Translations under genes and position numbers: made by a program
The notes under the pieces: generated by a model
The model's input: only the letters and a program-made list of their open reading frames with translations
Database searches by the model: none
Told to the model about the DNA's origin: nothing
From: Jiangella alba
Lineage (GTDB): Bacteria; Actinomycetota; Actinomycetes; Jiangellales; Jiangellaceae
Assembly (NCBI RefSeq): GCF_900106035.1
Contig: NZ_FNUC01000004.1
Coordinates: 1,240,001-1,304,000 of the forward strand
Reading direction: 5' to 3'
Length of the DNA: 64,000 nucleotides
Shown: one piece after another, positions 1 to 64,000 of the stretch
Numbering within the stretch: position 1 is the first letter of the stretch
Layout of the letters: each line of letters opens with the position of its first letter

Positions 1-436
1 CGGGGTGCGGGTAGCGGGCCGACGGATCGGGGGTCGGGCCGGGGACGTGGTCGGGGTGCGGGTGGCCGGTCGACGGATGGTCGGTGGCGATGGCGGGGCC
101 GGCGGCGGGGCCGGGATCCTGGTCGGGACCGTGGCCGGGGAGGGGCATGAGGCCGTACTCGGAGCGGACCGTGGCGCAGTGGGCGAGCCCGTCGTCAGCG
201 GCGGAGGAGGCGCGATGAATGCCACGGAGCCGGGTGGCGGCGGTCTGCTCGCGCTGCTCGGTGTCTTCGCGCGTGCCGGCGTCGTCGTTGCGCAGCAGCT
301 GCTCCGTGCTCTGCACCGACGACGTGAAGCGGGCCAGGGTGGCGCAGTAGGCGCGCATGGCCGGGGTGCGGGCGGGCGCTGCGGAACTCGGCGTGGCGGG
401 GTCGCCGGTGGTACCGAACTCGACCTCGGCGGTCAT
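1..436 (-). CDS. Unknown helical, Pro/His-rich protein, N-terminal part only (runs off left edge)
   Basis: An open frame starts with ATG at 436 and stays open to the window edge, giving at least 145 residues. Its ATG overlaps the TGA of the upstream FtsK-like gene (ATGA), so the two are almost certainly translationally coupled. The first ~90 residues are Ala/Arg/Glu-rich and look helical. From about residue 110 the chain becomes Pro/His/Gly/Asp-rich and begins a short peptide repeat: DHPSTGHPHPDHVPGP is followed by DPSARYPHP, mirrored in the DNA by near-copies at 1-30 and 52-80. I do not recognise the family. Its job is probably tied to the ATPase made just before it. Whether the repeats continue cannot be seen. 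Confidence 0.65.
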   Translation of the reverse strand, partial: MTAEVEFGTTGDPATPSSAAPARTPAMRAYCATLARFTSSVQSTEQLLRNDDAGTREDTEQREQTAATRLRGIHRASSAADDGLAHCATVRSEYGLMPLPGHGPDQDPGPAAGPAIATDHPSTGHPHPDHVPGPTPDPSARYPHP

Positions 437-3270
437 GGCGTCGCTCCGAACCCGGTGGCGGGCGCCTCGCCAGCGCCGTGCGGCCCGGCGGCGTCGGGGG
501 CAGGCCCGCCATGGGGTGCAGCCGGACGGGGATCGGGGAGGACGGCGCCGACCTGGAGGGGATCGAGCAGGACGGGGTCGGCGTCGCCGGCGAGGTCGTG
601 GAACCAGAGGCGCCCACGCGACGCGGGGAAGGGTGGGCGGACGCGGAGGAAGGAGGTGGTGTCGATGAGGTCTCCGCCGGCGTCGGCCCGCAGCTGCAGC
701 CGTTCGCCGTGCTGGCCGAGCTTGCGCATCCGGTCGGGGGTGTCGAGCCAGATGAGCGGGAACACCGACAACGCCGGCCCGGTGCCGCACAGCCAGCCTA
801 GCGGGTGGGGCTCGTCGGAGTAGAGCGGCGCCTCGACGCCGGAGTACTGCAGGCCGAGGACGGCGACGAACACCGGGCCGGATGGGCGGGTGGCGACGCG
901 GGGGAGGTCGTCGAGCTGGGACTCGTCCAGCACCTCGACCCGCGGGCCGAGCCATTCGACCACCTGGTCGAGGGGGCGGCGGCCGGGGATGCGCGGGGGC
1001 AGGAGATCGACGACGACGAAGCCGGCGTCGTCGGAACCGGGCTGCAGGGCGAGCCCGGCCAGCATGGCGCTGACGGCGCCGACGGCGTGGGCTTCGTCGC
1101 GGCCGGCCAGCAGCAGCCCGCGCCCGTCGCCGGCACGGGCCGGCACCCCCACCAGCGGCGGCGAGACACCCACGGGCGCGCCGACGTAGACGGTGGGCGA
1201 AGGGGCGGACGCCAGCACGGGCGCGGCGTCGGCCAGCTCGACGCCGCCGGTGCCGCGGCTGACGCGGATGCGGGGATCGGGGCCGAACCGGGCGACGACG
1301 GAGTCGCGGATGCGGCGGCGGTCGTCGGCGTCGAGCAGCCCGCCCTGAAACAGCTGGTCGGCGTCTCTGTCGCCGCGCGCGTGGTTGAGCACGCCGGAGC
1401 CGCGGCGGCCGGTGTCGAGGCGGTCGCGGACGGTGCGGTCGAGCAGCAGGCTGAGTTCGTCGGGCTTGCACCGCAGCCCGACCCGCAGCTCGAGCTGGTC
1501 GAAGACGGACGCCTTCTGGGCGGCCCGGCCGGTGCCGACGGAGTTGAGGCTCTGCGTGGCCAGCAGCACGTGGACGCCCTGGCTGCGGCCCTGCTTGACC
1601 AGGACGTCGAGGGTGTTCCAGGCGGCGTCCTCGGTGGGCCCGGCGAGCATGAGCTGGAACTCGTCGGCGACGAACAGCACCCGCGGCAGCACCTCACCGG
1701 TGGCCTCGCGGTACTGGGCGATGTTCTTGATCTCGCGGCCGCTGGCGGCGGACGCCTCTTTGAACAGCTGCTTGCGCTGGGCGTCGACGGCGGCGAGGTG
1801 CTGCAGGACGCCGAGCGCGAAGGTGGCGTCGGCCTCGATGCCGACGGCGCGCACGTGCGGCAGCGCGGGCCGCCCGGGCCGGGGCGCGTACTCGGCGAAC
1901 TCGACGCCGGCCTTCATGTCGAGGAGGTACAGCTCGACCTCCTCGGGCGGGTACCGGTGCGCGAGCGCGTGGATGAAGGCGTGCAGCAGCGTCGTCTTGC
2001 CGGAGCCGGACGGCCCGACGACGATGCCGCCGATGGCCACGCCTTCGTCGTCGCCGACCGCGAGCTCGAGGGCGGAGCCGTCGGCGGCCTGGCCGACGGT
2101 GGCGGCGATGCGGGTGTGGGTGGTGCCGGCGCCGGGACGCTCGGCGGCCAGCAGGTCGCCGAGCACGACCGGGCGGTTGACGCCGCGACGGACCGCCGGG
2201 GCCAGGATGGTGGTGAGGAACCGGTGCTGCGCCGAGCCGGGTGGGTTGGGGCAGCGCACCCGCGCGTGGTGCAGCAGCGCCGGCGGCGACGACGCCCAGG
2301 TGGCGCCGCCCTCGTGGTCGACGTGCAGGTGTTCGGCGTGCTCGAGGAGGTCGGCGAGCGCGACGCCCTGCGGCAGCTCGCGCCCGGTGTCGATGACGGC
2401 GACCACGGCGACGCCGCAGCGGTTGCCCGTGCGCGCCAGCGACCAGAGCTGCTGGGCGTCGTCGGCGGTGAGGTGCGGGCCCAGCCCGGCCGCGAGCACC
2501 AGCGAGCACGGGATGCCCTGCGCGTTGCCCTCGCGCAAGCGGGTGACCAGGGAGTCGTCGTCGCCGAGCAGCACCTGGCTGTTGAGCCGGTGGACGTGCT
2601 CGCGCAGCGCCCGCAGCTCGGCCGAGACCTCCTCGTGGGTGGCCCGCACGCCGCCGGCGACCAGCGGCTCGGGCAGCCGGCTGAGGACGCCGAGGTTCTG
2701 CCCGAGCCCGCCGGGGTCGAGCAGGTGCAGCCGCAGCGAGCCGGGCAGCGCGGACGCGAGCGCACGGGTGACGAACGCCTGCGCGAGGTTGTGCGCCGGC
2801 GCGCGGCCGCCGGGTGCGTGCGTGATGACGACGTTGCCGCCGAGCGCGGGCAGCACGAACGGCAGCTCGACGATGTTGCTCGGCGACGCGAGCCCGAGCG
2901 TGGCGGCACGCACGACCTGGGTGACGTCGACGGGTTGGTCGTACGGCTCGGCCCAGAGCGGGGACTCCCAGCCCTCGTGCGCGTAGCCGGGGCCGCGGCC
3001 GAGCAGTTCGGTGATGTCGAGGCGGACGCGGTCGGCGGCGGCCAGCAGCGACGCGTGCGACCGGGCCTGCCTGCGCCGGGAGTCGCGGGCGATGGCCTGC
3101 TGGTCGTCGGCGAGCCGGCGACGTTCGCGCTCGGCGGCGGCGTGAGCCAGCGTGCGCAGGTGGAGTGCGGCGTCCTCGGTGGCCTGGACGGCGTGCGCCA
3201 GGGCGGCCGGGCCGTCGTCGTCGGGGCCGGGACCGCGGAGAAGACCGAGGTGGAGGGCGGATACGCGCAT
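433..3270 (-). CDS. FtsK/SpoIIIE-type P-loop ATPase without a membrane anchor
   Basis: A 945-residue protein. Residues ~25-90 are a charged Ala/Arg/Glu-rich probable coiled coil; ~110-370 form a first ATPase-like domain with LLDPGGLGQNLGVL but no intact Walker A; ~400-680 form the active-looking FtsK/SpoIIIE domain, with Walker A GPSGSGKT at 419-426 and Walker B VLFVADEF near 531-538. A third, degenerate domain seems to fill ~690-880, and the tail is Pro/Gly-rich. I see no hydrophobic membrane segments, unlike FtsK, SpoIIIE or EccC of type VII secretion. ATG at 3268-3270 follows a good AGGAAGG site. It probably moves DNA or protein by ATP hydrolysis; the substrate is unknown. The downstream partner is coupled by ATGA. 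Confidence 0.8.
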   Translation of the reverse strand: MRVSALHLGLLRGPGPDDDGPAALAHAVQATEDAALHLRTLAHAAAERERRRLADDQQAIARDSRRRQARSHASLLAAADRVRLDITELLGRGPGYAHEGWESPLWAEPYDQPVDVTQVVRAATLGLASPSNIVELPFVLPALGGNVVITHAPGGRAPAHNLAQAFVTRALASALPGSLRLHLLDPGGLGQNLGVLSRLPEPLVAGGVRATHEEVSAELRALREHVHRLNSQVLLGDDDSLVTRLREGNAQGIPCSLVLAAGLGPHLTADDAQQLWSLARTGNRCGVAVVAVIDTGRELPQGVALADLLEHAEHLHVDHEGGATWASSPPALLHHARVRCPNPPGSAQHRFLTTILAPAVRRGVNRPVVLGDLLAAERPGAGTTHTRIAATVGQAADGSALELAVGDDEGVAIGGIVVGPSGSGKTTLLHAFIHALAHRYPPEEVELYLLDMKAGVEFAEYAPRPGRPALPHVRAVGIEADATFALGVLQHLAAVDAQRKQLFKEASAASGREIKNIAQYREATGEVLPRVLFVADEFQLMLAGPTEDAAWNTLDVLVKQGRSQGVHVLLATQSLNSVGTGRAAQKASVFDQLELRVGLRCKPDELSLLLDRTVRDRLDTGRRGSGVLNHARGDRDADQLFQGGLLDADDRRRIRDSVVARFGPDPRIRVSRGTGGVELADAAPVLASAPSPTVYVGAPVGVSPPLVGVPARAGDGRGLLLAGRDEAHAVGAVSAMLAGLALQPGSDDAGFVVVDLLPPRIPGRRPLDQVVEWLGPRVEVLDESQLDDLPRVATRPSGPVFVAVLGLQYSGVEAPLYSDEPHPLGWLCGTGPALSVFPLIWLDTPDRMRKLGQHGERLQLRADAGGDLIDTTSFLRVRPPFPASRGRLWFHDLAGDADPVLLDPLQVGAVLPDPRPAAPHGGPAPDAAGPHGAGEAPATGFGATP

Positions 3271-3343
3271 GCCTGCCCTTCCTGTCGAGTGCCTGTCCCC
3301 TACGAAAGTGCGCGGGATGGCCGGTTTGTGACCGGGAAGGGCG

Positions 3344-3483
3344 GAGGGATCTGCGGGGAGGGTCAGCGACGGGACGTGGCCGGCGACGGGGCGAGGTCAG
3401 CGGCGCCGAGGGATCTGCGGGACGCGGCCGGCGACGGGCCGGCGGCAGGGCCGGCGACAGGGTCAGCGGCGGGACGTGGCCGG
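3344..3483. repeat. Imperfect direct repeats in the intergenic spacer
   Basis: GGTCAGCGACGGGACGTGGC at 3361 recurs at 3461 with one mismatch (22 of 23 bases over the full repeat). GAGGGATCTGCGGG at 3344-3357 recurs at 3408-3421, and GGTCAGCGGC also occurs at 3395-3404. The units sit ~65-100 bp apart upstream of the FtsK-like gene, in a 296-bp spacer where I see no convincing gene. They may be local duplications or regulator sites. Confidence 0.5.
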
Positions 3484-3566
3484 GAACGACGCGGCCGGCC
3501 GACTCCGGGGTGTCGGCCGGCAGGAGGTGCTCGAGAGGGACGTGGCGTCATCCGAACGGACGACGG

Positions 3567-4055
3567 TCAGAAGAAATCGTCCTGACCGTCATCGGGAACT
3601 CGGACAAACCGTTCGATCATTTCCGCTTCGGTTTCCCATTCGGGATACTTGACCAAGATCGAACTGGTTACTATTCCGACCACCAGGCCCACTCCGAACA
3701 CCCAGAGGTCCGCTGAGAACCAACCGAGCAGAGCAATGGCGCCGGCCGCCGTGAGCGCGCCTTGGCCCACGACCGTCGCCCAGCCGGCGACGTAGTCGTT
3801 GTCGCGGCGCCGCGCGATGAAATCGACCCCGCCGCACGCGAGGCCGACGACCGCCACGGGAATGAAGGCCGCATGAAGAGTGGCCACGCCCGCGAGGTCG
3901 GCGAGCGTCGCCAGTGCGGCCAGGACGATCGCCACGATCGAGGCGATCATCGTGCCGATACCGAGCAGCAACAGCTTGGTCTGCCGAACCGCCATCGAGG
4001 TGTAGGCCTCGACGGCGGCGTTCTCGGCGTTCACCAAATCGTCTCTGTATTCCAT
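3567..4055 (-). CDS. Small integral membrane protein, about four helices, unknown function
   Basis: A 162-residue protein. I place the start at ATG 4053-4055, which has a clear GAGAGGTG ribosome binding site; the same frame extends upstream to 4196, but that part is Ser/Arg-rich and unlike a protein. After a short acidic N-terminus (MEYRDDLVN) come hydrophobic segments near residues 25-50, 58-78, 88-105 and 110-130, then an acidic tail ending DDGQDDFF. I do not recognise a family. It lies between trxA and the FtsK-like gene on the same strand. Base composition around its 5' end is lower in GC than the neighbouring operon, so recent arrival is possible. It might be a membrane partner for the FtsK-like ATPase, but only proximity suggests that. 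Confidence 0.75.
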   Translation of the reverse strand: MEYRDDLVNAENAAVEAYTSMAVRQTKLLLLGIGTMIASIVAIVLAALATLADLAGVATLHAAFIPVAVVGLACGGVDFIARRRDNDYVAGWATVVGQGALTAAGAIALLGWFSADLWVFGVGLVVGIVTSSILVKYPEWETEAEMIERFVRVPDDGQDDFF

Positions 4056-4351
4056 GTACACCTCTCGCCTGACGTCCCAGGAGCCCCGGTCACTGACACG
4101 GTAGGTGTCCGAGCAAGGACTTCCGTGACGAGATGATCCGGGAGAACTCGGCGCTCGGCAAACGGAGCGGCTCGTTTCTGCGGATACGACATTCAATGTC
4201 GGTTTCGGTCCTCAGGGCAAGAGGTCCGGAGCAAACTAGTACGCGATACAACGTGTTTTTCAGGCGATTGTGGCGGTTATGTCCGATTGATTTTTCGTCC
4301 GGATGGATGAGCGCGGCCGGCGTTCGGCCGATGCGGCGCCGAACGCGACGA
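4056..4351. other. AT-richer intergenic region upstream of the small membrane protein
   Basis: No credible gene is seen here. The stretch around 4225-4300 is clearly AT-richer than its surroundings and probably carries the promoter of the minus-strand gene that starts at 4055. A perfect short inverted repeat lies at 4187-4201. Confidence 0.5.
4187..4201. promoter_or_regulatory. Candidate operator: CGACATT-C-AATGTCG
   Basis: A perfect 7-bp inverted repeat with a one-base centre, ~130 bp upstream of the small membrane protein gene. Size and symmetry suit a dimeric regulator. Which protein would bind is unknown. Confidence 0.4.
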
Positions 4352-4388
4352 CGCCCGCCGGGCGGACCGTGGGGTCCACCGGCGGGCG
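4352..4388 (-). terminator. Hairpin downstream of trxA
   Basis: CGCCCGCCGG at 4352-4361 pairs with CCGGCGGGCG at 4379-4388, with an inner GGACC/GGTCC pairing. It lies ~50 bases past the trxA stop on the minus strand and has no T-run, as is common for actinomycete terminators. It probably ends the sigM-trxA transcripts. Confidence 0.6.
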
Positions 4389-4439
4389 CCGGGAGCGGCC
4401 TTCGGGCGGCCGCGGAGCCGCGTCGTCGACGGGCGGGCG

Positions 4440-4763
4440 TCAGCCCACGTAGTCGGCGAGGTCGTTGAGCAGAGCGGCCTTCGGCTTGGCGCCGACGATC
4501 TGCTTGACGACCTGACCGCCGGAGTAGACGTTGAGCGCCGGGATGGAGGTGATGCGGTAGCTGGCCGCGATCTCCGGGTTCTCGTCGACGTTGAGCTTGA
4601 CGATCTCGAGGTTGTCCTGCGAGGCGGCGATCTCCTCGAGGACCGGGGCGATCATGCGGCACGGCCCGCACCACTCGGCCCAGAAGTCGACGAGAACGGG
4701 CTTGTCGCTCTGCAGGACCTTCGCGTCGAAGTCGGCGGTGGTGACGTGCTGGATGTTGCCCAT
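4440..4763 (-). CDS. trxA: Thioredoxin
   Basis: A 107-residue cytoplasmic dithiol reductant of normal thioredoxin length. The active site WCGPC lies near residues 31-35, within the usual VDFWAEWCGPCRMIAP context, and the cis-proline loop SIPAL lies near 74-78. It passes electrons from thioredoxin reductase to ribonucleotide reductase, peroxiredoxins and damaged disulfides. ATG at 4761-4763 has an AAGGAG site. It follows trxB by 47 bp on the same strand, so both enzymes of the system are probably co-transcribed, ending at the hairpin at 4352-4388. In relatives this pair is linked to SigM-controlled oxidative and envelope stress. Confidence 0.97.
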   Translation of the reverse strand: MGNIQHVTTADFDAKVLQSDKPVLVDFWAEWCGPCRMIAPVLEEIAASQDNLEIVKLNVDENPEIAASYRITSIPALNVYSGGQVVKQIVGAKPKAALLNDLADYVG

Positions 4764-4810
4764 GTGTGACTCCTTGATGGTGGGCGTTTCTCTGGTGACG
4801 GAGCTCGGTG

Positions 4811-5782
4811 TCAGCGGACGGCGAGCTCGGGCGTGGCGGCCTTCTCGGCGGCCTCGAGGTCGGCGAGGTACCGCTCGGCGTCGAGGGCGGCCTGGCAGCC
4901 GGTGCCGGCCGCGGTGATGGCCTGGCGGTAGATGTGGTCGACGACGTCGCCGGCGGCGAACACGCCGGCCAGCTCGGTCTTCGTGGTGGGCGCGTCGACC
5001 AGCACGTAGCCTTCGTCGTCGAGGCGCAGCTGCCCCTGGAACAACTCCGACCGGGGGTCGTGGCCGATGGCGATGAACAGGCCGGTGACGGCCAGCTCAC
5101 GCTCGGCGCCGGTGACGGTGTCGCGCAGCCGCAACCCGCTGACCTTGTCGTCGCCGAGGACGTCGAGCACCTCGGTGTTCCACACGAACTCGATCTTGTC
5201 GTTCGCGAGGGCGCGCTCCTGCATGACCTTCGACGCGCGCAGGGAGTCGCGGCGGTGGATGACGTACACCTTGCGCGCGAAACGGGTGAGGAAGGTGGCC
5301 TCCTCCATGGCGGAGTCGCCACCGCCGACCACGGCGATGTCCTGCTCGCGGAAGAAGAAGCCGTCGCAGGTGGCGCACCACGAGACTCCGTGGCCGGACA
5401 GCCGCTTCTCGTTCACCAGACCCAGCTCGCGGTAGCGCGACCCGGTGGCGACGATGACGGCGCGCGCCCGGTGCACGTTGCCCTCGCTGTCGGTGACCGA
5501 CTTCACCGGCCCGGTGAGGTCGGCCTCGACGACGTCGCGGGTGAGGATCTCGGCGCCGAACCGCTCGGCCTGCGCGCGCATCTCTTCCATCAGCGCCGGG
5601 CCGAGGATGCCGTCGCGGAAGCCGGGGTAGTTCTCGACCTCGGTGGTGTTCATCAGGGCGCCGCCCCAGCTGACCTCGCCCTCGATGAGCAGCGGTTCGA
5701 GCCGCGCCCGGGCAGCGTACACAGCCGCCGTGTACCCGGCCGGCCCGGAACCGATGATGATCAGGTCGCGGATGTCGGTCAC
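4811..5782 (-). CDS. trxB: Thioredoxin reductase (NADPH)
   Basis: A 323-residue flavoprotein that reduces thioredoxin with NADPH. It has the FAD-binding [10 protein letters not shown] near the N-terminus, the redox pair in [11 protein letters not shown] near residue 135, the NADPH-binding [10 protein letters not shown], and the C-terminal FAD motif GVFAAGDV. I place the start at GTG 5780-5782, since [16 protein letters not shown] matches the usual N-terminus and AGGGAAGG lies just upstream; the frame could extend 14 codons to 5824. It lies between the anti-sigma gene and trxA on the same strand, consistent with SigM-linked thiol control. Confidence 0.96.
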
Positions 5783-5859
5783 GCCTGTGCCTTCCCTAGC
5801 GTCGAGGTAGTACATCTGCCCCAACGGATCCTAGGCGGTCGGCATTCCCGGCGGGGCGC

Positions 5860-6690
5860 TCACTCGCTCTTCGGGACCTCGACCTGCGGCTGCATGGTCT
5901 CGTTGGTCGTGGAAGCGCAGGTGGTGATCAGCCAGCCGTCGTAGGTGGCGGTGTCGTCGAGCACGACGAGCACGCCCGAGCCGACGTTGGTGGCGCCGAC
6001 CAGCGGCAGGCCGAGCTCGTCGGCCAGTTCCTCGCCGCAGGTGTCGGGTCCGGCGGGGTCGGCGTCGCCCTGGACGACCTCGGTGACGGCGGTGATCAGC
6101 CGGGTGCGTTCGAGCGCCTCCGGCGCCGCCTCGACGGCCGCGGAGGAGGTGTCCAGCGGAGTCGACTGGGTGCCCTGCCGCGGGGCCGCGCCGGACGGCG
6201 CGGACATCGAGTAGCCGGGGGCGTCCTCGGTGTTGTCGCCGGCCTGGGCGTCGGCCGCGGCCGGCTGCCCGGCGCCGTCGCTGTCGTCGCCGCCACCACC
6301 GCCGCCACCGACGGCGACGTACCCGGCCAGGCCGAGGACCGCGACGCTCGCGGCGGCGGCCAGGCCCTGCGGCAGCCGGCGCCGGAACCACGCGACGGTG
6401 CCGCCGTCGGCCGCGCCGGAGTCGGCGGACGCGGCGGAGGCCGTGCCGCCGGACGCTCGCTCGGCCGCCAGCGCGTGCGAGATGCGCGCCGCCACGAACT
6501 CCGGGACCGGCAGCTCGGCCGGCAGGGCGCGCAGGGCGACGCTGACCTGGGCCAGCTCGTCGAGGGTGGCCTGGCAGGTGGGGCAGTCGTCGACATGAGC
6601 CTGCACCTCGCGCGCCTGGGCGTCGTCGAGGACGCCTTCGGCGAGGTCGGCCAGTACATGGGTAGGCGGATGGGCGCCGGCAGTGGTCAC
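5860..6690 (-). CDS. Membrane-anchored zinc-type anti-sigma factor, partner of SigM
   Basis: A 276-residue protein. The N-terminal cytoplasmic domain carries the anti-sigma zinc motif H32-x3-C36-x2-C39, which in this superfamily binds zinc and holds the cognate ECF sigma factor. A Ser/Ala-rich linker leads to one membrane helix near residues 108-127, followed by a Gly/Asp stretch and an extracellular domain of ~130 residues with two cysteines. The GTG start at 6690 overlaps the sigM stop (GTGA), with AGGAGGTGA upstream, so sigma and anti-sigma are made in step. Position and pairing match the SigM regulator RsmA of mycobacteria. The extracytoplasmic part may sense envelope state. Confidence 0.9.
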   Translation of the reverse strand: MTTAGAHPPTHVLADLAEGVLDDAQAREVQAHVDDCPTCQATLDELAQVSVALRALPAELPVPEFVAARISHALAAERASGGTASAASADSGAADGGTVAWFRRRLPQGLAAAASVAVLGLAGYVAVGGGGGGGDDSDGAGQPAAADAQAGDNTEDAPGYSMSAPSGAAPRQGTQSTPLDTSSAAVEAAPEALERTRLITAVTEVVQGDADPAGPDTCGEELADELGLPLVGATNVGSGVLVVLDDTATYDGWLITTCASTTNETMQPQVEVPKSE

Positions 6691-7340
6691 CGATGCTCAC
6701 CTCCTGTTCCACGCGACGTCCCAGATGGGACGTCGCCACCGGCGCCTTGGTTCCCGGTGGTGCTCAGCCGGCCGGGGGCCAGCAGCGGGACGAGCTTGGC
6801 GCGGGCGCGGGCGCAGCGGCTCTTGATGGTGCCGACGGGGAGTCCGAGCAGTTCGGCCGCCTCGGCGACCGGGAACCCCTCGACGTCGACGAGGATGAGC
6901 GGCAGCCGCTGGTCGGCCGGCAGCGTGGCCAGCGCCTGCTCGAGGTCGACCCGCAGGGCGGTGCGCTCGGCGGGGTCGCTGGACGGTTCGGTGGCCGGTG
7001 CGACGCCCGGGATCTCGGTGCCGTCGAAGGCGACCGGGTCGGCGGGACGGGCGGCCTGGTGGCGGACGCGGTCGAGACAGGCGTTGACGACGATGCGGTG
7101 CAGCCAGGTGGTGACCGCGGACTCGGACCGGAACGACCCGGCCCGCCGGAACGCGTTGATCATGGCGTCCTGCAAGGCGTCGGCGGCGTCGTGCGGGTCG
7201 CCGAGCGTGCGCAGCGCGACCGCCCACATGCGGTCCTGGTGCCGCCTCACCAGCTCACCGAAGGCGTCGGGGTCGCCGTCGACGTGCTGACGCAGGAGTT
7301 GCTCGTCGGGCACCCGGGGACCGGGCGCGGACTGCGTCAC
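6687..7340 (-). CDS. sigM: ECF RNA polymerase sigma factor, SigM-like
   Basis: A 217-residue ECF sigma factor. Region 2 covers about residues 15-80 (DAFGELVRRHQDRMWAVALR and the DAADALQDAM segment, which bind core polymerase and the -10 element). Region 4 covers ~140-195 (LPADQRLPLILVDVEGF, then the helix-turn-helix LLGLPVGTIKSRCARARAKL). GTG at 7338-7340 has GGAGGTG and overlaps the murJ stop; the frame extends to 7412 but that part looks non-coding. The end overlaps the anti-sigma start. The murJ-sigM-anti-sigma-trxB-trxA order is the SigM locus of actinobacteria, where this factor responds to oxidative or envelope stress. Confidence 0.93.
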   Translation of the reverse strand: MTQSAPGPRVPDEQLLRQHVDGDPDAFGELVRRHQDRMWAVALRTLGDPHDAADALQDAMINAFRRAGSFRSESAVTTWLHRIVVNACLDRVRHQAARPADPVAFDGTEIPGVAPATEPSSDPAERTALRVDLEQALATLPADQRLPLILVDVEGFPVAEAAELLGLPVGTIKSRCARARAKLVPLLAPGRLSTTGNQGAGGDVPSGTSRGTGGEHR

Positions 7341-10300
7341 CCGAGCACCTCCGCTTCGGCTATTCCGCTCCGGTAGTTGCCGTCGTCGGCAAGGGGCAAC
7401 TGAGTGAACCACACGAGGAGATACCGAGTGCTCACCGCTTCGTCAAGTGTGCGGGTGACATTCTGCTCAGAGTCCTCGACGGTGTCGATGGCGGTCCAGC
7501 CGTCGAGATCGCCCGGAGCCTGGGTGGCGTCCTCGGGCGCGACCCGCAGTTCGAAGCTCGCACCGGAGTTGATCAGCGCCAGCCGGACCTCGCGCACGGA
7601 CACCGCCTGCCCGAGGTCGAGGTAGACGCCGACGCCGTCCTTCTGCGCCTCGAGCGGGTCGTAGTAGTTGACGGTGGTCCAGGTGGTCTCGGGGTCGCCG
7701 TCGAAGACGTTGCCGACGTCGCTCGGGTTCTCCTCGCCGTTGCCGGCGGGGTCGTAGTCGGTGGCGGCGCTGACGGCGAGGGGCGTCGCCTCGGCGTCCG
7801 GAGTGTCCTCGGGCGGCGTCGTGGCGCCCTCGGTCGCCGAGGTGGACGGCGTGGAGTCGTCGCCGGCGTCGTCGATGGCGCCGAGGAGCAGTTGCAGCCC
7901 GACCAGCGTGGCGCCGACGAGCAGCAGCATGGCCGCCATGACGCCGAGCAGCCGGGCGGTGCGGCCGGACTTGCGCCGTTCCCGCAACTGCTCGACCCGG
8001 CTGGGTGGCGGCGGGACGTCGCCGGGTTCGTCGAGGAGCGCGGGCGGCGCCGCGACGACGGCTTCGTCGGCGACGACGGCGCGCTGCTGGTGGCGTGCGC
8101 CGTTGGCCAGCTCAGTCGCGACCTCGAGCGGGGTGACCAGCGAGGTGGCGTGGTGGCGGCGGGCGTGCCCGATGGCGCGGTCGGTGACGGCGTCGAGCAG
8201 GCGCGGCACGCCGGGGCGGACCTGGCGGGGCGAGGCGAGCCGGCCGTCGATGAGCGGCGCCGGTGGGAGCCCGCCGGGTGTGCCGACGGGCCAGCGGGCG
8301 GTCAGCGCGGCGTAGAGCACGCCGCCGATGCCGATGGCGTCGAGCTCGGCCGGGCGCGGGTGGGACGGGTCGGTGGGCGGGCACGGCGTCTGGGCGGCCC
8401 CACGCAGCGCGTACTCAGTCTCCAGGCCGGCGATCTTCACCGAGCCGTCGGCCGTGACGAACACCAGCGTGGGGTCGAGGTGGCGGTGCGCCAGCCCTTG
8501 GGCGTGCGCGGTGGACATGGCCTCGGCGACCTCACGCCCGACGGCGGCGGCCTGCTCGGGATGGAACGCACCGGCGTGCGCCAGCAGTGCGGCCAGGCTC
8601 TGCCCGGGCGTCCACTCGCGGACGACGTAGGCGACGTCGTCGTCGCTGCCGACGTCGAGGACGCGCAGGAACCGCGGGTCGGAGACGGTGGACGACACCC
8701 GCGCCGCGGTGGCGAACCCGCCCGCCCGCGGGTCGTCCAGCGCGACGGCCTGGACGAACACGGCCCGCCGCAGGACGTCGTCGACCGCCTGCCAGGACTG
8801 GACGCCGTCGGCGTTCTGCAGCAGCCGCTCGAACCGGTACCGTCCGGCGACCGTGCGCCGCTGTCCCGGCGCCGGACCGCGCGGCTCCGGCGGCACACCC
8901 GGCCGGGTGCCGGGCAGCGGCTGGACGACGCGCGCGCCCTCGCGGGCGGCGTCGAGCCCGAGCGCCGCGGCGCCGCCAACACCCGCGCGGTCGCGGTACC
9001 CGCCGGCATGGGTGTCGAAGAAGCTCGGCACGCCGGGCAGGGTCTCGTCGAGGAAGAACTCCGACGTCATGTCGGGGTCCATCGGGCGGCGGAAGATGCT
9101 GAGCGTGCCGGTCTCGACCGGGATGTGGTACTCGGCGGTGTCCTCGAGGAGGTCGCCGGGGTCGGCGGCGGGAGCGGCGCGGCCGCCGCCGCGCAGCCGG
9201 GCCAGCACCATGGCGACGGCGGTGCGCACCTCGGCCACCCGGAAGGCGTAGGCCAGGCCGACGAACGTCACGACGCCCACCGTGCCGCCGATGAGCAGCT
9301 CCAGCATGCGCGCGAACAGCGACGGCAGCGCGTCGCTGACGCCCAGGCCGGTCCAGCCGCGCCACACCAGCCAGGCCAGCCCGGCCGCGATGGCCGAGTG
9401 GATCAGCAGCCGGATGACGTGCTGCACCAGCTGGCTGCCGCCGAGCGTGCCGATGCGCTGCTGCAGCCGGACGGCGCCCACGGCGGCGCCGACGACGTAC
9501 GCGACGCTGTAGCCGGCGGCCAGCGCCATGGTGACGTACTGGGGGCCGGGCGCGGCGATGGCGACGCCGACGGCGCCGATCATGATGACCGCCGACACCC
9601 AGATCTGGGTGTAGAACGGCGTCTTGGTGTCCTGCAGCGCGTAGAAGCCGCGCAGCACGAGGTAGTGGACGGTGAACGCGACCAGCCCGGGCATGAGCAC
9701 GACCAGCGTCAGCGCCAGTCGTCCGGTCTGCCCGCCGGCCGACCCGTAGTCGAAGATCATCGCCGTCAGCGGGAACGCCAGCGCCGCCATCAGCGCGCCG
9801 AGCGGGATGATGACCGCCAGGCACATGCGCAGCGCCGCGACCAGCTTCTCGCGGACGTCGTCGAGGTGGCCGTCGGCGGCGAGGTCGGACAGCCGCGGCA
9901 GCAGCGCGGTGGCCAGCGAGACCGTGATGATGGAGTGCGGCACCATCATGATCAGCATGGCGTTGGCGTACACCGAGTAACCGGCGCCGGCGTCGCCCGC
10001 GCTGACGCTGCTGGCGCCCGACGCGACCTTCACGACCACCAGGTACGCGAGCTGGTTGACCACGACGAACGCGACCGTCCACAGCCCGAGCCGCACCGAC
10101 TCGCCGAGCCCCTGGCCGCGCCAGTCGGTGCGGAACCGCAGCGAGAACCCGGTCTTGCGCAGCACCGGGATCAGCACGATGGCCTGCGCCAGCACGCCGA
10201 CCGTGGACCCCAGCCCCAGCAGCAGCGTCTGGGTGGTCGTGAACGGCTGGAACCCCTGGGTGCCGTACACGAAGAGGAACACGCCGAACACCGCGATGGC

Positions 10301-10849
10301 CACGACGTTGTTGAGGATCGGCGACCACATCATCGGGCCGAACCGGCCCTTGGCGTTGAGCATCTGGCCGATCAGCACGTACAGCCCGTAGAAGAAGATC
10401 TGCGGCAGGCAGAACCGGGCGAACATGACCATGTTGTCGAAGTACGGCCGCATGTCGGGGTCGAGATAGCGGTCGTCGACGATCAGTTGCATCAGCCAGG
10501 GCGCGGCCAGCACCGCCAGCAGCGTCGCCAGCCCGAGCACCGCCACGGCCAGGCTGAACAGCCGCTGCGAGAACGCCTGGCCGCCGTCGGCGTCGTTCTT
10601 GATGGCGCGGACCAGCACCGGGACGAGGACGGAGTTGAGCACGCCGCCGCCGACCAGGATGTAGATCATGTTCGGCAGCACGTTCGGCACGTTGAACACG
10701 TCGGCCGTGGCCGCCGTCAGGCCGATGGCGGCCGCGATGACCGCGGCGCGCGCGAACCCGGTGAGCCGCGAGACCACGGTCCCGGCGGCCATGATGGCGC
10801 TGGAGCCCAGCATGCCGGAGCTGCGGGGCGGCTCTTGTGTCGCCGTCAC
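7337..10849 (-). CDS. murJ: MurJ lipid II flippase fused to a pseudokinase and an extracellular discoidin-like domain
   Basis: A 1170-residue protein with the mycobacterial MviN architecture. Residues ~10-550 form the polytopic MurJ/MviN flippase that exports lipid II for peptidoglycan synthesis. A linker precedes a kinase-like domain at ~665-930 that is catalytically dead: the ATP-binding lysine is absent (AVFVQAVAL), the catalytic loop reads HRHLD at 788-792 instead of HRDLK, and DFG is replaced by AGLE. One membrane helix lies near 967-990, then an extracellular domain at ~1030-1170 resembling a discoidin fold. In Mycobacterium the pseudokinase is phosphorylated by PknB and recruits FhaA. 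GTG at 10847-10849 has AGGAGGC and overlaps the previous stop; the end overlaps sigM. Confidence 0.93.
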   Translation of the reverse strand: MTATQEPPRSSGMLGSSAIMAAGTVVSRLTGFARAAVIAAAIGLTAATADVFNVPNVLPNMIYILVGGGVLNSVLVPVLVRAIKNDADGGQAFSQRLFSLAVAVLGLATLLAVLAAPWLMQLIVDDRYLDPDMRPYFDNMVMFARFCLPQIFFYGLYVLIGQMLNAKGRFGPMMWSPILNNVVAIAVFGVFLFVYGTQGFQPFTTTQTLLLGLGSTVGVLAQAIVLIPVLRKTGFSLRFRTDWRGQGLGESVRLGLWTVAFVVVNQLAYLVVVKVASGASSVSAGDAGAGYSVYANAMLIMMVPHSIITVSLATALLPRLSDLAADGHLDDVREKLVAALRMCLAVIIPLGALMAALAFPLTAMIFDYGSAGGQTGRLALTLVVLMPGLVAFTVHYLVLRGFYALQDTKTPFYTQIWVSAVIMIGAVGVAIAAPGPQYVTMALAAGYSVAYVVGAAVGAVRLQQRIGTLGGSQLVQHVIRLLIHSAIAAGLAWLVWRGWTGLGVSDALPSLFARMLELLIGGTVGVVTFVGLAYAFRVAEVRTAVAMVLARLRGGGRAAPAADPGDLLEDTAEYHIPVETGTLSIFRRPMDPDMTSEFFLDETLPGVPSFFDTHAGGYRDRAGVGGAAALGLDAAREGARVVQPLPGTRPGVPPEPRGPAPGQRRTVAGRYRFERLLQNADGVQSWQAVDDVLRRAVFVQAVALDDPRAGGFATAARVSSTVSDPRFLRVLDVGSDDDVAYVVREWTPGQSLAALLAHAGAFHPEQAAAVGREVAEAMSTAHAQGLAHRHLDPTLVFVTADGSVKIAGLETEYALRGAAQTPCPPTDPSHPRPAELDAIGIGGVLYAALTARWPVGTPGGLPPAPLIDGRLASPRQVRPGVPRLLDAVTDRAIGHARRHHATSLVTPLEVATELANGARHQQRAVVADEAVVAAPPALLDEPGDVPPPPSRVEQLRERRKSGRTARLLGVMAAMLLLVGATLVGLQLLLGAIDDAGDDSTPSTSATEGATTPPEDTPDAEATPLAVSAATDYDPAGNGEENPSDVGNVFDGDPETTWTTVNYYDPLEAQKDGVGVYLDLGQAVSVREVRLALINSGASFELRVAPEDATQAPGDLDGWTAIDTVEDSEQNVTRTLDEAVSTRYLLVWFTQLPLADDGNYRSGIAEAEVLG

Positions 10850-13035
10850 CGCGCTGCCTCCTGGGTGGGCCTCGCCTCCGCGGGAAGCTCGTCGAGAACG
10901 CTACCTCCGGCCGGTTCGGGGGAGTCGTCGGGACGACGGCGGCGACGGCGCGGCCGCCGGCTGCGCAGCGTCCGGCGGACGATCGCGCCGAGGAACAGCG
11001 CGCCGGCCCCGCCGACGATGACCCAGCCGATGGTGCCGTACTCGGTGGCGTTGACGACGGTGGCCACCGGGTTCCCGATGGGCTGCCCGTCGTCGGTGGT
11101 CAGCTGCACCTCGATGGGGACCCGGCCGTTCGCCGCGGCCTGCGCGGTGACCTCGACCAGCTTCTGCTCGCCCGGACCCATCTCCTGGGTCTCGACCTCG
11201 GAGACGCGCAGGCGGTCGGGGTTCTCGGACTGCACCTGGAGCCGGACGTTGACGGCGTCGGGCAGGTCGTTGGTGACGGTGAGCGGGAACGAGCCGGTGC
11301 GGCTGGACAGCGTGACCGACTCGGGCACGGTGATGCTGACCCGCTCGATGCGCCGGGTGAGACCGTCGCCGATGCCCCTGGCGTAGGAGACCCCGGTGTC
11401 GGGGTTGTCGCGCCAGCCGGTGGACGCCGAGCGCAGGGTGGCGTGGTCGAGCGCGGTGGTCACGTCCTCGGGGTCGGCCAGCAGCGTGGTGTACTGCGTG
11501 GCGTCGTCGCGCAGCTCGGCGGTGGCGGCGACGTTGGCTTCCGGCAGCGAGGTCGTGCCCTCGGACGGCGTCGTCGAAACCTCCGGCGCCTCGCCCGCGC
11601 CGACGCGGTCGGTGAGGCCGACCGGCTCGACCCAGGTGCTGGACGTCCACGCGGCCACCAGGCTCTGCGGGATGGGTTCGGCCGGGCGCCAGCGCAGCGG
11701 CGGCGCGGCGACCAGCAGCGGCGGCTCGGTGTCGTCGTCGGCGGCGGCCAGCGCGACCATGGCGGTCTCGGCGATCCAGCGCTGCTGGAGGTCGGCGGCG
11801 CCGGCGGTGGGTTCGTCGGCCGCAACGGCGTCGGAGATGGCCGAGCTGAGCCCGGCGTCGGCGGCCACGACGCGCAGCGTCTTGTCACCGGCGGTGACCT
11901 CGCCCAGCGCGCCGGCCTCGCTGTGGTCGGCATCGTCCTGGTCGGTGGCCTGGACCGCGTCGGACGGGACGACGACGGTGCTGGCGCCGGCGTCGGCCAG
12001 CGTCGTCAGGACGTCGTCGGTGACGGCGTCGTCGAGCCAGGCGACGCCGGACGTGGCGGCCGGCAGCTGCTCGGCCGCGGCCTCGCTCGCCGCCAGCGAC
12101 TGCTGACTCAGCGTGCCGGCCAGGGCGGCGTCGTGCTCGTCGAACGCACCGATGTCGGGCACCGCGTACGGCAGCGTCCAGACGTCGTGGTCCTGGGTGA
12201 CCTCGTCGAACCGTTCGCGCCAGGCCAGGGCGGCGTCGGTGTTGGCCTGCGAGCCGTCGATGGTGCCCTCGGGCGTGACGACGCTGTAGCCGTCGGACAG
12301 GACGGACACGGTGTCGAGGAGGTCGGGGTCGACGGCCCAGGTGACGGGCGCCTCGGCGCCGGCGTCGAGGAGGGCCGACAGCGGCTCGTCGGGGCCCAGT
12401 TGCTCGGCCAGCGTCTCGTCGGTGAGGCTGCCGTCGGGCAGCAGCGCCGGCCGGGCCGCCAGCGGCCAGAGCACGGCGACCGGCACGGACGGCAGCTCCT
12501 CAGGGTTCTGGATCCAGGGCACGACGGTGCGCGACGTGAAGCGCGCGCGGTCGGTGCTGTCGAGCGGCGAGGCCAGGACGTCGACGCCGACGACGTACAC
12601 GCCGTTGGCGTCGAAGCCCAGCTGCTCGCTGGAGATCGTGACGGTGAAGTCGGCGGCCTGGCCCGGTTCGAGGGTGGCGGCGAGGAGGTCGAACCCGTCG
12701 CTGTCGCGCGACCCCCAGTACAGCTCCTCGTCGGTGCCGATGGCGCGGATCTCGTCGCGCGACTCGACCCGGTTGGTGCTGAACCGCGGCAGCGCCTGGA
12801 CGTTGCTCATCGGCTCGTCGCCGGTGTTGCGCACGGTGCCGGTGAGCGTGATGGCGTCGACGTCAGGGGTGAGGACGCCGGGCGAGACGCCGGTCAGGGC
12901 GGTCTCGGCGGTCAGTGCGCCGGCATCGGGCGCCGTCTCCTCGGCCGCGGCCGTGCCAGGGGCCAGCAGCCCCACGCCGATGACGGCGGCGGGAGCGCAG
13001 AGGGCGGCGAGGGCGCGGAGGCCGGGCAGCCTCAT
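10846..13035 (-). CDS. Secreted, C-terminally anchored DUF6049-family protein
   Basis: A 729-residue protein encoded directly before murJ, with an ATGA overlap at its start and a GTGA overlap at its end. It has a signal peptide (residues ~1-31, ending GTAAAEE), a large extracellular body, one membrane helix near 660-682 (IGWVIVGGAGALFLGAIV) and an Arg-rich cytoplasmic tail. The region before the helix looks like an Ig-like fold with beta strands; the middle may be a glycosidase/polysaccharide-deacetylase-like barrel, but I see no catalytic motif I trust. Conserved linkage to MurJ suggests a role in wall assembly outside the membrane, perhaps touching the extracellular domain of MurJ. That is inference. 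Confidence 0.85.
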   Translation of the reverse strand: MRLPGLRALAALCAPAAVIGVGLLAPGTAAAEETAPDAGALTAETALTGVSPGVLTPDVDAITLTGTVRNTGDEPMSNVQALPRFSTNRVESRDEIRAIGTDEELYWGSRDSDGFDLLAATLEPGQAADFTVTISSEQLGFDANGVYVVGVDVLASPLDSTDRARFTSRTVVPWIQNPEELPSVPVAVLWPLAARPALLPDGSLTDETLAEQLGPDEPLSALLDAGAEAPVTWAVDPDLLDTVSVLSDGYSVVTPEGTIDGSQANTDAALAWRERFDEVTQDHDVWTLPYAVPDIGAFDEHDAALAGTLSQQSLAASEAAAEQLPAATSGVAWLDDAVTDDVLTTLADAGASTVVVPSDAVQATDQDDADHSEAGALGEVTAGDKTLRVVAADAGLSSAISDAVAADEPTAGAADLQQRWIAETAMVALAAADDDTEPPLLVAAPPLRWRPAEPIPQSLVAAWTSSTWVEPVGLTDRVGAGEAPEVSTTPSEGTTSLPEANVAATAELRDDATQYTTLLADPEDVTTALDHATLRSASTGWRDNPDTGVSYARGIGDGLTRRIERVSITVPESVTLSSRTGSFPLTVTNDLPDAVNVRLQVQSENPDRLRVSEVETQEMGPGEQKLVEVTAQAAANGRVPIEVQLTTDDGQPIGNPVATVVNATEYGTIGWVIVGGAGALFLGAIVRRTLRSRRPRRRRRRPDDSPEPAGGSVLDELPAEARPTQEAAR

Positions 13036-13613
13036 GACCCGTCCTTCCGGGTGCCGCCGGCTTCGGCGACGGTGCTCGCGGCGGTGTCGCCGGGCGAGTC
13101 CGGGAGCAGCTCGCGCAGCCGTCGCGCCAGCCGCCGTTCGGACGCGTAGCGCATCCGTCCGGCCAGCTCGTCCAGTGGCACCCAGGCCACTTCGCTCACC
13201 TCCACGTCGTCGGTGCTCAGACTCCCACCGGTGGCCTCGAGGAGAAAGTGGTGCACCGTCTTGTGGATCCTCCGATTGTCCGCCACGAACCAGTAGTCGA
13301 TGTCGCCGACCGGGGTGACGACCCTCGACTGCAGACCAGTTTCCTCCGAAACCTCCCGCACTGCAGCTTCCTCGGGGGTTTCACCTGCCTCGACGTGTCC
13401 CTTGGGCAGCACCCACTCCAGCCGTCCGCGGCGGTCGATGCGGCCGATGAGGGCGACGCTCGACGGGTGCTCGTAGTGGTCGACCACCAGGCCCCCCGCT
13501 GAGGTCTCGCGGACGGTGCGCAGCCGCGGCCGGCCGGCCTTGCGCCGTCGCCGCGCTCCCCGACGTCGCCGATGGTGCGGACCGTCGGCTGGCGAGGACG
13601 GCGAGCCGGGCAT
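13032..13613 (-). CDS. NUDIX hydrolase (MutT4-like)
   Basis: A 193-residue protein with an Arg-rich N-terminus and a NUDIX domain at ~45-165. The Nudix box is complete: GHVEAGETPEEAAVREVSEE followed by TGL. Such enzymes hydrolyse nucleoside diphosphates linked to another group; the substrate is not readable here. Its place, first in the murJ operon and divergent from cca, matches mutT4 of mycobacteria. ATG 13611-13613 is my choice of start; ATG at 13643 is possible, and neither has a strong ribosome binding site. A much longer frame to 15095 is antisense to cca and is rejected. The end overlaps the next start (ATGA). Confidence 0.88.
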   Translation of the reverse strand: MPGSPSSPADGPHHRRRRGARRRRKAGRPRLRTVRETSAGGLVVDHYEHPSSVALIGRIDRRGRLEWVLPKGHVEAGETPEEAAVREVSEETGLQSRVVTPVGDIDYWFVADNRRIHKTVHHFLLEATGGSLSTDDVEVSEVAWVPLDELAGRMRYASERRLARRLRELLPDSPGDTAASTVAEAGGTRKDGS

Positions 13614-13703
13614 ACGTCCAGAGTAGCTGGGATGCGGCCGCATCCTGCGTAGCAGCGAAAGCGGTTGGGATCCCGGGGGTGTCGCCCCGTAGGCTGGTCC
13701 GTC

Positions 13704-15170
13704 GTGATCGGAACGAAGGAAGCGGCGAACCACGTGCTCTCGAAGGCGCAGCGGCAGGCGGTGCGGCAGTTGCTGCGCATCGCGCCCGTCGCCGACGAAC
13801 TGGGCGCTCGTTTCCAGGCCGCCGGGCACGAGCTGGCGCTGGTCGGCGGCTCCGTCCGCGACGCCCTGCTCGACCGTCTGGGCCAGGATCTCGACTTCAC
13901 CACGTCGGCCCGGCCCGAAGAGACGAAGCGCCTGCTCGCGGGGTGGGTCGACAGCCTGTGGGACGTCGGGCAGAAGTTCGGCACCATCGGCGGCACCAAG
14001 GACGGCTTCCAGATCGAGATCACCACCTACCGCGCCGACAGCTACGACCCCACCAGCCGTAAGCCGGCGGTCGCGTACGGCACGTCCATCACCGACGACC
14101 TCCTGCGCCGCGACTTCACCGTCAACGCCATGGCCGTGCTGCTGCCCGGCCGCGAGTTCGTCGACCCGTACGGCGGGCTGGCCGACCTCGGCAGCCGGGT
14201 CATCCGCACGCCCGGCACGCCGGAGCAGTCGTTCTCCGACGACCCCCTCCGCATGATGCGCGCCGCGCGCTTCGCGTCGCAGCTCGGCTTCGAGGTGGCG
14301 CCCGAGGTGGTCGCGGCGATGACCGACATGGCCGGGCGCATCGACATCGTCTCGGCCGAGCGGGTCCGCGACGAGCTGACGAAGCTGCTGCTGTCGCCGG
14401 CGCCGCGCACCGGGCTGACGCTGCTGGTCGACACCGGCATCGCCGGCCACGTGCTGCCCGAACTGCCCGCGCTGCGGCTCGAGATCGACGAGCACCACCG
14501 GCACAAGGACGTCTACGAGCACTCGCTGACGGTGCTCGAGCAGGCCATCGAGCTGGAGCGGCGGCTGCCCGGCGGCGGCCCCGACCTCGTCACGCGGATG
14601 GCGGCGCTGCTGCACGACATCGGCAAGCCGCGCACCCGCAAGTTCGAGCCCGGCGGCGGCGTGAGCTTCCACCACCACGACGTCGTGGGCGCGAAGCTGG
14701 CCCGCAAGCGGCTCACGGCGCTGCGCTACCCGTCCGCCGTCATCGACAGCGTCACCCAGCTCATCCAGCTGCACCTGCGCTTCCACGGCTACGGCGGCGG
14801 CGAGTGGACCGACTCCGCGGTGCGCCGCTACGTCCGCGACGCCGGGCCCGAGGTCGAGCGGCTGCACGTCCTGACCCGCGCCGACAGCACGACGCGCAAC
14901 CGGCGCAAGGCGCTGGCCTTGCAGCAGTCGTACGACAGCCTGGAGAACCGCATCTCCCGGCTGGCCGAAGAGGAGGAGCTGGCCGCCATCCGGCCCGACC
15001 TCGACGGCAACCAGATCATGCAGATCCTGGGCATCCGGCCGGGCCCGCTGGTCGGCCGCGCCTACCACCACCTGCTCGAGGTCCGGCTCGACCACGGTGT
15101 GCTGTCCGAGGACGACGCGCGGGCGGAACTGCTGCGGTGGTGGTCCGAGCAGCCGGAGGCCTCGGCGTGA
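13704..15170 (+). CDS. cca: CCA tRNA nucleotidyltransferase
   Basis: A 488-residue cytoplasmic enzyme that adds or repairs the 3' CCA end of tRNAs. The class II head domain carries GGSVRD at 48-53 and the metal-binding DLDFTT at 62-67; RRDFTVNAMAV and DDPLRMMRAARFASQLGF belong to the neck. A C-terminal HD domain has HD at 304-305 (LLHDIGKPRTR), typical of the actinobacterial PcnA/Cca form. I use GTG 13704, which gives the usual length; GTG 13734 is an alternative. It is divergent from the NUDIX-murJ operon with ~90 bp between, as in Mycobacterium and Streptomyces. The stop overlaps the start of the next gene (GTGA). Confidence 0.95.
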   Translation: MIGTKEAANHVLSKAQRQAVRQLLRIAPVADELGARFQAAGHELALVGGSVRDALLDRLGQDLDFTTSARPEETKRLLAGWVDSLWDVGQKFGTIGGTKDGFQIEITTYRADSYDPTSRKPAVAYGTSITDDLLRRDFTVNAMAVLLPGREFVDPYGGLADLGSRVIRTPGTPEQSFSDDPLRMMRAARFASQLGFEVAPEVVAAMTDMAGRIDIVSAERVRDELTKLLLSPAPRTGLTLLVDTGIAGHVLPELPALRLEIDEHHRHKDVYEHSLTVLEQAIELERRLPGGGPDLVTRMAALLHDIGKPRTRKFEPGGGVSFHHHDVVGAKLARKRLTALRYPSAVIDSVTQLIQLHLRFHGYGGGEWTDSAVRRYVRDAGPEVERLHVLTRADSTTRNRRKALALQQSYDSLENRISRLAEEEELAAIRPDLDGNQIMQILGIRPGPLVGRAYHHLLEVRLDHGVLSEDDARAELLRWWSEQPEASA

Positions 15171-15565
15171 GAACGGGGCCCGCTCTCGCCGTCGACGCCG
15201 TCCTGGTGCTGGTGTTCGTGCTCATCGGCCGGCGTACGCACGACGACCCGCTGTCGCTGTCCGGGTTGGCGACGACGGCCTGGCCGTTCCTGGCCGGCCT
15301 GGCCGTCGGCTGGGCCGTGACGCTGTGGTGGCGGAGGCGGGGGGACGCCGGCCCCACCACCTGGCCCGCCTCGCTCGGCGCCGGCGTCGTGGTGTGGGTC
15401 GCGACGGTGGCCGTCGGCATGCTGCTGCGGGCCGCGTCGGACCAGGGCACGGCGCCGTCGTTCGTCGTGGTGGCGACGCTGGTGCTCGGCGTGTTCCTGG
15501 TCGGCTGGCGGGTGGTGGCGCGTCAGTTCCGGCGCGACGCGAGCAGCTCGTCCTCGGCGGCGTAG
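15167..15565 (+). CDS. DUF3054-type small membrane protein
   Basis: A 132-residue protein with four hydrophobic segments, near residues 5-22, 33-54, 66-85 and 97-116. The short Arg/Thr/His loop after the first helix (GRRTHDDPLSLSGLATTAWP) and the length fit the DUF3054 family, whose function is unknown. The GTG start overlaps the cca stop (GTGA), so it is coupled to cca. Its last 43 bases overlap the end of the convergent epimerase-like gene, so both coding tails share DNA. Annotation as a membrane protein is firm; the family call is moderate. Confidence 0.8.
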   Translation: MRTGPALAVDAVLVLVFVLIGRRTHDDPLSLSGLATTAWPFLAGLAVGWAVTLWWRRRGDAGPTTWPASLGAGVVVWVATVAVGMLLRAASDQGTAPSFVVVATLVLGVFLVGWRVVARQFRRDASSSSSAA

Positions 15566-16560
15566 TCGTCCATCGCGTCGCCGTAGAACTGCGCCAGCAG
15601 CGGGAACGCCTCGCGCCACGGCCGTTCGGCGAGCTGACCGCGCAGCCAGGCCGACGTCCATTCGACGGCCTCGGCGTAGCTCGCGACCGGCGCGTAGCCC
15701 AGCTCCGTCGCCGCCGCCGTCATGGAGACGAGGAACGGGCGCGGCACCGACCACGGGGTGCGGCCCACCCGCGACTCCGGCGCGCCGTCCAGTGGCACCA
15801 GTTCCGGCTCGTGACCGATGGTCGCGCCGACGGCCAGGACGATGTCGGCGACGGAGGGTGGTTCCGGGTCGCCGGCGTTGAGGACGCGGCTGCCCGGGCG
15901 CGCCGCCGCGAGCCGGACCAGCTCACCGAGATTCGGCGCACTCGTGGTGTGGAACCGGCTGCGGCCGCCGTGCGTCAGCGGGACACGCGGCCGGCGGTCC
16001 AGCGCGCGCAGCAGCGGCCAGACCTCGCGCGGGCTGGTGCTGCCCGGGCCGTGGATGGCGCACGGCCGCAGCACGGTGACCGGCAGCCGTCCGTCGTCGA
16101 GCAGGGTGTGCTCCAGCAGCATCTTCTGCGTCGAGTACGTGTCCGGGCCTGGCGGCACCGTCGCCTGGGTCTCCGGGACGGGCGCGGCGAAGCGCGGGAA
16201 GTCGTCCGGCCCGGTCGCCGCGTCCAGCGAGCGGCCCTCGTCGTCGGCGTACACCGAGGCGCTGGAGACGACGATCAGCGAGCCGACGTCGCCGGCCAGG
16301 CCGAGCAGCAGCCGCGCGTCGGCGTCGTCGTAGGCGATGGTGTCGAGCAGGACGTCGGCGCCGCCGGTCTCGCGCAGCACGCCGGCGAGGTCCGCGCGGT
16401 CGGCCAGCCGCTCGTCGACGCCGCGCCGGGCCCAGCCGGACGGCGCCGCGGTGCTGCCCCGGTGCACGGCCGTGACGGACCAGCCGTCGTCGAGCAGGGA
16501 CTCCACGGCGGCCCGGCCGATCTGGCCCGTGCTCCCGACGACGATCGCGTGACCACTCAT
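15523..16560 (-). CDS. NAD-dependent epimerase/dehydratase-family protein
   Basis: A 345-residue short-chain dehydrogenase of the extended type. The Rossmann nucleotide-binding motif GSTGQIG is at 9-15, the serine of the triad lies around SSAS at 99-102, and the catalytic Y-x3-K is YSTQK at 142-146, so the active site appears intact. The family acts on nucleotide sugars and related compounds; the substrate cannot be read. ATG at 16558-16560. Its C-terminal coding end overlaps the convergent DUF3054 gene by 43 bp. Neighbours give no pathway context. Confidence 0.85.
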   Translation of the reverse strand: MSGHAIVVGSTGQIGRAAVESLLDDGWSVTAVHRGSTAAPSGWARRGVDERLADRADLAGVLRETGGADVLLDTIAYDDADARLLLGLAGDVGSLIVVSSASVYADDEGRSLDAATGPDDFPRFAAPVPETQATVPPGPDTYSTQKMLLEHTLLDDGRLPVTVLRPCAIHGPGSTSPREVWPLLRALDRRPRVPLTHGGRSRFHTTSAPNLGELVRLAAARPGSRVLNAGDPEPPSVADIVLAVGATIGHEPELVPLDGAPESRVGRTPWSVPRPFLVSMTAAATELGYAPVASYAEAVEWTSAWLRGQLAERPWREAFPLLAQFYGDAMDDYAAEDELLASRRN

Positions 16561-16621
16561 GGCGCCGACGGTAGCCAGCCGGCCGGGCGCCCGTCACCGT
16601 TCTCTGCCCGCGGCAGAGCTC

Positions 16622-17461
16622 TCACTCGACCGGCCGCAGTGCGGCGGACACCCGGACCACGCCCGCGCCGTACCGCTCGTCCAGCTGCTCCTGCTGTCCG
16701 TCGGCGACGAACACGTCCAGCGTCACCTGGCCGCTGACGAGGTCGAGTGCGGTGGCGGGCACGCCGGGGCCGGCGGCGACGATCTCGTCCTGGATCGCGA
16801 TCAGCTCCTGCATGGTGCGCTCCGCCCCGGTGACGCAGAGCGGACCGCCCCAGAGGCCGCGCAGCGCGGTCTCGTGCCGCTCGAGGTCGCCGGTGAAGCT
16901 GAACGTGAGGATGTTGGGCCGGGCGAAACTGTCGATCCAGGTGCCGGCGAAGTCGGGCTGCGCGTACGCATAGTCCTCGGCCGCCGCGCGGCCCGCCTCG
17001 TTGGCGGTGGCGGCGTCGACGACGACCCAGCCGCCGGCCGGTGGCTCGCACGGCGGCGTGAAGTCGAGCACCGCGTCGTCGGGGAGCACCGGCGAGGTGG
17101 CGGCGCCGGACAGCGGCGGCTCGGTCAGCGTGAACGTGGTGCCGTCCCAGGTGCCCGTGACGGAGTAGAACCCCCAGGTGACGCCGTTGGCCGACTCGGC
17201 GTCGGGCGCCTGGTCCCAGTTCCAGCCGGCGATGTCGGGGCCGCCGCACTGCGGGGGATAGGACTCCGCCACCATGCTGCACAACTGCGGGCCGTGCCCG
17301 TAGCCCTCGAGGACGGTGAAGATCCCGGTGTAGAGCTGGCCGGAGTCGGCGGACGACGGGGCGTCCGACGGCGACGCGCTGCGTGGCGCCTCCTCATCGC
17401 CGCAGGCGGCGAGCAGCAGGGCCGCGACCGGCGCGGCGACGATCCACCCGAAGTGACGCAT
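16622..17461 (-). CDS. Lipoprotein with one copy of an unrecognised four-cysteine domain
   Basis: A 279-residue putative lipoprotein. I start it at ATG 17459-17461 because the product then begins MRHFGWIVAAPVAALLLAAC, a standard signal with lipobox LAAC (Cys20). After a Ser/Pro linker comes a ~235-residue domain marked by YTGIFTVLE, PPQCGGPDIAGWNWD, TGTWDGTTFTLTEPP, PPAGGWVVVDAATA, FTGDLERHE and GGPLCVTGAER, ending in VRVSAALRPVE. The neighbouring gene carries two more copies, including the four cysteines at matching places, suggesting two disulfides in an exported protein. I do not recognise the domain. Start-region sequences of the two genes are also nearly identical (ACGCATGCCACTTGGACG against ACGCATGTCACTAGGACG), a sign of tandem gene duplication. 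Confidence 0.85.
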   Translation of the reverse strand: MRHFGWIVAAPVAALLLAACGDEEAPRSASPSDAPSSADSGQLYTGIFTVLEGYGHGPQLCSMVAESYPPQCGGPDIAGWNWDQAPDAESANGVTWGFYSVTGTWDGTTFTLTEPPLSGAATSPVLPDDAVLDFTPPCEPPAGGWVVVDAATANEAGRAAAEDYAYAQPDFAGTWIDSFARPNILTFSFTGDLERHETALRGLWGGPLCVTGAERTMQELIAIQDEIVAAGPGVPATALDLVSGQVTLDVFVADGQQEQLDERYGAGVVRVSAALRPVE

Positions 17462-17506
17462 GCCACTTGGACGGCGCCGGCGGTCGCGACGTTCCGGCGC
17501 CACGCG

Positions 17507-19102
17507 TCAGTCCACCGGCTTCAGCAGAGCTTCGACCCGTACCAGGCCTGGCCCGTACTCCTCGTCGAGCCGCTCCTGCAGGCCGTCGTCGACGATCACC
17601 TGGATCCACACCGTGTTGGCCGGTGACTCGACCGTCCAGGCGAGGGCGTCGTGCGTGGCCGCGATCTCGGCGCCGGTCGCCTCCATCTCCTGCTGGCTGC
17701 GCGCGGCCTGGCTGACGCAGATGGCGCCGCCGTAGAGGCTCCGTAGCGCAGCTTCGTGGGTGGCGAGGTCGCCGGTGAACCGGAAGTTCACGATGATCTC
17801 CGCCGGCGCTGTCGCCGACCTGTCCTCGGGGGCGACGTGGCGGTCCAGCCATGAGTCGACATAGCCGGGCGCAGCCAGGGCGTACGCGTGGGCGCGGTCG
17901 AAGTCGGCCGCGTGCGTCAGCGCGCCGTCGAGGATCGCCCAGCCACCCGGCGGCGTCGGGCAGGAGGTGTCGAAGCGCTGGTTCAGATCCTCCGGCGGGC
18001 TGGCCAGTGGCGGTGGCTCGGCCGGCGCGGTGAGGGTCAGCGCGGTGCCGTCCCAGGTCCCCTCGATCCGGTAGTCGCCCCAGGTCACGCCGGCGGACGA
18101 CTCCTCTCCACGCACGTCGTCCCAGGACCAGCCGCGCAGCTCGAACCCCCCGCCGCAGCCGGGTGGATAGGACTCCATGACCATCGAGCAGGCGTTCACG
18201 TCGCCGTCGCGTGACTCGATGACGGTGAACGTGCCCGCGTAGACCGTCGGCGCGTCGTCGGGCGGCACCGGCCGCAGCGAGGCGGTCACCCGGACGGTGC
18301 CGGGGCCGTACTCGTCGTCGAGGCGGTCCTGCAGGCCGTCGTCGATCAGGGCCTGGACGTCGACCACGTTCTCCTGCTGCATCACGGCGGCGGAGAAGAT
18401 GCCGTGCTTGCCGGCCAGCTCCGCCTGGATCTCCTCCAGCCGGGCCTGTGGGTGCCGGGCCTCGGTGACGCAGAGCGCGCCGCCCCAGACGGCGCGCAGC
18501 TCCGCCTCGCGCGCGGCGAGTTCGCCGGTGAAGGTGATGTTGAGGATCGCCGCCACCGCTGCCTCCGGTGGTGGCGGGTCCGGCGGCTGCTCCACCTCGC
18601 GGTCGACCCAGAGGCCGCCGTAGCCGGGCAGCGTCGCGGCGTAGTCCCCGACGGCGGCGAGCGCCTCGGTGCTCGCGGTGGCGGGGTCGACGAACACCCA
18701 GCCGCCGGGCGGAACCGGGCAGGGCGTGGAGAGATCGGGGCCGGGTGGCTGCGGCTGCCGGCCGGACGGCTCGGCCGGGCCCGGCGGGGCGGTCAGCGTG
18801 AACTCGGAGCCGTCGAACGTGCCGGTGACCTGGTAGTCGCCCCACCTGACGCCGTCGACGGACTCGTGCTCGACGTCGGCCCAGTCCCAGTTCGGGATGT
18901 CCGGCCCGCCGCACTGCGGCGGCAGGCTCAGGAGGGTGCCGCCGGCACAGAGTTGCGGCCCGTGCTCGGCACTCTCGAGGACGGTGAACGTGCCGGTGTA
19001 GCGCGGCTCCGGCGTGGTGGCGGACCCGCCCGGCTCGGCGTCGGCGGCCGTGCACGCCGTCAGCCCGACGACGACGCCCGCCAGCCACCCCCTGTGACGC
19101 AT
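17507..19102 (-). CDS. Lipoprotein with two tandem copies of the same four-cysteine domain
   Basis: A 531-residue putative lipoprotein: signal MRHRGWLAGVVVGLTAC with Cys17 as the lipidation site, then two copies of the domain seen in the next gene downstream. Copy 1 spans about residues 35-277 and copy 2 about 284-531. Shared signatures include YTGTFTV/YAGTFTV, PPQCGG/PPGCGG, TGTFDGSEFTLTAPP/EGTWDGTALTLTAPA, PPGGW, FTGELAARE/FTGDLATHE, WGGALCV/YGGAICV and DDGLQDRLDDEYGPG/DDGLQERLDEEYGPG. Four cysteines per copy are conserved. ATG at 19100-19102. It precedes the single-domain paralogue by 45 bp on the same strand. Function unknown; repeat architecture suggests binding rather than catalysis. 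Confidence 0.85.
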   Translation of the reverse strand: MRHRGWLAGVVVGLTACTAADAEPGGSATTPEPRYTGTFTVLESAEHGPQLCAGGTLLSLPPQCGGPDIPNWDWADVEHESVDGVRWGDYQVTGTFDGSEFTLTAPPGPAEPSGRQPQPPGPDLSTPCPVPPGGWVFVDPATASTEALAAVGDYAATLPGYGGLWVDREVEQPPDPPPPEAAVAAILNITFTGELAAREAELRAVWGGALCVTEARHPQARLEEIQAELAGKHGIFSAAVMQQENVVDVQALIDDGLQDRLDDEYGPGTVRVTASLRPVPPDDAPTVYAGTFTVIESRDGDVNACSMVMESYPPGCGGGFELRGWSWDDVRGEESSAGVTWGDYRIEGTWDGTALTLTAPAEPPPLASPPEDLNQRFDTSCPTPPGGWAILDGALTHAADFDRAHAYALAAPGYVDSWLDRHVAPEDRSATAPAEIIVNFRFTGDLATHEAALRSLYGGAICVSQAARSQQEMEATGAEIAATHDALAWTVESPANTVWIQVIVDDGLQERLDEEYGPGLVRVEALLKPVD

Positions 19103-19148
19103 GTCACTAGGACGGGCGACGCGCGCGGGAGGTTCCCGGCGAAACGGG

Positions 19149-19745
19149 TCAGGTCTGCTGGATCAGCGACATCGCGTGCTCGACCAGCGTGACGAGCACC
19201 ACCTTGACCGACTCGCGGTCGCGCGCGTCGGTGACGACGAACGGGACCTCGGGGCCGACCTGCAGGGCGTCGCGGACGTCCTCGACGTCGTGCTCCTGGA
19301 TGCCGTTGAACGCGTTGAGCGCGACGACGAACGGGATGCCGCGCTGCTCGACGTAGTCGATGGCGCCGAAGCAGTCGGCCAGGCGGCGGGTGTCGACGAG
19401 CACGACCGCGCCGATGGCGCCGCGGGTGATGTCGTCCCACATGAACCAGAACCGGTTCTGGCCCGGCGTGCCGAACAGGTACAGCACGAGGTCGTCGGCC
19501 AGCGTGATGCGGCCGAAGTCCATGGCGACGGTCGTGGTGCGCTTCTCGGGCAGCATGGAGAGGTCGTCGACGCTGGTCGAGGCCTCGGTCATCAGTGCCT
19601 CGGTACGCAGCGGCTCGATCTCGCTGACCGCGCCGACGAACGTCGTCTTGCCCACGCCGAAACCGCCGGCCACGACGATCTTGACCGACAGCGCGTCTTG
19701 GTCGGCCTGTGTGCCGCCAGACACCTCAGAGTCGACGAAGGCCAT
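19149..19745 (-). CDS. cvnD: Conservon GTPase CvnD
   Basis: A 198-residue Ras-like small GTPase of the actinomycete conservon type. Walker A is GGFGVGKTT at 27-35, the switch 2 region reads LYLFGTPGQNRFWFMWDDI (the DxxG position is occupied by FGTPGQ), and the base-recognition loop is VALNAFNG. It acts with CvnA, B and C as a membrane-associated, heterotrimeric-G-protein-like complex that tunes development or secondary metabolism in Streptomyces. ATG at 19743-19745 with AAAGGGTGAGGG. Its first 20 bases overlap the end of cvnC, so translation is coupled. It is the last gene of the cvnABCD operon. Confidence 0.95.
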   Translation of the reverse strand: MAFVDSEVSGGTQADQDALSVKIVVAGGFGVGKTTFVGAVSEIEPLRTEALMTEASTSVDDLSMLPEKRTTTVAMDFGRITLADDLVLYLFGTPGQNRFWFMWDDITRGAIGAVVLVDTRRLADCFGAIDYVEQRGIPFVVALNAFNGIQEHDVEDVRDALQVGPEVPFVVTDARDRESVKVVLVTLVEHAMSLIQQT

Positions 19746-20088
19746 CCCTCACCCTTTCCAGCACGCTCAGATTACGAGCCGGCTCCTCGGAGCCGGCGAA
19801 CGCCGCATGCGGGTCAGCGACCCGCACCAGTCCTTCGGTCTCGAGGTCCGCGACGAGCACGCGGGCCACACCGAGTGGCATCGAGACGATTGCGGCCACC
19901 TCGGCCACGGACCGTGGCGAGTGGCACAGCCGGAGGATCCGCTCCCGTTCCGGCTCCGGGTCGGAGCCGTTGGTGCGGCCGTCCTTCGTGGTGGAGACGA
20001 GGGCCTCGATGGCGATGTCCTGCACCGGGCGCGTGCGCCCACGCGTCGCAAGATACGGCCGTACCCTCCGGCCGTCAGGTGCCGGCAT
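19726..20088 (-). CDS. cvnC: Conservon DUF742 protein CvnC
   Basis: A 120-residue DUF742 protein. The N-terminus RRVRPYLATRGRTRPVQDIA and the winged-helix-like segment SVAEVAAIVSMPLGVARVLV followed by DLETEGLVRV are the family signature. In conservons it is thought to sit between the roadblock protein and the GTPase. ATG at 20086-20088 has the strong site GGAGGTAACG. It overlaps cvnD by 20 bp and follows cvnB by 86 bp. No DNA-binding role is proven for the family. Confidence 0.95.
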   Translation of the reverse strand: MPAPDGRRVRPYLATRGRTRPVQDIAIEALVSTTKDGRTNGSDPEPERERILRLCHSPRSVAEVAAIVSMPLGVARVLVADLETEGLVRVADPHAAFAGSEEPARNLSVLERVRDGLRRL

Positions 20089-20174
20089 CGTTACCTCCAG
20101 ACCATCGTCGGATCGCGGATCTGCGCGGTGCTGACCCGATCCCTACCACATCCGGCGCTCGTGCACGTCGATTC

Positions 20175-20570
20175 TCACCCGACCCGGGTGGCCGGGTTGA
20201 GTACGGCGCCCACGCGTTCGACGAGCAGCGCCATCTCGTAGCCCACCTGACCGAGGTCGGCGGTGGAGGCTGCCAGCACGGCCAGGTGCGCGCCGTCGCC
20301 GACCGCCATGACCAGCAGGAAGCCGTTGCTCATCTCTACCAGGGTCTGCTGGACCTCGCCCGCGCCCAGGATCAGCGAAGCGCCGACCGTGAGGCTGGCC
20401 AGTCCGGACACCACCGCAGCGAGCTGCTCGCCGCGTTCACGCGGCATGCCCGTGGAGCCGGCCAGGTGCAGACCGTCGGCGGATACCACGACCGCGTGCG
20501 CGGCGCCAGTGGTGCGGTCGACGAAACGGTCGAGCAGCCAGCCGAGCTCGTCGCTGGAGGCGTTGGTCAC
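20175..20570 (-). CDS. cvnB: Conservon roadblock/LC7 protein CvnB
   Basis: A 131-residue roadblock/LC7-domain protein, a likely activator or scaffold of the CvnD GTPase. Diagnostic segments are ELGWLLDRFVDRTTGAAHAV, VVSADGLHLAGS, ERGEQLAAVVSGLASL and GFLLVMAVGDGAHLAVLA. I use GTG 20568-20570, which has AAGGAG and overlaps the cvnA stop by GTGA; the frame extends upstream to 20612 inside cvnA and that extension is rejected. Second gene of the cvn operon. Confidence 0.95.
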   Translation of the reverse strand: MTNASSDELGWLLDRFVDRTTGAAHAVVVSADGLHLAGSTGMPRERGEQLAAVVSGLASLTVGASLILGAGEVQQTLVEMSNGFLLVMAVGDGAHLAVLAASTADLGQVGYEMALLVERVGAVLNPATRVG

Positions 20571-23500
20571 GAATCGCTCCTTTCGGGGTCGCTGGGCCGC
20601 TTGGGTACCCAACCACCGGTTTCCTCCCGACCGCGCCCGACACCTCGCTGCAGGCTGGCCAGCGTCGAGGCAACGTTACTCGCGTCCTTGGCCGCCGCGG
20701 CAGGGCGTCGGGTCCGTTCGGTCTCGTTGAGCTCGCCGATGGAGCCGGGCACCAGCGAGGCGCCGCGGCGCCGCAGCGGCAGGCCGGACGCGCTGAGCGC
20801 GGGCTCGGCCTCCGCGACCGGCTCGGGCACCGGCGGCGGCGGCGCCGTCTCGCGGCTCGCCCAGCCCGAACCCACCGGCGGCGACGTCTGGATCGGCTCG
20901 GTGTCGCGCTGCCCGGCGCGGGCGCTGGCCGCCTCTTCGGCCGAGCGCAGCGCCTCGGCGGCGCGCCGCCAGCCTTCGTCGGCGGGACTGGACCAGTCGT
21001 CGGTGGACGACTCGCCGGACCGGCTGAACCAGGCGGAGGCGACGGAGTCGTAGATCGGCGAGTCGCTCTCCGGCAGCACCGGCTCGGGTGCGCGCAGCGA
21101 GGAGCGGGCGGCCGGCGCGGCGGGCTTGGCCGGTGGCGGGGCCGCCGGCGGGCGGATCTCGGGCCGCGGCTCCTGACGGGGCTCGCGGGTCGGCAGCGCC
21201 GAGCCGGTGCTGCCGTTGGTCAGCGGCTGCCGCCAGGCCTCGTCGGGCCGTGTGCCGTGGTCGGTGGTGACGCGACGCTCGCCGGTGTCGGTGAGGCGGC
21301 GCTCGCCGGTCTCGGCCGGCTTGTGCTCACCGGTGTCGGCGACGGCGTGCTCGCCGGTGTCGTAGCGGGTCTCGGCCGTGATGGGCGCGATGCGCGACTC
21401 GCCGGTGTCGGGACGCAGCCGCGACTCCTCCGGGCTGGGCCAGGTGGGCCGGCCGGCGTCCATGGTGGGCGCGGGCTCGGGCGTCGGCCGCGGCAGGTCG
21501 GACGCCTCGACCGGGATGCGGGTCTCGTCGGGACGCTCGCCGCGGCGGGGCAGCCCGGACGTGGCCGGCGCGGTGATCGACGGCAGCGACGGCGAGGAGT
21601 CGTCGCGGCGGAACGGCGCCGGGCTCGGGTCGAGGTTCCACGAGTCGTTCAGGCCACCGGCCGGCTGCGGCGCCGCCGGCTCGGCCGGCACCGGCGGGAT
21701 GACGCCCTCGCTGGTGTCGAGCGGGGAGAGGATGAGGTGCGCCGGGAGGTCGACCTGCGCGGCCGTGCCGCCCTCGGGCACCGGCTCGAGCCGCACCTGG
21801 ATGCCGTGCTTGGCGGCCAGGCGCGCGACCACGTAGAGGCCCAGCGTGCGGGACGCCGCGACGTCGATGTCACCGACGTTGCGCAGCCGCTCGTTCAGCT
21901 CCTCGAGCTGACCGGCCGGGATGCCCAGGCCGGAGTCGGTGACCTGCAGGCGCAGCCCGCCGCCGAGCAGCGGCTGGCTGGTGACCCGGACCGGCGTGGC
22001 CGGCGCGGAGAACTCGGTGGCGTTGTCGATCAGCTCGGCCAGCAGGTGGGCGATGTCGTCGACGGCGCCGGCGGTGATGAGGTCGGTCGGCATGACGCCG
22101 AACTTCACCCGCGGGTACTGCTCGACCTCGCCGACCGCGGTACGGACGACGTCGAGGACGCCGGCCGCGCTGGTGTGCTTGCGCATCTCCTCGACGCCGG
22201 CGAGGACCAGGAGGCTCTCGGCGTGCCGCCGGACGCGGGTGGCCATGTGGTCGATGCGGAACAGCGTGCTCAGCTGGTCGGGGTCGCGCTCGCGCTGCTC
22301 GAGGCCCTCGATCTCGCCGAGCTGGCGGTCGACCAGCGACTGGGTGCGGCGGGAGAGGTTGACGACGATGGTGTCGAGGTTCTGCCGCAGCAGCGCCTGC
22401 TCGGCGGCGACCCGGACGGCGGTGGAGTGGACGTCGTTGAACGCCGTGGCGACCTGGCCGATCTCGTCGCGACCCTCGGCCGTGACGGCGTCGGGGAGGT
22501 TGCGGGCGACCGCCGGGCCGTCCTTGTGCACCCGGTCGACCAGCGCCGGCAGCTGGGTCTGCGCGGTCTCGAGCGCCGAGGCGCGCAGCCGGCGCAGCGG
22601 GCCGATGATGGAGCGCGCCACGACGATGGCGAGGTAGACGGTGAGCGCCAGGACGGCGAGCACGCCGAGCGCGCTGAACAGCGCCGTGACGCGGGCGCTG
22701 TCAGTGCGGTCGGCCGCCAGCGCCAGCACGCTGTTGCCGGTGTCCTGCTGGATGTCGCGCAGGGCGTCGAGGCGCTGCGTCGACAGCTCCCACCACTGCT
22801 GCTTGTCGATGCGCGGCAGGGCGAAGTCGGAGATGTCGGTGCGGGCCTGGGCGAGCTCGCGGTTGGCGACGTAGATCTCGTTGGAGTAGATGCGCTGCTG
22901 CTCGGTGAAGCCGAGGGCGCGGAGGAACCGGCCGTCCAGCAGCATGGCCTGCTCGCCCTGCAGCGCCACGGCCTGGTCGCGATCGGCCTGCGAGGGCGCG
23001 ACCTCGGGCGTCATGAAGTAGGCGACGATGCCGCGCTCGAGCGACGCCGACTCGACCGCCTGGGCGACATCGGCCAGCGCCGAGATGCGGCGGGCCAGCG
23101 CGGGGTCCTCGGTGCCGGTGGCGGCGGCGGTGGCCAGCCGCTGCAGCACCTCGGCGAAGCGGTGGTAGCCGGCGGTGCCGCCGTCGTTGAAGGCCGGGTC
23201 CTTGGCGTCGCGCTGGATGCGGTAGTTCGACTCGTTCGTGGTGCCGCTGAGCCGGTCGACCTCGGTCTCGTACTGCTCGACCGCGGCCGCATAGGCGGAG
23301 CCGAGGTCGTCGCCGCGGTGCTCGTCGATCTCCGCGTTCAGGGCGGCGATGGCGGCGTCGGTGGCCTCGCGCGCGGTGTCGACCGACGCCGGCTCGGTGC
23401 CGCCGCCGTCCGCAAGGCCGGTGACGTCGCGTTCGTCCTGGACCGCCTGCAGCGCCTGCAGCGCCACCATGCCGACCTCGGCCAGGCTCTCGGTGCGCGA

Positions 23501-23770
23501 GGCGGACGAGGCGTCGTCGAGCGAGTTCTTGAAGAACAGGGTGCCGAGCACGAGCGTGCCGAGCAGCGGAAGAAGGACCAGTGCGGCGACGCGCGACCGG
23601 ACGCTGCGGTCGTGCAGGAAGGACTGCCAGAACGACCGCGAGCGCGCGCCGTCGCCATCCTTCGCGCGACCGGACTTCACGGCTGGGCGCTGGTCTGCAG
23701 GGCGCAGATTCGCGCGCGCCCGCTTCGTGGCGCCGTCGTTGCTACGGCGTCCTCGGGCGGTCCGCGTCAT
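20567..23770 (-). CDS. cvnA: Conservon sensor histidine kinase CvnA (nitrate/nitrite-sensor type)
   Basis: A 1067-residue membrane histidine kinase. A basic N-terminus leads to helix 1 (~61-80), an extracytoplasmic four-helix NIT-type sensor (~85-355), helix 2 (~362-385), a HAMP region (~386-450), a dimerisation segment (~455-530) and a HATPase domain whose N box includes LLAELIDNATEFSAP and whose G box includes TDSGLGIPAGQL. The ~350-residue C-terminal tail is disordered-looking and rich in Pro, Glu and Arg; around residues 790-860 it repeats the word DTGE or ETGE at least seven times. ATG at 23768-23770 with GGAAGGA. The end overlaps cvnB. No response regulator is adjacent, which is normal for conservons. 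Confidence 0.93.
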   Translation of the reverse strand: MTRTARGRRSNDGATKRARANLRPADQRPAVKSGRAKDGDGARSRSFWQSFLHDRSVRSRVAALVLLPLLGTLVLGTLFFKNSLDDASSASRTESLAEVGMVALQALQAVQDERDVTGLADGGGTEPASVDTAREATDAAIAALNAEIDEHRGDDLGSAYAAAVEQYETEVDRLSGTTNESNYRIQRDAKDPAFNDGGTAGYHRFAEVLQRLATAAATGTEDPALARRISALADVAQAVESASLERGIVAYFMTPEVAPSQADRDQAVALQGEQAMLLDGRFLRALGFTEQQRIYSNEIYVANRELAQARTDISDFALPRIDKQQWWELSTQRLDALRDIQQDTGNSVLALAADRTDSARVTALFSALGVLAVLALTVYLAIVVARSIIGPLRRLRASALETAQTQLPALVDRVHKDGPAVARNLPDAVTAEGRDEIGQVATAFNDVHSTAVRVAAEQALLRQNLDTIVVNLSRRTQSLVDRQLGEIEGLEQRERDPDQLSTLFRIDHMATRVRRHAESLLVLAGVEEMRKHTSAAGVLDVVRTAVGEVEQYPRVKFGVMPTDLITAGAVDDIAHLLAELIDNATEFSAPATPVRVTSQPLLGGGLRLQVTDSGLGIPAGQLEELNERLRNVGDIDVAASRTLGLYVVARLAAKHGIQVRLEPVPEGGTAAQVDLPAHLILSPLDTSEGVIPPVPAEPAAPQPAGGLNDSWNLDPSPAPFRRDDSSPSLPSITAPATSGLPRRGERPDETRIPVEASDLPRPTPEPAPTMDAGRPTWPSPEESRLRPDTGESRIAPITAETRYDTGEHAVADTGEHKPAETGERRLTDTGERRVTTDHGTRPDEAWRQPLTNGSTGSALPTREPRQEPRPEIRPPAAPPPAKPAAPAARSSLRAPEPVLPESDSPIYDSVASAWFSRSGESSTDDWSSPADEGWRRAAEALRSAEEAASARAGQRDTEPIQTSPPVGSGWASRETAPPPPVPEPVAEAEPALSASGLPLRRRGASLVPGSIGELNETERTRRPAAAAKDASNVASTLASLQRGVGRGREETGGWVPKRPSDPERSDS

Positions 23771-24095
23771 CGATGTTCCTTCCTCTGTCGTCCCCCATGG
23801 CCGCTCGCCTGTGAGCGACTCAGGCCCCTTCGTGGCCGCCGTCGTGCTCTGGGACGCACTCGCGCCGCTAGACGACGCTTGCTGCCCGGCAGCGTTCTGT
23901 CAATAGGCGACCGATGGGTGAAACACCTCAATCTGGCACACGATCCCACCGGAGCATGACGGAAATGGTAGACGAGCCACGTCAAACTGCCGCACCGGCG
24001 ACGGGATTCTCATCTGTGGGCGGACCAGTGATCATGGCTGGTGGCCCGTTCGGACGACCCGGGGGTCGTCCCAACGCCCGGTGCCCGGACGCGGC
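23771..24095. other. Intergenic region upstream of cvnA
   Basis: No credible gene. It should contain the cvnA promoter on the minus strand; the segment around 23905-23990 is AT-richer than its surroundings. I cannot assign -35/-10 boxes with confidence. Confidence 0.4.
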
Positions 24096-24125
24096 GGAGC
24101 CGGCACCCCGCGGGGCGCCGGCTCC
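24096..24125 (-). terminator. Strong hairpin terminator of ino1
   Basis: GGAGCCGGC at 24096-24104 pairs perfectly with GCCGGCTCC at 24117-24125, and the loop itself contains CCCCGCGGGG. It begins ~18 bases after the ino1 stop on the minus strand. Confidence 0.8.
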
Positions 24126-24143
24126 TCGCCACCCGTCGCCGGG

Positions 24144-25223
24144 TCAGCGCTCGATCTCACCGCGGATGAACTGCTCGACCTTCTCGCGGCAGACGTCGTC
24201 GGAGTACTGCTCCGGCGGCGACTTCATGAAGTAGGACGACGCCGACAGGATCGGCCCGCCGACGCCGCGGTCCATGGCGATCTTCGCCGCACGGAGCGCG
24301 TCGATGACGATGCCGGCCGAGTTCGGGGAGTCCCAGACCTCGAGCTTGTACTCCAGGTTCAGCGGGACGTCGCCGAAGTTGCGGCCCTCGAGCCGGATGA
24401 ACGCCCACTTGCGGTCGTCCAGCCACGCGACGTAGTCGGACGGGCCGATGTGCACGTTGCGCGGCTCGAGGCCGTCGACCAGCTGCGAGGTGACGGACTG
24501 CGTCTTCGAGATCTTCTTGGACTCCAGCCGCTCGCGCTCGAGCATGTTCTTGAAGTCCATGTTGCCGCCGACGTTGAGCTGGTAGGTCCGGTCGACGGTG
24601 ACGCCGCGGTCCTCGAACAGCTTGGCCAGCACGCGGTGCGTGATGGTGGCGCCGATCTGCGACTTGATGTCGTCGCCGACGATCGGCACACCCGCGGCGG
24701 TGAACTTGTCCGCCCACTCCTGGGTGCCGGCGATGAAGACCGGGAGGCAGTTGACGAAGCCGACGCCGGCGTCGATGGCGGCCTGCGCGTAGAACTTCGC
24801 GGCTTCCTCGGAGCCGACCGGCAGGTAGCAGACGAGGACGTCGACCTTGGCGGCCTTCAGCGCGGCGACGACGTCGACCGGCTCGCTCTCGTCCTCGACG
24901 ATCGTCTCGCGGTAGTACTTGCCCAGGCCGTCCAGCGTGTGGCCACGCTGCACGACGACCCCGGTGGGCGGCACGTCGCAGATCTTGATGGTGTTGTTCT
25001 CGCTGGCGCCGATCGCGTCGGCGAGATCCTGCCCGACCTTCTTGGCGTCGACGTCGAACGCGGCGACGAACTCGACGTCACGGACGTGGTAGTCGCCGAA
25101 CTGAACGTGCATCAGGCCGGGGACCTTCGTCGCCGGGTCGGCGTCACGGTAGTAGTGCACGCCCTGCACGAGCGAAGCGGCGCAGTTACCCACGCCGACG
25201 ATGCCAACACGAACCGAGCTCAT
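24144..25223 (-). CDS. ino1: Inositol-3-phosphate synthase
   Basis: A 359-residue enzyme that converts glucose 6-phosphate to inositol 3-phosphate with bound NAD, the first step toward mycothiol and phosphatidylinositol in actinomycetes. The NAD-binding [16 protein letters not shown] is at the N-terminus; [16 protein letters not shown] and [12 protein letters not shown] are family signatures and include active-site lysines and asparagines. Length is normal for the short actinobacterial form. ATG at 25221-25223 overlaps the padR stop (ATGA), so the regulator and enzyme form one operon, as in Mycobacterium and Streptomyces. A strong hairpin follows the stop. Confidence 0.96.
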
Positions 25224-25867
25224 CGGCCGTTCTCTCCTTCGATTCCGGTGGGGGGCGCCGGTGGCTCACCGGACCCTGGGGTGGGCGTGGCGCCCATTGG
25301 CCTGCCGATCGAGCGCTGTTCGGCGCTGATCAGGTCGTCGAGCCACTTGACCTCGCGCTCGACCGACTCGAGGCCGTGCCGCTGGAGTTCCAGCGTGTAG
25401 GTGTCGAGTCGCTCTCGGGTGCGCGACAGTGCCGAGCGGAACTGGTCGAGCTTCTCCTGCAGCCGGCTGCGCCGGCCGATGAGGATCCGCATGCGGGTAT
25501 CGGCGTCGGCCCGGCCGAAGAACGCGAAGTGCACGCCGAAGTGCTCGTCGTCCCAGGCCGAGGGCCCGGTGTGTGCGAGCAGGTCGGCGAAGCGCTCCTT
25601 GCCCTCGGGCGTGAGCCGATAGGCGATGCGGGCACGGCGCCCGCTGCGGTGCGGGCCCGTCGTCACCAGCGTGTCGACGGGCTCGTCCTCGGCCAGGTAG
25701 CCCTGCCGCACCATCGCCTTCAGAGTCGGATACAAGGTGCCGTACGAGAACGCTCGCCCCCACCCCAGCAGCGAGTTCACCCTCTTGCGCAGCTCGTAGC
25801 CGTGCAGGGGCGCGTCGTGCAGCAGGCCCAGGATGGCCAGCTCCAACGCGTCTGCACGCTTGCCCAC
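25220..25867 (-). CDS. PadR-family transcriptional regulator of ino1
   Basis: A 215-residue protein. The N-terminal winged helix (~5-100) shows the PadR signature [20 protein letters not shown] and [13 protein letters not shown], and the C-terminal half (~115-190) has the helical dimerisation segment with many Arg and Leu residues. The tail is Pro-rich. GTG at 25865-25867 with GGGAG. It is coupled to ino1 by an ATGA overlap. A perfect 9-bp inverted repeat at 25899-25919, just before its start, is a good candidate for its own operator, so it probably controls itself and inositol synthesis. The effector is unknown. Confidence 0.92.
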
Positions 25868-25898
25868 GAGGTACGCTCCCTTGCATCATTGTCAGCTC

Positions 25899-25919
25899 GA
25901 TGTATCGAACCGATACATC
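25899..25919. promoter_or_regulatory. Probable PadR operator: GATGTATCG-AAC-CGATACATC
   Basis: A perfect 9-bp inverted repeat with a 3-base spacer, 32 bp upstream of the padR GTG. It contains ATGT and ACAT ends, as in known PadR operators. Position fits repression of the padR-ino1 promoter. Confidence 0.75.
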
Positions 25920-25955
25920 AGGACGATAGGACGTCTGGGGCTCGAACCGCAAGTG

Positions 25956-26000
25956 ACCCGTCGACATCGGCGTGACGGGTGTGACGGCTGTGCCGTCACA
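25956..26000. promoter_or_regulatory. Two stacked inverted repeats upstream of ponA
   Basis: ACCCGTC (25956-25962) pairs with GACGGGT (25974-25980). Immediately after, TGTGACGGC (25980-25988) pairs perfectly with GCCGTCACA (25992-26000). They lie ~135-180 bp before the penicillin-binding protein start, in the region shared with padR. They could be regulator sites or RNA hairpins in the ponA leader. Confidence 0.5.
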
Positions 26001-26133
26001 GCAGGTTTGAAACCCCCGAGGCGGGAGCAGGATTGGCGTGATCGACCATGGAGCGTCGTAGGCTCTGCATGACTCCGGAGCGCCTCATCGCGCGCACCGG
26101 ACTGCCGATGTCCCCGACCCGACCGGGAACTCA

Positions 26134-28566
26134 GTGACGAACCAAGGGCGCCGCCGCGCGGGTGACCGCGCGCGTTCGGCCGCGTCCAAGGGCGCGGCCC
26201 CCAGGACCGCCGCCTCCGCGGGCGCGGTCTCGTCGTCGACCCCTGACCGCCGCGGCGGGGGCCGGCGCTATGCCGCGGGCCGCGGCGGCAACAAGAAGAA
26301 CGGCAAGGGCCGCCGCAAGGGCTGGCGCAGGTTCGTCTCCTGGAAGGCCTTCGGGCTCTACGCGCTCGGCATGATGCTGCTCGGCGTCGCCGGCATCAGC
26401 ATCGCCTACGCCATGACGGACATCCCCGAAGCCAACGCGTTCGCCCGGTCCGAGGCGACCATCGTCTACTGGAACGACGGCGAGACCGAGCTGGGCCGGT
26501 TCAGCGCCGAGAACCGCGAGACCGTCGACATCTCCGACATCCCGCAGGCCTGCCAGGACGCCGTCGTGGCCGCCGAGGACCGCAGCTTCTACGACAACAA
26601 CGGGTTCGACCCGGTCGGCATGCTGCGCGCGGGCATCGGCTACATCCAGAACAACGGGTCGACGGCGGCCGGCGGTGGCTCCACGATCACCCAGCAGTAC
26701 GTCAAGAACTACTACCTGACGCAGGACCAGACCCTCACCCGCAAGGTGCAGGAGCTGTTCATCTCGGTCAAGATCGACCAGCAGCTCGACAAGGACGACA
26801 TCCTGGCGTCGTACCTCAACACCATCTGGTTCGGCCGCGGCGGCGTGTACGGCATCCAGACCGCGTCCCGCTCCTACTTCGGCGTGCCGGTGTCCGAGCT
26901 CGACACCGCCCAGTGCGCGGCGCTGGCCGGCATCCTGCGCTCGCCGACCCGCTACGACCCCACGCTGGGACCGGAGAACGCCGAGCGGTACCAGCAGCGG
27001 TTCTCCTACGTCGTCGACGGCATGGTCGACATCGGCACGCTCGACGCCGCGACCGCCGAGACGCTGGTGCCGCCGGAGGTCGTGCCCGAGCAGAAGACCA
27101 ACCGCTACGGCGGCCCGAACGGCTACCTGCTGGCCCAGGTCCGCGACGAGCTGATCGACAACGGCTTCACCGAGGAAGAGATCGACACCGGCGGCCTGCG
27201 CGTCGTCAGCACGTTCGACCCGCAGGCGCAGTCCGCCGCCATCCAGTCCGTCGAGGCGGAACGACCGCAGGAGCACGCCGACGGCGTCCGGGTCGGCCTC
27301 GCCGCCGTGACGCCGGGCGACGGCGCCGTCGTCGCGATGTACGGCGGTCCCGACGCCGTCGACCAGCCGTTCAACGACGCGCTCGACGCCTCGGTGCAGG
27401 GCGGATCGACGGTGAAGCCGTTCACCCTGGCGGCCGCGCTGGAGCAGGGCATCTCGCTGGAGAGCCGCTACTCCGGCAACACGCTCACCGACCCCATCCT
27501 CGGTCCGCCGGTGCACAACCAGGACGACAAGGAGTACGGCGAGGCCATCGACCTCGTCACGGCCACCGAGAACTCCATGAACACCGCGTTCGTCGACCTC
27601 GCCATGAACATCGGCCCCGACAGCATCGTCGACGCCCAGCTGGCGTCCGGCCTGCGCTACGCGGCCGACGAGGAGACGCAGCTGCGGCAGGACCCGCGCG
27701 TCACCATCGGCATCGGGCACGTCCGGCCCATCGACATGGCCGAGGCGTACGCCACGCTGGCCGCGGGCGGCCGGCACGCCGACTGGTACACCGTCCGCTC
27801 CGTCACCGAGCCCGGCGGCAACGTCCCCTACCGCGTCGAGCCGGCCCCCGAGTCGGTGCTCGACCCCGGCGTCGTCGCCGACACCACGTTCGCGCTGAGC
27901 CAAGTGGTGCAGAACGGCAGCGGCCGCGAGGCGCAGAACCTCAACCGGCCGGCCGCCGGCAAGACCGGCACCCACGAGGACCTCACCGCCTGGTTCTCCG
28001 GCTACGTGCCGCAGCTGTCGGCCAGCGTCGTGATCTTCCGGGGCGAGGGCGAGACCGCCGGCACCGTCTCGCTCGACGGCGTCGACGGCATGGACACCTT
28101 CACCGGTGGCGCCTTCCCGGCCCGCATCTGGACCGCGTTCATGGCCGGCGCGCTCGACGGCATGGAGATCCAGGAGTTCCCCGAGCCGGCCGAGGTCGGC
28201 GACGCGGTCAACCCGTCGCCCACACCGACGCCCACCCCGACCGAGACCCCGGACGAGGACGAGAACGGCGACAACGGCAACGACAACGGGAACGGCAACG
28301 ACGGCGGGAACGGCGGCGGCAACGGCGGTGACGACTCCGGGTCCGACGAGTCCGGCGACAACGGCGGCGACACGTCCGGCGACACCGGTGGTGACACCTC
28401 CGGCGAGACGGGCGGCGACGAGTCGGGCAGCGAGTGGTCCGGCACCGACGGCGGAGCCGGGGGCGACACCGGCGGCACCCCCACCGATGAACCGACCGAC
28501 GAACCGACCAACGGCAATGGCAACGGCAACGGCGGAGCCTGGGGCGACGGCGGCGCCGACCGCTGA
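26134..28566 (+). CDS. ponA: Class A penicillin-binding protein (glycosyltransferase/transpeptidase)
   Basis: An 810-residue bifunctional peptidoglycan synthase. A basic cytoplasmic N-terminus (1-70) and one membrane helix (~72-94) precede the glycosyltransferase domain, whose catalytic glutamate is E148 in EDRSFYDNNG, with GGSTITQQ and RKVQE motifs. The transpeptidase domain has S425 in STVK, SMN at 481-483 and KTGT at 610-613, all intact. After ~670 comes a Pro/Thr stretch and then a ~110-residue Gly/Asp/Asn/Ser/Glu-rich tail. GTG at 26134-26136; the ribosome site is weak. It is divergent from padR-ino1, as in Mycobacterium. Confidence 0.96.
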   Translation: MTNQGRRRAGDRARSAASKGAAPRTAASAGAVSSSTPDRRGGGRRYAAGRGGNKKNGKGRRKGWRRFVSWKAFGLYALGMMLLGVAGISIAYAMTDIPEANAFARSEATIVYWNDGETELGRFSAENRETVDISDIPQACQDAVVAAEDRSFYDNNGFDPVGMLRAGIGYIQNNGSTAAGGGSTITQQYVKNYYLTQDQTLTRKVQELFISVKIDQQLDKDDILASYLNTIWFGRGGVYGIQTASRSYFGVPVSELDTAQCAALAGILRSPTRYDPTLGPENAERYQQRFSYVVDGMVDIGTLDAATAETLVPPEVVPEQKTNRYGGPNGYLLAQVRDELIDNGFTEEEIDTGGLRVVSTFDPQAQSAAIQSVEAERPQEHADGVRVGLAAVTPGDGAVVAMYGGPDAVDQPFNDALDASVQGGSTVKPFTLAAALEQGISLESRYSGNTLTDPILGPPVHNQDDKEYGEAIDLVTATENSMNTAFVDLAMNIGPDSIVDAQLASGLRYAADEETQLRQDPRVTIGIGHVRPIDMAEAYATLAAGGRHADWYTVRSVTEPGGNVPYRVEPAPESVLDPGVVADTTFALSQVVQNGSGREAQNLNRPAAGKTGTHEDLTAWFSGYVPQLSASVVIFRGEGETAGTVSLDGVDGMDTFTGGAFPARIWTAFMAGALDGMEIQEFPEPAEVGDAVNPSPTPTPTPTETPDEDENGDNGNDNGNGNDGGNGGGNGGDDSGSDESGDNGGDTSGDTGGDTSGETGGDESGSEWSGTDGGAGGDTGGTPTDEPTDEPTNGNGNGNGGAWGDGGADR

Positions 28567-28608
28567 CCGGCCGCGGCCGGTCGAGGACACCCCCTAAGCT
28601 GTCGACTC

Positions 28609-30021
28609 GTGTCGGTGACGCCGGAGCGCCGCGCGGCCTCCGCCGCGCCCAGTCGTGACGACCCCGTCGTCGCGGGCCTGAGCGAGGCGGTCGGCGGGCC
28701 GTTCGGGCGCCGGGCCGCCCCGCCACAGCGGTGGTGGGGCCCGGTCCGGGTGGCGCTGCTGGTCGCCGTCGTCGTGCTGGCGCTCGGGCTGCTGGCCGAC
28801 CAGCCGTGCCGGGCCACCGGCTGGGCCGACCGCGCGGACCGGTCCATGTGGACGTCGCTGTGCTACAGCGACGTCGCGTTCCTGTACCGCGAGCGCGGCT
28901 TCGCCGACGGGCTGCTGGCCTACCGCGACAGCCTGCTGGAGTATCCGGTGCTGACCGGCGCCGTCATGCAGGTGACGGCGGTCGTGGCGGGCGGGCTGTA
29001 CGACGCGTTCGGCGGTGGCGGCGACCTGGCGCCCGCCTTCGCGGAGAGCGTGGTCTTCTTCGACCTCACCGCCGGGCTCATGGCCGTGTGCGCGCTGGGC
29101 GTCGTGGTCGCGACGGCGCGGACGGTGCCGCGCCGGCCGTGGGACGGGCTGCTGGTGGCGGCGTCACCGTTGCTGCTGCTCAGTGCCTACGTCAACTGGG
29201 ACCTGCTGGCCGTGCTGGCGACGTCGCTGGCGATCCTGGCGTGGACGCGGGACCGGCCGGTGCTCGCCGGGGTGCTGATCGGGCTCGGCGCCGCCACGAA
29301 GCTGTACCCCGCGCTGCTGCTCGGCGTCCTGGTGCTGGTGGCGCTGCGGTCGCCGGACCGGAGGGCGGCCCTGCGCGACGCCGCGCTGGCCGTCGTCGCC
29401 GCCGTCGTCGCGTGGTGCGCGGTGAACCTGCCGGTGGCCTGGTGGGCGCCGCAGGGCTGGCGGGAGTTCTTCACCTTCAACGCCGAGCGTGCCGCCGACT
29501 TCGGCTCCACCTGGTTCGCGATCGGCCTGCTCCGGCCGGGCCTGCTGCCCGAGTCCGTCGACGACCTCGCCGTCGTGTCCGCGGCCGTGCTGCTGGTGCT
29601 GATCGCCGCGCTCGCCCTCACCGCGCCCGCCCCGCCCCGCGTCACCCAGCTCGCCTTCCTCGCCGTCGCCGCGTTCCTGCTGGTGAACAAGGTGTGGTCG
29701 CCGCAGTACTCGCTGTGGCTGCTGCCGCTGGCGGTGCTCGCGCGGCCCCGGGTGCGCGACCTCGTCGTGTGGCAGCTGGCCGAAGGCGTCTACGTCCTGC
29801 TGCTGTGGCGGTTCCTGGCCACCCTCTACGACCCGTCCGCGCCGCTGCTGACGAACCACCAGTACGCGCTGGCCGTCCTGCTGCGGATCGCCGGGCTGCT
29901 CTGGCTCGTTGTGATGGTCGTGCGCGACATCCGCCGACCCGAGGACGACCCCGTCCGCCCGTTCCTGACGCCAGGCGACGCCACCGCGCCCCGGCACCGT
30001 CGGCGGGAGGCGACGGCATGA
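28609..30021 (+). CDS. Polytopic membrane protein, glycosyltransferase family 87-like
   Basis: A 470-residue protein with about ten to twelve hydrophobic segments. It has acidic residues after the first helix (CYSDVAFLYRERG) and the LLEYPVLTG motif, with a long run of helices after them, as in GT87/DUF2029 alpha-mannosyl- or arabinosyl-type transferases that use polyprenyl-phosphate sugars. The same kind of gene follows ponA1 in Mycobacterium. GTG at 28609 follows the ponA stop by 42 bp, and its own stop overlaps the next start (ATGA). It probably adds a sugar to a wall or lipid polymer outside the membrane; the substrate is unknown. Confidence 0.85.
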   Translation: MSVTPERRAASAAPSRDDPVVAGLSEAVGGPFGRRAAPPQRWWGPVRVALLVAVVVLALGLLADQPCRATGWADRADRSMWTSLCYSDVAFLYRERGFADGLLAYRDSLLEYPVLTGAVMQVTAVVAGGLYDAFGGGGDLAPAFAESVVFFDLTAGLMAVCALGVVVATARTVPRRPWDGLLVAASPLLLLSAYVNWDLLAVLATSLAILAWTRDRPVLAGVLIGLGAATKLYPALLLGVLVLVALRSPDRRAALRDAALAVVAAVVAWCAVNLPVAWWAPQGWREFFTFNAERAADFGSTWFAIGLLRPGLLPESVDDLAVVSAAVLLVLIAALALTAPAPPRVTQLAFLAVAAFLLVNKVWSPQYSLWLLPLAVLARPRVRDLVVWQLAEGVYVLLLWRFLATLYDPSAPLLTNHQYALAVLLRIAGLLWLVVMVVRDIRRPEDDPVRPFLTPGDATAPRHRRREATA

Positions 30022-31160
30022 CGGCCCGGACGCTGGCCGAGCGGGTCCGCGGCGTCGACCGCGACGCCCTCGGCATCTGGCTGGCCACCCGCGTCTCGAT
30101 GTGGATCACCGCCGGCGCCACCGGCTGGATGTTCGTCGCCGCCGGCCAGGACGTCGTCCCCGCCCTGGACCGGTGGCAGCAGTGGGACTACTGGCACTAC
30201 CTCGGCATCGCGCTGCACGGCTACGGCGGCCAGCCCACCGGCGTCCCCAACGAGGCGTTCTTCCCCGGCTTCCCGGCGTTCCTCTGGCTCGGCAGCGAAC
30301 TGGGGCTGCGGCACGTCGCCGCCGGGCTGATCGTGTCGCTGGTGGCCGGCGCCATCGCCGCCGTGGCGCTGGGCCGCATCGGCGAACTGGAGGGCGGCCA
30401 GCGGATCGGCCGGCTCACCGTCGTCGTCTGGGCCGTGTCGCCGTCGGCGGTGTTCCTCGCCGCCCCGTACACCGAGGCACTCTTCCTCGCCTGCGCGTTC
30501 CCGGCCTGGCTGGCGGCGCGACGGCAGCACTGGCTGGCGGCCGGCGTGCTGACGGCGCTGTCGTGCACGGTGCGGGTCAGCGGTGTGTTCCTCGCCGTCG
30601 CCGTCGCCGTCCAGTGGCTGACCACCCGGCGCGAGGCCGTCGAGCGGTCCGGCCGGCCCTGGTGGTCCGGCCTCGGCTGGCTGTTCCTGCCCGCGCTGCC
30701 GCTGCTCGCGTGGTCGCTCTACCTCGAGTCCGAGACCGGCGACTGGCTGGCCTGGCTGCACGCCCAGGCCGAAGGCTGGGACCGCCACTTCACCTGGCCG
30801 TGGACGTCGCTCGACACCACGTGGCAGGCCGCGTTCGGCGGCACGCAGTCGCCCGGGTTCGCGTGGATGTTCCGTGCCGAGATCGTCGCCATGCTCGTCG
30901 GCGTCGTGCTGACCGGCGCCCTGCTCTGGTGGCGCCGCTGGGGCGAGGCCACGTGGATCGGCCTGCAGGTCATCGCCTTCGGCACGTCGACGTGGTTCTT
31001 CTCGGTGCCCCGGGCCACGCTGCTGTGGTGGCCGCTGTGGGTGACGATCGCCCTGCTGGCCGCTCGGCGACGGTGGGTTCTGTGGGCCTACCTCGCCGTG
31101 TCCGTGCCGTTGATGTCGGTCTGGGCGGCCGCCTATCTGACGGGTCGCTGGGCGGGCTAG
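30018..31160 (+). CDS. Polytopic membrane protein, PIG-V-like mannosyltransferase family
   Basis: A 380-residue protein. I start it at ATG 30018-30020, which overlaps the previous stop; the frame is open far upstream, but that part is antisense-like shadow within the GT87 gene. About nine hydrophobic segments are visible. WQQWDYWHYLGIALHGYGG near residue 53, ahead of FFPGFPAFLWL, resembles the conserved luminal loop of PIG-V mannosyltransferases, and PYTEALFLACAFPAWL fits the second family motif. It probably transfers a mannose-type sugar from a lipid donor to an envelope acceptor, alongside its coupled neighbour. Confidence 0.85.
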   Translation: MTARTLAERVRGVDRDALGIWLATRVSMWITAGATGWMFVAAGQDVVPALDRWQQWDYWHYLGIALHGYGGQPTGVPNEAFFPGFPAFLWLGSELGLRHVAAGLIVSLVAGAIAAVALGRIGELEGGQRIGRLTVVVWAVSPSAVFLAAPYTEALFLACAFPAWLAARRQHWLAAGVLTALSCTVRVSGVFLAVAVAVQWLTTRREAVERSGRPWWSGLGWLFLPALPLLAWSLYLESETGDWLAWLHAQAEGWDRHFTWPWTSLDTTWQAAFGGTQSPGFAWMFRAEIVAMLVGVVLTGALLWWRRWGEATWIGLQVIAFGTSTWFFSVPRATLLWWPLWVTIALLAARRRWVLWAYLAVSVPLMSVWAAAYLTGRWAG

Positions 31161-31209
31161 TCGTCTGGCTCGGTCCGCCCAGGCTCGGGCCGCTGTCGTC
31201 CTCTGGCCG

Positions 31210-32253
31210 TTAGTCCCAGGCGAGGGCGTCGAAGGACGTCGTGGTGAAGCGGACCTCGACGTCGAGTTGGTCGCCGACGGTGGGCGGCTCGACGTCGGCG
31301 GGGAGCCAGATCATCGAGCACTGCATGTGCGGCGGCTCGGCGAACCAGCGCTGCTTGCCGGCGACGCGGAAGGGCGACAGCGACCGTCCGCCCGCCTCCA
31401 GCCCGCCGCGGGCCAGCGCCGTCGCCCGCTGCCGCAGCGAGCTCGCCGCGACCGGGGCCTGCAGCGCCACCCCGTGCGCCGTGCCGCCCGCGACCACCAC
31501 GACGGCGCCGTCGCGGCGGGCCCGGCGCTGCCGGTAGCCGTACGTCTCGCCGCGCCGCACCCGGTGCACGTCCAGCACCGTCGCCCGGGGGGTCAGCCCG
31601 GAGCGGTCGCCGAGCCAGAGCGCCGTCGCCACCCGCAGCCGCACCTCGGCGTCGGTGTCGCGGCCGACGGCCGCCGCGCGCTCGGCGCCCAGGTGGCTCG
31701 CCCAGACCGTCCGCGCCGCCGTCGGGACCGCCTCGAACGCGCGCCGGGCCAGCGTCGTCGCCTCGGCGGTGTGGTCGCCGGCCAGCGGCAGGTGCAGCGC
31801 GAACCCCTCGAACCGCACGTCGTCGAGCAGCTTCGCCGTCTCGGCCAGCTCGCCGGGGTCGATGCCGTGCCGTCGCATGCTCGTCAGCACCTCGACGACC
31901 ACCCGCGGCCGGGCGGCGCCGGCGGCCAACTGGCGCAGGTCCTCGAGCCGCGAAACGGTGTGCACGACACGGTCGTCGCCGACGGCGCCGGCCAGCCACG
32001 GCCGCCACGGCGACAGCACCAGTAGGTCACCGCCGAACTCGGGGCCGACGGCGGGCAGCTCGTCGTAGGTGCCGACGGCGAGCGTGGCCACCCCCAGCCG
32101 GGCCGCCTCGGCCGCCAGCACGGCGTTGCCGAAGCCGTAGCCGTTGCCCTTGGTGACGGGGACGACGGTGACGCCCGCGGCGGAGGCGTCCTGGACGTAG
32201 CGGCGCACCCGGCCGCGCCACTGGTCGGCGGCGATGTGCAGGGTCAGGGACAC
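31210..32253 (-). CDS. Alanine racemase-like PLP enzyme
   Basis: A 347-residue fold-type III PLP protein. The PLP lysine is K35 in PVTKGNGYGFG, and the barrel continues to ~230 with SMRRHGID. The C-terminal beta domain (~230-347) is recognisable from RRGETYGYRQRR, but the standard alanine racemase box with YGDGY is altered and the second catalytic tyrosine is uncertain. It may therefore act on another amino acid or with low activity. GTG at 32251-32253 with GGAG. It sits 4 bp after the FemX-like gene, consistent with the two supplying peptidoglycan peptide chemistry. The same pair occurs in other actinomycetes. Confidence 0.8.
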   Translation of the reverse strand: MSLTLHIAADQWRGRVRRYVQDASAAGVTVVPVTKGNGYGFGNAVLAAEAARLGVATLAVGTYDELPAVGPEFGGDLLVLSPWRPWLAGAVGDDRVVHTVSRLEDLRQLAAGAARPRVVVEVLTSMRRHGIDPGELAETAKLLDDVRFEGFALHLPLAGDHTAEATTLARRAFEAVPTAARTVWASHLGAERAAAVGRDTDAEVRLRVATALWLGDRSGLTPRATVLDVHRVRRGETYGYRQRRARRDGAVVVVAGGTAHGVALQAPVAASSLRQRATALARGGLEAGGRSLSPFRVAGKQRWFAEPPHMQCSMIWLPADVEPPTVGDQLDVEVRFTTTSFDALAWD

Positions 32254-32257
32254 GCGG

Positions 32258-33397
32258 TCAGCTCCGGCGCTTCATGTAGAGGTCGAAGGCGGAGTAGAGG
32301 ACCCGCGAGATCGGCAGGTCCCACTCCCCGACGTACTCGACCGCGTGGCCGCCGGTGCCCAGCTTGAACCGGATGAGGCCCGCGTGCGGGTCGTCCTCGG
32401 ACAGCGTGTCGGTGATGCCGCGCAGGTCGTAGACGGCGCACCCCTCGGCCAGCGCGTCGCGCATCATGCGCCACTGAATCGCGTTGGAGCCGCGGACGTC
32501 GCGCTTGGTCGTCGTCGAGGCGCCGTAGGAGTACCAGGCGTGCGTGCCGACGCGGGTCATGGTGGCCGCCGCGACGAGGTCGCCCTCGTGGTGCGCCAGG
32601 TAGAGCCGCAGCCGCTCCGGCGCCTCGCCCGTCATGGCCGCCCACATGCCCTCGAAGTACGACAGCGGGCGCGGCGTGAACGCGTCGCGCTGGGCGGTCT
32701 CGGCGTAGATGCGGTGGAACTCCGGCAGGTCGGCGACGGTGCCGAGCGAGACGACGACGCCGGACTTGTCGGCCTTCTTGATGTTGCGTCGCCACAGCTG
32801 GTTGAAGCCCTTGAGGACGTCGTCCTCGGACCGGCCCTCGAGCGGCAGCTGGAACACGTGCCGCGGCTGGCCGGCGGCGAAGCCGTCGACCTCGGCCGGC
32901 GGGCGCCAGCCCAGCGCCGTCAGCTGCTCGGCCAGCGCGGTGCCCGTGGCGGTGGTCTCGTCGGCAGGGACGTCGCGCAGCCGGGCGACGCCGGGGTCGG
33001 CCAGGGCGCTCTTCAGGGTCGCGTTGGACCAGCGGCGGCCCACCACCCTCGGCCCCATGCGCAGGCCGAACGCGCCCTGCGCCTTCACGTGCTCGACCAA
33101 CGGGGCGAGCCAGCGCTGGAGGTCGCCGACGGCGGAGATGCCGTCCCAGTCGATGCTCGGGCCCTCGGGGACGTAGGCGAGATAGCGGCGCACCCGCGGC
33201 GCTTTGCGGTACAGCACCAGCGCCACCCCGACCAGCTTGTCGCCGTCGAACCAGCCGACGGAGCGGGACCGCCAGTCGCGCTTGACCACGCCCCACGCCG
33301 GTGTCTGGAGGAAGCTGACGGAAGGCCGTTCGGCGATCGCGGCGAGATGCTGGTCGCTCGTGATCTCTCGGACGGTGAGGGCGGAGGAGCGTGTCAC
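32258..33397 (-). CDS. femX: FemX-like peptidoglycan bridge aminoacyltransferase
   Basis: A 379-residue protein made of two GNAT-like domains, as in FemABX enzymes, which add amino acids from aminoacyl-tRNA to the peptidoglycan stem peptide. Recognisable parts are FLQTPAWGVVKRDW near residue 30, LAYVPEGPSIDWD near 95, RNIKKADKSGV near 215 and DLRGITDTL near 320. The family symbol is by similarity; the amino acid added is unknown. GTG at 33395-33397 lacks a clear ribosome binding site. It is followed after 4 bp by the alanine racemase-like gene, so both are probably in one transcript. Confidence 0.9.
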   Translation of the reverse strand: MTRSSALTVREITSDQHLAAIAERPSVSFLQTPAWGVVKRDWRSRSVGWFDGDKLVGVALVLYRKAPRVRRYLAYVPEGPSIDWDGISAVGDLQRWLAPLVEHVKAQGAFGLRMGPRVVGRRWSNATLKSALADPGVARLRDVPADETTATGTALAEQLTALGWRPPAEVDGFAAGQPRHVFQLPLEGRSEDDVLKGFNQLWRRNIKKADKSGVVVSLGTVADLPEFHRIYAETAQRDAFTPRPLSYFEGMWAAMTGEAPERLRLYLAHHEGDLVAAATMTRVGTHAWYSYGASTTTKRDVRGSNAIQWRMMRDALAEGCAVYDLRGITDTLSEDDPHAGLIRFKLGTGGHAVEYVGEWDLPISRVLYSAFDLYMKRRS

Positions 33398-33437
33398 GGG
33401 GCGAGGGTACCCGGTTCGCGTGCGGACCCGAGAACGA

Positions 33438-34046
33438 TCACGAACGTCCGGGAGTGTCCGGTTGTGCCGGGCGGGTGAACTCGGCGTCGATCTCCAGCAC
33501 GACCGTCTTGCCGATCAGCACCCCGCCGGTCTCGAGGGCGCGGTTCCACGTGAGGCCCCAGCGTTCGCGGTCGATCTCGGTGCGCGCGCTGAGCCCGACG
33601 ACCTGCGCCCCCCACGGGTCGAAGCCGACGCCGTCGAAGCTGGCCCGGAACTCCACCGGCCGCGTGGTGCCCCGGATGGTGAGGTCGCCGGCCAGCACGA
33701 ACTCGTTGCCCTCGACGTGCGCGATGGTGGTGGACCGGAAGGTCAGCTCCGGGTGCTCGGCGACGTCGAAGAAATCGGGCGAGCGCAGCCGCTGGTCGCG
33801 GTCGTCCTCGCCGGTGGACAGGCTGGCCGTGCCGACGACGACCTCGACCTGCGACGCGGTGGGGTCCTCGCCGAGGGTCAGCGTCGCCCGGACGTCGTCG
33901 AAGCGGCCCTTGATCTGCGTGAGCATCAGGTACCGGACGGCGAACGTCACGTCGGCGTGCTCGGGGTCGAGCGTGAAGACGCCGGCGGCCGGCACCGTCA
34001 GCCCGTTCCACGGGTGCACGTTGCGGGCGATGTGTGCCTCGGCCAT
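33438..34046 (-). CDS. YceI-family lipocalin-like protein
   Basis: A 202-residue protein with the YceI signatures FTLDPEHADVTFAVRYLM, IKGRFDDVRATL, RDQRLRSPDFFDVAEHPELT, DLTIRGTTRPV and DRERWGLTWNRALETGGVLI. The fold is a beta barrel that binds isoprenoid-like lipids. I see no signal peptide, so it is probably cytoplasmic, as for many actinobacterial members. ATG at 34044-34046 with AAAGGGC; an upstream ATG at 34085 is less likely. It is divergent from a MarR regulator with 76 bp between, and that regulator probably controls it. Confidence 0.92.
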   Translation of the reverse strand: MAEAHIARNVHPWNGLTVPAAGVFTLDPEHADVTFAVRYLMLTQIKGRFDDVRATLTLGEDPTASQVEVVVGTASLSTGEDDRDQRLRSPDFFDVAEHPELTFRSTTIAHVEGNEFVLAGDLTIRGTTRPVEFRASFDGVGFDPWGAQVVGLSARTEIDRERWGLTWNRALETGGVLIGKTVVLEIDAEFTRPAQPDTPGRS

Positions 34047-34070
34047 GGCCTGCCCTTTCTCTGACAAATG

Positions 34071-34114
34071 TGCGTCAACATTCAATATTTTGCGCCGTCA
34101 ACCATTGTTAGCAT
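34071..34114. promoter_or_regulatory. AT-rich divergent control region between YceI and MarR genes
   Basis: The word GTCAAC occurs at 34074 and again at 34097, and AATATT at 34084. TAGCAT at 34109-34114 is a plausible -10 box ending 8 bases before the MarR ATG, which has no Shine-Dalgarno site; the transcript may be leaderless. The DNA is strongly AT-rich relative to the rest of the window. Confidence 0.45.
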
Positions 34115-34122
34115 CAGCATCT

Positions 34123-34629
34123 ATGGCGACGACGCGAATCATCGACGACGACCGGCTGACCGCCGTCGGCCTGCTCGTCGAGGTGCACCGGGGGCTGACC
34201 AACAAGTTCGCCGCCCGCCTGGGCCGCCACGGCCTGTCCGAGAACGAGCTGGAGATCCTGCTGCGGCTGGGTCGCACGCCCAACTGCCAGCTGCGCATGA
34301 GCGACCTCGCCGCGCAGACCAGCCTGACCACCAGTGGCGTCACCCGCGTGGTCGACCGGCTGGAGCGGGCCGGCCTGGTGGTGCGGGCCAGCTGCGACAC
34401 CGACCGCCGCGGCACCTGGGCCGTCCTCACCGACACCGGCCTCGAGCGGGTCACGGCCGCCGTCGCCGACCACATCGAGGACGTCGACCGCTGGTACACC
34501 GGCCTGCTGACGCCGGAGCAGCTGCAGGCCCTGACCGAGGCCCTGCGCATCGTCCGCGACACCGTCCGGCCCGAGGCCGTCGCCGGCGTGGCGGAGGCGG
34601 CCCGGGCGCGGCCGCACGTGGACGCCTGA
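34123..34629 (+). CDS. MarR-family transcriptional regulator
   Basis: A 168-residue winged-helix regulator. The central helix-turn-helix runs through LRMSDLAAQTSLTTSGVTRV and the wing RLERAGLVVRASCDTDRRGT, followed by TDTGLERV and the helical C-terminus. I start at ATG 34123-34125; the frame runs upstream through the antisense of the YceI gene, which I reject. There is no ribosome binding site, fitting a leaderless mRNA. Divergence from yceI suggests it represses that gene and perhaps itself. The ligand is unknown. Confidence 0.93.
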   Translation: MATTRIIDDDRLTAVGLLVEVHRGLTNKFAARLGRHGLSENELEILLRLGRTPNCQLRMSDLAAQTSLTTSGVTRVVDRLERAGLVVRASCDTDRRGTWAVLTDTGLERVTAAVADHIEDVDRWYTGLLTPEQLQALTEALRIVRDTVRPEAVAGVAEAARARPHVDA

Positions 34630-34680
34630 CCGGTCGGCAGGCCCCCGCCCACCTCGAACTGGCGCGCCGACGCATGGCCG

Positions 34681-35469
34681 CTAGCGGGTCTTGACGTGGT
34701 CGAGGAGGTAGGCGACGTCGGCCGCCTGGCCCTCGGCCGGCGTCTCGACGATGGCGTCGGTGCCCGCCGCCTCGATGACCGCGACGATGGCCTCGCCGCC
34801 GATGCTGCCGGTGCCGATGGTGGCGTGGCGGTCGGCGCCGGAGTCGAACGGGTCGCGGCTGTCGTTGGCGTGCACGAGGTCGATGCGCCCGGTGATGGCC
34901 CGCGTCTTCTCCACCATGTCCTCGGGTGCGATGCCGGCCGAGAACGCGTGGCAGGTGTCGAGGCAGAACCCGAACCCGAACTCGCCGACGGCGTCCCACA
35001 GCGCGGCCAGCCGGTCGAGCTTGCGGGCCATGGCGTAGTCGCCGCCCGCGGTGTTCTCGATGAACACCGGCACCTTCGCGTCGAGCTGCTCGGCCGCCTT
35101 GCGCCAGTTGTCGACGCCGGTCTGCGGGTCGTCGCCCTTCAGCACGTGGCCGCCGTGCACCACCAGCCCGGCCGCGCCGACCTGCGCCGCGACGTCGACG
35201 TGCTGCTGCAGGATCTTCCGGCTCGGGATGCGGATGCGGTTGTTCGTGGTGGCGACGTTGACGACGTACGGCGCGTGCACGTACACCGTCAGCCCCGCCG
35301 CCTCGGTGTCGGCCTTCAGCGCCTCGGCTCCGCCTGGGTACGCCAGCTTCGGCGCCTTCCAGTCCTGCGGGTCGCCCAGGAAGATCTGCACCGCGCCGGC
35401 CCCGGTGGACTTCGACGTCGAGATGGGATCGCCCAGCTTCACGTGGGCTCCGATGCGCTGCTCAGCCAT
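34681..35469 (-). CDS. nfo: Endonuclease IV (apurinic/apyrimidinic endonuclease)
   Basis: A 262-residue TIM-barrel enzyme of AP endonuclease family 2, which cuts DNA 5' to abasic sites. Metal-ligand segments are visible: HAPYVVNVA, GLVVHGGHVLKGDD, FIENTAGG, GFCLDTCHAFSAG, HANDSRDPFDSGADRH and IVETPAE. The start is ATG 35467-35469; the frame continues to 35874 in sequence that is not protein-like. It is convergent with the marR gene, 51 bp from its end, and divergent from the next small gene. Confidence 0.95.
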   Translation of the reverse strand: MAEQRIGAHVKLGDPISTSKSTGAGAVQIFLGDPQDWKAPKLAYPGGAEALKADTEAAGLTVYVHAPYVVNVATTNNRIRIPSRKILQQHVDVAAQVGAAGLVVHGGHVLKGDDPQTGVDNWRKAAEQLDAKVPVFIENTAGGDYAMARKLDRLAALWDAVGEFGFGFCLDTCHAFSAGIAPEDMVEKTRAITGRIDLVHANDSRDPFDSGADRHATIGTGSIGGEAIVAVIEAAGTDAIVETPAEGQAADVAYLLDHVKTR

Positions 35470-35644
35470 GCCACAGAACGCTACCGCTTGCCGCCGACAG
35501 CTTCTCTTGCTCGTCGGCCGAGGGTGCGGGCCGCTGTGCGCGCGCCAGTAGGGATGCCCATCGCCCACCACCGGCGCACGCCGTCGCCCTTCGCCCGGCC
35601 TCCACGCGCGATGGCCGCTGCGGTCGTCCTCGTAGGGTGCAGGG

Positions 35645-36070
35645 GTGAGCGGCGAATCCAGTTGGCGGGAGCGGCGGGGTGACGTCGTCCGGGCGCAGGC
35701 CGAGGCGCTGGCGCGCAAGCAGGCGGCCGAGACGGAGCGGGCGAAGGAGATCGTCGCCGAGTTCGTCGCGGCCATGACGTCCGCCGGCATCGCGCCGGGG
35801 CCGTTGCGGGCGCGCGCCGCCGACGGCGCCGTCCGGTACAAGACCGGGCTGCGCGGCTGGTACGTCCGCCGCAACCAGGCGATGGCGGTCGGCGAGGACG
35901 GCGGGTTCTACCTGATGGACGTGCCCCGGTCGGCACGGTCGCGGCTGGCCGGCGTGCGCATCGCGCCGTCCGATCCGCCGCTGCAGGTGGGCGTCGGCGC
36001 CCGGGACGGCGAGTCGATGCCGCTGGAGCGGTTGCTGCGGCAGCGGCTGGAGGCCGGGACCGATTTCTGA
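35645..36070 (+). CDS. Conserved small protein of unknown function
   Basis: A 141-residue basic protein. The N-terminal ~45 residues are a charged Ala/Arg/Glu helix (ARKQAAETERAKEIVAEFVA), and the rest appears to be a small beta-rich fold with GLRGWYVRRNQAMAVGEDGG and a C-terminal RLLRQRLEAGTDF. There is no signal peptide or membrane helix. GTG at 35645-35647 with AGGG. It lies just before the rpsF leader on the same strand. I do not recognise a function; strong codon bias supports it being real. Confidence 0.8.
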   Translation: MSGESSWRERRGDVVRAQAEALARKQAAETERAKEIVAEFVAAMTSAGIAPGPLRARAADGAVRYKTGLRGWYVRRNQAMAVGEDGGFYLMDVPRSARSRLAGVRIAPSDPPLQVGVGARDGESMPLERLLRQRLEAGTDF

Positions 36071-36129
36071 CGGTTCGTGAGCGCAGGTCAACCCCTGTGG
36101 ATGACGGAATCGGCGTTTCGGCTCAACGC

Positions 36130-36250
36130 TGGTAACCTTGCCTGCGGCCTGGTCGTGCACGGACCTGTGTGCATCCGACCGGGCCATCGACGTTCAGCCC
36201 TCCTGCCACGGAGAGACCGTGGCCGCGAAGACCACAGGAGGTGATCCGGC
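36130..36250 (+). promoter_or_regulatory. Structured leader of the rpsF operon, possible S6:S18 autoregulatory site
   Basis: Two hairpins precede rpsF. Hairpin 1 pairs GGTCG-TGCAC (36151-36160) with GTGCA (36169-36173) and CGACC (36176-36180), leaving a small 3' bulge with a CCG at its edge. Hairpin 2 pairs GCCACGG (36205-36211) with CCGTGGC (36217-36223). The Shine-Dalgarno AGGAGGTGATC (36236-36246) is fully complementary to the 16S tail. Published S6:S18 leader motifs use a CCG in a bulged stem; the match here is suggestive only. Confidence 0.5.
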
Positions 36251-36541
36251 ATGCGTCGCTATGAGGTCATGGTGATCCTGGACCCCGAGTCCGAGGAGCG
36301 CACCGTGCAGCCCAGCCTCGAGCAGTACCTCGGGGTCGTACGTGAGGCCGGTGGCTCGGTCGAGAAGATCGACATCTGGGGCCGCCGCAAGCTCTCGTAC
36401 GAGATCAGCAAGAAGAGCGAGGGCATCTACGCGGTGCTCGACGTCACGTGCGAGGCCGACACCGTGGCAGAGCTCGACCGCCAGCTCGGACTCTCCGAGA
36501 CGGTGCTGCGTACCAAGGTCGTTCGGCCGGAAGCCCACTGA
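36251..36541 (+). CDS. rpsF: 30S ribosomal protein S6
   Basis: A 96-residue ribosomal protein, full length for actinobacteria. [31 protein letters not shown] and [10 protein letters not shown] are characteristic. It pairs with S18 on the platform of the small subunit. First gene of rpsF-ssb-rpsR-rplI; ATG has a near-perfect Shine-Dalgarno. The structured leader may let the S6:S18 pair control the operon. Confidence 0.98.
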
Positions 36542-36553
36542 GAGGGACCACCC

Positions 36554-37084
36554 ATGGCAGGCGAGACCGTCATCACGGTCGTCGGCAACTTGACCGACGA
36601 CCCTGAGCTGCGCTTCACGCCCAGCGGCGCCGCGGTCGCGAACTTCCGCGTCGCGTCCACGCCGCGCACGTTCAACCGGCAGACCAGCACGTGGGAAGAC
36701 GGCGATCCGTTGTTCCTGTCGTGCTCGGTGTGGCGCCAGGCGGCCGAGAACGCCGCCGAGTCGCTGCAGCGCGGTATGCGGGTCGTCGTGACGGGCCGGC
36801 TCAAGCAGCGCTCGTACGAGACCCGCGAGGGTGAGAAGCGCACGGTCATCGAGCTCGACGTCGACGAGATCGGCCCGAGCCTGCGCTACGCCACGGCCAA
36901 GGTCACCCGGACCCAGCGGTCCGGCGGTGGCGGCGGCGGTTTCAGTGGCGGTGGCCAGCCCTCCGGCGGTGGCAACGACCCGTGGGCCACCCCGTCCGGC
37001 GGCGGTGCGCCGCAGCAGGGCGGCGGCGGCAACGACCCCTGGGGTGCGCCGGCCGGACCCTCGTCCGACGAGCCCCCGTTCTGA
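36554..37084 (+). CDS. ssb: Single-stranded DNA-binding protein
   Basis: A 176-residue protein. The OB-fold DNA-binding domain covers ~1-115 ([20 protein letters not shown], then [19 protein letters not shown]). A flexible linker (~116-165) consists of Gly/Gln/Pro-rich near-repeats with GGGNDPW appearing twice, and the acidic tip ends SSDEPPF, the variant of DDDIPF that recruits replication and repair partners. It coats single-stranded DNA in replication, repair and recombination. It follows rpsF by 12 bp in the ribosomal operon, the usual place. Confidence 0.97.
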
Positions 37085-37209
37085 TCACCAGGTAATCAGC
37101 GTTCCGGGGCGGCTCTGGAGGCCACCCCGTTCGGGAACGCGCCCGTCAACCCATCCCGGTCAGCCGCGGCCAGCGAGGCGACCGGGCTCCCCGAAGGAGG
37201 AGCACCACG

Positions 37210-37446
37210 ATGGCAAAGCCCCCGCTGCGCAAGCCGAAGAAGAAGGTTTGCGCCTTCTGCAAGGACAAGGTCGACTACGTCGACTACAAGGACACCTCGC
37301 TGCTGCGCAAGTACATCTCCGACCGCGGCAAGATCCGGGCCCGTCGCGTCACCGGCAACTGCACGCGCCACCAGCGCGACGTCGCCACGGCCATCAAGAA
37401 CGCCCGCGAGATGGCGCTGCTGCCGTACACCTCGACGGCTCGCTGA
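37210..37446 (+). CDS. rpsR: 30S ribosomal protein S18
   Basis: A 78-residue S18 with CAFC near residues 14-17 and a further Cys near 51, the zinc-capable (C+) form. [19 protein letters not shown] and [20 protein letters not shown] are diagnostic. Strong AAGGAGGAGC site before ATG 37210. The 125-bp gap after ssb is the longest in the operon; no separate promoter is obvious. Zinc-binding and zinc-free S18 copies often coexist in actinomycetes, so another may lie elsewhere. Confidence 0.97.
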
Positions 37447-37460
37447 GGGGAGAGGACGCC

Positions 37461-37907
37461 ATGAAGCTGATTCTCACCCAGGAAGTGCCGGGGCTCGGTG
37501 CCGCCGGCGACGTCGTCGAGGTCAAGGACGGCTACGGCCGCAACTACCTCGTGCCGCGTGGCTTCGCGATCGCGTGGACCAAGGGTGGGCAGAAGGAGAT
37601 CGACTCCATCCGCCGCGCCCGCTCGGCCCGCGAGTTCGCCGACCTCGACTCCGCTCGCGCGGTCAAGGCCCAGCTCGAGGGCACGGCCGTGAAGCTGGTC
37701 GCCAAGGCCGGCGACTCCGGTCGCCTGTTCGGCGCCGTCACCTCGGCCGACATCGCGACGGCCGTCACGGCGTCCGGTGGCCCGGCCATCGACAAGCGCC
37801 GCATCGAGGTGGGCAGCCCGATCAAGACGGTCGGCACCCACAGCGTCACGGTGCGGCTGCACCCCGAGGTCGCGGCGAACGTCGCGCTCGAGGTCGTCCC
37901 GGCCTGA
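37461..37907 (+). CDS. rplI: 50S ribosomal protein L9
   Basis: A 148-residue L9 of standard length. The N-terminal RNA-binding domain reads [20 protein letters not shown] and [15 protein letters not shown]; a long connecting helix follows, then the C-terminal domain with [14 protein letters not shown] and [16 protein letters not shown]. It starts at ATG 37461; the frame is open upstream inside rpsR but has no meaning there. It ends the operon, 15 bp before a strong terminator. Confidence 0.97.
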
Positions 37908-37922
37908 GATACGTCTCACCGG

Positions 37923-37960
37923 AGGCCCGCGCGCCGGCAGCAATGCCGGCTCGCGGGCCT
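37923..37960 (+). terminator. Rho-independent-like terminator of the rpsF operon
   Basis: AGGCCCGCG (37923-37931) pairs with CGCGGGCCT (37952-37960), and the inner GCCGGC/GCCGGC stem closes on AGCAAT. A short TT-rich run follows. It starts 15 bases after the rplI stop. Confidence 0.9.
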
Positions 37961-38049
37961 TTCGTGCATTCGCACCAGGCCGTTGACGTGGAACCTTTCC
38001 CGCATCTGGGTACGTTCACTGCACGACCCCCCCACGATGACGGAGCCCC

Positions 38050-38628
38050 ATGCTCGACCGAGACCCTCGCAGCACGCGAACGCGCATCCAGAACGTCGCG
38101 CTGGAGCTGTTCGCCGAGCAGGGCTACGACAAGACGTCGCTGCGCGAGCTGTCCGAGCGTCTCGGCATGACGAAGTCGTCGCTCTACTACTACTTCAAGA
38201 GCAAGGACGACATCGTCCAGAGCCTGGTCGACGACCTGCTGACGGCGGTCGACGAGGTGGTCGACTGGTCCCGTGGCCAGCAGCCGACGGCCGAGAGCCG
38301 GCGCGAGCTGATCGAGCGGTACGCCAAGGCCATCCGCGGGCAGGGCACGCCGCTGCTGCGGTTCCTGATGGAGAACCAGCCCGCGCTGCGCATGCACGCG
38401 TGCGGCGACGCGCTGAGCCGGCGCATGCGGGTGCTGCTCGACTTCGTCGTCGACCCGCACGACCCGCTGCCGGTGCAGCTGTGCGGGCGCATGGCGTTCT
38501 TCGCGCTGCACGGCGCCCCGATGATCATGACCGACGCCGAGGCGACCACGGACGAGATCTTCGACGCCGCCTGCGCGGTCGCGCTGTCGATGCTGCCCGA
38601 CGACGACGGCGAGCGCCCGCTGGTCTGA
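38050..38628 (+). CDS. TetR-family transcriptional regulator
   Basis: A 192-residue regulator. The N-terminal helix-turn-helix (~8-55) reads RIQNVALELFAEQGYDKTSL, LSERLGMTKSSLYYYFKSKD; the remaining helical domain binds an unknown ligand. ATG at 38050 follows ACGGAG. The next gene, a histidine kinase, starts 24 bp downstream on the same strand, so they are probably co-transcribed, and this TetR may control the whole cluster up to 41.7 kb. No inverted-repeat operator is obvious upstream. Confidence 0.93.
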   Translation: MLDRDPRSTRTRIQNVALELFAEQGYDKTSLRELSERLGMTKSSLYYYFKSKDDIVQSLVDDLLTAVDEVVDWSRGQQPTAESRRELIERYAKAIRGQGTPLLRFLMENQPALRMHACGDALSRRMRVLLDFVVDPHDPLPVQLCGRMAFFALHGAPMIMTDAEATTDEIFDAACAVALSMLPDDDGERPLV

Positions 38629-38651
38629 CGGCGCCTGCGACAATCGGGGGC

Positions 38652-39899
38652 GTGGGAGCGCTCCGGACCATCGTCGCGCCGCTCGCCGGGCGCCGGTTGG
38701 TCCGCCGGGGCGTGCATCTGCTGCTCGGCGGCGTCATCGTGCTGCCGTACGTGCTGCTGATCGTCGCGTTCGTGCAGTTGTTCACCGAGCCGGGCACGCC
38801 CTATGTCCCGGCCGGGGTGCTGGCGGCGGTCACGTTCGTCATCGGCACGGTGCCGCCGTTCCTGCCGGCGATGCGGGCGCTGGAGATCACCGCGACCCGC
38901 GGCCTGCTCGACGTCGACCTGCCCGATCCCGCCGCCGATCCGCCGTGGGAGAGCCGGCTGTTCGGCGCCGGCTGGTACGTGCTGCACCTGCTCAGCGGCG
39001 GCGTGGCGATGGCTGCGGTGCTGTTCTCGGCCCCGACTGCGGTGCTGCTGGTGGTGCGCGGGCTGGGGCTGGACGACGGTGCCGGCATCGCCGGGCTGGC
39101 GCTGCTCGACGACGTCGGCGGGGTGTGGGCGGTGCTGGCCGGCCTCGGGCTGGTCGTCGCCACGGCGTACCTGGTGGCCGGGCTGGGCGCGTTGCTGGCG
39201 TGGTTCGCGCCGCTGCTGCTGGGCCCGTCGCCGGCCGAGCTGCGGCTGGCCATGGAGGCGCAGGCGCAGGAGTTCGCCGAACGCAACCGGCTGGCCCGCG
39301 ACCTGCACGACTCCGTCGGTCACGCCCTGACGGTGACGACGCTGCAGGCGGCGGCCGCGCGCCGGGTCCTCGACACCGATCCCGAGTTCGCCCGCCGTGC
39401 GCTGGTCGCGGTCGAGGAAGCCGGCCGGGCCGCCATGGAGGACCTCGACCACGTGCTCGGTGTGCTCCGCGCGGGCGGCACGGCCCCGGACGACGCCGCG
39501 TCGCCGCAACGCACGTTGGCCGACCTGCCGCGACTGATCGACGACACCCGGACCACCGGCATGGACCTGGAGGCGACGGTCGACGGCGACCTCGCCGCCG
39601 TGCCGCCGGCGCTGTCGCGCGAGGCGTACCGCATCGTGCAGGAGGGCCTGACGAACGCGGCCCGGCACGCGGCGCACGTGCCGGTCCGGCTGCGGGTGGC
39701 CGCGACGGCGGACGGTCTGGACATCGACGTGTCGAACCCGCTGCCCGACGGCGCGCCGTTGTCGCCGCGGGCCAACGGTGGCCGCGGGCTGCGCGGCATG
39801 CGAGAGCGCGTGCGGTTGCTGCGCGGAGACCTGTCCGCGCAGGCCGCGGACGGGGAGTGGCGGGTGCGGGTGCACCTGCCGGGGCGGGAGGGCCGGTGA
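38652..39899 (+). CDS. Sensor histidine kinase (HisKA_3 / NarL-LiaS type)
   Basis: A 415-residue kinase. The first ~190 residues hold about four hydrophobic segments and little periplasmic sequence, so it probably senses within the membrane. The phosphorylated histidine is H219 in RLARDLHDSVGHALT, followed by the HATPase domain with VQEGLTNAARHA (N box) and GGRGLRGMRERVRLL (G box). GTG at 38652-38654; the frame is open upstream inside the TetR gene and is ignored there. The stop overlaps the response regulator start (GTGA). The signal is unknown. Confidence 0.92.
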   Translation: MGALRTIVAPLAGRRLVRRGVHLLLGGVIVLPYVLLIVAFVQLFTEPGTPYVPAGVLAAVTFVIGTVPPFLPAMRALEITATRGLLDVDLPDPAADPPWESRLFGAGWYVLHLLSGGVAMAAVLFSAPTAVLLVVRGLGLDDGAGIAGLALLDDVGGVWAVLAGLGLVVATAYLVAGLGALLAWFAPLLLGPSPAELRLAMEAQAQEFAERNRLARDLHDSVGHALTVTTLQAAAARRVLDTDPEFARRALVAVEEAGRAAMEDLDHVLGVLRAGGTAPDDAASPQRTLADLPRLIDDTRTTGMDLEATVDGDLAAVPPALSREAYRIVQEGLTNAARHAAHVPVRLRVAATADGLDIDVSNPLPDGAPLSPRANGGRGLRGMRERVRLLRGDLSAQAADGEWRVRVHLPGREGR

Positions 39900-40546
39900 C
39901 GGACGAGATCACGGTGCTGCTGGTGGACGACGAGCCACTGGTGCGGGCGGGCCTGCGGGCCATCATCGACGCCGAGCCGGACCTGCGCGTCGTCGACGAG
40001 GCGGCCGACGGCGCGGAGGTCGGGCCGCTGGTGACGCGGTCGCGACCGGACGTCGTGCTGATGGACGTGCGGATGCCCGCGGTCGACGGCATCCAGGCGA
40101 CGCGGCTGCTCAGCCGCCGCGACGACGCGCCGCGCATCCTCGTCGTCACGACCTTCGAGAACGACGACTACGTGTACGAGGCACTGCGCGCCGGTGCGCA
40201 CGGGTTCCTGCTCAAGCGGGCCCGGCCGGAGCAGATCGTGCAGGCCGTCCGGACGGTGGCCCGCGGCGACTCGCTGCTGTTCCCGGCCGCCATCCGTGGC
40301 CTGGCCGCGTCGCACGGCGGCAACGGCGGCGACGCGCTGGCCGGCGCCGGGCTGAGCGAGCGGGAGGCCGAGGTGCTGCGGCTGATGGCGGCCGGCCGGT
40401 CCAACGCCGAGATCGCCGCCGAGCTCGTCGTCGGCATCGAGACGGTGAAGACGCACGTCGGCAACGTGCTCACCAAGCTCGGCGTCCGCGACCGCACCCA
40501 GGCCGTCATCGCTGCCTACGAGTCCGGCTTCATCAGCCCTCGTTGA
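39896..40546 (+). CDS. LuxR-type response regulator
   Basis: A 216-residue partner of the preceding kinase. The receiver domain (~1-120) has acidic DD at 11-12 and phosphorylation site D57 in VLMDVRMP, with T/K positions in place (VVTTFEN, LLKRARPE). The C-terminal LuxR helix-turn-helix (~150-205) reads LSEREAEVLRLMAAGRSNAE and VKTHVGNVLTKLG. GTG start overlaps the kinase stop. The following membrane protein gene, 74 bp downstream, may be a target. Confidence 0.94.
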   Translation: MTDEITVLLVDDEPLVRAGLRAIIDAEPDLRVVDEAADGAEVGPLVTRSRPDVVLMDVRMPAVDGIQATRLLSRRDDAPRILVVTTFENDDYVYEALRAGAHGFLLKRARPEQIVQAVRTVARGDSLLFPAAIRGLAASHGGNGGDALAGAGLSEREAEVLRLMAAGRSNAEIAAELVVGIETVKTHVGNVLTKLGVRDRTQAVIAAYESGFISPR

Positions 40547-40620
40547 TTCACCCTGGCGAGGGAGGCGGTTCACCGGGCGGCGGGAGGCCGCGGCCGTCGT
40601 CCACGGGCGAAGGTCGAGAC

Positions 40621-41718
40621 ATGAACTCGACGACGATGACGGCCGCGGAGCGTGGCCCGGCCCGCACCGGTGTGCTGCGCCGCTGGCCCGAGTGGGCGCC
40701 GTGGGCCGCGACGCTGTGGGCGCTCGGCTACGGGCTGACGGCGCTGGGCTGGACCCTCACCGGCGCCGGCTTCCCGGTGGGACGGGCCGACCCGGACCGC
40801 CAGATGTCCCTGCTCGGCGGTGTGCCGGCCGACGTCGGTGCGCCGTTGTTCGCGGCGGTCGCGCTGGCCGCCGCCGGCACCGGGGCCGTCATGGCCCGGT
40901 ACCGTCCCGGCGCACCGGTGCCGCGCTGGTGGCGGCGGTTCGCCGTCGGGTTCGGCGGTGCGCTGACGGTGGTCCTGCTGGTGGTCGTGCCCGACACCCG
41001 CATCCTGGCCGTCGCCGGGTATCTGCCGATGATCCTGGTCAAGGCGCCGTTCGACGCGGAGATGCGGGGACAGGTCGGCGACGCGCTGGGCGTCGAGCAC
41101 CTGCACCAGGTGATCGCGCTGGCCGGCGGGTTCCTGTGGGCGGCCGCGACCGTCGCCTACGCCCGGCGCACGGTGGGCAGCTGCGCGCGCTGCGGGCGTC
41201 CGGACCGGTCGGCGACGGTCGCGGCGGTGCTGCGCTGGGCCCGTCCGGCGGTCTACGTGGCGGCGGCGATCCCGGCGCTGTACGCCGTCACCCGGTGGAT
41301 CTGGGTGGCCGGCGTCCCGCTGGGCATCGACGCGCAGGTGCACGAGGAGGGCATGGCCGACGGCTCGCTCTGGGCCGGCGCCTGGCTGGCGTCGTTCGCG
41401 CTGGTGGGGACGGTGCTGACGCTCGGCCTGGTGCAGCGGTGGGGCGAGGTGTTCCCGCGCTGGATCCCGGTGTGGCGTGGCCGCCGGGTGCCGGTCGGGC
41501 TGGCCGTCGTCCCGGCGTCGGTGGTGGCGGTGCTCGCGACCTCGGGCGGGCTGGGGCTGATCCGGGTCGGCCTGTCCGACAACCTGATCACCAGCGACGA
41601 CTGGGCCGCCGTCGGGCCGGCGCTGCTGTGGCCGGTGTGGGGCGTGGCGCTGGGCTGGGCGACGCTGGCGTACTGGCTGCGCCGCCGCGGCCGCTGCGCC
41701 GACTGCGGCCTACGATGA
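40621..41718 (+). CDS. Polytopic membrane protein with CxxC pairs
   Basis: A 365-residue protein with about eight hydrophobic segments. Two cytosolic-looking CxxC pairs stand out: CARCGRP after the fourth or fifth helix and CADCGLR at the extreme C-terminus. Together they could form a split zinc ribbon that ties two loops. I do not recognise a family. ATG at 40621 has GAAGG upstream; the frame extends to 39778 but that overlaps the response regulator in another frame. It follows the TetR-kinase-regulator cluster on the same strand, so it is probably controlled by it. Confidence 0.8.
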   Translation: MNSTTMTAAERGPARTGVLRRWPEWAPWAATLWALGYGLTALGWTLTGAGFPVGRADPDRQMSLLGGVPADVGAPLFAAVALAAAGTGAVMARYRPGAPVPRWWRRFAVGFGGALTVVLLVVVPDTRILAVAGYLPMILVKAPFDAEMRGQVGDALGVEHLHQVIALAGGFLWAAATVAYARRTVGSCARCGRPDRSATVAAVLRWARPAVYVAAAIPALYAVTRWIWVAGVPLGIDAQVHEEGMADGSLWAGAWLASFALVGTVLTLGLVQRWGEVFPRWIPVWRGRRVPVGLAVVPASVVAVLATSGGLGLIRVGLSDNLITSDDWAAVGPALLWPVWGVALGWATLAYWLRRRGRCADCGLR

Positions 41719-41722
41719 CGGC

Positions 41723-42028
41723 ATGCTCATCGCGTTCTCCGTCGCACCGTCCGGCACCGGCGAGTCCGTGTCCGAGGCGGTGGCCGACGCCGTCGCCGTC
41801 GTCCGTGCCTCCGGGCTGCCGAACAGCACCGACTCCATGTTCACCACCATCGAGGGCGAGTGGGACGAGTGCATGGACGTCGTCAAGCGCGCCTGCGAGG
41901 CGGTCGGCCGGCACGGCCACCGCGTCAGCCTGGTGCTCAAGGCCGACATCCGGCCCGGCCACACCGGCGAGATCACTGGCAAAGTCGACCGCCTCGAGGC
42001 GGCGCTGGCGCGCAAGCAGGCTCAGTAG
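41723..42028 (+). CDS. Thiamine-binding-like protein (MTH1187/DUF77 family)
   Basis: A 101-residue protein of the MTH1187 family: a ferredoxin-like fold, with FSVAPSGTGESVSEAVADAV at the start and ALVLKADIRPG-like strand LVLKADIRPGHTGEI near 74-88. Related structures bind thiamine or similar small molecules; the role in the cell is unclear. ATG at 41723, 4 bp after the preceding stop. Its last 7 bases overlap the end of the convergent glutamate decarboxylase gene. Confidence 0.88.
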   Translation: MLIAFSVAPSGTGESVSEAVADAVAVVRASGLPNSTDSMFTTIEGEWDECMDVVKRACEAVGRHGHRVSLVLKADIRPGHTGEITGKVDRLEAALARKQAQ

Positions 42029-43395
42029 CCGGTCCCCGACTTCACCCGGCGGCGCTCGCGCTCGTGCAGCCCGCCCTTCGCGTCCAGCGTCGTGCACGCG
42101 TGCGCGAGGTCGTCGGCCAGGGTGTCGGCCAGGGAGCGGCCGAGGGTCTGCTTCACCAGCGCCCGCATGATCGTGACGTGCTCGGCGTTCGGCGGCAGTG
42201 AGTAGGCCGGCAGCATCCAGCCGTGCTCGCCGGCCAGCTGACCGGCGACGTCGAACTCGTCGTAGTCGTGCTCACCGGTCAGCCGGAACGCCACCAGCGG
42301 CAGCTGCTCGGCGTCCGGGTGCCCGACCAGCTCGAAGTCGCCGGCGTCGACGATCCGCTCGGCCAGAGCCTGCGCGTTGGTCTGCATCGTCTGCATGATC
42401 GCGCGGTAGCCGTCGTGTCCGTAGCGCACGAAGTTGTAGTACTGCGCGAGCACCATGCTGGCGTTGGTGGAGAAGTTCAGCGTGAACGTCGCGTCCTTCT
42501 TGCCCAGGTAGTTCTCGTAGAAGACGAGATCCTCGGCGAGGTCGTCGTCGCCGCGGAACACCAGCCAGCCGATGCCCGGGTAGACCAGCCCGTACTTGTG
42601 CCCGGACACGTTGATCGAACGCACCTGCTCGAGCCGGAAGTCCCACTTCGTGTCCGGATAGAGGAACGGCCACACGAACCCGCCGCTGGCCGCGTCGACG
42701 TGCAGCGGGACGTCCAGCCCCTTCTCGTCGCGCAGCCGCACCAGCAGGTCGTTGATGCCGGAGATGTCGTCGGAGTGCCCGGTGAACGTGGTGCCGAGCA
42801 CCGCCGCGACGCCGATGGTGTTCTCGTCGACGTGCGGCTCGACGTCGCTCGGGCCGATGGTGAGGCGGTCCGGGCGCAGCGGGATGATCCGCGGCTCGAC
42901 GTCGAAGTAGCGGCAGAACTTCTCCCAGACGACGTGGACGTCGCCGCCGAACACCAGGTTCGGCCGGTCGGTGCTCTGCCGCGCCGCCTCGCGCCGCTGC
43001 CGCCACTTCCACTTCAGCGACAGCGCGCCGAGCATGATCGCCTCGGACGAGCCCTGCGTGCGGGTGCCGGTGGTCGGGCCGGGCGCGTGGAAGAGGTCGG
43101 CCAGCATGCGGATGCAGCGCTGCTCGATCAGCGCGGTCTGCGGGTACTCGGCGTGGTCGATGTAGTTGCGGTGCAGGTTGTCGGCGATGACGCGCTGCGC
43201 CTCCGGCTCCATCCACGTCGTCACGAACGTCGCGAGGTTGCGCATCGGGATGCCGTCCAGCACCAGCTCCTCGCCGACCAGTCGCAGCGCGTCGACGGCC
43301 GGCATGCCCTGCTGCGGCAGCCGGTCGTCCGGCGCTGGTCGCTGCAGGAACGTGTTGCCGTAGCGGTCGTCGTAGGTGTCCGGATGCGTGACCAT
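42022..43395 (-). CDS. gadB: Glutamate decarboxylase
   Basis: A 457-residue PLP enzyme that converts glutamate to 4-aminobutyrate, consuming a proton. The PLP lysine is K267 in INVSGHKYGLVYPG; other family marks are GTRTQGSSEAIMLGALSLKW, LHVDAASGGFVWPF and NFSTNASMVLAQYYNF. Length and motifs fit the bacterial GadA/B group. ATG at 43393-43395. I see no GABA antiporter gene next to it, so it may serve metabolism rather than acid resistance. It runs convergent to the thiamine-binding-like gene, overlapping by 7 bp. Confidence 0.96.
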   Translation of the reverse strand: MVTHPDTYDDRYGNTFLQRPAPDDRLPQQGMPAVDALRLVGEELVLDGIPMRNLATFVTTWMEPEAQRVIADNLHRNYIDHAEYPQTALIEQRCIRMLADLFHAPGPTTGTRTQGSSEAIMLGALSLKWKWRQRREAARQSTDRPNLVFGGDVHVVWEKFCRYFDVEPRIIPLRPDRLTIGPSDVEPHVDENTIGVAAVLGTTFTGHSDDISGINDLLVRLRDEKGLDVPLHVDAASGGFVWPFLYPDTKWDFRLEQVRSINVSGHKYGLVYPGIGWLVFRGDDDLAEDLVFYENYLGKKDATFTLNFSTNASMVLAQYYNFVRYGHDGYRAIMQTMQTNAQALAERIVDAGDFELVGHPDAEQLPLVAFRLTGEHDYDEFDVAGQLAGEHGWMLPAYSLPPNAEHVTIMRALVKQTLGRSLADTLADDLAHACTTLDAKGGLHERERRRVKSGTGY

Positions 43396-43452
43396 GCCCC
43401 GACGCTAGGAGCCGTGCGCCGCCGCGGATTCACCCGGAACGGATGAGAACGC

Positions 43453-45435
43453 TCAGCCGCGGCGGAAGATCTGGGCCAGCACCCGCAGCGCCAGGATCGC
43501 GCTGATCACCAGCATGTTGTAGCCGATCAGTTCGTACAGCCCGACGTCCTCGGTGAGCTGTGGCCCGCTGCCGGTGCCGATCAGCAGCACGGCCATGATG
43601 CCGGTGGTCGCGGCGAGGAAGGTCAGCAGCACCTCGTGCAGCATCGTGGTCAGCACGGCGCGGTCGCGTTCGTCGGCGAGCAGCCTGATGTTGATGCCCA
43701 GCCGGCCGTGCTCGGCGGCGCTGGCGATGCGCTCGACGCGGCGCGGCAGCCGGCGCAGGATCGGCAGCAGTGCGGCCAGCTCCTCGGTGACGGCGCGCTT
43801 GAGATGCTCAGGCCCGTACTGCTCCTCGACGTAGCCGCTGGCCAGCGAGCGGGCGCTGCCGATGAGGTCGAACCGTGGCGTGAGTCGCGTCAGCGTGCCT
43901 TCGGCCGTCGCCAGCGCGCGGAACACCGCGGCGATCTCCGGCGGGATGGCCAGGCCGTGGTCGGCGACCACCCGGAACAGGTCGCCGAACATCCGGACCC
44001 CGGTGCTGGGCGTGCCGGACGTGTGCCGGGCCATGAACCGGCCGATGTCGCGCTCGAGTTGCTGCTGGTCGATCTCGTCCGGCCGCGGCACCAGTTCCAG
44101 CAGCGCGTCGCTGACGGCGAGCGGGTCGCCCCGGTCGACGCCGACGAGCAGCCGTTGCAGCGCGTCGCGCAGGGCGCCGTCGAGCCGTCCGACCGAACCG
44201 AAGTCGAGCAGCCCGAGCCGGCCGTCGTCGAGCAGGAAGATGTTCCCGCCGTGCGGGTCGGCGTGGAAGATGCCGTCGAGGACGATCTGGCGCAGCAGGC
44301 AGTCCAGCAGGGTCGTCGCGAGCGCGTCGCGGTCGAAGTCGTGCTGCCGGATGACGACGTCGGCGCGGTTCAGCGGCGTGCCCTGCAGGCGGTCCATCAC
44401 CAGCACCCGCTCGGTGCACAGCGCGAGGTGCGGCTCGGGCAGGACGACGTCGGGCTGCCGGCTCGGCGCCGTGGCCACGGCGGTGATGTTCTCGGCCTCG
44501 ATGCGGTAGTCGAGCTCCTCGCGGATCGCCTCGGCCAGGCCGGCGGCCAGCGGGCGGACGCCCATGCGGCGCCCCCACCGGGTGCCCGACTCCAGCCGGG
44601 CGGCCAGCCGTGCGGCGATGTCGAGGTCGCGCTCGACCACCGGCCGGATGCCGGGCCGCTGCACCTTGACGACCACCTCGGCGCCGCTGTGCAGCCGGGC
44701 GAGATGCACCTGGCCGACGGACGCGGCCGCCAGCGGCTCGCGGTCGAACTCGGCGAAGACGTCCTCGACCGGCGCGTTCAGCTCCGCGACGATGACCTTC
44801 TCGACGTCCGGCCACGGCACCGGTGTGGCGTCGTCCTGCAGCCGGGCCAGCTCGTCGGCCACCTCGGCCGGCAGCACGTCGCGGCGGGTGGCGAGGATCT
44901 GGCCGAGCTTCACGAACGTGACGCCGCCCGCGTTCAGGGTGTTCGTCAGCGCCCGGCCCAGCTGGGACCGTCCGGACGGCACGTCCAGGGCGCGGTCGCG
45001 GGTGCCGCGCAGGTACGACCCGAGGCCGTGCCGCATCGCGATGCCGATGATCTGCCAGTACCGCCGGGTGCGGCGCAGCCGGCCCAGCAGCCCGCGGCCC
45101 CACACCAGCGCCGGCGGCAGCGAGCCCATCGGCACGAACGCCTCGATGACCACGAGGAACGCCATCGACGCGAGTACCGTCAGCACGCTGCCCAGCAGCG
45201 CGAACCAGAAGACGACCCAGCCCTCGCCCTCGCGAGGGATGCCCTGCGGCGACAAGGTGAACTGGCCGAGCAGCGCGTACATGATCAGCGGCCCGACGAT
45301 CATGGCGAACGCGCCGGTCAGCAGCAGCCGGAACAGCCCGAGCCGCACGCCCAGCAACCGCTGCGCGATCAGCCCGAAGACCAGCGCCGTCAGGATCGAG
45401 AAGGTCGCGACGATCGGGAACGTCAGTACATCCAC
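43453..45435 (-). CDS. ABC1/UbiB-family atypical kinase, membrane-anchored at both ends
   Basis: A 660-residue protein. Three hydrophobic segments occupy ~5-100, the ABC1 kinase-like domain ~155-520, and two more helices the last ~55 residues. Family motifs are intact: KLGQILATRRDVLP at ~176 (the KxGQ motif), AAASVGQVHLA, VVVKVQRPGI, and the catalytic HADPHGGNIFLLDDG with LLDFGSVG. UbiB proteins have ATPase or small-molecule kinase-like activity in isoprenoid quinone or lipid handling. ATG at 45433-45435. It lies between the subtilase and gadB on the same strand, with 37 and 57 bp gaps. Confidence 0.92.
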   Translation of the reverse strand: MDVLTFPIVATFSILTALVFGLIAQRLLGVRLGLFRLLLTGAFAMIVGPLIMYALLGQFTLSPQGIPREGEGWVVFWFALLGSVLTVLASMAFLVVIEAFVPMGSLPPALVWGRGLLGRLRRTRRYWQIIGIAMRHGLGSYLRGTRDRALDVPSGRSQLGRALTNTLNAGGVTFVKLGQILATRRDVLPAEVADELARLQDDATPVPWPDVEKVIVAELNAPVEDVFAEFDREPLAAASVGQVHLARLHSGAEVVVKVQRPGIRPVVERDLDIAARLAARLESGTRWGRRMGVRPLAAGLAEAIREELDYRIEAENITAVATAPSRQPDVVLPEPHLALCTERVLVMDRLQGTPLNRADVVIRQHDFDRDALATTLLDCLLRQIVLDGIFHADPHGGNIFLLDDGRLGLLDFGSVGRLDGALRDALQRLLVGVDRGDPLAVSDALLELVPRPDEIDQQQLERDIGRFMARHTSGTPSTGVRMFGDLFRVVADHGLAIPPEIAAVFRALATAEGTLTRLTPRFDLIGSARSLASGYVEEQYGPEHLKRAVTEELAALLPILRRLPRRVERIASAAEHGRLGINIRLLADERDRAVLTTMLHEVLLTFLAATTGIMAVLLIGTGSGPQLTEDVGLYELIGYNMLVISAILALRVLAQIFRRG

Positions 45436-45471
45436 GGCCGCCAGTGTTCCAGGCCGATCCCGAGCCCGCCC

Positions 45472-48400
45472 TCAGACGACGCCGTAGAGCCGTTGCGTCC
45501 ACTGGGTGACGCCGACGCCGTTCGCGTCGGTCAGCTCGACCTTGACCGAGACGTACCCGCCGGCGGCCGGCCGGTTGTCGACGGTCGCGACGACGGTGTC
45601 GCCGTCCAGCGTCGCGGGCACCTCGGCCCAGGTCTCGCCGTCGTCGTAGGACACCCAGGCGGCGGCGCCGGTGAGCGCGCCGTGCTCGTACGACGGGGTC
45701 GCCTCGACGCCGACCTCGACGCGGTAGCCGTCCACCGCGGCGGCCCGGTTCTGCGCGTCGACCTCGACGTCGTACGTGGGGAACAGCAGCGGCAGCGCGC
45801 CGGCGTCCGCCGCCGACGACGTGAACCGCCAGCTGGTCTGGGTGAACAGCGGCGACGCCCAGGTCGAGTGGCCGCGGTCGTACCGGACGAGGTCGTAGAC
45901 AAGCTCGAGGTCGGTCGCGGCGGCTGGGACGTCCCACTGGCCCTGGCCGTAGAAGCCCCACGCGCCGAGCGACTCGCCGCCGGCGAACAGCTCCATGCTG
46001 CCGAGGTCGTTCAGCCCGTTCCACGCGAAGTGGCCGGGCTGGCTGTCCGCCCACGCGGGGAGGTTGGTCCAGATGAGGTTGCCGATGCGGCCGGACGGGT
46101 CGTACGTGCCCAGCGCGTCGGCCGGGACGGCGGGCCGCAGCCCGGCGCCGTACCAGGTCTCGGCGGTGGTGCTGCCGGGGTCCAGCGGCCTGGTCGCCGA
46201 CGACATCGGCGTGCCCCAGTACCACATCGTGCCGTCGGGGTGGACGACCGTCTGGCGCACCGGCACGTCCGCGGTGACGTACGACCTCCGGGCGCCGGGC
46301 GCGTCGAACTGGATGACGTCGCCGAGCGGGACGAACGCCTCCCGCTGGGTGCTGTAGGCGTCGAGGTACTGCGCGTACCGGTCCGGCCCGCCGGGCGTGT
46401 TGTACGTCGAGTCGATGCGGGCCAGCCGGTCCTGCTCGACCCGGTGGTTGACGTCGCGCGTCGTGATCGCCCCGGTGTGCGGGTAGACGAGGTGGTAGTC
46501 GGTGCCGCCGTCGGGCGTCGTGTAGAGCCACGACTCCGTCACGTCGAAGGCGCCGCGCTCCACGTCGGCCATCCGGCCCAGGTACAGGGTGTCCATGCCC
46601 TCGCGGAAGTAGCGGGTGTTGGACAGGATCCAGTTGTCGACGATCCGGGCGTACGACACGCTGCCGCTGTGCATCCGCATCGGCTGGTCGGTGCGCACCT
46701 TCACCGGCAGGGCGCGGCGGGCGTCCAGCGTCACGGTGCGATCGCGCAGCAGCTGCAGCTCCGGCTCGGCCAGGAACGCCGCCTCGGTGACCTGGAACGT
46801 CTCGGGGTCGATGACGGCGACGGTCGAGGCGATCGAGTACGTGCCTGCGCGCAGCCGCAGCGTGACGTTCTCGCCGTCGAGGCTGATGCGCTGCGCGGCG
46901 ATGCTGTCCAGGTCGAACACGTCCAGCGTGCTGCCGTCGCCGGCCGGCTTGCCGTCGCGGCCGAGCACCCGGAAGGTGACCTCGACCTGCTGCGGCTCGG
47001 CGTAGGCGCCGATGGGGGTGACGACGGTGGCGTCGCCGTCGCGCGCGACCAGCCGGAGGCTGACGGCGCCGTAGTGCCCGTAGTCGAGGACCGACGGGTC
47101 GAACGTGACGGGCAGCGCGGCGGTGCCGCCGGCCGGGACCGTCAGCGTCGTGGCCCCGAGCGTCGTCGCGTCGTCGGGCAGCGCGGCGCCGTTCTCACCG
47201 CGGGCGTCCAGGGTGAACGTCAGCGTCGCGTCGGCGCCGCCGGTGTTCGTGTAGACGACGTCGGTGGTGACCGCCTCGGACGGCTCGTGCGGCCAGGCCA
47301 GCGTGCCGAGATCGACCGTGCCGGGCCCGCTGAGCTGCACCGTCGCCGCCTTCGCGACGTCGAGGATGCCGGCGCCCTGGTCGTAGACGTCGGTGTCGTT
47401 GTCCGGGCGGACGGTGCTCTGCAGGGCGGCCTTCACCTGCTCGCCGGTCCAGTCCGGGTGCGCCTGACGGACGACGGCCGCGGCACCGGCGACGTGCGGG
47501 GTCGCCATCGACGTGCCGCTCATGTTCGTGTACGCGGCGTCGCCGCGGCCGCCCGCGCGGGCGGCCGTGATGTCGACGCCCGGCCCGGCGATGTCGGGCT
47601 TGACGGCGCGCGTCACCGCCACCGGCCCGCGGCCGGAGAAGCTCGCCGTCGCGTCGTCGAGGTCGACCGCGGCGACGGTCAGCGCGCTGGCGGCGCAGCC
47701 CGGGCTGGTGACGGTCTCGGCCGGGCCGCCGAGGTTGCCGGCCGCGATGACGAACAGCGTGTCCGACGCCGCCGACAGCGCGTCGACCGCCTGCACCATC
47801 GGGTCGTCGCAGGCGCCCAGCTCGTTGTTGCCGAGGCTCATGTTGACGACGTCGGCGCCCTGCTCGACAGCCCACTCCATGCCGGCGATGATCCACGACA
47901 GCTCGCCGAAGCCGTCGTCACCGAGCACCTTGCCGACCAGCAGGCCCGCGCCCGGCGCGACCCCGCGGTGGCTCCCGCCCGACGCGGCGCCGGAGCCGAG
48001 CACCGTCGACGCGACGTGGGTGCCGTGTCCGTCGCGGTCCACGGTGTCGGGGCTGCCGGTGAAGTTCTCGGCCGCGACGAGCGCCTCGGCCACGTCCGGG
48101 TGCTCGGCGTCGATGCCGGTGTCGAGAACGGCGACGGTGCTGCCGGCGCCGTCGAACCCGGCCGCCCACGCCTCCGGCGCGCCGACGTAGGGAACGCTCT
48201 CGTCCAGCACCGGCGCGACCCGTGCGTCCAGCCAGATCTTCTCCACCTGCCGGCCGAACGCCGTCGGCTGCGGCACGACGGCGTTCCAGACGGACTCGGT
48301 GGCGTCCTTGTCCGCGTCGAGGACGTCGGCGCCGATCGACGGCAGGCTCGCCGTCCGCTCCGTCCCGTCGGGGAGGGCGGCGCCGCGGGAGGATGCGGCG

Positions 48401-48813
48401 CCGCCGGCATAGGTGACGATCAGCGGGATGCTGCCGGTCGACGCGTCGTCCAGGCCCTGCTCGACCAGCCCGGTGACGTTGAACAGCTGCCGGTCGACGC
48501 GGTTCTCGGCCAGCGACTGCTCGGCCGACGCCGGGATGACGTACACGTCGTCGCCCTCGGTGCGGACGTCGTAGCCGCCGGGATCGTCGGACTGCACCCG
48601 CACGGCCGGCGCGTCGCCCCGTCCGTACGTCAGCACGGCGACATCGCCGGTGATCAGCGTGACGGTGCGGACGCCGCCGGCCTCGACCCCGTCCGGGAGC
48701 TGCGGCAGCGGCGTCGCCGGCGGGTCGTCCGCGGGCGCGGCGGCCTGGCCGGACAGGGGGAGGGTGGCCAGCGCGAGGGCCAGGGCGGCGGCGGTGCGGC
48801 GGAGGGCAGGCAC
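45472..48813 (-). CDS. Large secreted subtilisin-like serine protease (S8)
   Basis: A 1113-residue exported protease. A signal peptide (residues 1-~26) precedes an inhibitor-like propeptide (~48-205). The catalytic domain has Asp231 in VLDTGIDAEHPD, His263 in DGHGTHVAS, the oxyanion Asn360 in AAGN and Ser435 in GTSMATPHVAGAA, so it should be active. The last ~600 residues are beta-rich accessory domains, with no membrane anchor or sorting signal. It probably degrades extracellular protein. GTG at 48811-48813. The divergent TrmB/LuxR-like regulator, 129 bp away, is the obvious candidate controller, with an inverted repeat between them. Confidence 0.94.
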   Translation of the reverse strand: MPALRRTAAALALALATLPLSGQAAAPADDPPATPLPQLPDGVEAGGVRTVTLITGDVAVLTYGRGDAPAVRVQSDDPGGYDVRTEGDDVYVIPASAEQSLAENRVDRQLFNVTGLVEQGLDDASTGSIPLIVTYAGGAASSRGAALPDGTERTASLPSIGADVLDADKDATESVWNAVVPQPTAFGRQVEKIWLDARVAPVLDESVPYVGAPEAWAAGFDGAGSTVAVLDTGIDAEHPDVAEALVAAENFTGSPDTVDRDGHGTHVASTVLGSGAASGGSHRGVAPGAGLLVGKVLGDDGFGELSWIIAGMEWAVEQGADVVNMSLGNNELGACDDPMVQAVDALSAASDTLFVIAAGNLGGPAETVTSPGCAASALTVAAVDLDDATASFSGRGPVAVTRAVKPDIAGPGVDITAARAGGRGDAAYTNMSGTSMATPHVAGAAAVVRQAHPDWTGEQVKAALQSTVRPDNDTDVYDQGAGILDVAKAATVQLSGPGTVDLGTLAWPHEPSEAVTTDVVYTNTGGADATLTFTLDARGENGAALPDDATTLGATTLTVPAGGTAALPVTFDPSVLDYGHYGAVSLRLVARDGDATVVTPIGAYAEPQQVEVTFRVLGRDGKPAGDGSTLDVFDLDSIAAQRISLDGENVTLRLRAGTYSIASTVAVIDPETFQVTEAAFLAEPELQLLRDRTVTLDARRALPVKVRTDQPMRMHSGSVSYARIVDNWILSNTRYFREGMDTLYLGRMADVERGAFDVTESWLYTTPDGGTDYHLVYPHTGAITTRDVNHRVEQDRLARIDSTYNTPGGPDRYAQYLDAYSTQREAFVPLGDVIQFDAPGARRSYVTADVPVRQTVVHPDGTMWYWGTPMSSATRPLDPGSTTAETWYGAGLRPAVPADALGTYDPSGRIGNLIWTNLPAWADSQPGHFAWNGLNDLGSMELFAGGESLGAWGFYGQGQWDVPAAATDLELVYDLVRYDRGHSTWASPLFTQTSWRFTSSAADAGALPLLFPTYDVEVDAQNRAAAVDGYRVEVGVEATPSYEHGALTGAAAWVSYDDGETWAEVPATLDGDTVVATVDNRPAAGGYVSVKVELTDANGVGVTQWTQRLYGVV

Positions 48814-48882
48814 GGTTCGGCCCCGCTTTCGGGAGGGAGACGGAACATTCGTAAATCTGCCACGATTCAGGACAATGCATAC

Positions 48883-48898
48883 TGGCGCGAATGCGCCA
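48883..48898. promoter_or_regulatory. Candidate operator: TGGCGC-GAAT-GCGCCA
   Basis: A perfect 6-bp inverted repeat with a 4-base centre in the 129-bp region between the divergent subtilase and regulator genes, 45 bp before the regulator start. Confidence 0.5.
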
Positions 48899-48942
48899 TG
48901 ACCGGTATCCGCCAGCGACGACCTGGGGGCTGAGGAGGCATC

Positions 48943-49920
48943 GTGTTCGATGTGCTCGGGCTGGGTGATGCGGAGGAGTCCGCCTATCGCGCGCTGGTCG
49001 AGGTGCCGTCGGCCGACGTCGCCGCCCTGGCCGCGCGGCTCGGCCTGCGGCCCGGCGAGGCGGCGACGGCGCTGGCGTCACTGGAGCGCCGCGGCCTCGC
49101 CGCCCGGTCCAGCGCCAGCCCCGAGCACTACGTCGCCTCGCCGCCGTCCGTCGCGCTGGCCGCCCTCGTCGTCGACCGGCAGGAGGAGCTGCGCCGCGCC
49201 GAGGTCGAGATCGCCGCGCTGACCGAGGCGTACCGGCGCACCGAGTCCGACCGCAGCGTCGGTGACGTGGTCGACGTCGTCTACGGCGCGCAGGCCGTCG
49301 CGCAGCGGTTCATGCAGCTGCAGGCGTCGGCCCGGTCCGAGGTGCTCGGGCTGACGAAGGCGGAGGTCGTCGCGATCTCCGGCGAGGAGAACACCGCCGA
49401 GGAGGCCGCCGTCGAACGCGGCGTCAGCTTCCGCGTCGTCCTCGAGCGGGCCGCGTTCGACCGTCCCGGCTTCGCGACCGCCGCCGAGGCCGCCCTGGCC
49501 GACGGCGAGGAGGTGCGGGTCGCGTCCGTGGTGCCGATCCGCCTGCTCGTGGTCGACCGGCAGATCGCGCTGGTGCCGCTGGTGTCCGGCGAGGCGCGGG
49601 CCGTCGGCGCGCTGCTCGTGCACCAGAGCGGCCTGCTCGACGCGCTGATGGCGCTGTTCGACAAGGTCTGGGACGAGGCGGTCCCACTGGTCCTCGGCAC
49701 CGGCGGGGGCCTGGCCGAGCGGCCGCCGTCGGGGCTCACCACCCTCGACGCCCGGATCTTCGGGCTGCTGCTGGCCGGGCTGACCGATCAGGCGATCGCG
49801 AACATGCTGGACATGTCGCTGCGGACGGTGCAGCGGCGGGTGCGCGCCCTGATGGACGCCGCCGGCGCCGACACCCGCCTGCAGCTCGGCTTCCAGGCCG
49901 CGAAGCACGGCTGGGCCTGA
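48943..49920 (+). CDS. TrmB/LuxR-type transcriptional regulator
   Basis: A 325-residue regulator. The N-terminal ~65 residues form a TrmB-like winged helix (ALVEVPSADVAALAARLGLR), followed by a short coiled segment (~85-105) and a PLD/TrmB-like middle domain. The C-terminal LuxR-type helix-turn-helix (~265-310) reads LDARIFGLLLAGLTDQAIAN, MLDMSLRTVQRRVRALM. GTG at 48943 follows TGAGGAGG. Such regulators often sit beside secreted subtilases in actinomycetes and control them. The effector is unknown. Confidence 0.9.
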   Translation: MFDVLGLGDAEESAYRALVEVPSADVAALAARLGLRPGEAATALASLERRGLAARSSASPEHYVASPPSVALAALVVDRQEELRRAEVEIAALTEAYRRTESDRSVGDVVDVVYGAQAVAQRFMQLQASARSEVLGLTKAEVVAISGEENTAEEAAVERGVSFRVVLERAAFDRPGFATAAEAALADGEEVRVASVVPIRLLVVDRQIALVPLVSGEARAVGALLVHQSGLLDALMALFDKVWDEAVPLVLGTGGGLAERPPSGLTTLDARIFGLLLAGLTDQAIANMLDMSLRTVQRRVRALMDAAGADTRLQLGFQAAKHGWA

Positions 49921-49927
49921 GTCCGGC

Positions 49928-51265
49928 TCACCGGACCGCGCCGGTGACCATCCAGGTGTCGCTGCGCTCGCGCAGGGCCAGCGTGACCAGCCGCACCAGC
50001 ATCCAGACGCCGATCGCGCCCCAGAGCCACATGATTCCGGCCTGCTCGGACAGGTCGGCGACGGAGACGGCCCAGGCCGCCGGCAGGAACGCCACCACCG
50101 AGAGCACCGACGCCCAGGCCAGGTAGCGCCCGTCGCCGGCGCCGATCAGGACGCCGTCCAGCACGAACACCCACCCGGCGATCGGCTGCATCGCCGCGGC
50201 CACGACCAGCGCTGCGAACAGCAGCGTCCGCACCTCGGGGTCGGACGTGAACAGCCGCGCGTAGCCGTTGCCGATGACCAGCAGCAGCACGGCGAGCGCG
50301 AACCCCGACAGCACGCCCCACTGCACCATGCGACGGGTGATCGACCGCGCGCCGTCGACGTCGCCGGCGCCGAGCGCCCGGCCGACCAGCGCCTGGGCGG
50401 CGATCGCGACCGCGTCGAGGATGAGCGCCAGCAACGTCCACGTCGTGAACGCCACCTGGTGCGCGGCCAGCGCCGCCGTCCCCAGCCCCGCCGCCACCAC
50501 CGTGATGACGATGAGCGCGGCCCGCATCGCGACCGTCCGGACGATCAGCGGGACGCCCGCGCCGAACGCCTGCGCGACGCCGCGCCCGTCCGGCCGCAGC
50601 CCGACGCCGGCCCGCCGGGCGCCGCGCGCGACGACCCGGATGAACACGGCGGCCATGCCCGTCTGGGCGAGGACGGTGCCGAGCGCGGAACCGCCGATGC
50701 CGAGGCCGAGCCCGTACACCAGCACGACGTTCAGCACGACGTTCGCGACCGCGCCCGTCACCGCGACGTAGAGCGGCGTCCTCGTGTCCTGCAGGCCGCG
50801 CAGGACGCCGGTCGCGGCGAGGACCAGCAGCATCGAGGGGATGCCGAGCAGGCTGATCCGCAGGTACGTCTCCGCGTGCCCGGCCACGTCGTCGCCCGGG
50901 CCGAACAGCGACACCACCCACGGCGTCAGCGGCCAGCCGGCCGCCACCGTCGCGACGCCGATCAGCACGGCCAGCCAGCAACCGTCGATGCCCGAGCGCA
51001 GCGCCCCGGCCTGGTCGCCGGCGCCCAGCCGCCGCGCCACCGCGGCCGTCGTCCCGTAGGCGAGGAAGATCGACACGTTCACCAGCGTCGCCAGCACCGT
51101 CGCCGCGATGCCGAGGCCGGCCAGCTCGGGGGTGCCGAGGTGGCCGATGATGGCGGAGTCGGTCAGCAGGAACAGCGGCTCGGCGACGAGCGCGCCCAGT
51201 GCGGGCAGCGCGAGCCGCAGGATCTCGCCGTCGGCTGCGTGCCGGCGGAACGGATGTCGAATCAT
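49928..51265 (-). CDS. MATE-family efflux transporter (DinF-like)
   Basis: A 445-residue transporter with twelve predicted helices in two related halves. ALVAEPLFLLTDSAIIGHLG and TGVLRGLQDTRTPLYVAVTG are typical of DinF-type MATE proteins, which export cationic drugs by Na+ or H+ antiport. I choose ATG 51263-51265; the frame extends 12 codons to GTG 51301. Neither start has a clear ribosome binding site, but TACCGT ten bases before the shorter one could be a -10 box for a leaderless transcript. A MATE gene beside dnaB is also the Streptomyces order. Substrate unknown. Confidence 0.9.
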   Translation of the reverse strand: MIRHPFRRHAADGEILRLALPALGALVAEPLFLLTDSAIIGHLGTPELAGLGIAATVLATLVNVSIFLAYGTTAAVARRLGAGDQAGALRSGIDGCWLAVLIGVATVAAGWPLTPWVVSLFGPGDDVAGHAETYLRISLLGIPSMLLVLAATGVLRGLQDTRTPLYVAVTGAVANVVLNVVLVYGLGLGIGGSALGTVLAQTGMAAVFIRVVARGARRAGVGLRPDGRGVAQAFGAGVPLIVRTVAMRAALIVITVVAAGLGTAALAAHQVAFTTWTLLALILDAVAIAAQALVGRALGAGDVDGARSITRRMVQWGVLSGFALAVLLLVIGNGYARLFTSDPEVRTLLFAALVVAAAMQPIAGWVFVLDGVLIGAGDGRYLAWASVLSVVAFLPAAWAVSVADLSEQAGIMWLWGAIGVWMLVRLVTLALRERSDTWMVTGAVR

Positions 51266-51334
51266 GGCAGCACCGACGGTAGGGGTGACACCTGTCATCA
51301 CGTGACCGGCGTCTCGCTATTTGAGATCTTGCCC

Positions 51335-51499
51335 TGTGGATCTCCGTCCACACCCGGTGGACGACGAATTTCGCGTGTGACCTGTCGTTTCGCGGACGTT
51401 GTGGACAGTCGGCAGGACCTCCGTCCCCAGGGTTGTCCACAGTTGGGGATGATCGTTTACGGGGCGCCTCCACAGCCGGTCCACAGCGCCTGTGGATCA
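51335..51499. promoter_or_regulatory. Cluster of DnaA-box-like sequences upstream of dnaB
   Basis: TTGTCCACA at 51433-51441 is a perfect actinomycete DnaA box. CTGTCCACA (minus, 51400-51408) matches 8 of 9. CCGTCCACA (51344), CGGTCCACA (51477) and TGATCCACA (minus, 51491-51499) match 7 of 9, and weaker copies lie at 51335 and 51466. All are within 165 bp in the MATE-dnaB intergenic region. DnaA may control dnaB here, or be titrated. Confidence 0.6.
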
Positions 51500-51597
51500 T
51501 CGACTTGGCGACGCGCCGAAGCGGGACATAGGTTCGCCGAACAGCCCGGTGGCTGTTAGAACATATGTATGCACCATCCGGTGCCGAAGGGGTGTGC

Positions 51598-52959
51598 GTG
51601 AGCGTCGCTGAGCTACCGGATCGGCGGGAAGAAGCTCCCGCCGACTACGGTCGCACGCCACCGCAGGACGTCGCCGCCGAGCAGTCGGTGCTGGGCGGCA
51701 TGCTGCTGTCCAAGGACGCCATCGCCGATGTCGTCGAGATCATCCGCGGCAACGACTTCTACCGGCCGGCGCACGAGGCCGTCTACGAGGCGGTCATCGA
51801 CCTCTACGGCCGCGGCGAGCCCGCCGACGCCGTCACCGTCGCCGCGCAGTTGCAGAAGCGGGGCGAGCTGGGCCGGGTCGGCGGCGCGCCGTACCTGCAC
51901 ACCCTCGTCTCCTCCGTGCCGTCGGCGGCCAACGCCGGCTTCTACGCCGAGATCGTCCGCGAGCGGGCCATCCTGCGCCGCCTCGTCGAGGCCGGCACCC
52001 GCATCACTCAGATGGGCTACGGCGACGACGGCGACGCCGACATGATCGTCGACCGCGCCCAGGCCGAGATCTACGCCATCACCGAGAAGCGCTCGTCCGA
52101 GGACTACCACCCGCTCTCCGAGATCATGGAGGGCACGCTCGACGAGATCGAGGCCATCGGCTCGCGCGGCGGCCAGATGGTCGGCGTCCCCACCGGCTTC
52201 ACCGACCTCGACGCCCTGACGAACGGTCTTCACCCTGGTCAGCTGGTCATCCTGGCCGCTCGACCGGCCGTGGGCAAGTCGACCCTGGGACTGGACCTCG
52301 CCCGGGCGGCGTCCATCAAGCACGGCCTGACGTCGGTCGTCTACTCGCTCGAGATGGGCCGCAACGAGATCACGATGCGCCTGCTCTCCGCCGAGGCGAA
52401 GGTCCCGCTGCACCACATGCGCTCCGGCCAGATGACCGACGACGACTGGAACCGCATCGCCCGCAGCACGGGCGAGGTGTCCAGCGCACCCCTCTACATC
52501 GACGACTCCCCGAACATGACGATGATGGAGATCCGCGCCAAGTGCCGGCGGCTCAAGCAGCGCAACGACCTCCGCCTCGTCATCATCGACTACCTCCAGC
52601 TGATGACCAGCGGCAAGCGCGTCGAGAGCCGCCAGCAGGAGGTCGCCGAGTTCTCCCGGGCGCTCAAGCTGCTGGCCAAGGAGCTCGAGGTCCCCGTCAT
52701 CGCGATGAGCCAGCTCAACCGTGGCCCCGAGCAGCGTCAGGACAAGAAGCCCATGCTGTCCGACCTGCGCGAATCCGGCTCGATCGAGCAGGACGCCGAC
52801 ATGGTCATCCTGCTGCACCGCGAGGACGCCTACGAGAAGGAGTCGCCGCGCGCCGGTGAGGCCGACTTCATCGTGGCCAAGCACCGTAACGGCCCCACCG
52901 CCACCATCACGGTCGCCTTCCAGGGCCACTACTCCCGCTTCGTCGACATGGCCCAGTGA
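51598..52959 (+). CDS. dnaB: Replicative DNA helicase DnaB
   Basis: A 453-residue hexameric helicase that unwinds DNA at the replication fork. The N-terminal DnaG-interacting domain includes AEQSVLGGMLLSKDAIADV; the RecA-like motor has Walker A ARPAVGKST at 221-229 and later VVYSLEMGR, LRLVIIDYLQLM, LKELEVPV-like LLAKELEVPVIAMSQLNRG and LRESGSIEQDADMVILLHR. I use GTG 51598 with GAAGGGGTG; the frame extends 11 codons to an ATG at 51565. No intein is present, unlike mycobacterial dnaB. It is divergent from the MATE gene, with DnaA-box-like sites between. Confidence 0.97.
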   Translation: MSVAELPDRREEAPADYGRTPPQDVAAEQSVLGGMLLSKDAIADVVEIIRGNDFYRPAHEAVYEAVIDLYGRGEPADAVTVAAQLQKRGELGRVGGAPYLHTLVSSVPSAANAGFYAEIVRERAILRRLVEAGTRITQMGYGDDGDADMIVDRAQAEIYAITEKRSSEDYHPLSEIMEGTLDEIEAIGSRGGQMVGVPTGFTDLDALTNGLHPGQLVILAARPAVGKSTLGLDLARAASIKHGLTSVVYSLEMGRNEITMRLLSAEAKVPLHHMRSGQMTDDDWNRIARSTGEVSSAPLYIDDSPNMTMMEIRAKCRRLKQRNDLRLVIIDYLQLMTSGKRVESRQQEVAEFSRALKLLAKELEVPVIAMSQLNRGPEQRQDKKPMLSDLRESGSIEQDADMVILLHREDAYEKESPRAGEADFIVAKHRNGPTATITVAFQGHYSRFVDMAQ

Positions 52960-53065
52960 GGCCGGTGCGGGAATAAGCGGACGGCTGGGCGCGGCTGGCC
53001 TGTCTGTGACCGCAGCCCTGCCGAATGCCGCCACCGACCCGGGTGGGGCGGTGGCCCGCTGGGAG

Positions 53066-54076
53066 ATGTCCACCGTCCGCCGCGTGCGACTGACCACCGC
53101 TGAGCCGCTGGCCGACGCGCCGGGGTCGATGTGGGCGTTGGTCTGGGAGGGGGCCGTCGACGTCGAGACGGCGGTGGGGAGGCGGCAGGTCGGGGCGGGC
53201 GACGCCGTGTATGTGGGGGCGACGACGGCGTTCCGGGTGGTGGCGACGGAGCCGGCGTTCGTGCTCGTCGCCGACCTGCGGCTGGTCGTGCCGGCGCATC
53301 CGCTGCCGAGCCCGCTGGTGGTGACGGCGTTCAGCGACCGCCACCGCGGCGTCACCGGCCTCGTCATGACCTGCCCCATCGACGACGGCTGCCATCCGTC
53401 GCTGTTCGTGGCCAGCTACGCGGGCCTGGTGGGCGCCGCGATGACGGCGTCCTGGCTGGAGGACGTGCCCCCGCGCGCGGACGACGCCGGCGGCGACGAG
53501 CAGGTCGCGACGGTGGTGGCGGCGCTCGTGGCGCACTCGGGGGAGGGGTGGACGCTGGACCGCATGGCCGGTCTCGTCCACCTGTCCCGTTCGGCGCTGA
53601 CCGACCGGTTCCGCCGCGTCACCGGCCGCAGCCCGATGCGGGTGCTGCGCGACGTGCGGATGTGGGAGGCACGACGCAGGCTCGGCGGCGGGCAGGCGGT
53701 CACGCAGGTGGCGTACGCCGTCGGGTACGGGTCGGTGGCCGCGTTCAGCCGCGCCTTCTCCGCCCAGCACGGCGTCGCGCCGCAACGGTGGCGCGACCGC
53801 TCAGCGGGCCGGGATCCGCAACAGCGCGAACCCCACCCCGGCGGCCACGGCGGCAGCGGCGCCGACGACGAACGGGACCCCGACGCCGTAGGCATCGAGC
53901 AGGGCGCCGCCTGCCGCGGAGCCGAGCGTGATGGCGACCTGGAACGCGGTGACCTGCAGCGACATCGCGGACTCGACGCGTTCGGGTTCGACCCGCGCCA
54001 CCCAGAGCTGGGTCGCCACCGGCACCATGTTGAACGCGAAGCCCCACAGCACGACCGCCACCGTCAGCAGCGGTAG
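53066..54076 (+). CDS. AraC-family regulator with an abnormal C-terminal extension
   Basis: A 336-residue frame. Residues ~1-80 are a cupin-like sensor (LVWEGAVDVETAVGRRQVGA) and ~150-250 the double helix-turn-helix, from LDRMAGLVHLSRSALTDRF to VAYAVGYGSVAAFSRAFSAQ and GVAPQRWRDR. The family should end near residue 250; here no stop occurs and the frame runs 276 bases through the antisense of the MFS gene, adding a His/Arg/Asp-rich tail that looks like chance coding. The stop was probably lost by mutation or deletion, or there is a sequence error near 53,800. ATG 53066 is chosen; GTG 53006 is possible. It probably regulates the convergent MFS gene. Confidence 0.8.
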   Translation: MSTVRRVRLTTAEPLADAPGSMWALVWEGAVDVETAVGRRQVGAGDAVYVGATTAFRVVATEPAFVLVADLRLVVPAHPLPSPLVVTAFSDRHRGVTGLVMTCPIDDGCHPSLFVASYAGLVGAAMTASWLEDVPPRADDAGGDEQVATVVAALVAHSGEGWTLDRMAGLVHLSRSALTDRFRRVTGRSPMRVLRDVRMWEARRRLGGGQAVTQVAYAVGYGSVAAFSRAFSAQHGVAPQRWRDRSAGRDPQQREPHPGGHGGSGADDERDPDAVGIEQGAACRGAERDGDLERGDLQRHRGLDAFGFDPRHPELGRHRHHVEREAPQHDRHRQQR

Positions 54077-54976
54077 CGCATCGGCCGTCGCGACCAGCAG
54101 GCTGACGCCGAGCAGCATCGGCGCGAGCGCTGCCAGCAGCCGCAGCCGGACGGCGGCCGCGCCGGCCACGATCGTCCCGGCGACGCCGCCGGCGCCCCAG
54201 GCCAGCAGCAGCCACGTCGTGGCGCCGGGGTCCAGCCGCTCCGTGGCGACGCGGATGTACGGGTACGCCGCGAAGTTGCCGAACGCCACCAGCACGACGC
54301 AGCCGATCCCGGCCATCAGCCGGCGGTGCCGGAGCGCCTGACGCAGCATCCGGATGCCCGCGGACGGGTGCGCCGGGACGGGCGGCAGCGTGCGGGCGAG
54401 CCCGGCGGCGGCCAGCAGGCCGAGCACGGCGGCCCCGCCGAACGCGGCCCGCCAGCCGACCACGTCCCCGACGACGGCGCCCACCGGCACGCCCACGACG
54501 GTCGCGACGCTGACCCCGAACGCCATCGCCGACGACACGGCCCGGGCCCGCCCACCCACCGCCGACAGTCCGGCCCCGAACGCGAACGACCAGTACCCGG
54601 CGATCGCCACCCCCAGCAGCAGCCGGCCGGCCAGCAGGACGGCGAAGTTCGGCGCGACCGCCACCGTGAGGTTCGCCGCCGCCCCGACGAGCAGCAGGCC
54701 GACGAGGACGGTGCGCCGGTCGGCGCGCGGCAACACGACGGCGATGCTCGGTGCGGTGACGGCGCCGGCGATCGCCGTGGCCGCGACCGCCAGCCCGGCG
54801 ACCCCTTCGCTGACGCCGACGTCGGCCGCGAGGGCGGGCAGCACGCCAGCCGGCAGGAACTCGCTCGCGACCAGCATCGCGATACCGGCCGCGAGCGCGA
54901 CGACGGGCGCCCAGCGGGGCCGGTCGGTCAGGGCGGCGGACGGCGCCGGCTGGGCGCGCGGGGACGGGGAGGCCAC
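53801..54976 (-). CDS. MFS transporter (DHA1, AraJ-like)
   Basis: A 391-residue transporter with twelve hydrophobic segments. LVASEFLPAGVLPALAADVG and GRLLLGVAIAGYWSFAFGAG fit the drug:H+ antiporter-1 subgroup (AraJ/YdhP-like), exporters of drugs or sugars. GTG at 54974-54976. Its last 276 coding bases are overlapped on the other strand by the AraC-family frame. The likely real end, at RIPAR, is conserved in position for the family, so the AraC tail, not this gene, is the anomaly. Substrate unknown. Confidence 0.9.
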   Translation of the reverse strand: MASPSPRAQPAPSAALTDRPRWAPVVALAAGIAMLVASEFLPAGVLPALAADVGVSEGVAGLAVAATAIAGAVTAPSIAVVLPRADRRTVLVGLLLVGAAANLTVAVAPNFAVLLAGRLLLGVAIAGYWSFAFGAGLSAVGGRARAVSSAMAFGVSVATVVGVPVGAVVGDVVGWRAAFGGAAVLGLLAAAGLARTLPPVPAHPSAGIRMLRQALRHRRLMAGIGCVVLVAFGNFAAYPYIRVATERLDPGATTWLLLAWGAGGVAGTIVAGAAAVRLRLLAALAPMLLGVSLLVATADALPLLTVAVVLWGFAFNMVPVATQLWVARVEPERVESAMSLQVTAFQVAITLGSAAGGALLDAYGVGVPFVVGAAAAVAAGVGFALLRIPAR

Positions 54977-55009
54977 CCACCCACCCTCCGCCCCGGCGGC
55001 CGCCGCCGG

Positions 55010-55073
55010 TTGATCCCGCGACCGGGCCCGTTGATCCCGCGGCCGGTCGATCCCGCGGCCGGTTGATCCCCGG
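55010..55073. repeat. Four tandem TTGATCCCGCG repeats
   Basis: TTGATCCCGCG starts at 55010 and 55031, TCGATCCCGCG at 55047 and TTGATCCCCGG at 55063, separated by GGCCGG-type spacers, so the starts are 21, 16 and 16 bp apart. They lie just upstream of the MFS gene start and just after the WYL gene, both on the minus strand. They may be regulator sites for the MFS promoter or a local repeat expansion. Confidence 0.65.
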
Positions 55074-55076
55074 CCG

Positions 55077-56033
55077 CTACAGGCCGGACGCGTCGACGAG
55101 GCGCTGGCCGACGGCGCGGGTGGTGTGCCGCAGCTCCACGCAGCCGACGACCCGGAACGCCACCGGCAGCCGGGCCAGTTGCTCGGCGTACCACCAGGGG
55201 TTGCTGGTGCTGCCGGTCAGCCGGGTGGTGTCGTCGTCGATCGCCTCGAGGGTGCCGAGCATGGGCGCCACGCACGGCCGCACCTTCTCCAGCGGCCCTT
55301 CGATGATCACCTCGGTGTCGAACTCCCAGCCGCGCGCCAGGTGCGCCTCCAGTTCGGCGACGGCGTCGAGGCCGGGCGGCGGCGTGAACGGCGTCGTCAG
55401 CACGGACACCGACGTCACGCGGTCGATGCGGTACGCGCGCCGGGCGTCGGCGCCGTGCGACCAGCACAGCAGGTACCAGCGGCCGTGCCGGACGACGACG
55501 GCCCACGGCTCGACGTCGGCGGTCCATTCGGAGCCGGCCTCGGAGCGGTAGCTGAGGTGGACGCGGCGGCGGTCGGCGCAGGCCTGGACGAGCGTCGTCG
55601 CCGTCGACGGGTCGGGTCGGGCGGCCGCGCGGTCCGGTGCCGGGGCGGTCGTCCGCCGGACCGCCTCGGCCTGTTCGGCGATCGGCTCGGGCAGCGCCCG
55701 CAGCAGCTTGCCCAGTGCGCTGCCGACCGGGTCGGCGGCGTCGGCGGCGTCGTGGTGACCGTCGAGGACGGCCATGACCAGGCCGAGCACCTCGGCGGCG
55801 GTGAACAGCAGCGGCGGCAGCCGGACGCCGCGGCCGAGCCGGTAGCCGCCGTACGGGCCGCGGGCCGACTCGATCGGCAGGCCGGCTTCGCGCAGGATGC
55901 CGACGTAACGGCGGGCGGCCCGCTCGGTGACGCCCAGGGCGTCGGCCAGCCGGTCGGCGGTGATGCCGGGGCCGGACTGGATGAGTTCGAGGGCGAGCAG
56001 CGCCCGCGCGGTGGGGCTGGCGTCGTGCGTCAT
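55077..56033 (-). CDS. WYL-domain transcriptional regulator (DeoR/YafY type)
   Basis: A 318-residue regulator. The N-terminal winged helix (~8-65) reads LALELIQSGPGITADRLADA and LGVTERAARRYVGILREAGL; the WYL domain (~140-230) contains VHLSYRSEAG, VVVRHGRWYLLCWSHG and RAYRIDRV, and a C-terminal WCX region follows. WYL proteins bind nucleic-acid-like or small ligands. ATG at 56031-56033. It is divergent from the DinB-like gene; a 14-bp palindrome between them is its probable operator. Confidence 0.93.
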   Translation of the reverse strand: MTHDASPTARALLALELIQSGPGITADRLADALGVTERAARRYVGILREAGLPIESARGPYGGYRLGRGVRLPPLLFTAAEVLGLVMAVLDGHHDAADAADPVGSALGKLLRALPEPIAEQAEAVRRTTAPAPDRAAARPDPSTATTLVQACADRRRVHLSYRSEAGSEWTADVEPWAVVVRHGRWYLLCWSHGADARRAYRIDRVTSVSVLTTPFTPPPGLDAVAELEAHLARGWEFDTEVIIEGPLEKVRPCVAPMLGTLEAIDDDTTRLTGSTSNPWWYAEQLARLPVAFRVVGCVELRHTTRAVGQRLVDASGL

Positions 56034-56043
56034 CGCAAGATCT

Positions 56044-56057
56044 TTCCGGATCCGGAA
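56044..56057. promoter_or_regulatory. Palindrome TTCCGGATCCGGAA, candidate WYL operator
   Basis: A perfect 14-bp palindrome in the 59-bp gap between the divergent WYL and DinB-like genes. Half-site-like copies (GTCCGGAA at 56065-56072, GTTCCGG at 56084-56090) follow. Position suits control of both genes by the WYL protein. Confidence 0.6.
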
Positions 56058-56092
56058 GCGGAACGTCCGGAATCGACTCTAGCGTTCCGGGC

Positions 56093-56656
56093 ATGGACCT
56101 ACAGGACATGACCGTCATCAAGGAGTCGATGGCGGGCGACGAGGTCGAGATGCTGATGTTCGCCCTCGAACGCGCCCGGGCACAGTTCGCCTGGAAGTGC
56201 GACGGCCTCGACGCCGACGCGCTGAACACGACGCTGCCGCCGTCGGCGATGACGCTCGGCGGGTTGCTCAAGCACGTCGCGCTCTGCGAGGACCTGCGGA
56301 TCAACGAGTTCCTGACCGGTGACCACCTGCCCGAGCCGTGGAAGCAGGAGCACTTCGACGCCGACCCCGAGTGGGCCTGGCACTCGGCGGCGGACGACAC
56401 CCCCGACGAGCTGTACGCGTTGTGGCGTGCCTCGGTCGAGCGGTCCCGGGCGGCGTGGGCGACGGTGCTCGCGAACGGCGGCGGCCTGGACCAGCCGTCG
56501 ATCTTCACCACTCAGGCCGGTGAGCATCCCAACCTGCGCCGCGTCCTCGTCGACGCGGTCGAGCACTACATCCGGCACGCCGGGCATGCCGACCTCCTCC
56601 GCGAGAACGTCGACGGCCGCGTCGGCGAGGACCCGCCGCAGCCGTCGGCGTCGTGA
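56093..56656 (+). CDS. DinB-superfamily (DUF664) metal-binding protein
   Basis: A 187-residue four-helix-bundle protein. The metal-binding histidines are probably those in LLKHVALCED (~H64) and VEHYIRHAGHADLLRENVDG (~H162, H166); the FAWKCDGLDADAL start motif is common to DUF664. Members of the superfamily include thiol transferases that use mycothiol or bacillithiol. ATG 56093 lacks a ribosome binding site; ATG 56108 is an alternative. It is divergent from the WYL regulator and its stop overlaps the next gene (GTGA). Confidence 0.88.
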   Translation: MDLQDMTVIKESMAGDEVEMLMFALERARAQFAWKCDGLDADALNTTLPPSAMTLGGLLKHVALCEDLRINEFLTGDHLPEPWKQEHFDADPEWAWHSAADDTPDELYALWRASVERSRAAWATVLANGGGLDQPSIFTTQAGEHPNLRRVLVDAVEHYIRHAGHADLLRENVDGRVGEDPPQPSAS

Positions 56657-57279
56657 GGGAGCCGATCGACGCAGGTCAGGTGCGGGTGGTCCCGGCGAAC
56701 GAGGCGTCCTGGCACGACCTGACGCTCGTCTTCGGGACGGCCGACTACGCGGCCCGCTGCCGCTGCCAGTGGTTCAAGGTCGAGGGGTGGATCTGGCGCG
56801 ACTCGACGCTGGACGGACGGCTCGCGGCGCAGGAGGAGCAGACCCACTGCGACGAGCCGGACGCGCCCGAGACCAGCGGTCTGGTCGCCTACGTCGACGG
56901 CGAGCCGGCCGGCTGGGTGGCGGTCGAGCCGCGCCTGAACTACCCGGCACTGTTGCGCCGTCGCAGCCCGGTGGTCTGGCGGGGCCGCCACGAGGACCCC
57001 GACGACGCCGGCGTCTGGGCGGTGACCTGCGTGATCGTCCGCAAGGGCTACCGTGGCCGCGGCCTGATGTACCACCTCGCCGCGGCCACCGTCGGCCACG
57101 CCCGCGACCGCGGCGCCCGGGCGCTGGAGGCGTACCCGATGCTCACCGAGCCGGGCAAGGAGATCACCTGGGGCGAGCTGCACGTCGGCGCCCGGCAGGT
57201 GTTCGAGGAGGCCGGGTTCACGCAGGTCAGCCACCCCACCAAGCGTCGTGTCGTGATGCGGGTGGAATTCGGCGCATAG
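56653..57279 (+). CDS. GNAT-family N-acetyltransferase
   Basis: A 208-residue acetyltransferase. The acetyl-CoA-binding motif is VIVRKGYRGRGLMYHL near 128-143, followed by HARDRGARALEAYP and the final FEEAGFTQV. It transfers acetyl from acetyl-CoA to an amine; the substrate is unknown. The N-terminal ~50 residues carry CRCQWFKVEGWIW, shared by a small actinobacterial subgroup. The GTG start overlaps the DinB-like stop, so the two are coupled and likely under the WYL regulator. Confidence 0.92.
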   Translation: MREPIDAGQVRVVPANEASWHDLTLVFGTADYAARCRCQWFKVEGWIWRDSTLDGRLAAQEEQTHCDEPDAPETSGLVAYVDGEPAGWVAVEPRLNYPALLRRRSPVVWRGRHEDPDDAGVWAVTCVIVRKGYRGRGLMYHLAAATVGHARDRGARALEAYPMLTEPGKEITWGELHVGARQVFEEAGFTQVSHPTKRRVVMRVEFGA

Positions 57280-57359
57280 GTGTGTCGGATCGAGGCCGTC
57301 CCGTTCGTCGTGGGGGCGTACCGCGAAGATGACAGCATCCATGCGAAGGAGAACCCGCC

Positions 57360-57698
57360 ATGAAGTACCTGATGCTCGTCGGCACCGACCCCGACCACTC
57401 CGAGACCGACGCCGCGGCAGCTCCCGACATCGAGGAGTGGTTCGCCTACGTGACGGGCGCCGGCAAGCACGTCGTCGGTGACCGCCTGCGCCCGTCGTCC
57501 GCCGCGACGACGGTCCGGGTCCGGGGCGGCGAGCTGCTGGTCACCGACGGCCCGTTCGCCGAGACCAACGAGTGGATCGTCGGCTTCGACGTGCTCGACT
57601 GCGCCGACCTCGACGAGGCGATCGAGATCGCGTCGAAGCACTCGATGGCCTACACCGGGCGGCTGGAGCTGCGCCCGTTCTGGCCCCTCGACGGGTGA
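57360..57698 (+). CDS. YciI-like DGPF-domain protein
   Basis: A 112-residue ferredoxin-fold YciI-related protein containing the hallmark TDGPFAETNEWIVGF, which names the DGPF group. It begins MKYLMLVGTD and ends ELRPFWPLDG. The ATG at 57360 has GAAGGAG. Its stop overlaps the start of the ECF sigma factor gene (GTGA). DGPF proteins are the constant genomic partners of ECF42 sigma factors, whose activity they may affect, though the mechanism is unresolved. Confidence 0.93.
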   Translation: MKYLMLVGTDPDHSETDAAAAPDIEEWFAYVTGAGKHVVGDRLRPSSAATTVRVRGGELLVTDGPFAETNEWIVGFDVLDCADLDEAIEIASKHSMAYTGRLELRPFWPLDG

Positions 57699-58915
57699 CG
57701 GACGCCCGCGCGGCCGTCGCCGATGCCGTCGCCGCCGAGCGGCTGCGCATCGTCGCCGCGCTCATCCGGGTGACGGGCGACTTCGACCTCGCCGAGGACT
57801 GCGTGCAGGACGCCGTCGAACGGGCGCTGGCGCGCTGGCCGCTCGACGGCGTCCCGGACCACCCGGGCGCCTGGCTGACGACGACCGCCCGGCGCCGCGC
57901 CGTCGACGTCCTCAGGCGGCGGCAGACCGAGCGGGCGAAGCTGCGCGAGGCGCAGGCGCTGGCCGAGCTGGCCCGCGACCTCACCGGCGACGACCCCGGG
58001 CCGTATGGCGACGACCGGCTGAAGCTGCTGTTCACCTGCTGCCACCCGGCGCTGCCGATGGCCGGCCGGGTGGCGCTGACGCTGAAGTCGGTCGCCGGGC
58101 TGTCGACGCGGCAGATCGCCCGCGCGTTCCTCGTCAGCGAGGCGACGATGGGGCAGCGGCTGCTGCGCACGAAGAACAAGATCGAGCACGCCGGCATCGG
58201 CTTCCGGGTGCCCGAGCCGCACCGGCTGGCCGCCCGCACGGACGCCGTCCTCGCCGTCGTCTACCTGATCTTCACCGAGGGGTACGCGATGCTGCACGAC
58301 GACCTCGCCGCCGAGGCCGTCGAGCTGTCCGGGCTGGTCGCGCGGCTGCTGCCCGAGGACGACGAGGCGCTGGGACTGCACGCCCTGCTGCTCCTGCAGC
58401 ACGCCCGCCGCGCGGCCCGGACCGACGTGGACGGCGACCTGGTCACGGTGGAGAACCAGGACCGCGGCCGCTGGGACCACGACGCGATCGAGGCCGGGCT
58501 GACGGCGCTCGCGGCGGCTCGCGCGACCGGCCGGGCGCCCGGGTACTACCGGCTGCAGGCCGAGATCGCGGCGCTGCACTCCACCGCCGTCCACCCGGAC
58601 GCGACCGACTGGGTCCGCATCGTCGCCGCCTACGACGCGTTGCTCGCGCTGCGCCCGTCGCCGGCGATCGAGCTGAACCGGGCGGTGGCGGTCGGTTTCC
58701 GGGACGGGCCGGAGGTCGGGCTGGCCGCGGTGGACGGCGTCACGGACCACCCGCTGCTGTCCGCCGTCAGGGCCGATCTGCTGCGCCGGGCCGGACGGCG
58801 CACCGAGGCGGCCGCGGCCTACCGCGACGCCGTCGCCGCCGCCCGGACCGAGCCCGAACGGCGGCTGCTGGAACGCCGCCTCCGCGAGGTCAGTGGTCCA
58901 GCCGCCGATAGTTGA
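57695..58915 (+). CDS. ECF42-type RNA polymerase sigma factor with C-terminal extension
   Basis: A 406-residue sigma factor. Region 2 (~10-80) includes DFDLAEDCVQDAVERAL and WLTTTARRRAVDVLRRRQTE; region 4 (~115-175) includes LTLKSVAGLSTRQIARAFLV and SEATMGQRLLRTKNKI. A ~210-residue SnoaL-free, TPR-like extension follows (VYLIFTEGYAMLHDDLAAEA, WDHDAIEAGL, AYDALLALRPSPAIELNRAV), typical of ECF42, which has no anti-sigma factor; the extension and DGPF partner take that role. GTG overlaps the DGPF gene stop. Its last 26 bases overlap the end of the next, convergent gene. Confidence 0.94.
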   Translation: MTDARAAVADAVAAERLRIVAALIRVTGDFDLAEDCVQDAVERALARWPLDGVPDHPGAWLTTTARRRAVDVLRRRQTERAKLREAQALAELARDLTGDDPGPYGDDRLKLLFTCCHPALPMAGRVALTLKSVAGLSTRQIARAFLVSEATMGQRLLRTKNKIEHAGIGFRVPEPHRLAARTDAVLAVVYLIFTEGYAMLHDDLAAEAVELSGLVARLLPEDDEALGLHALLLLQHARRAARTDVDGDLVTVENQDRGRWDHDAIEAGLTALAAARATGRAPGYYRLQAEIAALHSTAVHPDATDWVRIVAAYDALLALRPSPAIELNRAVAVGFRDGPEVGLAAVDGVTDHPLLSAVRADLLRRAGRRTEAAAAYRDAVAAARTEPERRLLERRLREVSGPAADS

Positions 58916-59354
58916 CGACGAAGTCGGTCGCCCACACCCGGCCGTCCGGAGAGGCCTCCCAGCGTCCGTCGATCGTCGCGCCGTCGCCGGCCACCGTGCC
59001 CTCGAAGCGCTGGTGGAAGTTCTCGCCGGGGCGCGAGGAGAGGGTCCACCGGCCGCCGTCGAAGGCCATCGCGTAGACACGGGCGACGCCGCGGGAGTCG
59101 GTGTAGAGCATCGTGTAGGCGCCGGAATGGTCGTCGACGCCGATGACGGCCTCGGTCCAGTCCGGGGCCAGGCCCTGCCACTCGGGCACGACGAACGTCT
59201 GCGGGTCGGTCCGCTGGGCCAGGAATCCGCCGTCGAGCCGGCGGAACGTCGTGGTGGCGGTGCTCATGAGCCGGTCGTCGATGGTCGCGGTGAGCTCCCA
59301 CGAACCCACGAGGACGTCGAGGCGGGCCAGCCGAGGATTCACGGTGATGTCCAT
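58890..59354 (-). CDS. Lipocalin-like (DUF1579-type) small protein
   Basis: A 154-residue protein, probably a small beta barrel: LDVLVGSWELTATIDDRLMS, RRLDGGFLAQRTDP, SGAYTMLYTDSRGVARVYAM, then WTLSSRPGENFHQRFEGTVA. It resembles DUF1579 and related lipocalin-like proteins of unknown role. ATG 59352-59354 has GAGGAG. It converges on the ECF42 sigma gene with a 26-bp coding overlap, so antisense interference is possible. Confidence 0.75.
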   Translation of the reverse strand: MDITVNPRLARLDVLVGSWELTATIDDRLMSTATTTFRRLDGGFLAQRTDPQTFVVPEWQGLAPDWTEAVIGVDDHSGAYTMLYTDSRGVARVYAMAFDGGRWTLSSRPGENFHQRFEGTVAGDGATIDGRWEASPDGRVWATDFVVNYRRLDH

Positions 59355-59395
59355 GACTCCTCAGACTGGCCCACCGGGCCGAATTCATCGAGGGC

Positions 59396-61504
59396 TCAGC
59401 CCACCATCGCGGGCCCGCGCTCGGCCGGCACCTCCTCCACCCGGCGCGTCGGCTGCGGCGACGGCGCCGACTCGGTGAGCGCCAGCCGGTCGTGCACCCG
59501 GCGCAGCGGCCGCGGCAGCCACCAGTTGCCCTTGCCGAGCAGCGTCATCGTCGCCGGGACCAGCAGCATCCGGACCACGATCGCGTCCAGCGCGATCGCC
59601 AGCACCAGCCCCAGCCCGATCGCCTTGATCGGCGCGAACCCGCCGAACACGAACCCGGTGAAGACGACGCCGATGATCAGGGCGGCCGCGGTGACGATGC
59701 CGCCGGTGCGCTGCAGCCCGGCGACCACCGAGCCGTGCGCGCCGTCGCCGGCCAGCCAGCGCTCGCGGATCCGCGACAGCAGGAACACCTCGTAGTCGAC
59801 GGACAGCCCGAACGCGATCGCGCCGACCAGGATCGGGACGGTCAGGTGCAGGTAGCCGAGGCCCTCGCTGCCGAGCAGCCCGGCGAGGTGACCCTGCTGG
59901 AAGACCCAGACGACCACGCCGAGGGCGGCGCCGATGCTCAGCAGGTTGGTGAGGATCGCCTTGATCGGCAGCAGGATCGACCCGGTGAACGCGAACAGCA
60001 GGGCCAGCGTGCCGATCGCCACCAGCGCGATCGCCCACGGCAGCCGGTCGCCCAGCATCGCCCGGTAGTCGACCAGCGTCGCGGTGTCGCCGCCGACCTG
60101 CACCTCGTAGGGCAGGTCCAGCGCGCGGATCGACCGGACGGCGTCCTGCGCGGCCGCGCCCTCGGCGTCGCCGGACGGGGTCGCGGCCAGGCCGGTGAGG
60201 TCGTCGGTCAGCGGGACGACCTCGACCGACTCGATGCCGGGGAGATCCGCGACGGTCTCGCGCAGGCCCTCGACGGCGTTCTCGGGCGCCGACGCGACGA
60301 TCTCGATGTCGCCGGCCCAGCGGGCCTGCTCGGGGAAGTGGGTGGTGAGCTGCGTCCACAGTTCGCGGGTGTCGGTCGACGCCGGCAGCATCCGCGGGTC
60401 GCCCTGCGAGATGTGCAGGTCCGCGACCGGCGCCGCGAGCGTGACCAGCGCGGCCGCCGTCGTGACCAGCGTCAGGACGGGGCGCTTCTGCACGCCGCGG
60501 GCGACCCGGGCGAACACGCCGTCGCCGGTCTTCTCGCGCGACGGCGAGACGCGGTGGCCGAACTTCGCCAGCATCGCCGGCAGCAGCGTCAGCGCGGCGG
60601 CCATGTCGGCCAGCACGATGGCGGACCCGGCCAGCCCCATCGAGCGCAGGAACGGGTCGTTGAAGACCACCAGCCCGGCCAGCGCGACGGCCACCGTCAG
60701 CCCGGAGAACACGACCGTCCGCCCGGCGGTCGCCGAGGTGCGCAGCACGGCCTCGCGCACGTCGGGCGCCGTCCGCCGCTCCTCGCGGAACCGGCTCACC
60801 ATCAGCAGCGCGTAGTCGACGGCGAGCCCGACGGCCAGCATCGTCGTGATCTGGATCGCGTACACCGAGACGTCCGTGACCTGGCTGAACGCGAACAGGA
60901 TGCCGAACGTCGCGCCGACGCCGACCATCGCGATCAGCAGCGGCAGCCCGGCGGCGAGCAGCCCGCCGAACACCAGCAGCAGCAGGATCAGCACGACCGG
61001 CATGGACAGCATCTCCGCCCGGGCGACGTCCTCCTGGGCGGTCTCGGAGAACTCGACGTCGGACAGCGGGCCGCCGGCGACCACGACGGACGTGGCGTCG
61101 ATCGACTCCAGCCGCTCGGCAGCGGCCGACGCCTCGCCCTCGCCGTCGTCCTCCAGGCCGGGCGAGAGCGCGATCTCGACGAGGGCCGCGTCGCCGGACT
61201 CCGACGGCAGCGGCGGCGAGACCGAGGCGATCCCGGGCAGCGCCGCGACGTCGGCCAGGCCGGCCTCCAGCGCCTCGGGGGTGGCGCCCTCGACGACGGC
61301 GGTGACGACGTCCGGCTGCGGGGCGGCGTCGTCGACGTGCTCCTCGGCCTGGGCCGACTCGCTGCCCGGCACGACGCCGGTGTCGGAGGTGAGGCGGTCG
61401 AACACGCCGGTGCCGATGCCGAAGCCGGCGGCGAGGACCGCGACCCACACGAGGATGACGATGACGGGCCGCCTGACGGCGAACCCGGTGATGGTGCGTA
61501 ACAT
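59396..61504 (-). CDS. MMPL/RND-superfamily membrane exporter
   Basis: A 702-residue transporter. The layout is one helix, a ~150-residue extracytoplasmic loop, six helices (~170-330), a second large loop (~350-500) and five more helices, as in MMPL proteins that export lipids or hydrophobic compounds by proton antiport. The conserved signature AVGLAVDYALLMVSRFREER and its second-half partner FGLSVDYEVFLLSRIRERW are both present. ATG 61502-61504 follows AGGAGG; the frame extends to 61558. Two operator-like repeats lie 91-129 bp upstream, matching one before the adjacent kinase gene, so the two-component system next door probably controls it. Confidence 0.92.
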   Translation of the reverse strand: MLRTITGFAVRRPVIVILVWVAVLAAGFGIGTGVFDRLTSDTGVVPGSESAQAEEHVDDAAPQPDVVTAVVEGATPEALEAGLADVAALPGIASVSPPLPSESGDAALVEIALSPGLEDDGEGEASAAAERLESIDATSVVVAGGPLSDVEFSETAQEDVARAEMLSMPVVLILLLLVFGGLLAAGLPLLIAMVGVGATFGILFAFSQVTDVSVYAIQITTMLAVGLAVDYALLMVSRFREERRTAPDVREAVLRTSATAGRTVVFSGLTVAVALAGLVVFNDPFLRSMGLAGSAIVLADMAAALTLLPAMLAKFGHRVSPSREKTGDGVFARVARGVQKRPVLTLVTTAAALVTLAAPVADLHISQGDPRMLPASTDTRELWTQLTTHFPEQARWAGDIEIVASAPENAVEGLRETVADLPGIESVEVVPLTDDLTGLAATPSGDAEGAAAQDAVRSIRALDLPYEVQVGGDTATLVDYRAMLGDRLPWAIALVAIGTLALLFAFTGSILLPIKAILTNLLSIGAALGVVVWVFQQGHLAGLLGSEGLGYLHLTVPILVGAIAFGLSVDYEVFLLSRIRERWLAGDGAHGSVVAGLQRTGGIVTAAALIIGVVFTGFVFGGFAPIKAIGLGLVLAIALDAIVVRMLLVPATMTLLGKGNWWLPRPLRRVHDRLALTESAPSPQPTRRVEEVPAERGPAMVG

Positions 61505-61594
61505 GACGGCCTCCTGGGTTCCGATTGGACTGTGTCGATCGTGTCCTCGGACCCCCACCCGGCGGATCGCCGTGGAGAGCGGATTACCGCACCG

Positions 61595-61633
61595 CTCCCA
61601 GGAGTGGAGCTCTCGCTCTCAGGAGTGAGAATC
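61595..61633. promoter_or_regulatory. Paired operator-like repeats upstream of the MMPL gene
   Basis: CTCCCAGGAGTGGAGCTC at 61595-61612 and CTCTCAGGAGTGAGAATC at 61616-61633, starts 21 bp (two helical turns) apart. The second contains TCTCA-GGAG-TGAGA, a perfect inverted repeat, and matches 16 of 18 bases of the copy at 63508. It overlaps the response regulator stop codon. Confidence 0.75.
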
Positions 61634-62308
61634 GCCCGGCGTGACCAGGCCGGTCTCGTACGCGAGCACGACCGCCTGGACGCGGTCGCGCAGGCCGAGC
61701 TTGCTGAGCATGCTGCTCACGTGCGTTTTCACCGTGTGCTCGGTGACGAACAGCTCGGCCGCGATCTCGGCGTTGGACAGCCCGCGGGCGACCTGGCGCA
61801 GGGTGTCGGTCTCGCGGGCGGTCAGCGCGTCGAGACGGCCGTCCGCCGCGCCCTGCCCGGCGCCGGGCGGCCCGCCGCCGCGGCCGACGACGTCCGCGAT
61901 GAGCCGGCGGGTGACCGACGGCGCCAGCAGCGCCTCGCCGGACGCGACGACGCGGACCGCCTCGACCAGCTCGTCGCGGCGCATGTCCTTGAGCAGGAAC
62001 CCGCTGGCGCCGGCCCGGAGCGCGTCGTACACGTACTCGTCGAGGTCGAACGTGGTGAGCACGAGCACGCGGGCGTCGGTCTCGCGGCAGATCGTGGTGG
62101 CCGCCTCGATGCCGTCCATGTGCGGCATCCGGACGTCCATCAGCACGACGTCGGGGTGCAGCTCGCGCGCGGCGGCGACGGCCTTGACGCCGTCCTCGGC
62201 CTCGCCCACGACCGCGATGTCGGGCTGGACGTCGAGGATCATCGCGAAGCCGCCGCGCACCAGCGCCTGGTCGTCGGCGATCAGCACGCGGATGGTCGGG
62301 TCGGGCAC
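61619..62308 (-). CDS. LuxR-type response regulator
   Basis: A 229-residue regulator. The receiver (~1-125) has DD at 12-13, the phospho-acceptor D58 in VLMDVRMPHMDG, and LLKDMRRDE. The helix-turn-helix (~160-215) has LTARETDTLRQVARGLSNAE and TVKTHVSSMLSKLGLR. GTG at 62306-62308 is 3 bp from the kinase stop, so both are in one operon. The shared repeats at 61595-61633 and 63508-63525 are its probable binding sites. Confidence 0.95.
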   Translation of the reverse strand: MPDPTIRVLIADDQALVRGGFAMILDVQPDIAVVGEAEDGVKAVAAARELHPDVVLMDVRMPHMDGIEAATTICRETDARVLVLTTFDLDEYVYDALRAGASGFLLKDMRRDELVEAVRVVASGEALLAPSVTRRLIADVVGRGGGPPGAGQGAADGRLDALTARETDTLRQVARGLSNAEIAAELFVTEHTVKTHVSSMLSKLGLRDRVQAVVLAYETGLVTPGDSHS

Positions 62309-62311
62309 GCC

Positions 62312-63469
62312 CTAATACAAGCGCAGGGAGGCCGTGACGCGAAAGCCCACGCCGCCGGGGCCCGGCCCCGTGTCGAGCGTCCCGCCCGCCGCGGCGACCC
62401 GTTCGCGCATGCCGATCAGGCCGTGCCCGCCGCCGTTGGACGACGGCCTGCCGGGCCCGCTCGCCGGGCCGCCGCCGTCGTCGGCCACCTCGATGCGCAG
62501 CAGGTCGTCGGCCCAGGTCAGCCGCACGTCGACGCGCCCGGCGGCGGCGTGTTTGACGGTGTTCGTCAGCGACTCCTGGACGATGCGGTACGCCGTCGTC
62601 GCGACGTCGGCGGGGACCGGACGCGGCGCGCCGTCCTCGCTGAGCGTCGCCGTCAGCCCCGCGTCGCCGACCCGCTGGACCAGTCCGGGGAGCGCGTCGA
62701 GGCCGGGCTGGGGCGCGCGCTCGCCGCCGTCGTCGGTCGCGCGCAGCACGCCGAGCACCCGGCGCAGCTGGGCGAGCGCGTCGCGGGCGGTGTCGGAGAT
62801 GGTATCGAACATCTGCTCCGCGCGGTCGGGGTCGTGCCGGACGGCGATCGGCCCGGCCTCGGCCTGCACCACGACCAGGCCCATCGAGTGGGCGAGGATG
62901 TCGTGCACCTCGCGGGCGATGCGCTCGCGTTCGCGGGTGGCGGCGGTCTCGTGCTCCTGGGTCAGGCGCAGCGCGCGCTCCTCGAGCATCGCGATGCGGT
63001 CGCGGCGGGCCCGGGCCGCGGTGCCCAGCGCGTACGCGACGGCGAACATGATGCCGATCATGCCGAGATTCAGCGCCTCGTCGTGCGGGATGACGATCGA
63101 GACGGTGATGCCGACGGCCGTCGCCACGACCGCGATCAGCCGCTTCAGCGGCGGCGACAGCGCGGCGAACGTGTAGGTGGCGACCAGCTGCGCCGCCGGC
63201 ACGTCGGACAGCACGTCCGCGCTGGCCAGCACGGTCGTCGACAGGCCGGTGATGGCGGCGACGGCGAACGGGTACTGGCGGCGCCACAGCAGCGGCAGCG
63301 CGTTGACCGACGCCGCCAGCGGCACCCACCAGGCCAGCTTGTCGGCCACCCCGGCGTTGAAGATGACGTAGAGCGCGCAGGCGGCCGCGATGGTGGCGTC
63401 GACGGCGACCGGCGGCAGGCCGCGCGCCCACGCCGCCAGTCGCTCGCCGTACTCGTTGAGTCGCGCCAC
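62312..63469 (-). CDS. Sensor histidine kinase (HisKA_3 type)
   Basis: A 385-residue kinase. About four to five hydrophobic segments fill residues 20-150 with only short loops, so it likely senses the membrane itself. The phosphorylated histidine is H189 in ERIAREVHDILAHSMG; the HATPase domain has VQESLTNTVKHA and HGLIGMRERV. I use GTG 63467-63469, since a longer start at 63508 would read through the operator-like repeat. It is the first gene of the kinase-regulator pair, preceding the MMPL exporter on the same strand. Confidence 0.9.
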   Translation of the reverse strand: MARLNEYGERLAAWARGLPPVAVDATIAAACALYVIFNAGVADKLAWWVPLAASVNALPLLWRRQYPFAVAAITGLSTTVLASADVLSDVPAAQLVATYTFAALSPPLKRLIAVVATAVGITVSIVIPHDEALNLGMIGIMFAVAYALGTAARARRDRIAMLEERALRLTQEHETAATRERERIAREVHDILAHSMGLVVVQAEAGPIAVRHDPDRAEQMFDTISDTARDALAQLRRVLGVLRATDDGGERAPQPGLDALPGLVQRVGDAGLTATLSEDGAPRPVPADVATTAYRIVQESLTNTVKHAAAGRVDVRLTWADDLLRIEVADDGGGPASGPGRPSSNGGGHGLIGMRERVAAAGGTLDTGPGPGGVGFRVTASLRLY

Positions 63470-63507
63470 CTGCCCAGTATCGGCGCCGGCCACCGGCGGC
63501 GTCCTCA

Positions 63508-63525
63508 CTCCCAGGAGCGAGAATC
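63508..63525. promoter_or_regulatory. Operator-like repeat before the kinase gene
   Basis: CTCCCAGGAGCGAGAATC, 39 bp upstream of the kinase start. It matches the MMPL-upstream copy at 61616 in 16 of 18 bases and shares the core CAGGAG. Suggests the response regulator controls its own operon. Confidence 0.7.
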
Positions 63526-63593
63526 CGTCGCCGAGCCACCTCTGGACGGAAGTCTTCGCTCCGCGATCTGCACGCCGGGCACACCCGGACCGG

Positions 63594-63794
63594 GTGACGC
63601 TTCTGGTCGGCAGCGAGTTCTCCCACACCGCTCCCGGCATCGTCCTCGGACCTCGGTCGTTCCCCGGCTACCTCGGTGAACTCATCGAGCACTACGACGC
63701 GGAGGGCGAGCACGGCTGCTTCGTGTTCACCTTCGCCGTGCCCGATGTCCCGCATCACGACGATCCTCGTCTCGACCTCGACAAGGCCGGGTGA
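63594..63794 (+). CDS. Small protein of unknown function (66 residues)
   Basis: A short frame starting GTG 63594 with strong GC bias at third positions, as for real genes here. It reads MTLLVGSEFSHTAPGIVLGP at the start and has an aromatic, acidic middle with GCFVFTFAVPDV and a His/Asp-rich end. I do not recognise it. It could be a complete small protein or the remnant of a longer one. It lies 43 bp before hen1 on the same strand and may be co-transcribed. Confidence 0.45.
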   Translation: MTLLVGSEFSHTAPGIVLGPRSFPGYLGELIEHYDAEGEHGCFVFTFAVPDVPHHDDPRLDLDKAG

Positions 63795-63837
63795 AAATCA
63801 CCTCGTCGCGGAGTATCCCGGCGGCGACAATGGTCCG

Positions 63838-64000
63838 GTGCTGCTGACCCTGACCTCGACCGCCGCCCACGCCAGCGACCTCGGCTACCTGCTGCACAAA
63901 CATCCCGAGCGGGTCCAGCGCTTCGAGCTGAGCGTCGGCGTCGCGCACGTCTTCTACCCGGAGGCGACCGACGAGCGGTGCACGGTGGCGCTGCTGCTCG
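63838..64000 (+). CDS. hen1: Bacterial Hen1, 3'-terminal RNA ribose 2'-O-methyltransferase (N-terminal part only)
   Basis: GTG 63838 opens a frame that runs off the window, with 54 residues visible. It begins MLLTLTSTAAHASDLGYLLH, followed by KHPERVQRFELSVGVAHVFY and PEATDERCTVALLL, the characteristic start of the bacterial Hen1 N-terminal ligase-activating domain. The family methylates the 3' ribose of cut RNA before sealing, working with the kinase-phosphatase-ligase Pnkp to repair tRNAs broken by ribotoxins. The pnkp gene is expected next, beyond the edge. The catalytic methyltransferase domain is not visible. Confidence 0.85.
   Translation, partial: MLLTLTSTAAHASDLGYLLHKHPERVQRFELSVGVAHVFYPEATDERCTVALLL

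Follow-up and report, generated by a model that had tools for sequence, protein, structure and literature searches.

Conservons, the cvnABCD gene sets, form an actinobacterial G protein system. According to the available text of PMC13343842, the cues that conservons sense are largely unexplored, and conservons carry accessory genes downstream of cvnD whose products modulate the sensor kinase CvnA. The accessories CvnE, a P450, and CvnF, a GAF protein, pair with CvnA proteins that have no outer domain (available text of PMC13343842 and PMC8510531), and because their predicted binding site is the HATPase part of CvnA (PMC13343842, same portion) they are likely to be cytoplasmic. The named accessories thus appear to work inside the cell, while the lipoproteins described in the present work lie outside it.

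A second group of described systems that bears on the locus is that of protease propeptides, among which the subtilase propeptide fold differs from the alpha-lytic pro-region fold. The pro region of alpha-lytic protease aids the folding of its enzyme and also inhibits it, as stated in the available parts of PMC2829044 and PMC2605481. In Plasmodium, SUB1-ProM has a propeptide-like fold that occurs without its protease, and the available part of PMC6993865 describes it as a subtilase propeptide with measured inhibition. The open-licence literature yielded no description of an outer lipoprotein encoded behind cvnD or of an alpha-lytic-type pro-region fold free of a protease.

The window, by which is meant the whole stretch of 64,000 nucleotides of the 7.68 Mb Jiangella alba genome that was analysed, contains a conservon followed by two lipoprotein genes, all on the minus strand. 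The conservon consists of a cvnA-type sensor kinase with NIT, HAMP and HATPase domains (20567..23770), in which the outer NIT domain is matched at E 1e-21, a cvnB-type roadblock protein (20175..20612), a cvnC-type DUF742 protein (19726..20088) and a cvnD-type small GTPase (19149..19745). The last of these lies 46 bases upstream of P0002 (17507..19102, 531 aa), which encodes units B1 and then B2, and P0001 (16622..17461) encodes the single unit A; both genes were delimited by open reading frame and copy alignment. The likely start of P0001 is the ATG at 17461, which gives 279 aa, while the mechanical open reading frame begins at the GTG at 17503. The claim of two lipoprotein genes with one and two copies of a unit of about 240 residues is therefore borne out, and inspection places the lipobox cysteines of the two proteins at C20 and C17.

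The DNA around the two start codons had been described as nearly the same, and the likeness is real: the P0002 start region (19091..19147, minus strand) and its other copy at the start of P0001 (17450..17506, minus strand) are identical at 35 of 57 bases in a DNA alignment. The alignment score is 23, whereas none of 2000 shuffles exceeded 10, and six control regions, at the starts of other open reading frames on the minus strand, gave scores of -9 to 3. At the protein level, units A (16625..17338, minus strand, P0001 residues 43-279), B1 (18266..19003, minus strand, P0002 from residue 34) and B2 (17510..18247, minus strand, P0002 from residue 287), placed by copy alignment, show pairwise identities of 44.2-47.9% over 234-242 columns and pairwise BLAST E values of 9e-60 to 1e-57. 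The four cysteines align in the same order in all three, and the motifs listed in the sequence-only reading are present with small variations, B2 carrying EGTWDGTALTLT and YGGAICV and the DDGLQ end of A reading ADGQQEQLDERYGAG.

A FastTree phylogeny of 32 units places A, B1 and B2 each with its counterparts from other Jiangella genomes and makes B1 and B2 sisters (support 0.94), with weak support for the root and the deeper nodes. The gene and domain duplication proposed earlier agrees with this tree, and because of the grouping the tree supports a gene duplication followed by a domain duplication, both before the split of the genomes that have both forms. A duplication confined to this strain is ruled out by the same tree.

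The family could not be named from its letters, and searches of curated families leave it so: no Pfam, NCBIfam, PHROGs or PADLOC family is matched by the unit. A known Pfam or NCBIfam family is accordingly rejected, as is a phage, plasmid or defence protein, for which two of the searches used P0001 only; a PDB sequence search with family profiles gave nothing relevant (best E 0.16 and 0.99). That the family is exported holds widely, since a regular expression finds a lipobox in 86 of 93 relative open reading frames and inspection by eye adds five of the other seven; the remaining two (L105 and L127) have a transmembrane anchor in place of the lipobox.

Homologues occur in 20 of 60 relatives and in 29 of 396 genomes sampled across Actinomycetota, with the own genome counted in each case and with several partial or weak matches, down to E 4e-4, included in the second count. 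A pattern scan of genome contigs confirmed 218 relatives, and the analysis was carried out on the best 80 of the 218, all of which we take from their names to be actinobacterial; class-wide searches for G349 and G223, made in the same 27 genomes, returned four matches, all already known. Conservation of the cysteines in homologues had been set as a test of the domain, and every one of 89 full-length units has all four, together with Arg159 and Gly164; these units are the window's three and 86 from the best 80 loci that score above 150 bits, start at position <=15 and end at position >=244. The scan demanded the PPQC motif, so this count is no proof of the conservation of Cys2. All four cysteines are likewise invariant in the 22-row alignment A2, which was built from searches free of the PPQC pattern and comprises the three window units and 19 hand-picked full-length rows from the relative and phylum searches.

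What does not stand is the description of the unit as one unrecognised domain. It consists of two modules, and the C-terminal half has the recognisable fold of an alpha-lytic protease pro region, to which its profile is also remotely similar. The structure prediction that had been suggested for one copy was made for unit A with AlphaFold2 (73 sequences; pLDDT 94.0, pTM 0.86), and it predicts an N-module holding Cys1 and Cys2 and a C-module holding Cys3 and Cys4. The N-modules span 17108..17338 in A, 18776..19003 in B1 and 18014..18247 in B2, and the C-modules 16625..17056, 18266..18727 and 17510..17968 respectively, all on the minus strand. In the model of A the C-module runs helix-strand-strand-helix-strand, twice, and its two halves align with each other by profile at a probability of 81% (E 1.2e-5, single comparison). 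The N-module of A, modelled alone at pLDDT 95.7, is predicted to be a small beta barrel. Foldseek returned nothing at E <=0.001 for this model, and the best VIA match is lipoprotein BF3042 (Z 5.0, 58 aligned, 3.0 A), followed in the VIA list by several chains that we take to be OB folds; the predicted barrel is suggestive of an OB-like fold, an assignment that is weak because there is no clear structural neighbour.

Reduced forms of the unit among the relatives separate the two modules and rule out a single domain of 240 residues. Eight short forms (L120, L125, L137, L138, L147, L148, L206 and L207) consist of the N-module and one C-terminal repeat, and the L143 open reading frame is the N-module alone, with no C-part in the approximately 1 kb behind it; in five loci (L120, L125, L137, L138 and L143) the reduced form adjoins a full-length copy. 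All nine of these forms have the N-module, and all nine keep Cys1 and Cys2 and have neither Cys3 nor Cys4. Because Cys3 and Cys4 go missing together, the pattern of residues suggests disulfides between Cys1 and Cys2 and between Cys3 and Cys4, which in P0001 would be Cys61-Cys72 and Cys138-Cys209.

The assignment of the C-module was obtained both from structure comparison and from profiles. Every one of the top seven Foldseek matches of the unit A model in the PDB is a chain of the alpha-lytic pro region (best E 3.6e-4, probability 1.00), and the eighth match has a probability of 0.33; secretion-ring proteins, which have the same kind of small alpha/beta repeat, also appear in the list, with probabilities of up to 0.87 (4alz, E 7e-3). 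VIA aligns 119 residues of unit A with the pro region at Z 7.3 and 4.3 A, the next unrelated rows reaching 5.2. The tool warns that a Z below 8 may reflect only a shared arrangement, and the match therefore rests on the profile test too. A profile of 73 C-modules scored 45.0 against a profile of 17 pro-region segments of S1 proteases from other genomes, and 48.1 with the sides swapped. The controls stayed lower: 400 column shuffles reached at most 18.4, the two reversed alignments gave 10.7 and 9.2, and the N-module scored 7.6 against the same S1 profile. When the pro-segment profile was searched against the 89 units, 4 were found at E <0.01 and 25 at E <1, compared to 0 and 1 of 89 reversed units and 0 and 0 of 445 shuffled ones; in the converse search the 17 pro segments, taken as single sequences, were compared to the C-module profile, and none fell below E 0.13. 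The Pfam model of the pro region, PF02983, finds neither P0001 nor P0002 at E 5, and it hits two of the 22 rows of A2 (best E 0.003) and a single one of the 73 members of A4 (E 6e-5); the unit of G349 scores 20.7 bits with it, under the Pfam gathering cut-off of 23.4 bits.

The predicted C-module thus resembles the pro region (PF02983; PDB 2pro, 3pro and 4pro) in its two alpha-beta-beta-alpha-beta repeats, in a stretch that resembles YAGxW, and in its chain end, which aligns close to that of the pro region (model residue 238 with 4pro residue 164). It also ends about where pro regions are normally cut off, the chain stopping 0-3 residues past the profile match in 84 of 91 open reading frames, and no S1 protease domain follows, P0001 and P0002 having no trypsin match in Pfam. 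It differs from the pro region in that it is fused behind another module, is lipid-anchored and falls below the Pfam cut-off, and in that a conserved cysteine pair has been added: cysteines are absent from 15 of the 17 S1 pro-region segments, and the remaining two extend into the mature enzyme. A pro-region fold that lacks the protease and carries an additional cysteine pair would bring the alpha-lytic protease class under the propeptide-like idea.

Because of its pro-region-like half, the most specific rival explanation of the function of these proteins is that they are propeptide-like inhibitors, or folding helpers in trans, in which a membrane-tethered C-module locked by Cys3-Cys4 blocks secreted proteases of the alpha-lytic or streptogrisin type at the cell surface. 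The Foldseek, VIA and profile matches and the position of the chain end all speak for such a role, as does the precedent of a free-standing propeptide-like inhibitor of subtilases in SUB1-ProM (available part of PMC6993865). One of the seven trypsin-family genes of the own genome (L187) encodes a secreted S1 protease with an apparent pro region, at C3:1295414-1295860, which resembles a streptogrisin-type pro region and is matched by PF02983 at only E 0.43. Against this role, the 15 genomes above the PF02983 cut-off, among 392 drawn, include none of the 29 with the unit, among 396 drawn, and at E 0.01 the two coincide only in G349, where the match is the unit itself, and in G341, where it lies in another place. 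No S1 protease partner gene was recognised by motif in the best 80 of the 218 loci, in which 10 open reading frames match the motif, and the converse profile search likewise stopped at E 0.13. Moreover, what every form examined shares is the N-module and not the C-module, of whose two repeats the short forms retain one. We regard the inhibitor role as rather unlikely. A further proposal, that free, disulfide-locked descendants of the pro region act as lipid-anchored protease sensors which capture secreted S1 proteases and report them through the conservon or an ECF sigma factor, is considerably more doubtful still; if true, a protease folding helper would have been turned into a receptor.

The gene neighbourhood bears on the function from another side. 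In 12 of 12 Jiangella genomes searched (the own genome and G001-G011) the unit lies directly downstream of cvnD, with a gap of 23-203 bases where the start is kept. At this locus the own genome and G008-G011 each have three complete units, G007 has two, and G003 and G004 have one; G001, G002 and G006 keep one beside the broken remains of more copies, and G005 retains fragments only. Frameshifted or fragmentary units stand behind cvnD in four Jiangella loci, each from a different genome (L230, L231, L234 and L235). Beyond these twelve genomes, the unit is also directly behind cvnD in G017 and G021 and about 1.6 kb away in G014, while the conservon of G012 is not accompanied by the unit, and around the unit of G013 the 10 kb examined contain no cvn gene.

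The lipoprotein genes diverge quickly. Identity of cvnD is 97.0-99.5% within the genus, and when the window is compared with four relatives dN/dS comes to 0.46-0.80 for P0001 and 0.40-0.45 for P0002, compared to 0.02-0.05 for cvnD, 0.22-0.44 for cvnA and 0.24-0.48 for the flanking epimerase gene. The upper values of cvnA and the epimerase gene, 0.44 and 0.48, are reached against the more distant relatives and lie near those of P0002, which leaves a strong contrast only for P0001 and relative to cvnB and cvnD. Against the two closest relatives (L238 and L239), dS is approximately 2-7 times as high in the lipoprotein genes as in the cvn genes, and against the other two only approximately 1.1-2.8 times as high; the raised values against the closest relatives hint at recombination, as if alleles had been swapped.

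The reading that we favour, as a tentative one that falls somewhat short of an even chance, is that the lipoproteins are fast-evolving extracytoplasmic input modules of signalling systems, here of the conservon directly upstream. In its favour are signalling neighbours in two unrelated settings, the position outside the membrane, the rapid divergence and the presence of the N-module in every form examined. P0001 and P0002 would then be membrane-anchored accessory lipoproteins facing outside, with the N-module as the putative ligand- or partner-binding part, while the pro-region-like C-module, locked by a disulfide, would serve as a scaffold or bind proteins. The lipoproteins may touch the outer NIT domain of CvnA, and a cue that binds them would alter the relay from CvnA through CvnB/C to CvnD; in other lineages the transmembrane-anchored unit would provide the input to an ECF sigma factor. 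The gene place, immediately downstream of cvnD, is that of CvnE and CvnF. Unlike those accessories, the window proteins have no P450 or GAF domain (in Pfam, P0001 has no match and P0002 has sub-threshold matches only, of other kinds) and they are lipoproteins outside the membrane. The CvnA partners differ as well, those of CvnE and CvnF having no outer domain and the one here having an outer NIT, which counts against the input reading. Also against it are the conservon and the unit that occur apart in G012 and G013, the dN/dS of cvnA and the epimerase gene near that of P0002, the differing neighbours in other genera and the anchored forms of L189 and L105, described below. An outer, fast-diverging lipoprotein behind cvnD would represent a concrete, testable input component of a conservon.

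The same neighbourhood can be read differently, as that of an envelope lipoprotein without a signalling role, whose N-module binds a cell-wall or small-molecule ligand and whose adjacency to cvnD is historical. The contexts of the unit do vary between genera, and several Jiangella copies are frameshifted or fragmentary, so the gene looks dispensable. No shared signalling gene was recognised in 14 loci outside Jiangellaceae, where a rough gene caller was used. This explanation, which we consider unlikely while giving it real weight, has against it that the adjacency to cvnD is kept in all twelve Jiangella genomes searched despite the turnover of copies, and that the unit is coupled to ECF sigma genes in three distant loci.

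These three loci provide the second setting for the role as input module. In L127 (6192-7753), L191 and L193 the unit forms the outer portion of a protein in which a transmembrane anchor is read by eye, and the gene of this anchored protein starts inside the last stretch of a SigE-type ECF sigma gene; L127 comes, by its title, from a metagenome-assembled genome, and L191 and L193 come from genomes of one class. Transmembrane-anchored forms number five in all, of which one (L189) has no visible sigma gene ahead of it and another (L105) starts at a contig end. The anchored form in L105 (L105:1-1335) carries approximately 138 extra residues after the unit.

The nearest named family for such proteins is CU044_5270 (NF038083), presumably membrane proteins encoded behind ECF sigma genes, and the likeness is limited to a weak match of the N-terminal anchor regions of L193 and L105 (E 0.0014 and 0.001; scores 18.5 and 19, far under the cut-off of 100). 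L127, L191 and the window proteins have no CU044_5270 match. An ECF anti-sigma factor would have a cytoplasmic sigma-binding domain, and when the N-terminal parts of L127, L191 and L193 were compared to families, this weak match of L193 was the only one.

A different context recurs in many Nocardioides loci, for example L114:4719-9819, which share a HemY/HemG-like oxidase, a chlorite-dismutase-family gene (HemQ-like; the family, PF06778, was tested in L114) and the unit, together with a further gene that we take to be MsrB.
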